From Phycisphaerales bacterium (lineage in GTDB: Bacteria > Planctomycetota > Phycisphaerae > Phycisphaerales > UBA1924): DNA of 41,698 nt. Where the stretch lies: assembly GCA_026647565.1 (NCBI GenBank), contig JAPKGU010000011.1:1-41698 (forward strand). Reading direction: 5' to 3'. A program made the position numbers and the translations under genes. This document shows, one piece after another, positions 1-41,698 of this stretch (its first letter is position 1; each line of letters starts with the position of its first letter). The notes under the pieces were generated by a model. That model did not search any database, was not told where the DNA came from, and saw nothing but the letters and a program-made list of their open reading frames with translations.

Positions 1-15
1 GCGATCGCGGAGAGA

Positions 16-876
16 CTACACAAGCTTCAACGCATAGAAGATCGCCGTGAAGACCAGGTCCGCGATGACGATCGCCACCACGGACTGCACGACCGTCGAC
101 GTGGTGGCGTTGCCGACCCCGGCCGCGCCCCCGGTGACCTTCAGCCCGTTCCCGCACGCGATCAGACCGATCAGGGCGCCGAAAACGGTCGCCTTCATGG
201 TTCCCGTCGCAAAGTCAACGAACTTCGCCTGCAGCAGCGTGTTCCGCACATACGTCGTCAGGGGGATGTCGAGGATCGTGATCGAGACCGCCATCGAAGA
301 AGCGATCGAGACCGTGCTTGCGATCACACCCAGCGCGGTCATGCTGAGGATCGTCGCGAACACGCGCGGCACCACGAGGAAACGCACCGGGTTCAGCGCG
401 TGCGCCTCAAGGGCCTCGACCTCCTCGCTCACCACCATCGTGCCGATCTCGGCCGCGATCGATGCGCCCGCAAAGCCCGTCAGCACGATCGCCCCGATCA
501 GCGGGCCCAGCTCGCGCAGCACCGCAACCCCGACGATGTTGGCAATAAGCTCCCGCTGCCCGAATCCGTCGAGCGGCGGCGCCAGCTGAAGCGCAAGAAT
601 CAGCCCGACGCAGCCGGACACCAGCCCCACGATGAAAATCGAGCGAACGCCGACGCGCACAATCTGGAAGATCAGCGCGGAGTTCCCCTTGCGGACCTTC
701 GGATTGACCAGGCCGTGGGCGATCCAACGGATCGCCGCGCCGAAGAGGATTACCAGATCCCCGACATGCGCGAGCAGCGCAAAGGCCCTCTCGCCGATCT
801 GCGCGACCGCTCCAACCAGATGGCCGAGCAGGCGGGACGGGACGCCGGGGGCTTGATCGGACTCGGGTGGGGGCAT
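16..876 (-). CDS. MlaE-family ABC transporter permease
   Basis: The 286-residue protein is a polytopic inner-membrane permease of the MlaE/YrbE family, which works with an MlaF ATPase and an MCE-domain protein to move phospholipids between membranes. The family signature is at residues 121-171: RELGPLIGAIVLTGFAGAS, then AAEIGTM, EEVEALEAHALNP and VPRV. About five hydrophobic segments follow an amphipathic N-terminus. It is the last gene of a leftward operon and starts 9 bases after the STAS gene. No MlaF ATPase or MCE gene is visible before the left edge, so those partners are either beyond it or elsewhere. The family assignment is firm. The substrate is inferred from the family only. Confidence 0.93.
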   Translation of the reverse strand: MPPPESDQAPGVPSRLLGHLVGAVAQIGERAFALLAHVGDLVILFGAAIRWIAHGLVNPKVRKGNSALIFQIVRVGVRSIFIVGLVSGCVGLILALQLAPPLDGFGQRELIANIVGVAVLRELGPLIGAIVLTGFAGASIAAEIGTMVVSEEVEALEAHALNPVRFLVVPRVFATILSMTALGVIASTVSIASSMAVSITILDIPLTTYVRNTLLQAKFVDFATGTMKATVFGALIGLIACGNGLKVTGGAAGVGNATTSTVVQSVVAIVIADLVFTAIFYALKLV

Positions 877-885
877 GTTCCCGAC

Positions 886-1233
886 TCACGCACCGATCGC
901 GTCGTCAAGCGACGCGACGATGTTGAAGTAATGGTGCAGCCGCGCGATCTCGAACAGCGCCTTCACCTTCTGATTCATCGCGCACAGCACGAGCTTCGTG
1001 CTGTTGCTCTTCGCGTTCTTCATCGCCTCGACCAGTGTCGCAAGTCCCGAGGAGTCCATGTACTCAACGCTCGCAAGATTCACGATCAGCGTGACCGGCT
1101 TGTCCCCCTGGACCGATCGCAGCGAGTTCCGAAGCGCCGGTGAGCGGCTCATGTCGAGGTCCCCTTTCGGAGACACCACGACAGCCCTCTCCCGCCTTTC
1201 AATCTGAATGTCAATCGCAGACGCATCAGCCAT
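886..1233 (-). CDS. STAS-domain protein (anti-sigma factor antagonist type)
   Basis: A 115-residue single STAS domain protein of the SpoIIAA/RsbV type. The phosphorylation loop is EYMDSSGLATLVEAM, with candidate serines at 61 and 62. Such proteins bind an RsbW-like kinase when unphosphorylated and release its target. I chose the ATG at 1233 because the domain begins right after it and because its first bases overlap the stop of the upstream ATPase gene by 8 bases, which suggests translational coupling. A start at 1287 would add 18 arginine-rich residues inside the neighbour. The gene lies between an RsbW-like ATPase and an MlaE permease. It could therefore be an MlaB-like subunit of the transporter instead of, or as well as, a partner-switching regulator. 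Confidence 0.88.
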   Translation of the reverse strand: MADASAIDIQIERRERAVVVSPKGDLDMSRSPALRNSLRSVQGDKPVTLIVNLASVEYMDSSGLATLVEAMKNAKSNSTKLVLCAMNQKVKALFEIARLHHYFNIVASLDDAIGA

Positions 1234-1729
1234 GATTGCACCCCGGACACGGCGACGACTCGCTTCCCCCGCAGGACGCGGGGCCACCAGACGCGCTTTC
1301 GGTCGCCACCCGCTTGACCATCGTCAGGCGCATCCCGACCGGGCCTCGCTTCTCGTATCGTACGTCGTCCATCACCTCGTTGATGATGTGGACACCAAGA
1401 CCGCCCGGACGCACGTCGTCCAGATCACGGCTCTTGATCACATTCGGTTCGACCTGCCTCGCCTCGTCCTCGATCACGATCCGAAGCATGTCCGGGCGAT
1501 CGGGCGTGCCCTCCGGGAAGATGCTGAGCCAGATCGGCCGGTCCGGCTGCCGGTCGTACCCATGGCGGATCACGTTGCACAGCGCCTCGTCCACCGCAAG
1601 GGCGATCTGGCAGCACGCCATCTCGTCGAACGACAAACGCTTGGCCACCGCCGAGACCAGCTCCCTCGCCCCGCAGAGATAGAGCGGGTTGCTCAGGATC
1701 TCCAGTCGAACATGCGGCTTCTCGTTCAT
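1226..1729 (-). CDS. RsbW-like ATP-binding protein (HATPase, anti-sigma/serine kinase type)
   Basis: The 167-residue protein is a stand-alone GHKL ATPase domain of the RsbW/SpoIIAB class. The N-box is DEALCNVIRHGY near residues 47-58, a G1-like segment is VIEDEARQVEP, and the G2 loop is PGGLGVHIINEVMDDVRYE. In G1 the usual D-x-G-x-G glycines are replaced (DEARQ), a variant found in many stand-alone regulators of this class. The start at 1729 overlaps the upstream lipoprotein stop as ATGA, and the stop lies inside the start of the STAS gene, so the three genes are tightly coupled. The likely role is to bind or phosphorylate the adjacent STAS protein. No sigma factor is adjacent, so the final target is unknown. 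Confidence 0.87.
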   Translation of the reverse strand: MNEKPHVRLEILSNPLYLCGARELVSAVAKRLSFDEMACCQIALAVDEALCNVIRHGYDRQPDRPIWLSIFPEGTPDRPDMLRIVIEDEARQVEPNVIKSRDLDDVRPGGLGVHIINEVMDDVRYEKRGPVGMRLTMVKRVATESASGGPASCGGSESSPCPGCNHG

Positions 1730-2190
1730 TCGGCATCTCCGGGAGAGACCTCGGACCTGCCATCCGTCACGCGAGCGGATCCCTCGACCGTGCTCACACC
1801 CGACTCCCACCACTCCACCCAACGGTCCGTTGCCTCCCGCCGTTCCTGCTCCGTTCCCGCAAAATCATACCCAAGTGTCTGTCCTGTCAGGCGTTCCAAC
1901 GTCCGGATCGCCGTGAATCGAACCGCACTGTCATCAGAATCCAGCTCGCCGATCAACTCAGGAATCTTCGAGCGGTCCCCTCTCGCCGCCGTCTCCAGCA
2001 TCGCCTCAATCCGACCGGTCGGATCGTGTGAGCCATATCCCCGAGGGATCGGCTTCGTACAGCCGGCCACGCCGGCCAGAGCGACCAATGCGACCGTTCT
2101 CGCGATGGAAGAGACCACGTCCAAGTCTTGGATGGTACCAACCCGGAAAGGGATTCGCCCGATCCACAAGCGAACGTCCGAGAACATCAC
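1726..2190 (-). CDS. Putative lipoprotein with HEAT-repeat-like segment
   Basis: A protein of up to 154 residues with a hydrophobic stretch ending in a lipobox, [10 protein letters not shown], so it is probably lipid-anchored. The mature part contains a HEAT-like repeat, [20 protein letters not shown] followed by [14 protein letters not shown], a pattern common in planctomycete proteins that test local damage or scaffold partners. The start is uncertain. The ATG at 2190 has a GGAG about 11 bases upstream but gives a long leader before the hydrophobic core. A GTG at 2118 would give a compact 20-residue lipoprotein signal but has a weak ribosome site. The gene heads the leftward ATPase-STAS-MlaE operon and diverges from guaA. 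Its function is unknown. Confidence 0.7.
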
Positions 2191-2262
2191 CGATTCCGCT
2201 CCGTCGCCCTCCTACGCTTGGCCCTTCCTCGCCCCGGCCGGGCGGGTCAGGAGCACACAGCG

Positions 2263-3825
2263 ATGACCAGGCGCGTGCACGACGAACTCGTGGTGGTGCT
2301 CGACTTCGGCTCCCAGACCGCCCAGCTCATCGCGCGTCGAATCCGCGAAGCCGGCGTCTTCTCCATGATGGTCAGGCCCGACCTCCCCGCCCATGAGATC
2401 CGGGCTCTCAATCCGAAGGGCATCGTGCTCTCAGGAGGACCGTCCAGCGTCTACGAGGCCGGTGCACCCCGCTGCGATCCCGCCGTCTTCGACCTTGGCA
2501 TTCCGGTTCTGGGCATCTGCTACGGGATGCAACTGGCCTGCCAGACCCTCGGCGGCAGAGTGTCGGGGGGATCGCACCGCGAGTTCGGACGCGCAAACCT
2601 CCACGTCCAGGACCGCTCCGACCTCCTCAGCGCGATCCCCGAGAGGACCAGTGTGTGGATGTCGCACGGCGATCAGGTCACCGGGCTTGGCGAAGCCGGA
2701 TTCGAGACGCTCGCCTCGACCCCGACATGTCCACAGGCCGCCGTCCGCCTCGCGAGTGCCGGACGAACCTTCTACGGTGTGCAGTTCCACCCCGAAGTCA
2801 CGCACACGCCCCACGGGGCAGACATCATCCGCAACTTCCTGTTCGAGATCTGCCGCTGCAGCGGCACCTGGAAGATGGCCGACTTCGCAAAGCACGAGAT
2901 CGAACGCATCCGCACGATCGTCGGCAAGGAGAGGGTCATCTGCGGGCTTTCCGGAGGCGTTGACTCGTCCGTCGCCGCCGTGCTGATCCACGAGGCAATC
3001 GGCGATCAGCTCACCTGCGTCTTCGTCGACAACGGCCTCTTGCGCAAGAACGAACGCGAGCTTGTTCAGGCAACGTTCCGCGACCACTTCAAGATCGATC
3101 TGCGTGTCGCGGACGCCGAAGCCGCCTTCCTCAGCGATCTCGCCGGCATCACCGACCCGCAGGAGAAGCGTCGTCGCATCGGCGCCCGGTTCATCAGGGT
3201 CTTCGACGAGGCCGCCGCCAGCATCGGGAACGCGAGGTTTCTTGCACAGGGCACGCTCTATCCCGACGTCATCGAGTCCGGTCACGGGCACGCCGGTCAG
3301 TCGGCCAACATCAAGCTGCACCACAACGTCGGCGGCCTGCCGGCCGACATGAAGTTCGAGCTGATCGAACCGCTCCGCGATCTCTTCAAGGACGAGGTTC
3401 GCCAGCTCGGCGAGGTGCTCGGAATCCCCGCGCAGATCGTCTGGAGGCACCCCTTCCCCGGACCGGGCCTCGCCGTTCGCGTGCTCGGCGAGATCACACG
3501 GCCCAAGCTCGACCTCCTCCGCGACTGCGACGAGATCCTCCTGGAAGAGATCGTCGCGAACGAGCTGTACCGGCGGACGAGCCAGGTCTTCGCCGTCCTT
3601 CTCCCTGTCAAGAGCGTCGGCGTGATGGGGGACGGCCGCACCTACGACAGCGTGGTCGCGATCCGGGCCGTCGAGACCCAGGACTTCATGACCGCTGATT
3701 GGGCTCGCATTCCCTTCGACGTGCTCGCAACGATCTCGAACCGCATCATCAACGAGGTCCGTGGCGTCAATCGCGTCGTCTACGACATCTCGAGCAAGCC
3801 GCCTGCGACCATCGAGTGGGAGTAG
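2263..3825 (+). CDS. guaA: GMP synthase (glutamine-hydrolysing)
   Basis: GuaA converts XMP, glutamine and ATP to GMP in the cytosol. The 520-residue length fits the family. The N-terminal class I amidotransferase has the nucleophile loop [11 protein letters not shown] (Cys86) and the [11 protein letters not shown] histidine-glutamate pair. The ATP-pyrophosphatase P-loop [12 protein letters not shown] starts near residue 227, and the dimerisation domain ends in the conserved PPATIEWE. The ATG at 2263 is preceded by AGGAG at 2249-2253. An upstream extension from 2128 is not homologous in character and lies in the divergent promoter region. The gene is followed after 4 bases by an acetyltransferase gene. 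Confidence 0.98.
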
Positions 3826-3829
3826 GCCC

Positions 3830-4462
3830 ATGTTGCGCACGCCCATCCGACGCGCCGTCGAGACAGGCCCGCGCGTCTACCTCCGGCGCCCCACCCAGTC
3901 CGATCGCGCTGAGTTCGTCGCGCTGCGAGCCAGAAACCGACGCCACCTCGAACGCTGGGAGCCGATCCCGCGCGGCCACGACGCCTTCACGCCCTCCGAG
4001 CTCGACAAGGCCTTCGATCGCGAACTGCGACTCCGACGCACGAAGTCCGACGAGCGATTCCTGATCTGCCTCGTCACCTCAGGTGCCATCGTGGGAAAGA
4101 TCTCGATCTCCGGAATCTTCCGCGGACCGCTCCAGGAATGCCGGCTTGGATACTGGTTGGGCCGCGAGTTCTGCGGCCACGGCCTCATGACCGAGGCAGT
4201 CGCGCTGGCGACCCGCTACGCGTTCGCAACGCTCGCGCTCCACCGAGTCGAAGCCAACATGCAACCCCACAACCACGCCTCGCGCGCCGTCGTCCGAAAG
4301 AACGGCTTCTGCCAGGAGGGCTTCTCACCAAAGTACCTCTGCATCCGGGGTCGCTGGCGGGACCATGAACGGTGGGCCGTCACGAGGGAGAACTGGTCCG
4401 ATCGGGCGCCGACCGCCACCCCACGGCCAATCGCACGTAAGCCCATCCCCGGCAAGGGCTAA
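3830..4462 (+). CDS. GNAT-family N-acetyltransferase (RimJ/RimL type)
   Basis: The 210-residue protein carries a GNAT fold of the ribosomal-protein-alanine acetyltransferase type. The N-terminal strand is GPRVYLRRPTQSDRAEFVAL. A central EC.LGYWLGREFCGHGLMTEA segment matches the acetyl-CoA binding motif A, and LALHRVEANMQPHNHASRAV followed by VRKNGFCQEG is the typical motif B region. It begins 4 bases after guaA, so the two genes are probably cotranscribed. The substrate cannot be read from sequence: ribosomal S5/S18 or L12 N-termini are known substrates of relatives, but many planctomycete members are uncharacterised. About 30 residues at the C-terminus are low-complexity and basic. Confidence 0.9.
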   Translation: MLRTPIRRAVETGPRVYLRRPTQSDRAEFVALRARNRRHLERWEPIPRGHDAFTPSELDKAFDRELRLRRTKSDERFLICLVTSGAIVGKISISGIFRGPLQECRLGYWLGREFCGHGLMTEAVALATRYAFATLALHRVEANMQPHNHASRAVVRKNGFCQEGFSPKYLCIRGRWRDHERWAVTRENWSDRAPTATPRPIARKPIPGKG

Positions 4463-4591
4463 CCGTTCGGTCCCCCGGCCTTCGCCTCACGGACCCGAAC
4501 CCGATCCGCGTTTCACCCGTAACGCCTGTTCGAACAAGTACATCGAATCCCCAACACAGTCTGTCCCGTACCAACCCTTCGGAGAAACCAC

Positions 4592-5224
4592 ATGCACGCA
4601 TCCCGTTCTCGTCTGCTCACCGGCGCCATCGCGATCTCCGCCCTGACGCTCGCCTCAGGACTTGCGATCGCCTCCACCAGCGCACAGCGCACCTCGACGA
4701 GCGCCGTGACCGCCGCGTCGTCGGACTACGTGATCGACGCGGTGCACTCGACCATCATCTTCCGCATCAAGCACATGGACGCCTCGTACTCGTACGGGCG
4801 CTTCAACAAGATCGACGGCGTCGCAAACTACGACGCAGCCGGCGGGCTGACCGGCCTGAAGATCAACGTCGACGTCGATTCGGTCGACACCGCCAACAGC
4901 GCTCGCGACGAGCACCTTCGCAATCCCGACTTCTTCAACACCAAGCAGTTCCCGAAGGCGACCTTCAAGAGCAGCGGCGTCAAGAAGTCGGGCGATCACA
5001 CGTACGACGTCACCGGCGAGTTCACCCTCATGGGCGTGACGAAGACCATCACCGTCGCGCTCGAGCACACCGGAAACGGGAAGTCCATGCAGGGCGCAGA
5101 CCTCGCGGGCTTCGAGGGCACCTTCACCCTCAAGCGCAGCGACTTCGGGATCACCAAGTACCTCCCCACCGCCATCGGCGACGGTGTCCGCCTGACGATC
5201 TCGCTCGAGACCATCAAGCAATAA
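4592..5224 (+). CDS. Secreted YceI-family lipocalin-like protein
   Basis: The 210-residue protein starts with a signal peptide of about 32 residues ending near TSAQ, so it is probably periplasmic. The YceI domain runs from about residue 45 to the end: DYVIDAVHSTIIFRIKHM, GLTGLKINVDVDSVDTANS with RDEHLRNPDFFNTKQFP, a central GEFTLMGVTKTITV, and RSDFGITKYLP. Family members form a beta-barrel that binds long polyprenoid molecules; in most bacteria the physiological role is not settled. The upstream 128 bases hold a weak dyad (4465-4500) and a TTCGA/TCGAA pair at 4529-4547 but no convincing promoter. The next gene encodes a membrane protein. Confidence 0.93.
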   Translation: MHASRSRLLTGAIAISALTLASGLAIASTSAQRTSTSAVTAASSDYVIDAVHSTIIFRIKHMDASYSYGRFNKIDGVANYDAAGGLTGLKINVDVDSVDTANSARDEHLRNPDFFNTKQFPKATFKSSGVKKSGDHTYDVTGEFTLMGVTKTITVALEHTGNGKSMQGADLAGFEGTFTLKRSDFGITKYLPTAIGDGVRLTISLETIKQ

Positions 5225-5343
5225 GTCCCCCGCCTGCATGAGACCAACCGGGGACGCCGCCCACAGCGACGCGCCCCGATTCAATCGCCGACTTCCGCTC
5301 CCACCCGAAGCGCGCACCCGGCGCGCCGAACTCGGAGCCTCGC

Positions 5344-6213
5344 ATGCCCTCCCTCACAGGTCTGCTCATCGGCGGCGTGCTGCCGGGGCTGATCGCGCTC
5401 GCGCTCCTCGGACTGCCGCGCCTCTCCGGACACCAGCGGATCGTCGCGCTCTCCGCCCTGCTGGCTCCACTCTTCGTCGCCCTTGCCTTTCTGCCCGCGC
5501 CGATCGTTGTGAACGGCAAGCACGACCTCTGGCCGTTGAACGCGGCGGAGAGGGCCATCGCCATCGCCCTTGCCGCGGGAGCCCTCGGCGCCGTCGGCCG
5601 CGCCCTTGCACGAAAGGGCCATGCCCCCGCGATCGCCGCGATCGGCTCCGGCGCGTTCGCGGCCCTCGCCGTGCTCATCGCGCTCCATCCGCACGCGGTC
5701 TCGACCGGCCTTCTCGTCGGCGTCTGCGCAGCAGCGGGCCTGTGGACCTCGCTCGCGGCGGTCACGCTCGCACGCGCCGAGGCCGCTCGCCCCGGACTCT
5801 CAACTCCCCTCATGCTCGCCCTCACGCTCTTTGCCGCGAGTCTCGTCATGCTCTTCTCCGCGATCGGCACGTTCGCCCAGCAGGTCGGCGCCCTCGTCGC
5901 GATCACGACGAGCGTTGCCCTGATCTCGCTGTGGAAGCGGGTCCCGGTCCTCGGCGTCTCGGGATACGGCGTTGTCCTCTCGATTCTCGCATACTTCGTC
6001 GTCGGCGCGTGGCAGCTGTCGCGCAATCCGGCGATCGGCGCCCTTGCGATCGTGGTCCTGCTCCCCGTCGCGATCCCCTTCCTCGTTCGCTTCGGCGCGA
6101 CTCGCACGCGACGCATCGCTTCCTGGATCGCGATCATGGCCGGATGCCTCGGCGCGATCGCCTGGGGGTACTCGATCTACAGCGACGCGCTGCAGGCGGC
6201 GCCCGCGTGGTGA
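5344..6213 (+). CDS. Polytopic membrane protein of unknown function
   Basis: The 289-residue protein is almost entirely hydrophobic, with about nine predicted membrane-spanning segments separated by very short loops, such as GLLIGGVLPGLIALALLGL near the N-terminus and IASWIAIMAGCLGAIAWGY near the C-terminus. Basic residues at RKGHAP and FGATRTRRIA suggest cytoplasmic loops. I do not recognise a family. It follows the YceI-like gene by 119 bases on the same strand and converges on the RluD-type gene with only 26 bases between stops. The reading frame shows the codon bias of its neighbours, so I think it is a real gene, but no function can be given. Confidence 0.75.
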   Translation: MPSLTGLLIGGVLPGLIALALLGLPRLSGHQRIVALSALLAPLFVALAFLPAPIVVNGKHDLWPLNAAERAIAIALAAGALGAVGRALARKGHAPAIAAIGSGAFAALAVLIALHPHAVSTGLLVGVCAAAGLWTSLAAVTLARAEAARPGLSTPLMLALTLFAASLVMLFSAIGTFAQQVGALVAITTSVALISLWKRVPVLGVSGYGVVLSILAYFVVGAWQLSRNPAIGALAIVVLLPVAIPFLVRFGATRTRRIASWIAIMAGCLGAIAWGYSIYSDALQAAPAW

Positions 6214-6239
6214 TCGCGTTCCCGTGATGCCCCTTCCGA

Positions 6240-7433
6240 TCAGATCCTGATCTCGACCGTCGCCCCCGGTGTTTCCATCGATTCGACCCGATCTCCCGCC
6301 CGGAGCGAGGCGATCAGCTCGCCCATGTCGCCACGCATCGGCGATGTGAAACACATGGGCTGGCCGGTGATCGGATGGGTGAATCCGAGCATCGCGGCAT
6401 GCAGCGCCTGACGCGCAATGACGGTGTGCCCCGTGCGATCAACGAACGCCCGCCCGCCGTACATGTCGTCACCCACGATCGGGTAGCCGGTGTGCGAGAG
6501 ATGCACACGAATCTGGTGGGTCCTTCCCGTCTTGAGCTCCAGCTCAACCAGCGTGAAATCCTGATCGCCCACGACGCGATCGTTCAGACGGTATCGCTCC
6601 CTCACGCGGGCGATCGTCACCGAGGGCTTCCCCAGCTCGTCGTGACGCACGACGTACTTCTCGCGATATCCCTTCTCGCGCGAGGGGTGCGGGCCGATCG
6701 GCGCTTCGATCACGTCAACCAGCGGCTCGATGTGCCCCTGAACGACCGCCAGGTACCGCTTGTCGACCCGCCTGTGCTCGAACTGGTGCCCGAGCTTCCA
6801 GTGGGCCTCCTCGCTCTTCGCGAACACGATGCACCCGGACGTGTGCCGGTCGAGCCGGTGCACCACACCGGGCCTCGCGAACTCGTTGCCGACGGCGGAC
6901 AACGCCCCTCCCATCGACGAACGGTGTTTGAAGTGCCACGCGAGCGCGTTCACAAGCGTGCCCGAGTTCTCCGATCGCGCGGGGTGCACGATGATGTCCG
7001 GCCGCTTGTTGAGCACGATCAGGTGCTCGTCCTCGAACAGCACGTCAATCTCGATCTCCTCCGCTCGGATCACTCCCGTGGAAGGAGCCGGCACAACCAC
7101 CTCGACAACATCCCCCGCACGCAACACAGTCGACGCCTTCGGCTGGCGCCCGTTCACCGTCACCCCGCCCCCGTCGATCAGCTTCTGCAGCTGGTTCCGC
7201 GACATGAACGCGATGCGCGTCGTCAGGTACCTGTCGAGCCGTGACTTCAGATCGCGGCGCAGCGAGAACGACACCCGACGCAGCTCCGCGTCGTCCTCAC
7301 CAGACTCGGACTGTTCGATGGCTCGCTGGATCGCCTCCGGATCGACCTTCCCACCCGGAAGGATCAGCCCAGATCCCGTCGAAATGATCTCGTCCCCGTC
7401 GGGCGCCGGAGCGGGGGACCTCGGAGCGCTCAT
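6240..7433 (-). CDS. RluD-type 23S rRNA pseudouridine synthase
   Basis: The 397-residue protein belongs to the RluA/RluD family that isomerises uridine in 23S rRNA. It has a charged N-terminal extension of about 60 residues, an S4 RNA-binding domain at about 66-115 (RLDRYLTTRI, LIDGGGVTVNG), and the catalytic loop VHRLDRHTSGCIVFAKS with Asp195. The downstream LELKTGRTHQIRVHLSHTG and PIVGDDMYGG motifs are typical. The ATG at 7433 overlaps the stop of the upstream TPR-like gene by 4 bases (ATGA), so translation is likely coupled. The exact target uridines cannot be told from sequence, so I give no numbered symbol. Confidence 0.94.
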   Translation of the reverse strand: MSAPRSPAPAPDGDEIISTGSGLILPGGKVDPEAIQRAIEQSESGEDDAELRRVSFSLRRDLKSRLDRYLTTRIAFMSRNQLQKLIDGGGVTVNGRQPKASTVLRAGDVVEVVVPAPSTGVIRAEEIEIDVLFEDEHLIVLNKRPDIIVHPARSENSGTLVNALAWHFKHRSSMGGALSAVGNEFARPGVVHRLDRHTSGCIVFAKSEEAHWKLGHQFEHRRVDKRYLAVVQGHIEPLVDVIEAPIGPHPSREKGYREKYVVRHDELGKPSVTIARVRERYRLNDRVVGDQDFTLVELELKTGRTHQIRVHLSHTGYPIVGDDMYGGRAFVDRTGHTVIARQALHAAMLGFTHPITGQPMCFTSPMRGDMGELIASLRAGDRVESMETPGATVEIRI

Positions 7434-8335
7434 TCAGGGTCCGCAGCCGGAGCCGATTCGTCCTTTGGCTCGCTCGGCGGCACCGAAGTCGGCACCTCGT
7501 CGCCTGCCGGCTCCTGCCCCGCCGGGTCCTGCGCCGCCGGCTCGGGTGCCGCACCAGAGCCATCCGACGGCTCGCTCGGCATCTCGCCCTCGACCGGCGA
7601 GGGCACCGGCTCCGCGGGCGGCGCGATCACCGGCAGTTCAGCCCTGCTCACGAGCGGCGGGACCGCGTTCGAAGCTTCCAGCGCCGCGATGCGCTGCTCA
7701 ACGATCATCAGGTGCAGATCAAACTTGCACCTCTCTGAGATGGCCTTCACCGCGTTGAGGTGCCCCCGAGCAGCGTCCTTGTTTCCGCGCGCCTCCTCGA
7801 CCGCCGCAAGTCCATAGAGCGCTCCGATCGCGTGGATCTCATGCCCCTTTCGCCCCTCGGCCTCGCGAAGCACGGATCCGTAAGCCTCCGCGGCGCGATC
7901 GAGGAAGGCCGACCGATCCGCGTCCGACAGAAGGTCCTCCGGCGTCTCGGGGGTGCCGTCCGAAGCCAGCACCGCACCGGGGCGAAGCCCCGTGCGAATC
8001 GCCTGGAGCCAGGCGTCCCCGGCGCCGAGACGGGCCATGTACGAGACCCCCACGACATTGCCGTGAGAGTTCGCGACGTTGATGAGTGAATCGGGGCTTG
8101 CCGCGAGGAATCCACCCGGCGAGACCCCCTGCAAGTCCGTAAAGGCCGCATCGACGCCGGCAGCGCGTTGCTTCTTGAGATAGTCCAGCCCGACGTAACC
8201 GAGCGAGAGCGCCGCCGCAACCATGAGGATGGGAGTGCCCCATCGCTTCAGGAAGTCGATGAACTCCTGATTCAGCCGCGCCTCTTCACGTCCGGCACGC
8301 TCGCGGATCTCTCTGTGGCGTTGTTCCATCGACAC
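7430..8335 (-). CDS. Membrane-anchored TPR-like protein, function unknown
   Basis: The protein has about 301 residues: a charged N-terminal helix (EQRHREIRERAGREEARLNQ), one membrane segment (GTPILMVAAALSLGYVGLDY, about residues 33-52) and an extracytoplasmic helical region that includes YGSVLREAEGRKGHEIHAIG and ALYGLAAVEEARGNKDAARG, which looks like a TPR repeat. The last 70 residues are rich in Pro, Glu and Ala and probably disordered. The architecture resembles YfgM-type proteins linked to the Sec translocon, but similarity is only general. A GTG at 8335 has GAGGAA about 7 bases upstream; an in-frame ATG lies at 8329. The gene is coupled to the pseudouridine synthase gene. Confidence 0.75.
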   Translation of the reverse strand: MSMEQRHREIRERAGREEARLNQEFIDFLKRWGTPILMVAAALSLGYVGLDYLKKQRAAGVDAAFTDLQGVSPGGFLAASPDSLINVANSHGNVVGVSYMARLGAGDAWLQAIRTGLRPGAVLASDGTPETPEDLLSDADRSAFLDRAAEAYGSVLREAEGRKGHEIHAIGALYGLAAVEEARGNKDAARGHLNAVKAISERCKFDLHLMIVEQRIAALEASNAVPPLVSRAELPVIAPPAEPVPSPVEGEMPSEPSDGSGAAPEPAAQDPAGQEPAGDEVPTSVPPSEPKDESAPAADPE

Positions 8336-8428
8336 GGCAGGTTCCTCGCTGTCTCGACCAGATGGGTCGGGCCTGAACGATAGGTGCCCGACCGAGACCC
8401 GACCTGCCCAAGCCCGCTTGCCGTCCGA

Positions 8429-9403
8429 TCACCCAAGCGATCGCCAGAACGCCCAGAGACCGGCGATCTCGAGCGCCTCCCTGGGCACGAGCGCCTCTCG
8501 GATCGCCAAACCGAGCGCCCGAACCGACGCCGGATCGCGCGAGGTTACCGAGAGTCCGGCATCGGCACGCACACCGAGGTCGGCCCGCGAATCCACGCAC
8601 AGAACCCGCCCCCGGACGGGTGGCAGATCCGGCCGCTCCGACGAGGCATCCCGGAGCCAAAGCACCAGATCCGCCATCGCCAGGACCCCTTGCGCGACGC
8701 GAACGGCATCGGATTCGACGGTGTCGGCTCCCGGTCGAACGCCCGGCGTGTCCACGTAGCGCACGATGAGGCCCGAGAGATCGAGCTGCGCTCCCACGTG
8801 ATCACGCGTCGTCCCCGGCTCGTCCGCCACGATCGACACGCGCTCATTCGCCAGCGCGTTCAAGAGCGTGGACTTGCCGACATTCGGCGGCCCCCACGCC
8901 GCGACCAGCGGCTCCTCGATCAACCTCGACAACGCGGCCGCGTGCGTCGGATCACACTCCCGAACGCCCCGGCGCCACCGGCTCGCGTGCTCGACCAGCA
9001 CATCAACCGCCAACGGGCTTGCAGCCCTCGAAAGCGCCGCTTCCAGAGCCGCGTCGATGCCCTCACTCGCGACCCGAGAGTCGCTCCATGCCAGCTCCCC
9101 CCACTCCCCGATCCCGGCTTCTCGAAGCAGCCGGACCACGCCGCGCATGATCTCCAGACCCGCGTGCGGCATCAGGTGTGCGCTCGCGTAAGACCGGCGC
9201 GCCACCACCATCTCCATCACGCTCTCGTCACCGCCGTGGACTTTCCGAAGGCCGACCCCTCCGACCTCAACGTCACGCACGCCCAGGCGCGACAGCGCCG
9301 CATCCACGTCCCCGATGATCTCGATCAGCCCGATCGCTCCGGCAGCCACCGTGGGAGATTGAACGCGGTACAGGGCGTCCACCGTGAATCCCTCACTCGG
9401 CAT
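8429..9403 (-). CDS. MnmE/TrmE-like GTPase, degenerate
   Basis: The 324-residue protein resembles MnmE, the GTPase that with MnmG modifies wobble uridine in tRNA. An N-terminal half shows weak similarity to the folate-binding domain (ARRSYASAHLMPHAGLEIM). The G domain has a clear P-loop (GPPNVGKSTLLNALA), switch region (ADEPGTTRDHVGAQLDLSGL) and G3 (VRYVDTPGVRPG). The G4 NKxD motif is not recognisable: the expected place reads VLCVDSRADLG. The C-terminal C-x-G-K motif needed for tRNA modification is absent, and the protein is about 130 residues shorter than usual. It overlaps the coaX stop by 11 bases. It may be a divergent paralogue with another role. Confidence 0.82.
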   Translation of the reverse strand: MPSEGFTVDALYRVQSPTVAAGAIGLIEIIGDVDAALSRLGVRDVEVGGVGLRKVHGGDESVMEMVVARRSYASAHLMPHAGLEIMRGVVRLLREAGIGEWGELAWSDSRVASEGIDAALEAALSRAASPLAVDVLVEHASRWRRGVRECDPTHAAALSRLIEEPLVAAWGPPNVGKSTLLNALANERVSIVADEPGTTRDHVGAQLDLSGLIVRYVDTPGVRPGADTVESDAVRVAQGVLAMADLVLWLRDASSERPDLPPVRGRVLCVDSRADLGVRADAGLSVTSRDPASVRALGLAIREALVPREALEIAGLWAFWRSLG

Positions 9404-10178
9404 CGTCGTCGGCGATCAGCGACTGGAACGCCAGGTGCATCCCGATCAGTTGAAGATCGGGCACGACGTGCTCCACCACCGAGTCCGAGCCGAAGAGCGT
9501 CCCCGCATCCCCACCCGTGGCCACAACGCGCGGGTACACCCTCGCCACCTCCGCGTAACGCTCGACAAGGCGAGTCACCAGACCCCGGATCGCCTCGCCA
9601 ACCCCAACGTGCATCGCAGACTCCGTGTCCTTGCCGATCGGCTCGGCGTCCACACGCGCCGGATCAAAGGACACGCGCGGCAGCGCCGCCGTGCCCCGGT
9701 GCATCGCCTCCATCATCATCGCCACGCCCGGCGCGATCGCCCCGCCCTCGAACACGCCTTCCGCGTTCACAAAGTCCACCGTCGTTGCCGTTCCGCAATC
9801 CACGACAACGCACGGCCCCTCCGTGCTGATCCAGGCCGCCATCGCGCACAGAAGACGATCCTGACCGACCCTTTCAGGCTCCCGCACGTCCGCACGCATG
9901 GGAATCGGCACGTCGCGCCCGATCCGAAGCACGGTCCCCACGACCGGCACATCGCGGCACGCCTCGACGAGCCGCTCAGAACCCGCAGGATTGACCGACG
10001 CGACCAGCAGTGGAACCCGCGACAACGAATGGCCGTTGGACTCGATCCACGCTCGAACACCAGCGTCGTCAGCGGTCGCGTACGACTGCGCCGCCACAAG
10101 GTCGCCGCCTCGGAACAGCCCGATCCTGGCCCGAGTGTTCCCGACGGCGATGGTGAGCAGACTCGTGTCCTGGTCCAT
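9393..10178 (-). CDS. coaX: Type III pantothenate kinase
   Basis: CoaX phosphorylates pantothenate in the first step of coenzyme A synthesis. The 261-residue protein shows the phosphate-binding start SLLTIAVGNTRARIGLF, the middle motif REPERVGQDRLLCAMAAWI, the catalytic-region sequence VVVDCGTATTVDFVNAEGVF and GGAIAPGVAMMMEAMHRGTA, followed by VVATGGDAG, all in the order of the type III (ASKHA fold) family. The start at 10178 places the phosphate loop at residue 10, as expected; the frame stays open far upstream, but that stretch runs antisense to the neighbouring gene. It diverges from the next gene across 99 bases and is followed by the MnmE-like gene with overlap. Confidence 0.95.
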   Translation of the reverse strand: MDQDTSLLTIAVGNTRARIGLFRGGDLVAAQSYATADDAGVRAWIESNGHSLSRVPLLVASVNPAGSERLVEACRDVPVVGTVLRIGRDVPIPMRADVREPERVGQDRLLCAMAAWISTEGPCVVVDCGTATTVDFVNAEGVFEGGAIAPGVAMMMEAMHRGTAALPRVSFDPARVDAEPIGKDTESAMHVGVGEAIRGLVTRLVERYAEVARVYPRVVATGGDAGTLFGSDSVVEHVVPDLQLIGMHLAFQSLIADDDAE

Positions 10179-10277
10179 GCAGGCCTCAGCGTATGCCGCA
10201 CCACTCGACCAACCGACCCTGCGCCGTACAGTTGCCGCAGGGTGCGCCGGCCGCACCCGCACCGGAGAGAGCGGCAG

Positions 10278-11288
10278 GTGTCCAAACCCCCAATGGCGAA
10301 GGTTGACGAGTCGATCGAGCGTCCCGTCGTCGAAGGGATGCGTTTCCCTCTGGGCGTGTACCCGATCGATCCGGTTCAGCCGCGCGCCGGATACAAGGTC
10401 CTCTTTGAGGCCGCAGACTCCGACGACGTGGCGCAGGAATGGGAAGAGTGGCCGGATCGGTACGTGTGGGACATCGTGGTCGGCGCGGACCGCCTGCGAC
10501 CGCTCTGTGCCAGTCTCTTCATGCTGCTGCCGCCGAGGGTCTTCCCGATCGTCGACATCCTCGGACACGACGCGTACCGCGAGATCGACCCGTACGTCGC
10601 CTATGAACTCGTCCCGCTCGACGTGTTTGTGGACGCCGTTCGCCGCTACGGAGACTTCCTCTACGAGGATGGCCTGTGCGGCTTCGGAGCCATGTCCGAG
10701 GACCCGTTTTTCTACGTGCTTGTCGACGAGCACAAGGTCGTCACCGTCCGTGCCGAGCCGGACATGCGCGAGCGCGTCGAGCGCATCCTCGCCGCCTTCG
10801 ACCTGGCCGAGATCGAGAACCCCGCCGGCGCCGACGCCGTCGCCCACGAGCACAGGGGCGTCCTCTTCGCTCCGGACGACCGACCCGAGTACCTCACCTC
10901 GGACGAGGTCGTCGAGCACCTCAAGGACGAGTGGCGGCTCACGCTCAACATCGACCCCGAGTCCAATACCGACGAATCGGGCAAGGACATCGGCATGTGC
11001 CCCTGGCGATGCCTGGTCCGAACCTCACCGGCCATCGACACCCCATGGACCTACGCCGACCTGGTCCTGCGGGCAGATTGCCTGGCCCACGTCGAGGAAC
11101 TGGCCACCGAGGAACTCTCCCGCCACCTTCAGGACCCCGAGACCATCGATCGGGAGACCTCTCTGGTCTTCGCCGATCGCCTCAGCGAGCACGATCTCGA
11201 CCAGTTGCTCGCCGAACTCCAGGTCGATCGGATGGACCCCTCTGCCACCGACGTCGCGGCGGTCTACTTCTTCCGGTGGCTCCCCTGA
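10278..11288 (+). CDS. Conserved-looking acidic protein, function unknown
   Basis: The product has about 336 residues, is strongly acidic and shows no signal peptide or membrane segment, so it is probably cytosolic. I do not recognise a family. Notable stretches are PDRYVWDIVVGADRLRPLCA, FMLLPPRVFPIVDILGHDAY, a double-Asp/Glu stretch GVLFAPDDRPEYLTSDEVVE, and IDPESNTDESGKDIGMCPWR. A GTG at 10278 lies 8 bases after GGAGAG (10264-10269); an in-frame ATG at 10293 is the alternative. It diverges from coaX and is followed by a 374-base gap before the secretin gene. Aspartate-rich composition and strong third-codon GC bias support a real gene. Confidence 0.78.
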   Translation: MSKPPMAKVDESIERPVVEGMRFPLGVYPIDPVQPRAGYKVLFEAADSDDVAQEWEEWPDRYVWDIVVGADRLRPLCASLFMLLPPRVFPIVDILGHDAYREIDPYVAYELVPLDVFVDAVRRYGDFLYEDGLCGFGAMSEDPFFYVLVDEHKVVTVRAEPDMRERVERILAAFDLAEIENPAGADAVAHEHRGVLFAPDDRPEYLTSDEVVEHLKDEWRLTLNIDPESNTDESGKDIGMCPWRCLVRTSPAIDTPWTYADLVLRADCLAHVEELATEELSRHLQDPETIDRETSLVFADRLSEHDLDQLLAELQVDRMDPSATDVAAVYFFRWLP

Positions 11289-11459
11289 TGCGTCGCCGTT
11301 CACCCTGAGGCGACCGCCCGTTTGTTTCATTTCTGGTCGGGTTCATTCCCTACTCGGCCCTCTTGAGGGGAACCGCTCCGCATCACCCCGCGAAGGTCCC
11401 AACCACCCGTGCCCACTTGACCCCAAGGTGATCAATGCAGGATTCCGACGCCAGCCGGT

Positions 11460-11487
11460 TTGCGTTCGCTAAGGACCCCGGTTATCT
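11460..11487 (+). promoter_or_regulatory. Candidate sigma-70-type promoter for the secretin gene
   Basis: A TTGCGT hexamer (11460-11465) and TTATCT (11482-11487) are separated by 16 bases. A nearly identical layout (TTGTAA, 16 bases, TTATCC) precedes the ACT-domain gene. This is a pattern judgement with no transcription data. Confidence 0.35.
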
Positions 11488-11493
11488 TTCCCG

Positions 11494-11662
11494 TCCCTCG
11501 GGAATGGGCCTTGCCCGGGTGGCAGCCGATGCGCGCTGGCCCCGTCGTGCCGGAGGAACCGGCTCGGCGATTGTCTGACAGGTTCTTCCGGGCGGTCTCG
11601 AGGCGGGAGTTCTTCCCCTCGGGTCAACAGCCCTTCACTCTCGCGTTGGCTTGGAGATCGGC
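11494..11662 (+). other. Non-coding leader with several inverted repeats
   Basis: The gap 11289-11662 between the acidic protein gene and the secretin gene holds no convincing reading frame. Upstream of the candidate promoter there is a short dyad at 11358-11369 (CCCT/AGGG). The proposed transcript leader continues with a TTCCC/GGGAA stem (11488-11504), a GGGC/GCCC stem directly after it, and a GAGG..GGGA / TCCC..CTC stem around 11600-11622, then GGAG (11653-11656) before the start codon. I do not recognise a riboswitch class. Confidence 0.25.
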
Positions 11663-14600
11663 ATGCACGTCAAGCATCGTTCCGTTCGGTCACTCATCGC
11701 CGCCGCAGGCGCCTTCGCCACCTGCTCCGGCCTTCTGATCCCCTCGCCCGTATTCGCCTCCGAGCCGGTCACGGCGCAGGCCTCGATGGACGCGATCGAT
11801 CGCGCGACCACGCTGCGGTCCGAAGGACGCCTGATCGTCGCACGCGACGTGCTGCTCTCGCTCGTCCAGTCAGACGCCGGCGTCGGCGTCTCTGACGCCG
11901 AGCGTTCCCGAGCGTTCCAGTTGCTCGCGTCGCTCCAGCGCGAGATCATCGCCCTTCCCCCGGCGGCTCTCGCCGTCGAGAAGGCGTATGCCGCCCTCGC
12001 GTCCGACGACCTCGCCTCCGCCGAGCGCCACGCGGCGTCGGTCGCGTCGAAGACCGGCGCCACCGACCAGCAGGTCGCCGAAGCCATCGTAATCCTCGAA
12101 CGCGTGCGTCAGCAGCGCCAGAACGTCCTTGACCGCGTCCCCACTGCCATCGAAGAGGCACAGGCCTCTCTCAACGCCGGCGACGCCGCCAGGGCCAAGT
12201 CGCTCGTCGAGTCCATCGTGCGCAGCGGCATCCCGCTCGACGCCGAGCAGCAGGCGCTTGTCGACGGCGTCATGGCGGGCGTCATCGCCCACGAGGATCG
12301 CGTCGGCGAACTCCTCGACGCGGAACCGATCGCACTCGGAATGCTCCAGCCCGGCGTGGTCAAGCGCCGCGACGACATCCCCGCCCCCTCCAACGGATCC
12401 GGGCAGCCCGAGTCGCAGCCCGAGTCGCAGCCCGCTCCCGAAGCGACGCCCCAAGCAGCGCCGGAGCCGGCGCCCGCCGCCGCTCCCGAGCCCCCGCCGG
12501 CCCCCTCACACGACGACCTCATCAAGCAGGCCCGCACCTTCGAGGCCCAGAGTCTCCTGGCAGAGGCCGATCTGGCGTTCACCGAGCGCCGGCTGAACGA
12601 GGCCGCGAACAAGTACGCCCAGCTCCAAGGCGTCTATCGCGACATGCTCTCCGCCGAACAGGCCGCTCACGTCGACGCTCGCCTCACCGAATCCCGCCTG
12701 CTCCTCCGCGGCAACGTCGGCCCCGAGGGCGACATCGTCCGGGGTGTCATCGAGCAGAACAAGTTCGCCAAAGACGCCACGATCGCCGAGTTCAACAACC
12801 TCCTCAATCAATCGAAGTCCGGCCTCGCCTCCGGCAACGTCTCCGACGCTCGCCTGAACGCGCTCAAGGCCCAGCTCACCCTCAAGGGAGCCCGCCAGTA
12901 CTTCGCCGAGAGCGAGTACGAGGGTCTTCTCAAGCAGACCACCGACACCCTCACCCAGATCGAAGCCGCCGAGGACCGTATCCGTTCTCAGTCCATCGCC
13001 GACAACGAGAAGCGGATCGCCGACGCCGCACGCAGCGCCGCCCTCGAGCGTGCCCGCGACAAGGAGCGGCGGATCAACGAGAACATCGACCGCGTTCGCG
13101 CCCTCCAGCAGGAGATGAAGTACGAAGAGGCGCTCCAGGTCGTTGACCAGATCCTCTTCCTCGATCCCATCAACCCCTCAGGGCTCGTTCTCAAGGATTC
13201 CCTCACGGCGGTCGTGATCTATCGCAAGTATCACGCCATCGGCGCACGCCTCGACAACGATCATGCCCGCATGGTCCTGTCGAATCGTGAGGCGAGCGTC
13301 GCTCCCATGAATCTCATGGACTACCCCTCGGACTGGCCCAAGATCTCCTTCGATCGAGGAGAGACCGCCGCGTTCCGCGAGCCCCCGGAGAATCAGGCCG
13401 TCCTCACCCGGCTCGACAAGCCCATCCCGACCGCGCGATTCCCGGAGGGAACCACGCTCGAGCAGGCCGTCACGTTCATCGAGACCGTCGCCGAGATGAA
13501 CATCGACATCGATTGGGCGTCCCTCGAGGAGATCGGCGTCGATCGGTCCACGCCCGTCACGCTGAACCTCTCCCAGGTCCCGCTCCGAACCGTGCTCGAT
13601 CGACTCCTGGACAAGGCAAGCCCCGACCGTCTCAGCCGCGCCGCCTGGGCCGTCAACGACGGAATCCTCCAGATCGCCTCCGATGAGTCCCTCCGCAAGA
13701 ACACGATCCTCGCCATCTACGACGTGCGAGACCTCCTGATCGAGATCCCCGACTACGACAACGCCCCCGAGTTCGACCTCTCCCAGGTCCTCCAGCAGAG
13801 CGGTGGCGGCGGCGGCGGCGGCGGCGGCCAGAGCCCCTTCCAGAATCAGGAGAACAACGAGGACGAGGACCGCCTCCCCCTCGACGAGCGACGCCAGCAG
13901 ATCATCGACATCATCGTTCAGAACATCGATCCCGAGGGCTGGACCGACAACGGCGGCGACACCGGCCGCATCCAGCCCCTCGCAGGGTCCCTCATCATCA
14001 CGAACACCGCCCGGAACCACCGAGAGATCGGCGGCCTTCTCAGCAAGCTCCGCGAGCAGCGAGCGCTCCAGATCAACGTCGAGGCGCGATTCCTCCTCGT
14101 CGCCACCGGCTTCTTCGAGCAGATCGGCTTCGACCTCGACGTCTACTTCAACTCCGACAACAACCAGGTCCGCACCGCTCAAGCCACCGACCCGGCGGTC
14201 CAGGCAAGTGACTTCTTCGACTTCACGCAGGGCGGTCTCCAGCGCACCATCACCGGCCCCGGCACCACGCCCATCACCCAGAACGTCGTCAATCCCACCG
14301 CATGGTCCCCCATCGGCGCAGGCCAGAACTCCCTCGGCCTGGCCAACAGTCTCCTGACTGGCTCCCTGCCCGACGGAAGCGTCGGTCTGGCGGCGCTGAC
14401 CGCGGCCCCCGCCTTGGGCGTCGCGGGACAGTTCCTGGACGACATCCAGGTCGACTTCCTCGTACGCGCGACCCAGGCCGATCGCCGCTCGGTGCAGCTC
14501 ACGGCCCCCCGCCTGACCTTTATGAACGGCCAGCGGGCGAACATCTCGGTCGCGACACAGGTCGCGTTCGTCGGCGACCTGACACCCGTCACCAGCGACT

Positions 14601-15094
14601 CGGCCGTCGGCTTCGACCCGACCGTCAACACAGCGACCGAGGGTGTGGGCCTTGAGGTTGATGGCACCGTCTCGGCCGATCGTCGCTACGTGACCCTCAA
14701 CGTCACGGCCAACCTCGCGAAGATCGACGGGTTCTCTCAGAGCGCCGTGACCGCTGTCGCCGGCGGCCAGCTCGTCACCTCCGCTCAGGCCCAGTCCTTC
14801 GTCCAGCTCCCCACGATCACCACCACGTCCGTCAACACCACGGTCGTCATCCCCGATCAGGGAACGATCCTCCTCGGCGGACAGCGACTCGTCACCGAGG
14901 TCGAGGTCGAGACCGGCGTGCCGGTCCTCTCAAAGATCCCGATCCTCAACCGCTTCTTCACCAATCGCATCGAGACCACCGAGGAACAGAGTCTCCTCAT
15001 CCTGATGAAGCCCACCATCCTTATCCAGAACGAGGAGGAAGAGCGGAACTTCCCCGGCCTGGGCGACGCGACCCGCAGCGGCTTCACCGGCTGA
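11663..15094 (+). CDS. Secretin-domain outer-membrane protein (GspD/PilQ superfamily) with long helical N-terminus
   Basis: The 1143-residue protein has a signal peptide of about 33 residues ending at PVFAS. Next come a helical TPR-like region, a Pro/Gln/Glu-rich linker (about 239-283, with PESQ repeats) and a second helical region to about 530. A secretin N-domain spans about 586-692 (TLEQAVTFIETVAEMNIDID, VPLRTVLDRLLDKAS, ILAIYDVRDLL). A nine-glycine run at 714-722 follows. The secretin core starts near 797 and ends with VVIPDQGTILLGGQRL, GVPVLSKIPILNRFFTNR and SLLILMKPTILIQ, the signature of the type II/IV pilus secretin family. The ATG at 11663 follows GGAG by 6 bases. No other secretion genes are adjacent, so whether it serves type II secretion or pili is unknown. 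Confidence 0.93.
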   Translation: MHVKHRSVRSLIAAAGAFATCSGLLIPSPVFASEPVTAQASMDAIDRATTLRSEGRLIVARDVLLSLVQSDAGVGVSDAERSRAFQLLASLQREIIALPPAALAVEKAYAALASDDLASAERHAASVASKTGATDQQVAEAIVILERVRQQRQNVLDRVPTAIEEAQASLNAGDAARAKSLVESIVRSGIPLDAEQQALVDGVMAGVIAHEDRVGELLDAEPIALGMLQPGVVKRRDDIPAPSNGSGQPESQPESQPAPEATPQAAPEPAPAAAPEPPPAPSHDDLIKQARTFEAQSLLAEADLAFTERRLNEAANKYAQLQGVYRDMLSAEQAAHVDARLTESRLLLRGNVGPEGDIVRGVIEQNKFAKDATIAEFNNLLNQSKSGLASGNVSDARLNALKAQLTLKGARQYFAESEYEGLLKQTTDTLTQIEAAEDRIRSQSIADNEKRIADAARSAALERARDKERRINENIDRVRALQQEMKYEEALQVVDQILFLDPINPSGLVLKDSLTAVVIYRKYHAIGARLDNDHARMVLSNREASVAPMNLMDYPSDWPKISFDRGETAAFREPPENQAVLTRLDKPIPTARFPEGTTLEQAVTFIETVAEMNIDIDWASLEEIGVDRSTPVTLNLSQVPLRTVLDRLLDKASPDRLSRAAWAVNDGILQIASDESLRKNTILAIYDVRDLLIEIPDYDNAPEFDLSQVLQQSGGGGGGGGGQSPFQNQENNEDEDRLPLDERRQQIIDIIVQNIDPEGWTDNGGDTGRIQPLAGSLIITNTARNHREIGGLLSKLREQRALQINVEARFLLVATGFFEQIGFDLDVYFNSDNNQVRTAQATDPAVQASDFFDFTQGGLQRTITGPGTTPITQNVVNPTAWSPIGAGQNSLGLANSLLTGSLPDGSVGLAALTAAPALGVAGQFLDDIQVDFLVRATQADRRSVQLTAPRLTFMNGQRANISVATQVAFVGDLTPVTSDSAVGFDPTVNTATEGVGLEVDGTVSADRRYVTLNVTANLAKIDGFSQSAVTAVAGGQLVTSAQAQSFVQLPTITTTSVNTTVVIPDQGTILLGGQRLVTEVEVETGVPVLSKIPILNRFFTNRIETTEEQSLLILMKPTILIQNEEEERNFPGLGDATRSGFTG
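13802..13828 (+). repeat. GGT(GGC)8 trinucleotide repeat coding polyglycine
   Basis: One GGT and eight consecutive GGC codons encode nine glycines between the secretin N-domain and the core. The near-perfect codon repetition makes it prone to slippage in steps of one residue without frameshift. Confidence 0.9.
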
Positions 15095-15121
15095 TCCGAA
15101 CCCATCCACGCGGCACCACGC

Positions 15122-15157
15122 GGGGCGGGCAATCCAATGCCCGCCCCTGTCATTTTT
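15122..15157 (+). terminator. Rho-independent terminator after the secretin gene
   Basis: A perfect 10-base-pair stem (GGGGCGGGCA / TGCCCGCCCC) with a 6-base loop is followed by TGTCATTTTT. It lies 28 bases after the secretin stop and before the STAS gene, so it separates the two transcripts. Confidence 0.88.
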
Positions 15158-15281
15158 CCCATCGCACCCCGCGCCCGCGAACCGCCTTTCGTGCATTGCT
15201 CCTCGAGACTGCCCACACACACCCCCATCGGCGCACTATGATGGGGACTCTGTCTGTACCAGATCCTCTGGAGACCCTCCC

Positions 15282-15638
15282 ATGGCCGCGTCGGACTCCC
15301 GCCTTCGCATCCGCAAAGACTCCAACGTCACGATCGTCGAGTTCGTCGATCGGAACATCCTCGACGAGGCAAATATCCAGATGATCGGCGATGAGATCAC
15401 CGGGCTGATCGAATCGAACCCCGCCCTTCGCCTGCTCATCAGCTTCGCAAACGTCGACCACCTCTCCTCGGCGGCACTCGGCACGCTCATCACGATCAAC
15501 AACAAGCTCCGGCCCAAGGGCCAGCTGCGGCTTGCGAACATCGATCCCCAGATCTACGAGGTCTTCGTCATCACGCGCCTCAACAACATCTTCAAGATCC
15601 ACTCCACCACCGACGACGCCATCAAGAGCTTCTCCTGA
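15282..15638 (+). CDS. STAS-domain protein (anti-sigma factor antagonist type), second copy
   Basis: The 118-residue protein is a single STAS domain. The loop that carries the phosphorylated serine in SpoIIAA-type proteins reads VDHLSSAALGTLITINNKLR, with Ser62 and Ser63; the usual D-S-S-G is changed to L-S-S-A. GGAGA about 10 bases before the ATG supports the start. It is followed after 43 bases by an RsbW-like ATPase gene, the classical partner. It differs clearly from the STAS protein at 886-1233, so this is not a recent duplication. A TATGAT hexamer at 15237-15242 could be a -10 element, but no good -35 element precedes it. Confidence 0.88.
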   Translation: MAASDSRLRIRKDSNVTIVEFVDRNILDEANIQMIGDEITGLIESNPALRLLISFANVDHLSSAALGTLITINNKLRPKGQLRLANIDPQIYEVFVITRLNNIFKIHSTTDDAIKSFS

Positions 15639-15681
15639 GCCGGCGATCGCCGCCTCCTGCCGCTGACGCGAGCACGATCGC

Positions 15682-16119
15682 ATGCCCACGAACCCCGATC
15701 CCGCTCCCATTTCAGAGCAGATCGACCTGGTCAACGATCGGGCGTCCATCCACCACGCCGAGAGCCGCGTGCTCGACGCCCTCAACGTCTTCGACTACCC
15801 CAAGGCCGCCCGCTTCGCGATCCGCCTCGCCATCGAGGAGGCCGTGACCAACGCGTTCAAGCACGGGCACAAGGGGCTTCCACGCGAGACACCCGTTCGT
15901 CTGGACTTCGTCGTCGCCGTCGATCGCGCTGTCATCGCCGTTGAGGACCAGGGACCGGGATTCAACCCCTCAGACGTACCCGACCCAACGCTGGATGAGA
16001 ATCTCGAACGCCCCTGCGGCCGCGGACTCATGCTCATCCGCGCCTACATGTCCGCCCTCACCTTCAATCCCTCCGGAAACCGCGTTGAAATGACCTTCAT
16101 CCGCGCCACCGAGCCGTAA
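15682..16119 (+). CDS. RsbW-like ATP-binding protein (HATPase), second copy
   Basis: The 145-residue protein is a stand-alone GHKL ATPase. The N-box is EEAVTNAFKHGHKG (about 52-65), G1 is VEDQGPGFNPSDVP (about 87-100) with intact glycines, and G2 is RPCGRGLMLIRAYMS. This complete set suggests ATP binding and probable serine kinase activity towards the STAS protein encoded just upstream. The pair forms a partner-switching module. No sigma factor or PP2C phosphatase is adjacent. The Fe-S cluster operon begins 129 bases downstream behind its own candidate promoter. Confidence 0.9.
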   Translation: MPTNPDPAPISEQIDLVNDRASIHHAESRVLDALNVFDYPKAARFAIRLAIEEAVTNAFKHGHKGLPRETPVRLDFVVAVDRAVIAVEDQGPGFNPSDVPDPTLDENLERPCGRGLMLIRAYMSALTFNPSGNRVEMTFIRATEP

Positions 16120-16160
16120 CCGGACCAGCCCCTCTCGCGGCATCCAACCCTCCCCCACGA

Positions 16161-16189
16161 ATGACGCCACGGCCACATATGGCTACAAT
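16161..16189 (+). promoter_or_regulatory. Candidate promoter of the iscS-iscU-iscA operon
   Basis: ATGACG (16161-16166) and TACAAT (16184-16189) are separated by 17 bases; TACAAT matches the -10 consensus at five of six positions. The region is clearly AT-richer than its surroundings. It ends about 60 bases before the iscS start. Confidence 0.6.
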
Positions 16190-16202
16190 AGAATGATTCT
16201 AA
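16188..16202 (+). promoter_or_regulatory. Fur/PerR-like 7-1-7 palindrome overlapping the isc promoter
   Basis: ATAGAATGATTCTAA contains a perfect 6-1-6 inverted repeat (TAGAAT, G, ATTCTA). Aligned to the PerR consensus 7-1-7 box (TTATAATNATTATAA) it agrees at 11 of 14 specified positions. It overlaps the last bases of the -10 element, a place where a bound repressor would block transcription. The alignment is read by eye; the identity of the regulator is inferred. Confidence 0.5.
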
Positions 16203-16208
16203 ATATCA

Positions 16209-16222
16209 GGATAGTCGTATCC
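16209..16222 (+). promoter_or_regulatory. Second dyad in the isc leader
   Basis: GGATA and TATCC form a perfect 5-base inverted repeat around GTCG, 6 bases after the Fur-like palindrome and 27 bases before the iscS start codon. It could be a second operator or a small RNA hairpin. Confidence 0.35.
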
Positions 16223-16248
16223 GCTTTCGCTCGCGACAGGACCCACAC

Positions 16249-17490
16249 ATGACCCTCAAGTTCCCCATCTACCTCGACCACGCCGCGACCACCCCATGCG
16301 ATCCGCGCGTTGTCGAAGCGATGCTCCCCTACTTCACCGAGAAGTTCGGAAACCCCGGCAGCCGCAACCACCAGTTCGGATGGCAGGCGGAAGAGGCCGT
16401 CGACACCGCTCGCCATCAGGTCGCCTCGCTGATCGGCGCCGACGAGAAAGAGATCATCTTCACGTCTGGCTCCACCGAGTCCAACAACATCGCCATCAAG
16501 GGCGCGGCATACATGTACGAGCGCGCCCCCGCCGGCGCCGGCAAGCCCCGGGGCCACATCATCACCGCGATCCACGAGCACAAGGCCGTTCTCGACCCCT
16601 GCAAGCGCCTCCAGAAAGAGGGCTTCGACGTCACATTCCTCGAGCCGGGCGCCGACGGCCTCATCACCGCCGACATGATCCGGTCTGCGCTCCGTGACGA
16701 CACCATCCTCGTCACCATCATGTGGGCCAACAACGAGATCGGCACCATCAACGAGATCCGACAGATCGGCGCTCTCTGTCATGAACACGAGATCATCTTC
16801 CACACCGACGCCACCCAATGGGTCGGAAAGATGCCGACCGACGTCAACCGTGACAACGTCGATCTGCTCTCCATGAGCGGGCACAAGCTCTATGGTCCCA
16901 AGGGCGTCGGCGCCCTCTACGTCCGGCGTCGCAAGCCCCGCGTCCGACTCCAGTCCCTCGTCGACGGTGGTGGCCAGGAGCGCGGCTTCCGCTCCGGCAC
17001 GCTCAACGTCACCGGAATCGTCGGCCTCGGAAAGGCCGCCGAGATCGCCCTCGCCGAGATGGAATCAGAAGGCCGCCGCCTCCTCGCGCTCCGCACGAAG
17101 CTTGAGAACACGGTCGCCGGCGCGCTCGACGTCGTCCAGGTCAACGGCCATCGCGAGAAGCGCCTCCCCCACATCACCAACATCTCCTTCGGCTTCGTCG
17201 AGGGCGAGAGTCTCATGATGGCCGTCAAGGAGATCGCCTGCTCCTCCGGCTCCGCCTGCACGAGCGCCTCCCTCGAACCCTCCTACGTCCTCAAGGCCCT
17301 CGGCGTCGGCGACGAACTCGCGCACTCCTCCCTCCGCCTGTCGCTCGGCCGCTGGACCACGCCCGAGCAGACCGACTACGCCGCCGAGGCAATCATCAAG
17401 TCCGTCCGCAAGCTCCGCGAACTCTCACCGCTCTACGACATGCACAAGGAAGGCATCGACCTCTCAAAGGTCGAGTGGGCACATCACTGA
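16249..17490 (+). CDS. iscS: Cysteine desulfurase
   Basis: IscS is a pyridoxal-phosphate enzyme that takes sulfur from cysteine and passes it to the scaffold IscU. The 413-residue protein opens with [20 protein letters not shown]. The PLP lysine is Lys213 in [19 protein letters not shown], and the catalytic cysteine is Cys337 in [20 protein letters not shown], on the loop form typical of IscS/NifS and not SufS. The C-terminal [12 protein letters not shown] is standard. The upstream leader carries a Fur/PerR-like palindrome. It is followed by iscU after 41 bases. It probably serves both Fe-S assembly and tRNA thiolation. Confidence 0.97.
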
Positions 17491-17531
17491 TCGCGCACAC
17501 AGCACACAAACGCCGCAAGGCGAGGTGAACC

Positions 17532-17963
17532 ATGGCATACGGCGAGAAGATCATCGACCACTACGAGAAGCCCCGAAACGTCGGCAACTTCGGCACCACC
17601 GCCGAAGTCAGGAAGCGCAGCGACGTCGGCGTCGGCCTCGTCGGCGCGCCCGAGTGCGGCGACGTCATGCAGCTCCAGATCAAGGTCAACCAGAGCACCG
17701 GCGTCATCGAGGACGCCAGGTTCAAGTGCTTCGGCTGCGGCTCCGCGATCGCCTCCTCCTCCCTCGCCACCGAGTGGCTCAAGGGACGCACCCTCGATGA
17801 GGGCCTCGCGATCAAGAACACCGAGATCGTCGAGGAACTCTCTCTTCCCCCCGTCAAGATCCACTGCTCCGTCCTCGCCGAAGACGCGATCCGCGCCGCC
17901 ATCGCCGACTACAAGCAGAAGAACGGCATCGCTTCCGCCCCGGAGAAGGCCGGCGCCCACTAA
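17532..17963 (+). CDS. iscU: Iron-sulfur cluster scaffold protein
   Basis: IscU builds [2Fe-2S] clusters with sulfur from IscS. The 143-residue protein has all cluster ligands: Cys42 and Asp44 in PECGD, Cys66 in FKCFGCGSAIASSS, and His111/Cys112 in KIHCSVLAEDAI. The LPPVK sequence at 105-109 is the site bound by the HscA chaperone in other bacteria, although no hscA or hscB gene is in this window. GAGGTG at 17522-17527 lies just upstream of the ATG. The gene sits between iscS and the A-type carrier gene. A short C-terminal tail ends in PEKAGAH. Confidence 0.97.
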   Translation: MAYGEKIIDHYEKPRNVGNFGTTAEVRKRSDVGVGLVGAPECGDVMQLQIKVNQSTGVIEDARFKCFGCGSAIASSSLATEWLKGRTLDEGLAIKNTEIVEELSLPPVKIHCSVLAEDAIRAAIADYKQKNGIASAPEKAGAH

Positions 17964-18030
17964 CGCCCCCGGCGAGTTCCCGGACCCGCAATCGCTGTGA
18001 TGTTCGCCTCCTCAAGGCATCAAAGACCCT

Positions 18031-18056
18031 GAGGCCGACGAATCGACCGGGGCCTC
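18031..18056 (+). other. Inverted repeat between iscU and the A-type carrier gene
   Basis: GAGGCC and GGCCTC form perfect 6-base arms around a 14-base loop, 68 bases after iscU. There is no T tract, so it is more likely an mRNA processing or stability element than a terminator. Confidence 0.3.
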
Positions 18057-18117
18057 GCATATAGTGACCCAGCCAGAGACGGCATCGAAGCCCTCAGCAG
18101 AACGGAGCGCCAAAGCC

Positions 18118-18498
18118 ATGGCAGGTTCGACAACCCTCCCCCAGTCCAGCAACGACGCGCAGGTTCAGGGCGTCATCCTCACCGAGACCGCCGCCCGAGA
18201 GATCAAGACCATCGTCCAGCAGCAGGAGCTCGACGCCGAGAAGGTCCGCCTCCGCGTCGGCGTCAAGGGCGGCGGCTGCTCCGGCTTCTCCTACGTGCTC
18301 GACCTCACCGAGACCCAGAAGGAGACCGACGAGGTCTTCGAGCAGCACGGCGTCAAAATCATCTGCGACCCCAAGAGTCTTCTGTACTTGAACGGCACCA
18401 CCGTTGATTTCAAGGACGAGATCATGGGCCGCGGCTTTGTCTTCACCAACCCCAACGCCACCACCTCCTGCGGCTGCGGGTCCAGCTTCGCCGTCTGA
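18118..18498 (+). CDS. A-type iron-sulfur carrier protein (IscA/ErpA family)
   Basis: The 126-residue protein carries the three conserved cysteines of A-type carriers: Cys54 in GGGCSGFSY and Cys118/Cys120 in CGCGSSFAV. These proteins receive clusters from IscU and pass them to target apoproteins. I chose the ATG at 18118, which has GGAG 10 bases upstream; a GTG at 18064 would add 18 residues without recognisable similarity. It completes a minimal iscS-iscU-iscA unit without iscR, hscBA or fdx. Whether it acts as IscA, ErpA or SufA cannot be decided from sequence alone. Confidence 0.94.
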   Translation: MAGSTTLPQSSNDAQVQGVILTETAAREIKTIVQQQELDAEKVRLRVGVKGGGCSGFSYVLDLTETQKETDEVFEQHGVKIICDPKSLLYLNGTTVDFKDEIMGRGFVFTNPNATTSCGCGSSFAV

Positions 18499-18530
18499 TC
18501 GTCAACCCGTGCCGGTTCCGGCGCTGGAAT

Positions 18531-18545
18531 CCCCTTGTAAAGGGG
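18531..18545 (+). other. Short perfect hairpin overlapping the ACT-gene promoter
   Basis: CCCCTT and AAGGGG form a 6-base stem around GTA, 32 bases after the A-type carrier stop. It lacks a T tract. Because it overlaps the candidate -35 element of the next gene, it may be an operator as well as a weak terminator. Confidence 0.35.
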
Positions 18546-18562
18546 CCTCCGTCCTGTTATCC
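18535..18562 (+). promoter_or_regulatory. Candidate promoter of the ACT-domain gene
   Basis: TTGTAA (18535-18540) and TTATCC (18557-18562) are 16 bases apart, the same layout as upstream of the secretin gene. A leader of about 135 bases follows. It contains a TCGCCCC/GGGGCGA pair (18585-18591 with 18612-18618) enclosing a CCCAC/GTGGG hairpin, and a GCCTGC/GCAGGC hairpin at 18657-18673. Confidence 0.35.
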
Positions 18563-18704
18563 TCCTTGGAGTTCGGGTGAGTCCTCGCCCCACCTTCGTG
18601 GGCATCTGTTCGGGGCGAACCTTGGGACCTACCTTGAAACAATGCTCAACGGCCGCGCCTGCACGACGCAGGCCGGACGGATCGAGTCGGTCGAGAGGAC
18701 GCGT

Positions 18705-19187
18705 ATGAGCCAGGCATCCATGCCTGCCGAGACGACGATCGGCTACGCCCCGCCGCGTGTGACGCAGTTCAGCATCTTCCTGGACAACCGGGTCGGTCGC
18801 CTCTTCGACCTCGTGCGGGCCTTCGACGGCACCTCAGGCTGCGCGATCTGCGCTCTCTCCGTCGCCGAGGCCAGCGACCACGCCGTCATCCGTCTGATCA
18901 CCAGCAACTCGAAGGCCGCACGCCAGATCCTCAAGCAGTCGAACGCCACCTTCTCCGAGCGCGACGTGCTCGTCGTCGAGCTCTCCCGGGGCCACACGAT
19001 CTCCAGTCTCTGCCTCTCGCTCCTGGGCGCGGAGATCAACATCCACTTCGCCTACGCCCTCATGCTCCGCCCCAACGGCACTCCCACCATCGCCCTCTCC
19101 GTGGACGACACGGACCTCGCGGGACAGGTCCTCCGCCGCAAGGAGTTCCGGCTCTTCGGCGAGGCCGACATCAGCGATCCGCACTAA
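18705..19187 (+). CDS. ACT-domain protein, probable amino-acid-sensing regulator
   Basis: The 160-residue protein consists of two ACT-like modules. The first begins TQFSIFLDNRVGRLFDLVRA and contains CALSVAEASDHAVIRLITSN; the second has VLVVELSRGHTISSLCLSLL with IHFAYALMLRPNGTPTIALS. ACT domains bind small ligands, mostly amino acids, and control enzymes or regulators. No enzyme domain is present, so it may act through a partner. The ATG at 18705 has AGAGG 6 bases upstream; an upstream in-frame ATG at 18642 lacks a ribosome site and its sequence forms RNA hairpins. It converges on trxB. Confidence 0.85.
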   Translation: MSQASMPAETTIGYAPPRVTQFSIFLDNRVGRLFDLVRAFDGTSGCAICALSVAEASDHAVIRLITSNSKAARQILKQSNATFSERDVLVVELSRGHTISSLCLSLLGAEINIHFAYALMLRPNGTPTIALSVDDTDLAGQVLRRKEFRLFGEADISDPH

Positions 19188-19210
19188 CCCGTTCAAGCGG
19201 GGCACGCCGC

Positions 19211-20194
19211 TCAGTGCACGCCCGTCGCCGCGAGCCAGCGTTCGGCATCCAGCGCCGCCTGGCACCCCATCCCCGCCGCTGTGACCGCCTGGCGATAGGT
19301 GCTGTCCGCCACGTCCCCGCCCGCGAAGACGCCCTCGATGTTCGTCTTGCTGCTCCGCGTCCGGAGCGCGACATACCCGGCATCATCAAGCTCGATGCCA
19401 GAGCCCTTCAGGAACCTCGTCGCGGGCGTGTGCCCGATCGCGACAAAGAGACCCTTGACGTCCAGCGTCGACTCCTCGCCCGTAACCGTGTCCTTCAGCC
19501 GCACGCCGCTGATCTTGTCCTGACCCAGCACGTCCACCACGACCTTGTTCCAGAGCACCTTGGCGTTCGGGCGGCTCAGGAACCGCTCCTGCATGATCTT
19601 GCTCGCTCGGAACGAGTCCCGCCGGTGGATGACGTACACCGTGCTCGCAAACTTCGTCAGGTACGACGCCTCCTCCATCGCCGTGTCGCCGCCCCCCACC
19701 ACCGCAAGCGGCTGGTTGCGGAACACCGGCAACGCCCCGTCGCACACGGCGCACGCCGACACGCCCCCGCCCATCGTCGCCAGGCGCATCTCGTTCGGCA
19801 GCCCGATCCAGTTCGCCGTCGCGCCAGTGGCGATGATCACCGCATGCGCTCGCACGATCCCGTTGGACTGCGTGTGAAGCTCGAACGGCCTCTTCGAGAA
19901 GTCGCAACGCACCACGTCGTCGCCCATGATCCGCGTGCCGAACCGCTCGGCCTGGGCCTGAAACTTCCCCATCATCTCCGGGCCCATCACCCCGTGCTCG
20001 AAACCGGGGTAGTTCTCGACCTCCGTCGTCAGCATCAGCTGCCCACCCGGCAGCACAGGCCCCGGATCCTGTTTCGGCACGCCGACAATCGACAGGGGCG
20101 AAAGGTTCGCACGCGCCGCATAGATCGCCGCGGTCCATCCCGCCGGACCCGAGCCGATGATCACAAGCTTCTCAACGCCGGTGGTGGATGCCAA
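19211..20194 (-). CDS. trxB: Thioredoxin reductase
   Basis: TrxB uses NADPH and FAD to reduce thioredoxin. The 327-residue protein has the FAD fingerprint LVIIGSGPAGWTAAIYAARA, the redox pair Cys148/Cys151 in ACAVCDGALP, the NADPH loop AVVGGGDTAMEEASYLTKFA and the FAD-binding FAGGDVADSTYRQAVTAAGM. The start codon is TTG at 20194: reading leftward, GAGGAGGA lies 7 bases before it, the strongest ribosome site in the window, and the FAD motif then begins at residue 10 as usual. It is separated from the next leftward gene by 86 bases. Confidence 0.96.
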   Translation of the reverse strand: MASTTGVEKLVIIGSGPAGWTAAIYAARANLSPLSIVGVPKQDPGPVLPGGQLMLTTEVENYPGFEHGVMGPEMMGKFQAQAERFGTRIMGDDVVRCDFSKRPFELHTQSNGIVRAHAVIIATGATANWIGLPNEMRLATMGGGVSACAVCDGALPVFRNQPLAVVGGGDTAMEEASYLTKFASTVYVIHRRDSFRASKIMQERFLSRPNAKVLWNKVVVDVLGQDKISGVRLKDTVTGEESTLDVKGLFVAIGHTPATRFLKGSGIELDDAGYVALRTRSSKTNIEGVFAGGDVADSTYRQAVTAAGMGCQAALDAERWLAATGVH

Positions 20195-20280
20195 CGCCGA
20201 TCCTCCTCACGCCACGCCCGCTCACGGTCGACCGTGGTGCGCACAGGGCCGTTCTCTTCGATGCCGCGAGTTCGCCGCCG

Positions 20281-21873
20281 TCACTTCAGCTGACCGGACT
20301 CGACCAGGTGCTGACGCTGGAGCGAGAGCACCGGCGGCCAGATCAGGTAGTCCGCATTCGCCACGTTGCTCGACGAGTTCTGGATCCGCCGCGCCCAGTC
20401 CTTGCCGCCGTTCCCGCCCACCGAGTACAGCACGCACTGATCCTCGCCGATCCGACGCGAGAAGTTGCTCTCGGGCGTCACGATGCTCATCTCGTGCGGC
20501 CGAGGATCCTCGCGCTCCCCGAACTGCGACTTGGTGTCGCGGATCGGCACAAAGTACTCCAGCGGCGGCTTCGCCCCCCGCTCTCGCCTCGGATTGAAAG
20601 GATCCGCCTCGAGCTGCGCGATCCAGATCGGACGCACCGACGCGAGCGTCGGAGGCCACTGCCCGCCGTCCAGCTTCGCGCAGTACAACGCCAGCGCATG
20701 CCGCGTGCCGACCGCCTCCGCCCAGACCACCTGCCGCAAATCGAACAGCTCCCCGAGATCGGCCACGACCTCGCGCACCGCGCTCGCGTTCGACCCCAGC
20801 TTGCCGTACTCAAACGCCTGCGACATCCGCGGGTCGAACCACTCCAGCGTCCAGCGGCTCGTCCAATCGTTGCCAACCCGGCTCAGCGTCTCCTTGATGT
20901 CAAACCAGTTCTGCTGACGATCGGCGATCGCGTCCCACTTGGCCGCCTCCCCGAGCAGCCGCAGAGGCCGATTCGAGCTCTTGAGCCGGGCGAGCGTCTG
21001 GCCGAACGTCGCCTTGTTCACGCCGTTCCGCTCGACGTAGACCCGTGCGATCACCTGCTCGGCCGCGATCAGGTCCGCGCCCGGCAGCGTCAGGCGTGAA
21101 AGCCCGATGAACTTCTTCTCATCCAGGCGATCGATCACCGCCTTCAGTCGGTCGGCCGACAGCTGCGCCGAGCCGCGCGAATCCTCGTACGCGATGTCGC
21201 GGATGCGCTCGAGCGAGACCAGCATGATCCCCAATCCAAACCGCATCTCATGCGCAAACTCCCGGTCCGCCAGCTGCCGTCCGACGAAAGTCCAGTCCAC
21301 CAGCAGATCGATCGCGTCCGCCGGCTTCCCCGCCGCCGCCAGTCGCGTCGCCTCGACTTGCACCAGAACGCTCGCCCGCTGGAGCGCCTCGCCCCAGAGA
21401 AACTTCTTGGCCGCCAGCAACGGCGGATCTCCAAGCTCTGTGTACATCTTGTCCCGGATCTGCGCGACCGGAACCCCCTGCGTCCCGTAGTTCTGCCCAA
21501 AGCCGAACGCGACGCGATAGTCCTCTTCCTGCGTGACCTGGTGGATCGCCTTCAGCAGCGCCTGCTGGCTCTCGCCGAGCGCCCATGCCTCCGCCTCGCT
21601 CCATTGCGACGAACCCGCCGGCAGCAGACGCGCCCGACCCGCTGCCTCAAGAAACTTCGGCGGAGCTTCCACCTTCGCCAGCAGCGGCAGCAAGATCGTG
21701 TCCGATCGCAGCTCCGCGCGGATCGCCTTGTACGGCTCGTTCGCCCGGTCCACGAACTCGTCCGCCGACGCAGCGCCGACGCCGCCCGCCGCAACAGCCG
21801 CGCACAGCGCCGCACGCACGCCGAGGCCTGAAATCGCTCGAATCACACGCCCTGTTCTGGTTCGGATTGGCAT
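20281..21873 (-). CDS. Large secreted protein of unknown function
   Basis: The 530-residue protein starts with a signal sequence (MPIRTRTGRVIRAISGLGVR, then an alanine-rich core ending near ASADE). The body is mostly helical, with stretches such as LAAAGKPADAIDLLVDWTFV and DIAYEDSRGSAQLSADRLKA. The last 110 residues contain IAQLEADPFNP, PLEYFVPIRDT and QCVLYSVGGNGGKDWARRI, a tail that resembles the C-termini of pseudopilin-like planctomycete proteins. I do not recognise a named family. The ATG at 21873 was preferred over one at 21984 because it directly precedes the signal peptide and because a sigma-gene terminator lies between. Confidence 0.75.
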   Translation of the reverse strand: MPIRTRTGRVIRAISGLGVRAALCAAVAAGGVGAASADEFVDRANEPYKAIRAELRSDTILLPLLAKVEAPPKFLEAAGRARLLPAGSSQWSEAEAWALGESQQALLKAIHQVTQEEDYRVAFGFGQNYGTQGVPVAQIRDKMYTELGDPPLLAAKKFLWGEALQRASVLVQVEATRLAAAGKPADAIDLLVDWTFVGRQLADREFAHEMRFGLGIMLVSLERIRDIAYEDSRGSAQLSADRLKAVIDRLDEKKFIGLSRLTLPGADLIAAEQVIARVYVERNGVNKATFGQTLARLKSSNRPLRLLGEAAKWDAIADRQQNWFDIKETLSRVGNDWTSRWTLEWFDPRMSQAFEYGKLGSNASAVREVVADLGELFDLRQVVWAEAVGTRHALALYCAKLDGGQWPPTLASVRPIWIAQLEADPFNPRRERGAKPPLEYFVPIRDTKSQFGEREDPRPHEMSIVTPESNFSRRIGEDQCVLYSVGGNGGKDWARRIQNSSSNVANADYLIWPPVLSLQRQHLVESGQLK

Positions 21874-21932
21874 AGCCGCGGATCGTAGCACGAGGCCCCG
21901 GCACCCGCACGTTCGCAACACCCGCTCGACCG

Positions 21933-21967
21933 TGAAACAAAGCGGGCACGCTCTGTGGCGTGCCCGC
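21933..21967 (-). terminator. Rho-independent terminator of the sigma factor gene
   Basis: A perfect 10-base-pair stem (GCGGGCACGC / GCGTGCCCGC) with a 6-base loop is followed on the minus strand by a T-rich tail (TTTGTTTC). It lies about 45 bases beyond the sigma factor stop. Confidence 0.85.
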
Positions 21968-22011
21968 GACCATTCAGTATTCATCCAACGATCTCGGCGA
22001 AACGATCCGAC

Positions 22012-22980
22012 TCAGCCGACCGTCTGGCGGCTGGATCCCGGCTGACGCTCGCTCGTCCGCGCCGGCGACTCCTCCTCGTCCCGTCCGGGCGTGACCTCGG
22101 TCGCGCCCCGGAAAAACCGGCTCGGCCGATCGTCCGTCAACTGCTGGTTCAGGCGGGTCAGCGCCTCGTCCACAATCTGGCGGACACGCTCGCGGCTGAT
22201 CCCGACTTCCTCGGCGATCTGCTTCAGCGTCAGCGGCTCCTGGCCGTCCAGGCCGAAACGAAGCCGCAGAATCACGGCCTCGCGCTCGTCGATGGCCTCG
22301 AGCAGGCGACGCAGCACGCCAAGCTCATCGCCACGGAGGACGTTGTCGTCGGGCGTGTTCACGCGCGTGTCGGCAACCACGTCGGCGAGCGAGATCATCT
22401 CGCCGTCGCGCCCCTGCGGCTCGCGAACCGTCGAGTTCAGAGCCTTGACCGCCCGCTTGATGATCTTCACCTTCTTCAGCGGAAGGTTCATCGCATCCGC
22501 GAGCTGCTGGACCGTCGGCGTGTAGCCGAGCTCGGCCTCCAGCTTCCGCTGCGCCACCTTCCACTTCGCGATCAACTCAACCATGTACGCGGGCACATGG
22601 ATCTGCTGCGTCGCGTTGATCAGCGCTCGCTTGATCGCCTGCTTGATCCACCAGGAAGCGTACGTGCTGAACCTCGCGCCCTGAGCCGGATCGAAGCCCT
22701 CAACCGCCCGGAGAAGGCCGATGTTGCCCTCCTCGATCAGATCGGGGAGCGGCAGGCCGCGGTTCATGTAGTTCTTCGAGATGGAAACCACCAGGCGAAG
22801 ATTCGCCCGAACCATGCGCTCGCGTGCGTGCGCGCAGTTCTCGTTGATGATCGCCCATCCGAGTTCACGCTCTTCCTCGGCGGTCAGCAGCGGAACCTCG
22901 TGGATGCTCTTCAAGTAGAGCTGGAGGTCAGACTGCAACTCCCGCCGGGCAAAGCCCGACAGATCACTCTTACCGCTCAC
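22012..22980 (-). CDS. Primary-type sigma-70 factor (RpoD/SigA-like, short form)
   Basis: The 322-residue protein contains regions 1.2 (LQLYLKSIHEVPLLTAEEER), 2 (ARERMVRANLRLVVSISKNY, DLIEEGNIGLLRAVEGFDP, RFSTYASWWIKQAIKRAL), 3 and 4 (REAVILRLRFGLDGQEPLTL, GISRERVRQIVDEALTRL). Region 1.1 and the nonconserved insert of large RpoD proteins are missing. A hydrophilic tail of about 40 residues follows region 4.2. It recognises -10/-35 promoters in relatives. The GTG start at 22980 has AAGGTGGG about 7 bases upstream. It is either the housekeeping factor or a group 2 paralogue; its shortness leans towards a group 2 type, which is not certain. Confidence 0.93.
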   Translation of the reverse strand: MSGKSDLSGFARRELQSDLQLYLKSIHEVPLLTAEEERELGWAIINENCAHARERMVRANLRLVVSISKNYMNRGLPLPDLIEEGNIGLLRAVEGFDPAQGARFSTYASWWIKQAIKRALINATQQIHVPAYMVELIAKWKVAQRKLEAELGYTPTVQQLADAMNLPLKKVKIIKRAVKALNSTVREPQGRDGEMISLADVVADTRVNTPDDNVLRGDELGVLRRLLEAIDEREAVILRLRFGLDGQEPLTLKQIAEEVGISRERVRQIVDEALTRLNQQLTDDRPSRFFRGATEVTPGRDEEESPARTSERQPGSSRQTVG

Positions 22981-23350
22981 GTCTCATCCCACCTTCCGCG
23001 TACGACTCGACCGCGGGGCCGAGTCTCTCTCACCTTGCAACATGCCACGGATTCTCAAGAACGCCACTCACTTTCAAGATTCGCCGCAAAATTCTTCCGG
23101 TTGCATCGTCGGGGTCAAGGACTCGCTTGAAGTTTGTGGTGTCATACATGGTTATCGCCCTTCCACCCGTCCGTCTGAGCGGGTTGGGCACGGCAACATC
23201 ACCCAATCAACCCCCAAAAATCACCGCCGGAAGACCGCCAAGGGCACCACTCCCTCTACACTCCACTCCAGAGTGAGACACAGGTCGCATCCGCAGACAC
23301 CGACTCGCGCGCACAAGTTCAGGGACTTGAAGAACACCGGCTGAGCACGC
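22981..23350. other. Divergent intergenic region, no gene seen
   Basis: About 370 bases between the leftward sigma factor gene and the rightward UVR-domain gene, with lower GC than its surroundings. It holds an ACCCG/CGGGT dyad (23165-23184) and a CACTC/GAGTG dyad near 23267-23278. TTGAAG (23127-23132) and TTATCG (23152-23157) are 19 bases apart, too far for a good promoter. A 100-codon frame inside it looks spurious. Confidence 0.4.
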
Positions 23351-24151
23351 ATGAACAACGACCTGACAGAGCATCTCAAAGCATGGCCGTACGAGGCGGG
23401 CCACATCATCGCGAGGATCGTCCGCACCCAGGAAGATGAGGAAGTTCTTCAACTCCGCGTCGATCTCGGCATCCTGCAGATGAAACTCGACGGGCGTCCG
23501 GATGGAGAGCGTCCCAACGGGTTCGAGTCGTACCTTGAGTACTTCGAGGATCAGGCCGCGGCACACGCGGAATCAGAAGATCTCGGGCAGCCCGACGAAG
23601 AGCACGCCGAGTATGGACCTCCGGGCGCCCGGCACGCCCCGAGATTCCTCACGCCCGATGACTGCCGCCTCCTGCGCGACGAGGCCGTCCAGTACTACCA
23701 CCGCTACATCGCGCTCCTCGCCGTCGAGGACTTCGACCGGGTGATCAGGGACACGACCAGGAACCTTCGGTTGCTCGACTTCTGTTCCGCCCACGCCGTC
23801 GCGCCGCCCGACAGAGTTGCGCTCGAACAGTTCCGCCCGTACGTCACCATGATCCGCGCCCGGGCCGCCGCGGGGCTCGCGCTCCGCGACAATGAGCCGA
23901 GAGCCGCACTCGTCGCGATCGATGAGGGACTGGAGGCGCTCCGACGCGTCTTCGAGGACCAGCCGCCCGAGCACTACGAATCCTCCGGAGAGGTCCGCGC
24001 CCTCCGCGCGATGCGTGAGGCGCTGGTTCCTCAGCTCCCGGTCAGCCAGACCTCGGAACTGAACGCACGCCTCGCCAAGGCCATCGAGGACGAGAACTAC
24101 GAGCTCGCCGCCATACTCAGGGACGAGATCCGCCAGCTCAAGACCGAATGA
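23351..24151 (+). CDS. UVR-domain protein of unknown function
   Basis: The 266-residue protein ends with a UVR motif (LNARLAKAIEDENYELAAIL, then RDEIRQLK), a helical hairpin found in UvrB, UvrC and McsA and used for protein-protein contacts. The N-terminal two thirds are hydrophilic and include the conserved-looking VLQLRVDLGILQMKLDGRPD and YYHRYIALLAVEDFDRVIRD, followed by a TPR-like helical segment. No nuclease, helicase or zinc-finger motif is present, so it is not UvrB, UvrC or McsA. The gene starts with ATG at 23351 in an AT-rich context and converges on the antiporter gene with 27 bases between stops. Confidence 0.83.
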   Translation: MNNDLTEHLKAWPYEAGHIIARIVRTQEDEEVLQLRVDLGILQMKLDGRPDGERPNGFESYLEYFEDQAAAHAESEDLGQPDEEHAEYGPPGARHAPRFLTPDDCRLLRDEAVQYYHRYIALLAVEDFDRVIRDTTRNLRLLDFCSAHAVAPPDRVALEQFRPYVTMIRARAAAGLALRDNEPRAALVAIDEGLEALRRVFEDQPPEHYESSGEVRALRAMREALVPQLPVSQTSELNARLAKAIEDENYELAAILRDEIRQLKTE

Positions 24152-24178
24152 GACGTGCCCGCGTGCGCCGTCACACCC

Positions 24179-25957
24179 TCAGTGGTGGCCCCACTCGCTG
24201 GCCATGTCCTTCTCGCGCCCACCCGCGCCCTTGGACATCCGCTCCACCTCGAGCAGAACGTCGCGGGTCATGGCCTCGGCCGCCGCGATCTCTTCCACCG
24301 TCACCATGCTCGCGCCCGCCTCCTTCACCGCAAGCCCCTTGCGGAGAACGTTCACGCGCGCCGCGACGAACACGCCGGGAGCTCGCGAGCGGATCGCGCG
24401 GCACGCTCTGACCGTCGCGTCATCGTCGGGGATCGCCAGCACGACGATCGACGCCCCTCGCACATTGACCGCCTCCAGAACCTCGGGATTCGTCGCGTCA
24501 CCATACACCACCGATCGCCCGATCGACCGCTGCTTCACCACCGTATCGGGGTTCAACTCGATGATCGTGTAGGGCACGCCGATCAGGTCCAGTCGATCCG
24601 CGATCGCGCGACCCACCGGGCCGAAGCCGGCGATGATCGCGCGGCACCGCTCCGCGCCCGCGACCTCCTTCGCCTGTCTCTCCTCGCGCATCGCGGGGCT
24701 CGACCGCCAGGGCGCAAGCGGCGCCGGCGCCAGGCGAGGCGAAACTCGACGCGCCAGCGCCATCAGCCACGGCGTGCACACCAGCGACAGCACGACTGTG
24801 ATCAGCGTCGGACCCACCGTGTCCGGCTGCACCACGCCAGCCCCCGAGGCAACGCCCAGAACGATGAGCGTGAACTCGCCCGCCTGAGAGAGTGTGAGCC
24901 CCACCGTCGCTGCAATGGCCGGCGGTGCGCCCGCAGCCCACGCGCTCACGCCGATCACGACCGATTTCAGCCCGATCAGGCCGATGGTGCCGATCGCGAT
25001 CTGCCACCAGCGATCCGCCAGGAGCGAGGGATCCACCCGAAGGCCGACCGACGCAAAGAAGATCGCGAGAAACAGGTCGCGCATCGGCTCGAGCTGGCCC
25101 GCGATCTGGTGCCGGAAGGGCGTCGATGCGAGCAGCATCCCCGCAACGAACGCGCCCAGCTCGGCGCTCAGCCCCGCCAGCGTCGCCACGCCCGCCGCCC
25201 CCAGCGCCACCGCACCCGACACCACCACCATCACCTCGCCGTTGGCAACACGCGCCGCCTCACGCATGATGCGAGGAAGCACGAACCGCCCGAACAGCAG
25301 AAACAGAATCACCATCCCGACCTTGAGCGATCCCTGGCCGAGCACCAGCAGCAGCTCGTCTCGACGTGCCGACACCGACTCAATCGCTCCGCCCGCTCCC
25401 GACTCACGCGCCGCCCAGTTCGCCAGCAGCGGGATGATCGCGAGAATCGCCACGGCGACAATGTCCTGCACGAGCAGGATGGTGAACGAGATCCGTCCCG
25501 CCAGCTGGCGAATCTCGCGACGCTCCGTCAGGATCCTCGCAACCACCGCCGTCGAGGACATCGACAGCCCCAGCCCCACCGTGATCGCCTCAGGCCACAT
25601 CAGACCGAGCGCCTTGCCAACGATCGCGAGCATCGCGCCCGAGACCAGCGTCGACACCACGCCCACCGCCGTGACAGGTATCACGTCTCGCTTGTTCCCG
25701 CCCATCTCCATGTGAAGCCCGATGCCGAACATCAGGAGGATCGTGGCCAGATGCGAGATCGTGTCGACGCTTCCTGAGTCCGCGACCAGTCCCAGCACGC
25801 CCGGACCGACAATCGCTCCGGCCAGCAGGTAGCCCGGAATGGTCGCCTGCCGCAGACGCGTCATCAGCATGGAGAACACCGCCGCCGCGATGAGTATCAC
25901 GACAAACGCAACAAGAACCTGTGAGCTCCCTTGCGCCTGCGACGCCAGCGTCAGCAT
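24179..25957 (-). CDS. Cation:proton antiporter with TrkA-N domain (KefB/CPA2 type)
   Basis: The 592-residue protein has about 12 hydrophobic segments in its first 390 residues, with CPA2 features such as YLLAGAIVGPGVLGLVADSG, HLATILLMFGIGLHME and AELGAFVAGMLLASTPFRHQ. A cytoplasmic Rossmann domain begins near 439: AIIAGFGPVGRAIADRLDLI, then IIELNPDTV and YGDATNPEVLEAVNVRGASI. This layout is that of KefB/KefC potassium efflux and related sodium or potassium/proton exchangers; the ion is not determinable. The ATG at 25957 gives a standard N-terminus directly before the first helix; an upstream extension to 26023 would overlap mnmG. Confidence 0.94.
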   Translation of the reverse strand: MLTLASQAQGSSQVLVAFVVILIAAAVFSMLMTRLRQATIPGYLLAGAIVGPGVLGLVADSGSVDTISHLATILLMFGIGLHMEMGGNKRDVIPVTAVGVVSTLVSGAMLAIVGKALGLMWPEAITVGLGLSMSSTAVVARILTERREIRQLAGRISFTILLVQDIVAVAILAIIPLLANWAARESGAGGAIESVSARRDELLLVLGQGSLKVGMVILFLLFGRFVLPRIMREAARVANGEVMVVVSGAVALGAAGVATLAGLSAELGAFVAGMLLASTPFRHQIAGQLEPMRDLFLAIFFASVGLRVDPSLLADRWWQIAIGTIGLIGLKSVVIGVSAWAAGAPPAIAATVGLTLSQAGEFTLIVLGVASGAGVVQPDTVGPTLITVVLSLVCTPWLMALARRVSPRLAPAPLAPWRSSPAMREERQAKEVAGAERCRAIIAGFGPVGRAIADRLDLIGVPYTIIELNPDTVVKQRSIGRSVVYGDATNPEVLEAVNVRGASIVVLAIPDDDATVRACRAIRSRAPGVFVAARVNVLRKGLAVKEAGASMVTVEEIAAAEAMTRDVLLEVERMSKGAGGREKDMASEWGHH

Positions 25958-25973
25958 GTGGCCCCCAATCCTC

Positions 25974-27932
25974 TCACCTCGCACCCGACACTCGGGCGCC
26001 ATCGCCCCCACGCCGACCCACAAGCACCGCCAGCAGCGTCATGTCCGCCGGCGTGATGCCCTCCAGCCGAGAGGCCTGGCCGAACGTCTCCGGACGATAC
26101 CGCTCCAGCGCGCTCTTCGCCTCGTTCCGAAGCGCCGGGCACGAACGATAGTCCATGTCGCGCGGCAACCGCTTGTGCTCCATCTCCGCGCGCCGGCGGA
26201 TATCCGCCCGCTGCCGCTCTAGGAGCGGCCGATACCGGCGATCCGCCGCCACCGTTCGCCACACCGATCCCGTGGCGCCCGGCACCCGCCCCGTCGCCCG
26301 CTCAACGTGCGAGAGAAGCGTCATCGCGTCCATCTCGGCCGCGCGGATCACATGATCCAGCGAACGCCCGTCCAGCACGATGCCGTCGATCCGACGCTCG
26401 ATCTCGGCGATCGCGCTGGCGCGTCTCGCCGCCATCGCCTCGCGCCGCCTGCCCAGTTCCGTCGACGCGAGCAATCCCAGACGCGCCGCTCTCCCCGTCA
26501 ACCGCTCGCACGCGTTGTCCGACCGGAGCATCAGCCGATGCTCCGCGCGACTCGTGAACATCCGATACGGCTCCGTCGGCGTCTTTGTCACCAGGTCATC
26601 CATCATCACGCCGATGTACGCCTCGTCCCGCCCGAGCACGAACTCTGACCCGCCCGCGCCGTCAAGAACACGCAGCGCCGCGTTCACCCCCGCCACCAGC
26701 CCCTGCCCCGCCGCCTCCTCGTACCCGCTCGTGCCGTTGATCTGTCCCGCGAGAAAGAGCCCCTCAACCACGCGCGTCATGCCCGTCGCGTAGATCTGGT
26801 GGGGCTTCACCATGTCGTACTCGACCGCGTACCCGTACCGCAGGATCTCCGCCCCATCGCACCCCGGCATCGAACGCACGATCGCGTCCTGCACGTCCGC
26901 CGGCAGACTCGTCGAGATCCCGTTGCAGTACACCCAGTCGTCCGACAGCGATTCCGGCTCGAGAAACACCCCGTGCGAGTCGCGCTCCGCGAACCGCATC
27001 ACCTTGTCCTCGATCGACGGACAGTACCGCGGTCCCACCGACTCGATCTGCCCGCTGAACATCGGCGCCCGGTGAAGATTCTCCCGGATCAACTCGTGCG
27101 ACGCCGCGCTCGTCCACGTCTGGCGGCACTCCACCTGCTCCAGATACGGAAACCGACCCAACTTCACATCACCAACCGCCCAAGGCACACGCGCCCCCGA
27201 GCCATCGCGTTCATCCGTCAGATCGCTGAAAGGTGTCGGCTCCGCATCACCATGCTGCGGCTGCAACTCATCCCATCGGATCGACCCCCGGCGCAGCCGT
27301 GGAGGCGTGCCCGTCTTGAGCCGCCCGAGCTCGAAGCCCATCTCGCGCAACGACGCCGCGATCCCGACCGCCGCGTGCTCGCCGTATCGCCCTCCCTCGC
27401 TCTTCCGCTCGCCGCAGTGCATCAGCCCGCGCATGAACGTGCCCGTCGTCAGCACGACCGTCTCGGCCTCGATCCGCTCCGCGCCGCGCACGCCGCTGAT
27501 CTCGACGCCACGCACGCGACCGCCCTCAACGACGATCCGCTCGACACTGGCGCCGATCACCTCGATCTCCGGGCGGGCACGGATCATCGCCTGCACCGCT
27601 CGCGCATACGCGTGCTTGTCGCACTGCGCCCGAGGCCCGTGCACCGCCTCGCCCTTGGACGTGTTCAGCACCTTGAACTGGATCCCCGTCGCATCGGTCG
27701 CGAGCCCCATCAAGCCGCCCAGGGCGTCGATCTCGCGCACGATCTGGCCTTTGGCCAGGCCCCCGATCGCCGGATTGCACGACATGACGCCGATCTTGGT
27801 CGGATCCGCCGTGACCAGCGCAACGGTCGGCGCTTCGCCGCCGCGAATCGGCAGCAGATTGGCAGCCGCCCACGCGGCCTCAACGCCCGCGTGCCCACCC
27901 CCGATCACGATGACATGAAACCGCCTGTTCAC
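25974..27932 (-). CDS. mnmG: tRNA uridine 5-carboxymethylaminomethyl modification enzyme
   Basis: MnmG (GidA) is the FAD- and folate-dependent subunit that with MnmE modifies the wobble uridine of several tRNAs. The 652-residue protein begins with HVIVIGGGHAGVEAAWAAAN and shows MSCNPAIGGLAKGQIVREID, LTTGTFMRGLMHCGERKSEG and the C-terminal DYRSCPALRNEAKSALERYR region, all standard. The start is GTG at 27932, which puts the FAD loop near residue 8; a more distant ATG at 28007 would overlap the upstream gene and lacks homology. Its expected partner MnmE appears in this window only as a degenerate relative at 8429-9403. Confidence 0.96.
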   Translation of the reverse strand: MNRRFHVIVIGGGHAGVEAAWAAANLLPIRGGEAPTVALVTADPTKIGVMSCNPAIGGLAKGQIVREIDALGGLMGLATDATGIQFKVLNTSKGEAVHGPRAQCDKHAYARAVQAMIRARPEIEVIGASVERIVVEGGRVRGVEISGVRGAERIEAETVVLTTGTFMRGLMHCGERKSEGGRYGEHAAVGIAASLREMGFELGRLKTGTPPRLRRGSIRWDELQPQHGDAEPTPFSDLTDERDGSGARVPWAVGDVKLGRFPYLEQVECRQTWTSAASHELIRENLHRAPMFSGQIESVGPRYCPSIEDKVMRFAERDSHGVFLEPESLSDDWVYCNGISTSLPADVQDAIVRSMPGCDGAEILRYGYAVEYDMVKPHQIYATGMTRVVEGLFLAGQINGTSGYEEAAGQGLVAGVNAALRVLDGAGGSEFVLGRDEAYIGVMMDDLVTKTPTEPYRMFTSRAEHRLMLRSDNACERLTGRAARLGLLASTELGRRREAMAARRASAIAEIERRIDGIVLDGRSLDHVIRAAEMDAMTLLSHVERATGRVPGATGSVWRTVAADRRYRPLLERQRADIRRRAEMEHKRLPRDMDYRSCPALRNEAKSALERYRPETFGQASRLEGITPADMTLLAVLVGRRGGDGARVSGAR

Positions 27933-27984
27933 AAGCTCAGGGTAGCAGAGCGACCGAGTCCGACGCGGCTCGACGCGGGGCAGA

Positions 27985-29550
27985 TCAGTGCGCGTTCGGG
28001 TGCACAAACCCCTTGAACAGCGTCATCCACAGGATCCGGATGTCAAACCCCAGCGACCAGTGCTTGACGTAGTACAAGTCGTACTGCAGCCGCTTCCGCA
28101 GACTCGTGTCCCCGCGCAGCCCGTTCACCTGCGCCCAACCCGTCATCCCCGCCTTCACGTGTTGGCGAATCATGTAGCCGCGCCAGTTCTCCCTGAACTG
28201 CTCGGCCAGCTCCGGCCGCTCCGGCCGCGGCCCGACGAGCGACATCTCGCCCCGAAGCACGTTGAACAACTGGGGCAGCTCATCCAGCGACGTGCGACGC
28301 AGCCAGCGGCCGACCGGCGTGACGCGAGGATCGGCCCTCTGCGTCCAACCGATCGCCCCCTCGCCCTCGTCCTGCACGTGGTACATCGTGCGGAACTTGT
28401 AGATGCTGAACACCTCTCCCCCAAGGCCCACCCGCCGCTGACGGAAAATCACCGGCCCCGGCGAGCCGAATCGCACCAGCGTCGCGATCAGCAGCATCAA
28501 AGGACCGAACACCACGATGCACGAGAGCGATCCGGCGATATCGATGATCCGCTTCTGCACGCCGCCCAATCCGTGCAGCGGACTCTCGCGATAGCTGAGC
28601 ACAGGCATCCCGTCCAGCTCCGCCACCGCCATGCTCTGCGGCAGGTACCGCGCCTGCACGTCCGGCACGATCCGCACGTCCACCGCGAACTTCTCAAGAC
28701 GCTGCAGCACCCGCGGGATCATCGCCGACCGCGCCGTCGGGATCGCCAGATACACCGCGTCCACCGGATACCGCTCCAGCACCGACTCCAGCTCCGACAT
28801 CCCACCCGCCACCGGACGCTTCGCGCACTCAGGCCTCGACCGCTGATCGTGGTGCGAGATGAAGTACGCCACGTGAAGGCCCGTCCACGAGTTCCTGTCC
28901 AGCGTGCGGCAGACGATCGCCCCCAGCCGCCCGTCGCCGATGATCGCCACGTGACGCAGGTTGAACCCCCGCCGACGCAGCATTCGCAGCAGCAGACGCG
29001 ACAGCGCGCGGTGCACACCCAGCAGCGTCGGCAGCAGCACCGCAAGCGCGAGCAACTGAACGCGTCCCGCGTCCAGCGCACGCCCCGCGATCGTCACCGA
29101 CGCCACGCCCTCACCGATTCGCGCCGGGTCGTGCCCGATCGCCTCGTTCCCCACCGCCCAGAGCACGACGATCATCGCACCGATCGCGCCGACGCTCGCC
29201 TTCCCCGTCTGCACCAACTCGTGCGTCAGCGATCGGTCGCGACGAGGCCGATACAGCCGGCAAGCCCACAGCATCCCGATCGTGATCGGAACCGCGAACA
29301 GGATCAGCGGCTCCTTGAAGTATGACTCCCAGTCCGGCGGGAACTCACTCTTCAGCAGCACGTGACGCACGCCCCATGCGCCCAGGCACGCGCCCGCAAC
29401 CACCGCGGCATCCGCAACGCCGAGCAAGGCCACAAAGAGTTGATGCTGCTGCTTCAGCACGCTCGAACGTTCTCCGGTCCCGCCCCGCAATCCCCTGCCC
29501 GAAATCCTGACGGACGACAACACTTTCGCCCGTCGTCCCGCTCCTGTCAA
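27985..29550 (-). CDS. Undecaprenyl-phosphate sugar-1-phosphate transferase (WcaJ/WbaP type)
   Basis: The 521-residue membrane enzyme starts exopolysaccharide or O-antigen synthesis by loading a sugar phosphate on undecaprenyl phosphate. Four or five N-terminal hydrophobic segments are followed by a Rossmann-like domain (HVAIIGDGRLGAIVCRTLD). The catalytic domain of about 190 residues shows GLGGVQKRIIDIAGSLSCIV, VIFRQRRVGLGGEVFSIYKF, TSLDELPQLFNVLRGEMSLV, GPRPERPEL and HVKAGMTGWAQVNGLRGDTS. The first 30 residues are basic and may indicate a later start. No other polysaccharide gene is adjacent. The sugar is not predictable. Confidence 0.94.
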   Translation of the reverse strand: MTGAGRRAKVLSSVRISGRGLRGGTGERSSVLKQQHQLFVALLGVADAAVVAGACLGAWGVRHVLLKSEFPPDWESYFKEPLILFAVPITIGMLWACRLYRPRRDRSLTHELVQTGKASVGAIGAMIVVLWAVGNEAIGHDPARIGEGVASVTIAGRALDAGRVQLLALAVLLPTLLGVHRALSRLLLRMLRRRGFNLRHVAIIGDGRLGAIVCRTLDRNSWTGLHVAYFISHHDQRSRPECAKRPVAGGMSELESVLERYPVDAVYLAIPTARSAMIPRVLQRLEKFAVDVRIVPDVQARYLPQSMAVAELDGMPVLSYRESPLHGLGGVQKRIIDIAGSLSCIVVFGPLMLLIATLVRFGSPGPVIFRQRRVGLGGEVFSIYKFRTMYHVQDEGEGAIGWTQRADPRVTPVGRWLRRTSLDELPQLFNVLRGEMSLVGPRPERPELAEQFRENWRGYMIRQHVKAGMTGWAQVNGLRGDTSLRKRLQYDLYYVKHWSLGFDIRILWMTLFKGFVHPNAH

Positions 29551-29592
29551 CCCGAAACCCCAAACTCCACCCGACCCGCGCGCCGAAACGAT

Positions 29593-30537
29593 TTACGCGG
29601 GCCACGCCGCGCCCGTTCGGGGCGAGCCCTGTTTCAACCCGATCGCACGCATCGCCTCTCGCTCCGCCTCCCCCAGCGTCGAACCGTCCGGCACGACCAC
29701 GCGGATGATCGCGTAAAGATCGCCCTGCTTGCCGGACTCATCCTTCAGTCCCATGCCCCGCAACCTCAGCTTGCGCCCGGAACTCGAACCGGGAGGCACG
29801 GACAGCGCCGCAGATCCGTCGAGCGTCGGCACCCGAACGCTCGCGCCCATCACCGCCTCCGACACGCTGAGCGGCACCTCGATCTTCAGATCAAGATCAC
29901 TCCCCTCCACTCGCTCGAGCAGGCCGTGCGGCTGGACCCGCACCACCAGAACGACAGCAACGTCCGCGCCCGGCGGCTTCACACGCAGCTTGGTCCCGTC
30001 GGCGGTGGCCGGCGGAATCTGGACCTCGAGCGTGCTCGTTCGCTCCGCCCCCGAAGCCCCGTGACGCAGACGAACCGTCTGCGTCCCGCCCTTCGCCGCC
30101 AGCACGAACGGAACCGACACCTCGACCGACTGCTGGCGCTGCGCGCGTCGTCCCCGCTGTCCCCGCGATGAGCCGGCGCCCTCGCTCCCTGGGCTGTACC
30201 TCGAACCGAAGAACGCATCGAACACCGATCCGATCTCGTCCATGTCGAACTCGGAAGCCGGTGTGCCGCCGCTCCAGCGGAACGGCCCCTCTGCCCCAGC
30301 CTGGGAGCGCGAGGCCTGGGGCGCCGCGTGGCCGAATCGGTCGTACTGACCTCGCTTGGCCTCATCGGAGAGCGTCTCGTACGCCTCCTGCACCTCGGCG
30401 AACTTCTTCGCGGCATCCGGCGCCTTGTTCACGTCCGGATGCAGCTCGCGCGCCAACCCGCGATACGCGCGCCGGATCTCATCCGCGCTCGCACCCCGCT
30501 TCAGCCCCAGAACCTCGTAGTAATCCCGTTTGCCCAT
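29593..30537 (-). CDS. DnaJ-family co-chaperone without zinc finger (CbpA-like)
   Basis: The 314-residue protein starts with a J domain ([20 protein letters not shown]) with the HPD motif at residues 34-36, which activates Hsp70 ATPase. A Gly/Ser/Arg-rich segment follows at about 75-140. The C-terminal part has two substrate-binding modules, including [20 protein letters not shown] and [20 protein letters not shown]. No CxxCxGxG zinc repeats are present, so it is a type II DnaJ or CbpA protein. It precedes the sugar transferase gene by 42 bases. Confidence 0.92.
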
Positions 30538-30619
30538 GACGGACGACTCATTCCACGGCTACGACGCCACCCGCCGACGGATTCCTCGCCCACCGCCTCC
30601 AACTCGCCGCGCGCCGTGG

Positions 30620-31699
30620 TCAATGTCCGCCGGAAGCCGCGCCCGGCGTTTCGGGAGCGACGTTCTGTCCCTCAACGCCGCGGATCGACAGGCACTCAAC
30701 GTCAAAGGTCAGACGGGCGTTCGGCGGAATCACTCCGGCCCGACCCTGCGGTCCGTATCCCTGGTCGCTGGGAATCACGATGCGTCGGCGCTCGCCGTTC
30801 TTCAGACCGGACATGCCGATGTTCCAGCCCGGGACCATCTGACCAGGCCACCGGAACGTCAGGGGCTGCGGCCGCTGGCGCGAACTGTCGAAAATGCGAC
30901 CATCATCCAGGAAACCCGTGTACTGCACAGTCGCCAGCTGCCCCGACTGGATCTCCTCGCCCTCGCCCGACTTCAACACGATCGACACGACCCCCTCCGG
31001 CGACCGGGTGACCGAGACCGGCGCCTGAACCTTCGTGAACTCGTACCGATCTCCGGGCGCCGATCCCCATGCGACCGAGCCGTCCGCAGCGATCCCGCGA
31101 TCCACAGACACGAGCGTCGCGGCGTCGATGGAGATCTCGCTCGTCATCTCGACGGCGCCCGACACGCCGGTCGGATACGGATACGGCGTCTTGCCCGCAT
31201 ACCCGTTCCCGGACTTGGCCAGATCAATGTCCAGCGTGGCGATCAGGTCCGAAGCAGGGATCGGCCGGATCAGGTCCGGCGCGAACACCAGCCCGACCAG
31301 CGCGCCCTTGAGCCCCGGTGTGTTGCGGAACTCGTACGTGCGCAGGCGAACCCCGCCCTTGTAGGCGTACAGCGCAAACACCGCCTGCCGGTACGGCTCG
31401 AAGAGCGCGTCCTCTCGGGCCGCCTCCACATAGAGTGTGTTCGGGATGCCGTCGACAGGAGCGGGCACCATCGTCATCATGATCTTGATCGTCCCGGCGC
31501 CGTCTGTCTGCGCAACCTCGGACGACGAAGCCCACGTTCCGGTCAACATCGACGCGATCGACTCGATCTCGGGAGTTGTCCAGGAGGGCGTCCAGACCTG
31601 AACCGCCTCGGCCGCCGCAGGAGCGGACTCCTGCGCCGCCGCCGCAGACCCAAGAAGCCCCAAGACCGCCGCAGCGACCAATGGCGTGCCCATCTTCAT
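30620..31699 (-). CDS. Secreted CpcT/CpeT-like domain fused to FKBP-type peptidyl-prolyl isomerase
   Basis: The 359-residue protein has a signal peptide of about 22 residues. Residues about 44-225 resemble the CpcT/CpeT chromophore lyase fold: IASMLTGTWASSSEVAQ, NTLYVEAAREDALFEPYRQA and VFALYAYKGGVRLRTYEF. Residues 238-340 are an FKBP domain (GQLATVQYTGFLDDGRIFDS, MVPGWNIGMSGLKNGERRRI, SDQGYGPQGRAGVIPPNARL), the class that isomerises peptidyl-proline bonds. AGGAGTG lies 7 bases before the ATG. CpcT-like domains occur outside cyanobacteria with unknown function; a phycobilin role is unlikely here. The isomerase assignment is firm and the fusion is the odd feature. Confidence 0.88.
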   Translation of the reverse strand: MKMGTPLVAAAVLGLLGSAAAAQESAPAAAEAVQVWTPSWTTPEIESIASMLTGTWASSSEVAQTDGAGTIKIMMTMVPAPVDGIPNTLYVEAAREDALFEPYRQAVFALYAYKGGVRLRTYEFRNTPGLKGALVGLVFAPDLIRPIPASDLIATLDIDLAKSGNGYAGKTPYPYPTGVSGAVEMTSEISIDAATLVSVDRGIAADGSVAWGSAPGDRYEFTKVQAPVSVTRSPEGVVSIVLKSGEGEEIQSGQLATVQYTGFLDDGRIFDSSRQRPQPLTFRWPGQMVPGWNIGMSGLKNGERRRIVIPSDQGYGPQGRAGVIPPNARLTFDVECLSIRGVEGQNVAPETPGAASGGH

Positions 31700-31769
31700 G
31701 ATTCACACTCCTGTGCTTCGCTCGCTCACCAGGCGCCCCGAAAGACGCACAAGCCCTCGAACACCGATC

Positions 31770-32750
31770 TCAACCGAGCTCCGGGAACAACTTCACCACG
31801 GCGCCGACGAGGTCCTTCACGTGGCTCACGGACTCGTCCATCAGCTTCTGCTCGTCCGCAGTCAGCTTGAACGTCACGATCCGCTCAACGCCGCCCGAGC
31901 CGAGGAGCGCCGGGACCCCGACAAAGTAGCCCTTGCCCTTCTGGCCCGTCGCGACGCCGAACTCGTTCTCGCAGTACGCCGCCGAAGGGATGATCCGCTT
32001 CTTGTCCTTGATGATCGCCTCGACCATCTGGATCGTGCCGCTCGCCGGCGCGTAGTACGCGCTCGTGCCCATCAGCTTGACGATCTCGCCCCCGCCGACC
32101 TTCGCACGCTCGACGCACGCGTTGATCTTCTCCGGCGCCATCAGGTCCGTCAGCGGAATGCCGCTCACGCTCGTGAGCCGGGGCAGAGGCACCATGTCAT
32201 CACCGTGCCCGCCGAGCAGCAGGGCCGAGATGTCCTCAACGCTCACGCCCAACTCCATCGCGATGAACTCGCGGAACCGCGCAACGTCCAGAGCGCCCGC
32301 CTGCCCCATGATCCGGTTCGTCGGGAAGCCCGTCGTCTTCCACGCCGTGTACACCATCGCATCCAGCGGATTCGCCACCACAATCACGATCGAATCCGGC
32401 GCAAACTCCTTCACCTTCTCGCTTACGCTCTTCACGATCGGCACGTTCACCGCCAGCAGATCGTCGCGGCTCATCCCCGGCTTCCGAGGCAGCCCCGCCG
32501 TGATCACAACCACGTCCGAGCCCGCGATGTCCTTGTAATCGAACGTGCCCATGATCCGCGTGTCGAATCGCTCAATCGGCGCACAGCACGCAAGGTCCAG
32601 CGCCTTCCCCTTCGGCATGTGCTGCTCGGGCTTGTCCTTGTTCGGGATGTCCAGGAGGACAATGTCCCCAAGCTCCTTCGCCGCCGCCCAGTGCGCACAG
32701 GTCGCCCCGACATTGCCCGCTCCGATGATGCTGATCTTTGCCCGACGCAT
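31770..32750 (-). CDS. mdh: Malate dehydrogenase (LDH-like family)
   Basis: The enzyme interconverts malate and oxaloacetate with NAD in the TCA cycle. The 326-residue protein shows the NAD loop SIIGAGNVGATCAHW (10-15), the substrate loop GLPRKPGMSRDDLL (86-99) whose arginines select malate over lactate, VVANPLDAM, the DVARFR aspartate and catalytic His182 in GGHGDDMV. Asp at the end of the second strand (LLDI) fits NAD specificity. The gene diverges from a PEP-CTERM-type gene across 281 bases rich in palindromes. It is followed by the FKBP fusion gene after 70 bases. Confidence 0.96.
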   Translation of the reverse strand: MRRAKISIIGAGNVGATCAHWAAAKELGDIVLLDIPNKDKPEQHMPKGKALDLACCAPIERFDTRIMGTFDYKDIAGSDVVVITAGLPRKPGMSRDDLLAVNVPIVKSVSEKVKEFAPDSIVIVVANPLDAMVYTAWKTTGFPTNRIMGQAGALDVARFREFIAMELGVSVEDISALLLGGHGDDMVPLPRLTSVSGIPLTDLMAPEKINACVERAKVGGGEIVKLMGTSAYYAPASGTIQMVEAIIKDKKRIIPSAAYCENEFGVATGQKGKGYFVGVPALLGSGGVERIVTFKLTADEQKLMDESVSHVKDLVGAVVKLFPELG

Positions 32751-32783
32751 GTGCGTAAGTCCTTGTCAATACATTGGTTAAAA

Positions 32784-32813
32784 CGATATCGCTCGCGAGA
32801 AACATCCCGCGGG
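32784..32813. promoter_or_regulatory. Three 8-base palindromes between mdh and the PEP-CTERM gene
   Basis: CGATATCG (32784-32791), CTCGCGAG (32792-32799) and CCCGCGGG (32806-32813) are perfect palindromes within 30 bases, 34 bases upstream of the mdh start. They may be operators or a structured leader of mdh. Confidence 0.35.
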
Positions 32814-32955
32814 TCGCAATGATAGGCCGCACGCACGCACCCTCTCAATCCTCAGGTTTCATTGACGGAAGCAAGACATGCACCTCAAAGCGACATCAGA
32901 CAATGTCCCGTGAAGCCCGCTCTGGCGGCTTCGGATTGGCGTACCGCCCTACACA

Positions 32956-33001
32956 TACTTCCTTGCATCGCCCGTGTGTACTTCCTTGCATCGCCCGTGT
33001 G
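32956..33001 (+). repeat. Perfect tandem duplication of 23 bases
   Basis: Two identical adjacent copies (32956-32978 and 32979-33001), beginning TACTTCCTTGCATCG and ending CCGTGTG, lie 30 bases before the PEP-CTERM start codon. They probably sit in the leader or promoter of that gene. Confidence 0.92.
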
Positions 33002-33031
33002 CGAGCGGGTTCAGTAAAGAGGAGACAAGCA

Positions 33032-33829
33032 ATGAAGAGAGTCATGTCCATCGCAGCCGCCGCGGCCCTTTTCGCCGGTGCCGCCGCCGCAAACCCCGTG
33101 TTCCTCGCGACTTCCGGTTCAACGCTCTTCCGCGCCTCCTCCGGAGGTGGCGTCGCAACGTTCGCCCTCTCCGACGACTTGGTCTCCATGTTCCGCATGC
33201 CCAACGGCGAAATCTGGGGCGTCAGCGCGACAACCAGCGTGAACGGCACCTATGAGATCTATCGCCTCGACGGCGCCCTCTCCGCTGCCCCCTCCCTCAC
33301 GCTCCTCCACGATGGCTTCCAGGCAACCTACCCCGGCATGACCTACGCCAATGGGTTCCTCTACGGCTTCGCCGACGGCTCGCAGCATCTCGATCGAATC
33401 GACCCCGGAACCTTCGCCGTCTCGAGCGTCGGCCCCACCGGTACCTTCAGCAACGGCGCCGCCGCGCACGACGCCGCAACCGACACCTTCTACGGCATGA
33501 GCAGCAACACCAACGCCCTCTACACAATCGACTACGCACTCTCCGGCGGCCCAACCCCCGCCGGCACGCTCGTCGGTGCGCTCGGATTCGACTTCCAGAA
33601 TCACGACGCCGACTTTGTCGGCGGCATCCTCTACACCGCCGTGCAGCGGAACGACAACGGCGCCTTCGAAGTTGGCACGATCAGCACCATCGACGGCTCC
33701 TACTCCTTCCTGATGACCCTTGAGAACCTCTACACGCCCGGCGTCGTCGGCATGGTCGTCGTCCCCACGCCCTCCACGATCGCGTCGATCGCGCTCGCCG
33801 GACTGCTCGTCGCTCGTCGCCGTCGCTGA
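33032..33829 (+). CDS. Secreted protein with PEP-CTERM-like sorting tail
   Basis: The 265-residue protein has a signal peptide (MKRVMSIAAAAALFAGAAAA). The body has repeating beta-like segments such as TYPGMTYANGFLYGFADGSQ and AAAHDAATDTFYGMSSNTN, reminiscent of a beta-propeller. The C-terminus, VVPTPSTIASIALAGLLVAR followed by RRR, has the proline motif, hydrophobic helix and arginine end of PEP-CTERM tails, with PTP instead of PEP. Such tails are processed by exosortase during export; no exosortase gene is in this window. AGGAG lies 7 bases before the ATG at 33032. A strong terminator follows. Confidence 0.85.
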   Translation: MKRVMSIAAAAALFAGAAAANPVFLATSGSTLFRASSGGGVATFALSDDLVSMFRMPNGEIWGVSATTSVNGTYEIYRLDGALSAAPSLTLLHDGFQATYPGMTYANGFLYGFADGSQHLDRIDPGTFAVSSVGPTGTFSNGAAAHDAATDTFYGMSSNTNALYTIDYALSGGPTPAGTLVGALGFDFQNHDADFVGGILYTAVQRNDNGAFEVGTISTIDGSYSFLMTLENLYTPGVVGMVVVPTPSTIASIALAGLLVARRRR

Positions 33830-33865
33830 TCCGGCACGACGAGAGCCCTCGAAGATGTGCTCCCC

Positions 33866-33902
33866 AGATCGCCCGGCCCCGCGCCGGGCGATCTTGCTTT
33901 TT
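33866..33902 (+). terminator. Rho-independent terminator of the PEP-CTERM gene
   Basis: A perfect 12-base-pair stem (AGATCGCCCGGC / GCCGGGCGATCT) with a 5-base loop is followed by TGCTTTTT. It ends 27 bases before the flavin reductase-like gene, which therefore needs its own promoter or read-through. Confidence 0.93.
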
Positions 33903-33928
33903 GCCCCGCGCGATTCCACGATCCCGAC

Positions 33929-34618
33929 ATGGAACTCGATCCCGCCGCCCTCGACATCCCGTCCCGCTACAAACTGCTCATCGGCTGCATCCTTCCTCGC
34001 CCCATCGCCCTCGTCTCCACATGCGCCAGCGACGGCTCGCTCAATCTCGCGCCCTTCTCCTTCTTCAGCGGCCTCGGATCGAATCCCATGACGCTCCTCT
34101 TCTGCCCGGCAAACAACGCCGATGGCTCCGAGAAGGACACGCTCCGCAACTGCAAGCCCGTCTCCGAAGGCGGCACCGGCGAGTTCGTCGTCAACGTCGC
34201 TCCGTTCAGCATCATCAAGCAGGTCAGCGCCGCCGCCGAACCCCTCCCATTCCGCCAGAGCGAGTTCGACCTCACCGGACTGACGCCCTGCCCGAGCGTC
34301 GCCGTGACGCCCCCGCGCGTCGCCGAGTCCCCCGTCTCCTTTGAGTGCCGCACGCTCCACGTCCTCCGCACCAGTCCCGGCGCGCCCTCCGGCGGGAACG
34401 TCGTCATCGGCCACGTCCTCCGCGTCCACGCACGCGACGACGTCCTGAACGATCGCCTCCACGCCAGCGCCGACGCCCTCGACCTCTGCGGCCGAATGGG
34501 TGGCCAAACCTATTGCACCACGCGCGAGAGATTCGACCTCCCGCCGGGAATCGATTCCCTGACCAGGACCATCTCGCCCGCAAGATCGACGCCGCAACCG
34601 TTCCGCCTCGACCATTAA
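33929..34618 (+). CDS. Flavin reductase-like FMN-binding protein
   Basis: The 229-residue protein belongs to the flavin reductase/DIM6-NTAB split-barrel family. The signature is LPRPIALVSTCASDGSLNLA with PFSFFSGLGSNPMTLLF, then GEFVVNVAPFSIIKQVSAAA and FECRTLHVLRTSPGAPSGGN with VVIGHVLRVHARDD. Members bind FMN and reduce flavins or serve as partners of monooxygenases; no partner gene is adjacent. The ATG at 33929 places the barrel at residue 12; the frame is open further upstream, but that stretch includes the terminator of the previous gene. No clear ribosome site is visible. Confidence 0.88.
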   Translation: MELDPAALDIPSRYKLLIGCILPRPIALVSTCASDGSLNLAPFSFFSGLGSNPMTLLFCPANNADGSEKDTLRNCKPVSEGGTGEFVVNVAPFSIIKQVSAAAEPLPFRQSEFDLTGLTPCPSVAVTPPRVAESPVSFECRTLHVLRTSPGAPSGGNVVIGHVLRVHARDDVLNDRLHASADALDLCGRMGGQTYCTTRERFDLPPGIDSLTRTISPARSTPQPFRLDH

Positions 34619-34659
34619 CCTCGACAGCGGATCGAGCGGACATCAGCCCCGTGCCGTCG

Positions 34660-34701
34660 AAAAATCATCGGGGCCACTGGCTAGTGCCAATGGCCCCGAT
34701 G
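34660..34701 (-). terminator. Long hairpin terminator for the leftward PEP-CTERM gene
   Basis: An 11-base-pair perfect stem (CATCGGGGCCA / TGGCCCCGATG), one C-A mismatch and a further 4 base pairs enclose a TAGT loop. On the minus strand it is followed by ATTTTTCG, so it terminates the gene from 34764. It may also stop the rightward flavin reductase transcript less efficiently. Confidence 0.88.
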
Positions 34702-34763
34702 AGAGCAGATTCACTCAAACAACCGGCTCGGATCCGCCGGCCGACAAGGCCCCACGGACGCGT

Positions 34764-35447
34764 TTACGCGCGCCGACGACGAGCCGCCAGGCCCGCGACG
34801 CCGAGCAGCGCCAAGGCGCCGGGAGCCGGGATGATCTGACCGTCCGCAGAGACAGTCTGGTTGTTGAAGTTGTTGGTGAAGAAGCCGCCAGTGAAGCGGA
34901 TATACAGCTGGCTGAACGCGCCGGTGTAGGGCGGATCGCCAGGCAGGTCCATGTCGAAGGAGCCGCTGATGCCGTCGAACGTGCCATCGGCCGCGCCGTT
35001 GTCGTTGAAGAAGACGTTGCTGAGCAGACCGCTGTAGAACACCACACCGCCGCCAGGAGACTGCCAGATGCCGCCGATGTCCGCGGTCAGCGTGTCGCCA
35101 TCAACGTCGGTCAGCACAACCGTGCCCGCGCCCGTTGCCTCGCCCACGCCGGTCACCGTCACCGAAAGCGTGATCAGCACGTCGGCGAACGTACCCAGAT
35201 CCATGAACCCGGTATCGAACTGTGCAGTCCCGCCGGGAGCCGCAAGGCGAGTCACGTCGCCGCCGGTGTTCAGCACGCCGCCGTCGGCGCGAGCCGTGAA
35301 CGTGCCGGTCGTCGCGCTGGACTTCACGTACCGACCGTTCAGATCGGTGTAGCCGAATGTGGCGATGACGTCTGCCGTCGCCGACCCAGCCGCGATTGCA
35401 AGCGCAACCACAGCCCCTCCCATCACGCGGGCCGAAACAAATGCCAT
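34764..35447 (-). CDS. Secreted protein with PEP-CTERM-like sorting tail, second
   Basis: The 227-residue protein has a signal peptide (MAFVSARVMGGAVVALAIAA, cleaved near SATA), a beta-rich body (LNGRYVKSSATTGTFTARAD; VLITLSVTVTGVGEATGAGT) and the C-terminal IPAPGALALLGVAGLAARRR. That tail fits the PEP-CTERM form, with PAP in place of PEP. No catalytic motif is visible; the body is like that of many cell-surface PEP-CTERM proteins. The ATG at 35447 follows GGAG at good distance on the minus strand. A (CT)n run at 35478-35492 lies in its leader. Confidence 0.86.
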   Translation of the reverse strand: MAFVSARVMGGAVVALAIAAGSATADVIATFGYTDLNGRYVKSSATTGTFTARADGGVLNTGGDVTRLAAPGGTAQFDTGFMDLGTFADVLITLSVTVTGVGEATGAGTVVLTDVDGDTLTADIGGIWQSPGGGVVFYSGLLSNVFFNDNGAADGTFDGISGSFDMDLPGDPPYTGAFSQLYIRFTGGFFTNNFNNQTVSADGQIIPAPGALALLGVAGLAARRRRA

Positions 35448-35627
35448 GTCTCTTCTCCTCGATTCCACGGAATCTGCTCTTCTCTCTCTCTCCAACGTCG
35501 CATGAAGTGGGGGTCACACACCCCGAGGAAGCCCTCGATGCGCCGGTCTCTCTGGAATGAAGTATGTCGAAACGGCAACCCAAAAGCGAGGGTCATCACT
35601 CAAATTGTGCAGAAATATCGGCCCGCC

Positions 35628-35651
35628 ACGAAGAAAAGTGCCGTACACTTT
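35628..35651 (-). terminator. Weak terminator-like hairpin after chrA
   Basis: AAAGTG and CACTTT form a perfect 6-base stem with a 5-base loop (35635-35651). On the minus strand it is followed by TTCTTC, about 10 bases after the chrA stop. The stem is short and AT-rich, so activity is uncertain. Confidence 0.4.
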
Positions 35652-35660
35652 CCTTACATC

Positions 35661-37136
35661 TCAGCCGGCCGACCAGCCAACCGCCCAACGCAGGCACATC
35701 ACCGCCGCGCCGGACACGGCACAGGCCAGGATGACCGAGAGCATCCCCCACTTCAATCTGAACACCAGGTACAGCGCCAGGATCGCCAGCATCGCCGCGC
35801 CCAGATCGAATGAACCCAGCGCAGGCGCCGGAACGCTCACCGCGCCAAGCTTCACAAACGGCGCCGGATCCATGAACACCGTGTGCACGGCAAACCACGC
35901 CGCCAGCGAGAGGACCACGCCCACCACCGCCGCGGTCACGGTCGAGAGCGCCGCACCGATGCGCCTGCTGTGACGCAGACTCTCCATGTACGGTGCGCCC
36001 AGGAAGATCCACATGAAACAAGGCGCGAAAGTCACCCAGGTCGCCAGCGTCGCACCAAACACCCCGGACGACATCGGGTCCAACTCAACCAGCGCACCAT
36101 GGAACTCCGTGGGCGGCCGCCTGAAGCACGCCATGAACCCGACGAACTGAAGAACGAGAATCAAGGGTCCCGGCGTCGTCTCCGCCATTCCCAGCCCATC
36201 CAGCATCTCGCCGGGCATGAGCCATCCGACGTTGGGCGCATGCTGCGCCACATAGCCGAGCACCGCGTACGCGCCCCCGAACGTCACCATCGCCGCCTTG
36301 CTGAAAAAGACACCGATCTCCGTGTGCACGCTCCGAGGGCCGAAAAGCCACGACGCAACAACCACCGGCGCGAACCAGATCGCGACCCACAACCCCACCA
36401 CGCCCAACGCACGGATCGGCGATCGCGACACCGGCAGCACCGCATCGTCCGGCAGCAGCGGCGGCACATGGTCCGCGTGCGTGCCGCCACCGTGCCCCTT
36501 GCCCGGCTTGAACACATCCGGCCACCTCGCCGATCCGAAAAGCCCGAGCAGGATCGCCCCCGCGATGATCACGGGGAACGGAACCTTGAAGAAGAAGATC
36601 GCAACGAACGATGCCGCCGCAATCGTGACCATCGCGCGGTTCGGCAGCGCCCGCTTGCCGATCCGCACCACCGCCTGGATCACAATCGCGAGCACCGCCG
36701 CCTTGATGCCGTAGAAAATCAGCTGCGTCGCGACCCGATTGCTGGTGGCGTACAGCACGCTCAACGCCATCATCGCGAAGAACCCGGGCAGAATGAACAG
36801 CAGCCCCGCCGCGAGCGCCCCGCGGGTCCGGTGCATCAGCCAGCCGATGTACGTCGCCAGCTGCATCGCCTCAGGGCCGGGAAGCAGCATGCAGTAGTTG
36901 AGGGCGTGCAGGAACCGCTGCTCACCGATCCATCGCTTCTCGTCGACCACGACGCGGTGCATGACCGCGATCTGCGCCGCGGGTCCGCCGAATGATGCCA
37001 GCCCGACGTACGCCCATGTCCGCAACGCCTCCCCGAACGAAACGCCGTGCCTCGGCCACGCACGAGACACCGCGGCCGATGCCGGCTCCTCGCCCGCGTC
37101 CGGCCGGGCATCGCCCGCTCCGGATTCGTCACTCAT
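35661..37136 (-). CDS. chrA: Chromate transporter, long two-domain form
   Basis: The 491-residue membrane protein has two homologous halves typical of long-chain ChrA. The first half has WAYVGLASFGGPAAQIAVMH and CMLLPGPEAMQLATYIGWL; the second has KAAMVTFGGAYAVLGYVAQH and MAETTPGPLILVLQFVGF. The repeat of FGG and PGP motifs is diagnostic. Members export chromate, although many are annotated only by homology and their natural substrate is unproven. The start at 37136 overlaps the upstream GNAT stop as ATGA. It is the last gene of a gapA-GNAT-chrA run. Confidence 0.93.
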   Translation of the reverse strand: MSDESGAGDARPDAGEEPASAAVSRAWPRHGVSFGEALRTWAYVGLASFGGPAAQIAVMHRVVVDEKRWIGEQRFLHALNYCMLLPGPEAMQLATYIGWLMHRTRGALAAGLLFILPGFFAMMALSVLYATSNRVATQLIFYGIKAAVLAIVIQAVVRIGKRALPNRAMVTIAAASFVAIFFFKVPFPVIIAGAILLGLFGSARWPDVFKPGKGHGGGTHADHVPPLLPDDAVLPVSRSPIRALGVVGLWVAIWFAPVVVASWLFGPRSVHTEIGVFFSKAAMVTFGGAYAVLGYVAQHAPNVGWLMPGEMLDGLGMAETTPGPLILVLQFVGFMACFRRPPTEFHGALVELDPMSSGVFGATLATWVTFAPCFMWIFLGAPYMESLRHSRRIGAALSTVTAAVVGVVLSLAAWFAVHTVFMDPAPFVKLGAVSVPAPALGSFDLGAAMLAILALYLVFRLKWGMLSVILACAVSGAAVMCLRWAVGWSAG

Positions 37137-37720
37137 CGAGCCCTCCTCGCACTCCATTCACGCGCGAGGATCGCGTGACAGCAAAGATCGATGTACCGCT
37201 CGCCCTTCCTCCCGTGCTCGCGCTGCACGCCCTCGAACACCATGCCCAGCTTGTCCATGATCCGCTCGCTCGCGGGGTTCCACGTGAAGTGGCGGGCAAA
37301 CACACGATGGAGCCCCAGATCGCCGAATCCCCACTCGAGCATCGCGCCACACGCCTCCGTGGTGTAGCCGCCACCGCGATGGTCACGCCGCGTCGAGTAC
37401 CCAAGCTCCGCGTTGTTGTCCTTGGCATTGAGCATCAAGGCGACGCCGCCCACGGGCTCATCGCTCCCCGCAACGCACCACGCGCGGACGACGCCCGTGC
37501 CCTCGGCGGCCATCCTGGCGAACTTCTCCAGCGCCTCCAGCCCCTTCTCGCGCGTGTACGGCAGCGTGACGGAGCTTGTGTTCCGTTCGATCTCCGGATC
37601 ATCGTTCAGACGGACGAGCGCCTCGATATCCGACTCGCGCCACGGGCGCAAGACAAGACGCTCCGTGCGGAGCGTCCTGCCGTCGTCTACGAAATGGGGC
37701 GGCGGTGTCGCAGTGCTCAC
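37133..37720 (-). CDS. GNAT-family N-acetyltransferase (RimJ/RimL type), second
   Basis: The 195-residue protein is a GNAT enzyme. It opens with RTERLVLRPWRESDIEALVR; motif A is AELGYSTRRDHRGGGYTTEA, and GLHRVFARHFTWNPASERIM followed by DKLGMVFEG is motif B. It resembles acetyltransferases of ribosomal proteins and also many of unknown substrate. It starts 9 bases after the gapA stop and overlaps chrA by 4 bases, so all three are probably cotranscribed. It is only distantly similar to the GNAT protein at 3830-4462. Confidence 0.92.
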   Translation of the reverse strand: MSTATPPPHFVDDGRTLRTERLVLRPWRESDIEALVRLNDDPEIERNTSSVTLPYTREKGLEALEKFARMAAEGTGVVRAWCVAGSDEPVGGVALMLNAKDNNAELGYSTRRDHRGGGYTTEACGAMLEWGFGDLGLHRVFARHFTWNPASERIMDKLGMVFEGVQREHGRKGERYIDLCCHAILAREWSARRAR

Positions 37721-37729
37721 AGGCGGATC

Positions 37730-38770
37730 TTACTTCACACCGTCCTTGGACGCCATGAGCTTGATAAGGTCCACGCAACGAGCCGAGTAACCCGCCTCGT
37801 TGTCGTACCACGAAACCACCTTGAAGAACCGCTTGTTCAGCTCGATCCCCGCCTTGGCGTCGAAGATCGAGGAGTGGCGGTCCCCGATGAAGTCGCTCGA
37901 GACGACCTCCTCATCCGTGTAGGCCAGCACGTTCTTCATCGTGCCGCCCGCAGCGGACTTCATGGCCGCGTTGATGTCCGCGAGCGACGTGTCCTTGGCG
38001 GTCCTGAACGTCAGGTCGACGGCCGAGACGTCCGCCGTCGGCACACGGAACGACATGCCCGTCAACTTGCCCTTCAGCGCCGGAATCGCCAGCGTGACCG
38101 CCTTGGCCGCGCCCGTGCTCGCCGGGATGATGTTCTGGTAACCGTTCCGCCCGCCCCGCCAGTCCTTCTTCGAGGGGCCATCCTGCGTCGGCTGCGTCGC
38201 CGTGACCGCGTGGATCGTGGTCATCAAACCCTCTTCGAGCCCGAAAGCGTCGTTGATCACCTTCGCAATCGGCGCCAGGCAGTTCGTCGTGCACGAGGCG
38301 TTGCTGACCACCGTGTGCCTCGATGCGTCGTACGACTCGTGGTTCACGCCGAGCACCAGCGTCGGCACCTGCGCCGGCTCGCTCTTGGTCGGAGCGGAGA
38401 TCACAACCCGCTTCGCGCCCGCCGCGACGTGCGCCGACGCCTTCTCAAAGTCCGTGAACAGACCCGTGGACTCGAGCACGTAGTGAACCCCCAGGTCCTT
38501 CCAGGGCAGCTTCGCGGGATCCTTCTCCGCAGTCGTCCTCGTCACGCGCCCGTTGACGGTGAACGAGCTCTCGGTCGACTCCACGGTCGCGGGCTTGCCC
38601 CCGATCGTGAAACGCCGGTGCATGGTGTCGTACTTGAGCAAGTACGCGAGGTTGTCCGCAGGAACAAGGTCGTTCACACCCACGATCTCGATCTCCGGAT
38701 GCTCCGAGGCCAGGCGATACACGAGGCGTCCGATGCGACCGAAACCGTTGATGCCGATGCGAATGGACAT
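37730..38770 (-). CDS. gapA: Glyceraldehyde-3-phosphate dehydrogenase
   Basis: The 346-residue glycolytic enzyme oxidises glyceraldehyde 3-phosphate with NAD. The N-terminus is [20 protein letters not shown], Asp34 in GVNDL fits NAD specificity, the catalytic Cys160 lies in [20 protein letters not shown] and the C-terminus has [20 protein letters not shown]. All are standard. The ATG at 38770 follows GGGGAG on the minus strand; an upstream extension to 38947 is unsupported. It leads a run with a GNAT gene and chrA. Confidence 0.97.
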
Positions 38771-38852
38771 GGAAACTCCCCGAGGGGTTGTCCCGCCGTC
38801 GCTCCGGCGCGGAGCGAATGCGGAGTCGTGCGAGCGTAAGACGCCGAGGAAA

Positions 38853-38882
38853 ACGCTAGGTCGCGCCCGAGCGCATTGTCCA
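38853..38882 (-). promoter_or_regulatory. Candidate promoter of gapA
   Basis: On the minus strand TGGACA (38877-38882) and TAGCGT (38853-38858) are 18 bases apart, about 82 bases before the gapA start. The -35 element matches TTGACA at five of six positions; the -10 element is weak. Confidence 0.35.
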
Positions 38883-38963
38883 CGCCATCGGACCCGCGCC
38901 CGCGCAATCGCTGGACAGTTCGTGCGCCGTTCGCAACGCCGCCCCAATGCGACGCCGGCCCGC

Positions 38964-40271
38964 TCACCGCCGCTCGTGACGCACGTGCCCGCCCGCGATC
39001 GTTGCGACGCTCCGACCCTTCAGACGCCGGCCCAGAAACGGCGTGTTCCGGCTCTTCCCCGCCAGATCCTCCAGCCGCACCGCCCACTCGACCTCCGTGT
39101 CGATCACAGTCACATCCGCCGGCCCCCCCACCGCGATCGCCCCCAGCCCCAGACGGTCCAGCCCGCACAGACGCGCCGGCTCGATCGTCATCATCGCGAT
39201 CATCCGCGGCCAGTCGATCACGCCCGGCTTGATCAGCGCCTCCGCGTACAGCGCCAGGGCCGTCTCAAGCCCGATGATCCCGAACGGCGCCTCCTCGAAC
39301 GGACGCGCCTTCTCCTCCGCGCTGTGCGGCGCATGGTCCGTCGCCAGAACCGTGATCGTCCCGTCCGCGATGCCGCCCTTGATCGCCACGATGTCCGAAA
39401 GCTCCCTCAGCGGCGGGTTCATCTTCGCGTTCGTGTCATACCCGAACCCGTCCGGACCCGCCACCGCCTCGTGCGTCAGCAGCAGATGATGGGGCGACGC
39501 CTCCGCCGTCACCGGCTGCCCTGCCGCACGGGCTCGGCGCACGATCTCGACGCTCCCCGCCGACGACAGATGCTGCACGTGATAGGCACAGCCGATCGCC
39601 GCGTTCAGACGAATGTCACGCTCGACGATCACTTCTTCCGCAACGCGAGGCCAGCCGGAAAGCCCCAGACGCACCGCAACATCCCCCGCGTGCATCGACG
39701 CCCCCGCCGTCAGCGACGAGTCCTGGCAGTGCTGCATGAACGTCAGCCCCGCGTGACGCGTCAGTCGCAGCACCCGCGACATCACGCCCGCGGACTCGAT
39801 CGCGTCCCCATCGTCGCTGATGCCCACCGCCCCCGCACGCGCCAGCAGCGAGATCTCCGACGGCTCATCACCCCGCCGCCCCTTCGTCCCCGCACCGACC
39901 GCATACACGCGGCAATGCCCCGTCGAACGCGCCCGCCCCTCAATGAACGTGATCATCTCCGGCGTGTCCAGCGCCGGTGTCGTGTTCGGCATGCAGCAGA
40001 GCGTCGTGAATCCCCCCGATACCGCCGCCCGCGTGCCCGACTCGATCGTCTCCTTGTGCTCGCCGCCCGGCTCGCGCAGGTGCACGTGAGGATCGATCAG
40101 GCCGGGGACCACCAGCCGCCCCTCGGCCTCGATCACGCGGTCCGAAGCGGCTCGCTCAAGGCCCGTTCCGATCTCGGCGATCCGATCGCCCCGGATCACC
40201 ACATCAGCCACCTGGTCAAAGCCCGATGCCGGATCGATCACCCGCCCACCCTGGATGAAGAGTCGTGCCAT
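38964..40271 (-). CDS. pyrC: Dihydroorotase
   Basis: The 435-residue zinc enzyme closes carbamoyl-aspartate to dihydroorotate in pyrimidine synthesis. The metal site is [13 protein letters not shown] (His62, His64), followed by [20 protein letters not shown] and [32 protein letters not shown]-like [12 protein letters not shown] and [12 protein letters not shown] supply later ligands and the catalytic aspartate. The length and motifs indicate class I dihydroorotase, also called PyrC/PyrX in different genomes. The ATG at 40271 begins [14 protein letters not shown], the normal N-terminus. It diverges from the sulfotransferase gene across 100 bases; pyrB is not adjacent. Confidence 0.95.
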
Positions 40272-40371
40272 GGGACCCAGCGTATGCGACGGTCGCCGCA
40301 CACGGGAACAACGCCCGCCCCCGGACAGCACGACCACACAGGACGAACCCCAACTCCGGTATCCTTCATAC

Positions 40372-41698
40372 ATGCCCACGCCGCAAAGCTCGGCACAAGC
40401 CGCAGAAGCCCTGGTCGCTCAGGCGTCCCGGCGTCTCAAGGCCGGAGACGCCGCCGAGGCCAGCCGCCTGGCCCTTGATGCGCTCGCCGCCCGCAAGGGG
40501 TACGCCCCAGCCATCCAGATCGCCGCAGCCGCCCTCAACACCCTCCGGTTGCATCGCGAAGCGCTCGAGATCCTCCCTGCGCCGAGCGCAGCCCAGGGAC
40601 TCGATGCCGCCACGCTGTTCGAACTGGCGTATGCCCTGACCCACCACGGCCAGCCCGATGAAGCAATGCCCCTGATCGATCGGCTCGAACGTCTCGCCCC
40701 ACGAACCACCGAAGTCGCGGCGCTCCGGGGTGCCGCCCACGCCATCGCCGGCCGCTACGAGCGTGCGGTCGAGACCCTCACCCCGCTCGTCGGCCACGCC
40801 CCGCCACACACCTACCTCCCCCGCCTTGCGGCCTCGCTCTTGCGAGCCGGTCGCCCCGACCAGGGGCTGGACCTCCTCCGCCGAGAGTTGGAACGCGCCG
40901 ACCTGGATGCGCCGACCCGAAAGAAGCTGCTCTTCTCCCGCGCCGAGATCCTCGACGCCGTCGGCGAGTTCGACCGCGCTTGGGTCGACCTGATGGCGGC
41001 ACGCGCACTCGGATCACCCGAGGGATACGCGCCCGAGCGGTTCAGCGCCGCCGTGGACCGCCTCATCGCGACGTGGACCCCCGAGCGTCTGGCACTCCTC
41101 GGCGCCCCCAGCACCCCCGCCACGCGCGCGATCCTCGTGGTCGGCATGTGGCGATCGGGCACGACACTTGTACACCAGGTCCTCGCTGCAAACCCGCGCA
41201 TCGCCGGCGCTGGCGAGTTGAACGTGCTCCTGCACGCCACCAAGACGATCTGGCCGCGGGACACCATCGGAGGCGTCGTCATTCCCGGTGACCCGGCCTC
41301 ATTGACAAAGCCGACCGCCGAATCGATCGGCCGCGAGTACGCCAAGGCACTTCTCCAGGCATCGATGGACGCGACACGGGTCGTGGACAAGATGCCGCTG
41401 AACATGCTCTGCCTCGGTCTCGCCGCCGCCGCCCTCCCCGGCGCCCGCGTGGTCCGGTGCGTGCGAGATCCGATCGACACGTGCCTCTCCTGCCTCTTCC
41501 AGATGCGCGGCGCGGTGCCGTACTGCGATCGACTCGACTGGCTCGGCCGCTTCTACGCCGACGCCGAGCGCGCAGATGCGCACTGGACAAGCACCCTGAC
41601 GCTCCCCCGCCTGCGCGTCGTGTACGAGGACCACGTCGCTGACCCCGAAGCGACCGCGAGGTCCCTTGCGGATTTCGCCGGAGTCCCGTGGGACCAGC
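40372..41698 (+). CDS. TPR-repeat sulfotransferase, cut by the window edge
   Basis: The frame is open from ATG 40372 to the right edge, giving 442 residues without a stop. The first 240 residues are TPR-like helical repeats (AAEASRLALDALAARKGYAP, LFELAYALTHHGQPDEAMPL). Then comes a sulfotransferase domain with the 5'-phosphosulfate loop ILVVGMWRSGTTLVHQVLAA and the 3'-phosphate region ARVVRCVRDPIDTCLSCLFQ. The family transfers sulfate from PAPS to protein tyrosines, sugars or other acceptors; the acceptor is unknown. This architecture is frequent in planctomycetes and proteobacteria. The C-terminus is missing. Confidence 0.9.
   Translation, partial: MPTPQSSAQAAEALVAQASRRLKAGDAAEASRLALDALAARKGYAPAIQIAAAALNTLRLHREALEILPAPSAAQGLDAATLFELAYALTHHGQPDEAMPLIDRLERLAPRTTEVAALRGAAHAIAGRYERAVETLTPLVGHAPPHTYLPRLAASLLRAGRPDQGLDLLRRELERADLDAPTRKKLLFSRAEILDAVGEFDRAWVDLMAARALGSPEGYAPERFSAAVDRLIATWTPERLALLGAPSTPATRAILVVGMWRSGTTLVHQVLAANPRIAGAGELNVLLHATKTIWPRDTIGGVVIPGDPASLTKPTAESIGREYAKALLQASMDATRVVDKMPLNMLCLGLAAAALPGARVVRCVRDPIDTCLSCLFQMRGAVPYCDRLDWLGRFYADAERADAHWTSTLTLPRLRVVYEDHVADPEATARSLADFAGVPWDQ

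Follow-up and report, generated by a model that had tools for sequence, protein, structure and literature searches.

The fusion gene and its conserved locus

The window, by which we mean the whole 41,698-nucleotide stretch of Phycisphaerales DNA analysed here, contains a minus-strand open reading frame at positions 30620-31699 with an ATG start and a translation of 359 amino acids. In this protein a CpcT/CpeT-like barrel is fused to an FKBP prolyl isomerase domain behind a putative export signal, and three conserved genes lie next to it on the same strand:

27985..29550, minus strand: bacterial sugar transferase, the further downstream conserved neighbour (Pfam; synteny)
29593..30537, minus strand: DnaJ-type co-chaperone with J domain and DnaJ_C, cytosolic as judged by sequence, the downstream conserved neighbour (Pfam; synteny)
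30620..31699, minus strand: whole fusion gene, 359 aa (ORF, translation, Pfam)
30695..30958, minus strand: FKBP prolyl isomerase domain, residues 248-335 (PF00254; model match to 4dz3)
31031..31558, minus strand: CpcT/CpeT-like barrel, residues 48-223 (PF06206; AlphaFold2 model; VIA-align to CpcT and CRL)
31634..31699, minus strand: putative signal peptide, residues 1-22, cleavage guessed between AAA and Q (sequence reading)
31770..32750, minus strand: lactate/malate dehydrogenase family protein, the upstream conserved neighbour (Pfam; synteny)

A first-pass annotation of this DNA had proposed a CpcT/CpeT-like N-terminal domain, a C-terminal FKBP domain and a signal peptide. Pfam searches confirmed both domains: the barrel matched CpeT (PF06206) with an E value of 2e-18 and 67.4 bits (cut-off 21) over profile positions 2-181 of 181, residues 248-335 matched FKBP_C (PF00254) with an E value of 3.4e-25, above the curated cut-off, and no further family appeared on the protein at E values up to 1. 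Six NCBIfam models also matched, each on the FKBP part and each below its own cut-off. The N-terminus, MKMGTPLVAAAVLGLLGSAAAA followed by Q23, looks signal-peptide-like by eye, with AAA immediately before Q23, and a crude test (methionine, a hydrophobic stretch and a small-residue cleavage motif) recognised such a start in 33 of the 34 distinct fusion proteins, in agreement with the proposed export signal.

We ruled out a chance reading frame or a chimeric contig because the same fusion, with the same neighbours, is conserved across many separately assembled genomes. An opposite-strand frame of 446 aa (30530-31870, plus strand) was taken to be a shadow ORF of the GC-rich gene.

The usual gene order is malate dehydrogenase, fusion gene, dnaJ and sugar transferase, and gaps of 70 and 82 bases flank the fusion gene in the window. 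Malate dehydrogenase and/or DnaJ adjoined the fusion at 13 of 13 loci, often with the sugar transferase next. Among the 30 best-scoring of at least 98 loci, inspected with 1.5 kb flanks (9 of the 30 overlapped with loci fetched before), DnaJ was found at 26, the sugar transferase at 25, malate dehydrogenase at 18, and either DnaJ or malate dehydrogenase at all 30. The neighbouring DnaJ (29593-30537) has J and DnaJ_C domains and no zinc-finger match in Pfam; CbpA-type proteins likewise have no DnaJ zinc finger. This neighbourhood hints at a role in folding and proves nothing, because the malate dehydrogenase and sugar transferase have housekeeping or surface functions and the DnaJ is predicted to be cytosolic. 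Elsewhere in the window, the frames at 32774-33829 (plus strand) and 34764-35495 (minus strand) were seen by eye to have PEP-CTERM-like tails, consisting of a proline, a hydrophobic stretch and an arginine run.

Fold, residues and descent of the barrel

AlphaFold2, run on the window protein together with six relatives, produced a model of mean pLDDT 84.1, in which residues 228-339 match 4dz3 at Z 18.5 (rmsd 1.4, 44% identity). When the full model was submitted to Foldseek, FKBP chains alone occupied the top 50 matches, and for this reason the barrel was modelled and searched on its own. The barrel alone was modelled at a pLDDT of 92.1 as a lipocalin-like barrel, and its closest structures were CpcT 4o4s (Z 20.0, rmsd 3.0, 175 residues aligned, 18% identity), CRUMPLED LEAF (CRL) of Arabidopsis 6lix (Z 19.9, rmsd 3.0, 176 residues, 21% identity), CpcT 4o4o (Z 19.8) and cyanophage CpeT 5hi8 (Z 14.4). 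Profile search and structure prediction thus both place the N-terminal domain in the lyase family, as first proposed. The next match below this group scored Z 10.8; nitrobindins and a haemophore made up the next tier (Z about 10), and fatty-acid and bile-acid binders followed at Z about 7. The best BFVD matches were cyanophage chromophore lyase and antenna proteins. Nitrobindin-like heme binding, a candidate from the fold list, was set low, as no histidine occurs in the columns that are at least 80% conserved among 34 fused proteins.

A profile of seven barrels searched against the PDB found CRL with an E value of 1.6e-7 and CpcT with 0.0022, so by sequence the barrel scores closer to the plant protein than to CpcT, both being distant. 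CRL (6lix, 6liy), a chloroplast envelope protein, is therefore the best solved relative of the barrel by sequence profile. Like the fused barrels, it has neither of the two family cysteines, has a proline within the 172-177 loop and belongs to an organism without phycobilisomes; unlike them, it has no FKBP domain and keeps Q93, R106 and Y184.

To compare residues across the family, the 34 fused barrels were aligned with 27 unfused planctomycete CpeT domains and later with three cyanophage CpeT proteins, using window numbering; the residue assignments below are those of this alignment, in which loops may shift by a residue or two at such distances. Two cysteines, in columns L156 and Y175 of the window protein, are present in 27/27 unfused domains, 3/3 cyanophage proteins and CpcT (1/1), and Y184 and Q93 are each present in 26/27, 3/3 and 1/1 of the same groups. 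In the fused barrels, by contrast, column 156 is L or M (31/34), column 175 is Y or F (33/34), position 184 is E (33/34) and position 93 is variable, with Q in only 4/34. At position 106, the unfused domains (27/27), CpcT and CRL have R, the cyanophage proteins have F, and 31/34 fused barrels have A or S. By this alignment, the fused barrels have lost C156, C175, Y184 and Q93, which are common to unfused planctomycete CpeT, CpcT and cyanophage CpeT.

Other positions are conserved among the fused barrels, namely E92, R120, D157, P176 and T177 (each 34/34), R118 (33/34) and E123 (31/34), and most fused members retain the D-R-G and W-G motifs. Cyanophage CpeT likewise has E92, R118, K at 120, E or D at 123, and D157, so not all of these residues are particular to the fused barrels, which have given up some family positions and retained others. 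With the CpcT/CpeT lyases, the fusion shares E92, P102, R104, D200, R201, G202, W211 and G212. Across the 34 proteins, mean pairwise identity was 0.449 for the barrel against 0.413 for the FKBP domain, with 9 and 5 invariant columns, respectively. The barrel is thus constrained no less than the FKBP domain and is no mere linker, and the similar conservation of the two parts argues that the barrel probably has some specific role.

A tree was built from the 34 fused barrels (45 fused ORFs less 11 duplicates), the 27 unfused planctomycete domains, CRL and CpcT. A single branch separated the fused barrels from the rest (support 100/99, present in 100% of bootstrap trees), on a long stem of 1.27 changes per column; the positions of the long rows CRL, CpcT and L037 are unsure. 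The simplest history would be a single fusion event, after which the gene was inherited within f1, the family to which the window belongs. The unfused planctomycete proteins, which belong to the same Pfam family and phylum, thus differ from the fusion in this split and in the residues above as well as in having no FKBP domain. Two CpeT loci from the phylum-wide survey that lay beyond the reach of the fused profile (L036, L042) were excluded from the 27 unfused rows, and neither has an FKBP match. The barrels of genus g2 (L038-L041, L055, L075) lie on a long branch.

Spread of the fusion and the gene content of its hosts

Searching GTDB species genomes with short barrel peptides gave 6 loci; each lies in a Phycisphaerales MAG and is fused to FKBP. 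In the survey of planctomycetes suggested in the first-pass annotation, 35 of 392 sampled genomes of the phylum had a CpeT match, at 36 places, and the 7 fused places, all in family f1, were the window's own and those in G384, G325 (its second copy), G002, G034, G095 and G172. A profile built from 13 fusion proteins was next searched against 301 Phycisphaerales genomes, and matches that start before profile position 110 and end after 300 were counted as full-length. Full-length homologues were present in at least 98 of 118 sampled f1 genomes, a lower bound since matches were listed down to about E 3e-31, and in 0 of 183 genomes of other families among the matches listed, where the FKBP part alone matched. 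Protein cores from three genomes were identical to those of Phycisphaerales MAGs, which places f1 within that order. No match came from plasmid records.

For the other 20 of the 118 f1 genomes, no full-length fusion was among the matches listed, and in three of these 20 malate dehydrogenase and dnaJ adjoin without the fusion, with gaps of 55 bases in G501 (L083, L097), 55 in G649 (L082) and about 445 in G567 (L081, L098). At these empty sites the gene was either lost or never present, which indicates that the fusion is not essential throughout the family. Six further genomes (G414, G278, G270, G319, G627, G408) have more diverged barrel-FKBP proteins off the usual locus, in which the barrel was assigned from matches to the fusion alone. 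In G325 an unfused CpeT occurs alongside a fused copy that has diverged strongly (L026, L037).

A literature search on CpeT/CpcT with FKBP or planctomycetes did not find the fusion in titles or abstract starts, a coverage mostly outside subscription papers. Where it lists DUF1001 homologues, one earlier study names cyanobacteria, a cryptophyte, a red alga, plants and a cyanophage, and none in planctomycetes (PMC2408579).

The host had been presumed not to use phycobilisomes, and its gene content agrees: phycobilisome proteins (PF00502) were matched neither in the window's own genome (0 matches; 89% complete) nor in the 13 fusion genomes searched (0/13). The ferredoxin-dependent (Fe-dependent) bilin reductase (PF05996) and the PHY domain of phytochromes were likewise matched in 0/13 genomes, while at least one control genome matched in each search, the one for heme oxygenase included. 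Heme oxygenase was present in 11/13 and gave no match in G172 and G325, which are 98% and 97% complete, so biliverdin is likely to be available in most fusion genomes, although apparently not all. The fusion shares a homologous domain and a predicted fold with the T-type lyases CpcT and CpeT (PF06206; 4o4o, 4o4s, 5hi8); unlike them, it appears to be exported, is joined to FKBP, has both conserved cysteines, Y184 and Q93 replaced, and occurs in genomes where no phycobiliprotein or bilin reductase was matched. Because shared residues are lost and phycobilisome, bilin reductase and phytochrome genes are unmatched, the fusion is not a phycobilin lyase in the ordinary sense.

The FKBP active site was compared in FKBP12 numbering, which we take to define the site. 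The window protein keeps Y26, F36, D37, R42, W59, Y82, I91 and F99, changes F46 to L, V55 to M and I56 to V, and has E54, H87 and I90 replaced. Across the 34 fusion proteins, Y26, F36 and F99 are each kept in 33, D37 in 31, Y82 in 30, I56 in 27 (V in the other 7) and W59 in 25, and the equivalents of F46, E54 and H87 are variable. W59 or Y82 is absent in 9/34, including all six genus g2 members in the set (L038-L041, L055, L075). Isomerase activity is therefore likely in most members and doubtful in some; the FKBP domains of certain lineages may be binders with little catalytic power.

Possible roles of the fused barrel

The first-pass annotation had suggested another ligand, or a nascent exported protein, as the binding partner of the barrel. 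This is still the leading inference, although not proven, and it is strengthened by the loss of shared CpeT residues in the fused barrels, by the lack of bilin reductases and phycobiliproteins in their genomes, and by a degree of conservation in the barrel that equals that of the FKBP domain. The loss of residues common to pigment-handling relatives suggests an old pigment barrel put to new use. The explanation that we favour, at roughly an even chance, is an exported foldase whose barrel holds a client protein or hydrophobic ligand beside the prolyl isomerase. The signal peptide would direct passage through the inner membrane, the lipocalin-like barrel of CpcT/CpeT descent would hold exposed client stretches or a hydrophobic ligand, and the tethered FKBP domain would isomerise X-Pro bonds. 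CpcT forms dimers, and the fused barrel may dimerise in the same way.

Foldases of the FkpA/Mip type have a comparable layout, with export, an extra N-terminal domain and a C-terminal FKBP domain, and the FkpA structure 1q6u matched over the FKBP part of the fusion. In FkpA/Mip the N-terminal domain is non-catalytic and serves both for dimerisation and for holding clients next to the FKBP domain. That domain is helical (PF01346, presumably the N-terminal dimerisation domain of FkpA/Mip) and had no Pfam match in the fusion protein, which has the unrelated CpeT barrel instead. More tentatively, and with confidence somewhat short of even, we propose a single recruitment event, in one Phycisphaerales family, by which a bilin-lyase-type barrel became the part of an exported prolyl isomerase that holds the client or ligand. 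This would give a class of envelope foldase with a calyx barrel in place of the helical dimerisation domain of FkpA/Mip and, in part of the group, a His-rich, possibly metal-binding tail.

The main rival to the foldase is a biliverdin ligand. The barrel would then act outside the cytosol as a tetrapyrrole carrier that binds biliverdin, or a different product of heme breakdown, for delivery, protection or sensing; the role of the FKBP domain would be only to aid folding of the carrier or its partner. We regard this as rather unlikely, although the barrel's closest folds are the bilin-binding CpcT (4o4s was solved with PCB) and CRL, with nitrobindins and the haemophore next. The heme oxygenase genes of most fusion genomes would supply such a ligand, but the two near-complete genomes with no match would not, and neither bilin reductase nor phytochrome was matched. 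At the conserved positions E92, R104, R118, E123 and D157, cyanophage CpeT has similar residues, against which stand the loss of the cysteine pair, Y184 and Q93 and the lack of a well-conserved histidine, which leaves no usual heme ligand. The least likely rival is a chromophore lyase proper that joins a bilin to a cysteine of an exported biliprotein while FKBP opens the acceptor. Membership of the CpcT/CpeT family by Pfam and fold and the D-R-G and W-G motifs speak for it, but we find it highly improbable given the three pigment-gene families at 0/13 genomes, the replacement of residues common to known and cyanophage members, and a protein that appears to be exported. Bilins are made in the cytosol.

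Finally, the fusion could be a binding scaffold rather than a foldase, with FKBP as a docking module and a barrel whose cargo or substrate would be a lipid, a cofactor or a sugar intermediate of the cell envelope. The degenerate FKBP sites of some lineages would fit such a role, but the site is kept in most members; similarly, the sugar transferase is within reach in 25 of the best-scoring 30 of at least 98 loci, yet such enzymes act at the cytosolic face of the membrane and the fusion reads as exported. Even though lipocalin-like folds often hold lipids, and fatty-acid and bile-acid binders are in the fold list, we think this explanation improbable.

CpeT-like proteins exist in phycobilisome-free bacteria and plants, of which CRL is the best known; the fusion ties this family to a domain of known chemistry. 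Its conserved locus, its presence in many genomes and its sharp residue changes relative to unfused proteins offer a handle for comparing bilin and client binding. If the foldase explanation is true, planctomycetes, a group with unusual envelope biology, would gain a further design of exported foldase.

Some fused proteins end in His-rich tails (GHNHD, GHDHD and alike), including those at L062 1474-2601, L073 1471-2565 and L035 1060-2163. At least three His lie within the last 25 residues in 15/34 fused proteins and at least four in 9/34, while the window protein has one final His only. These tails are reminiscent of the metal-binding tail of SlyD.
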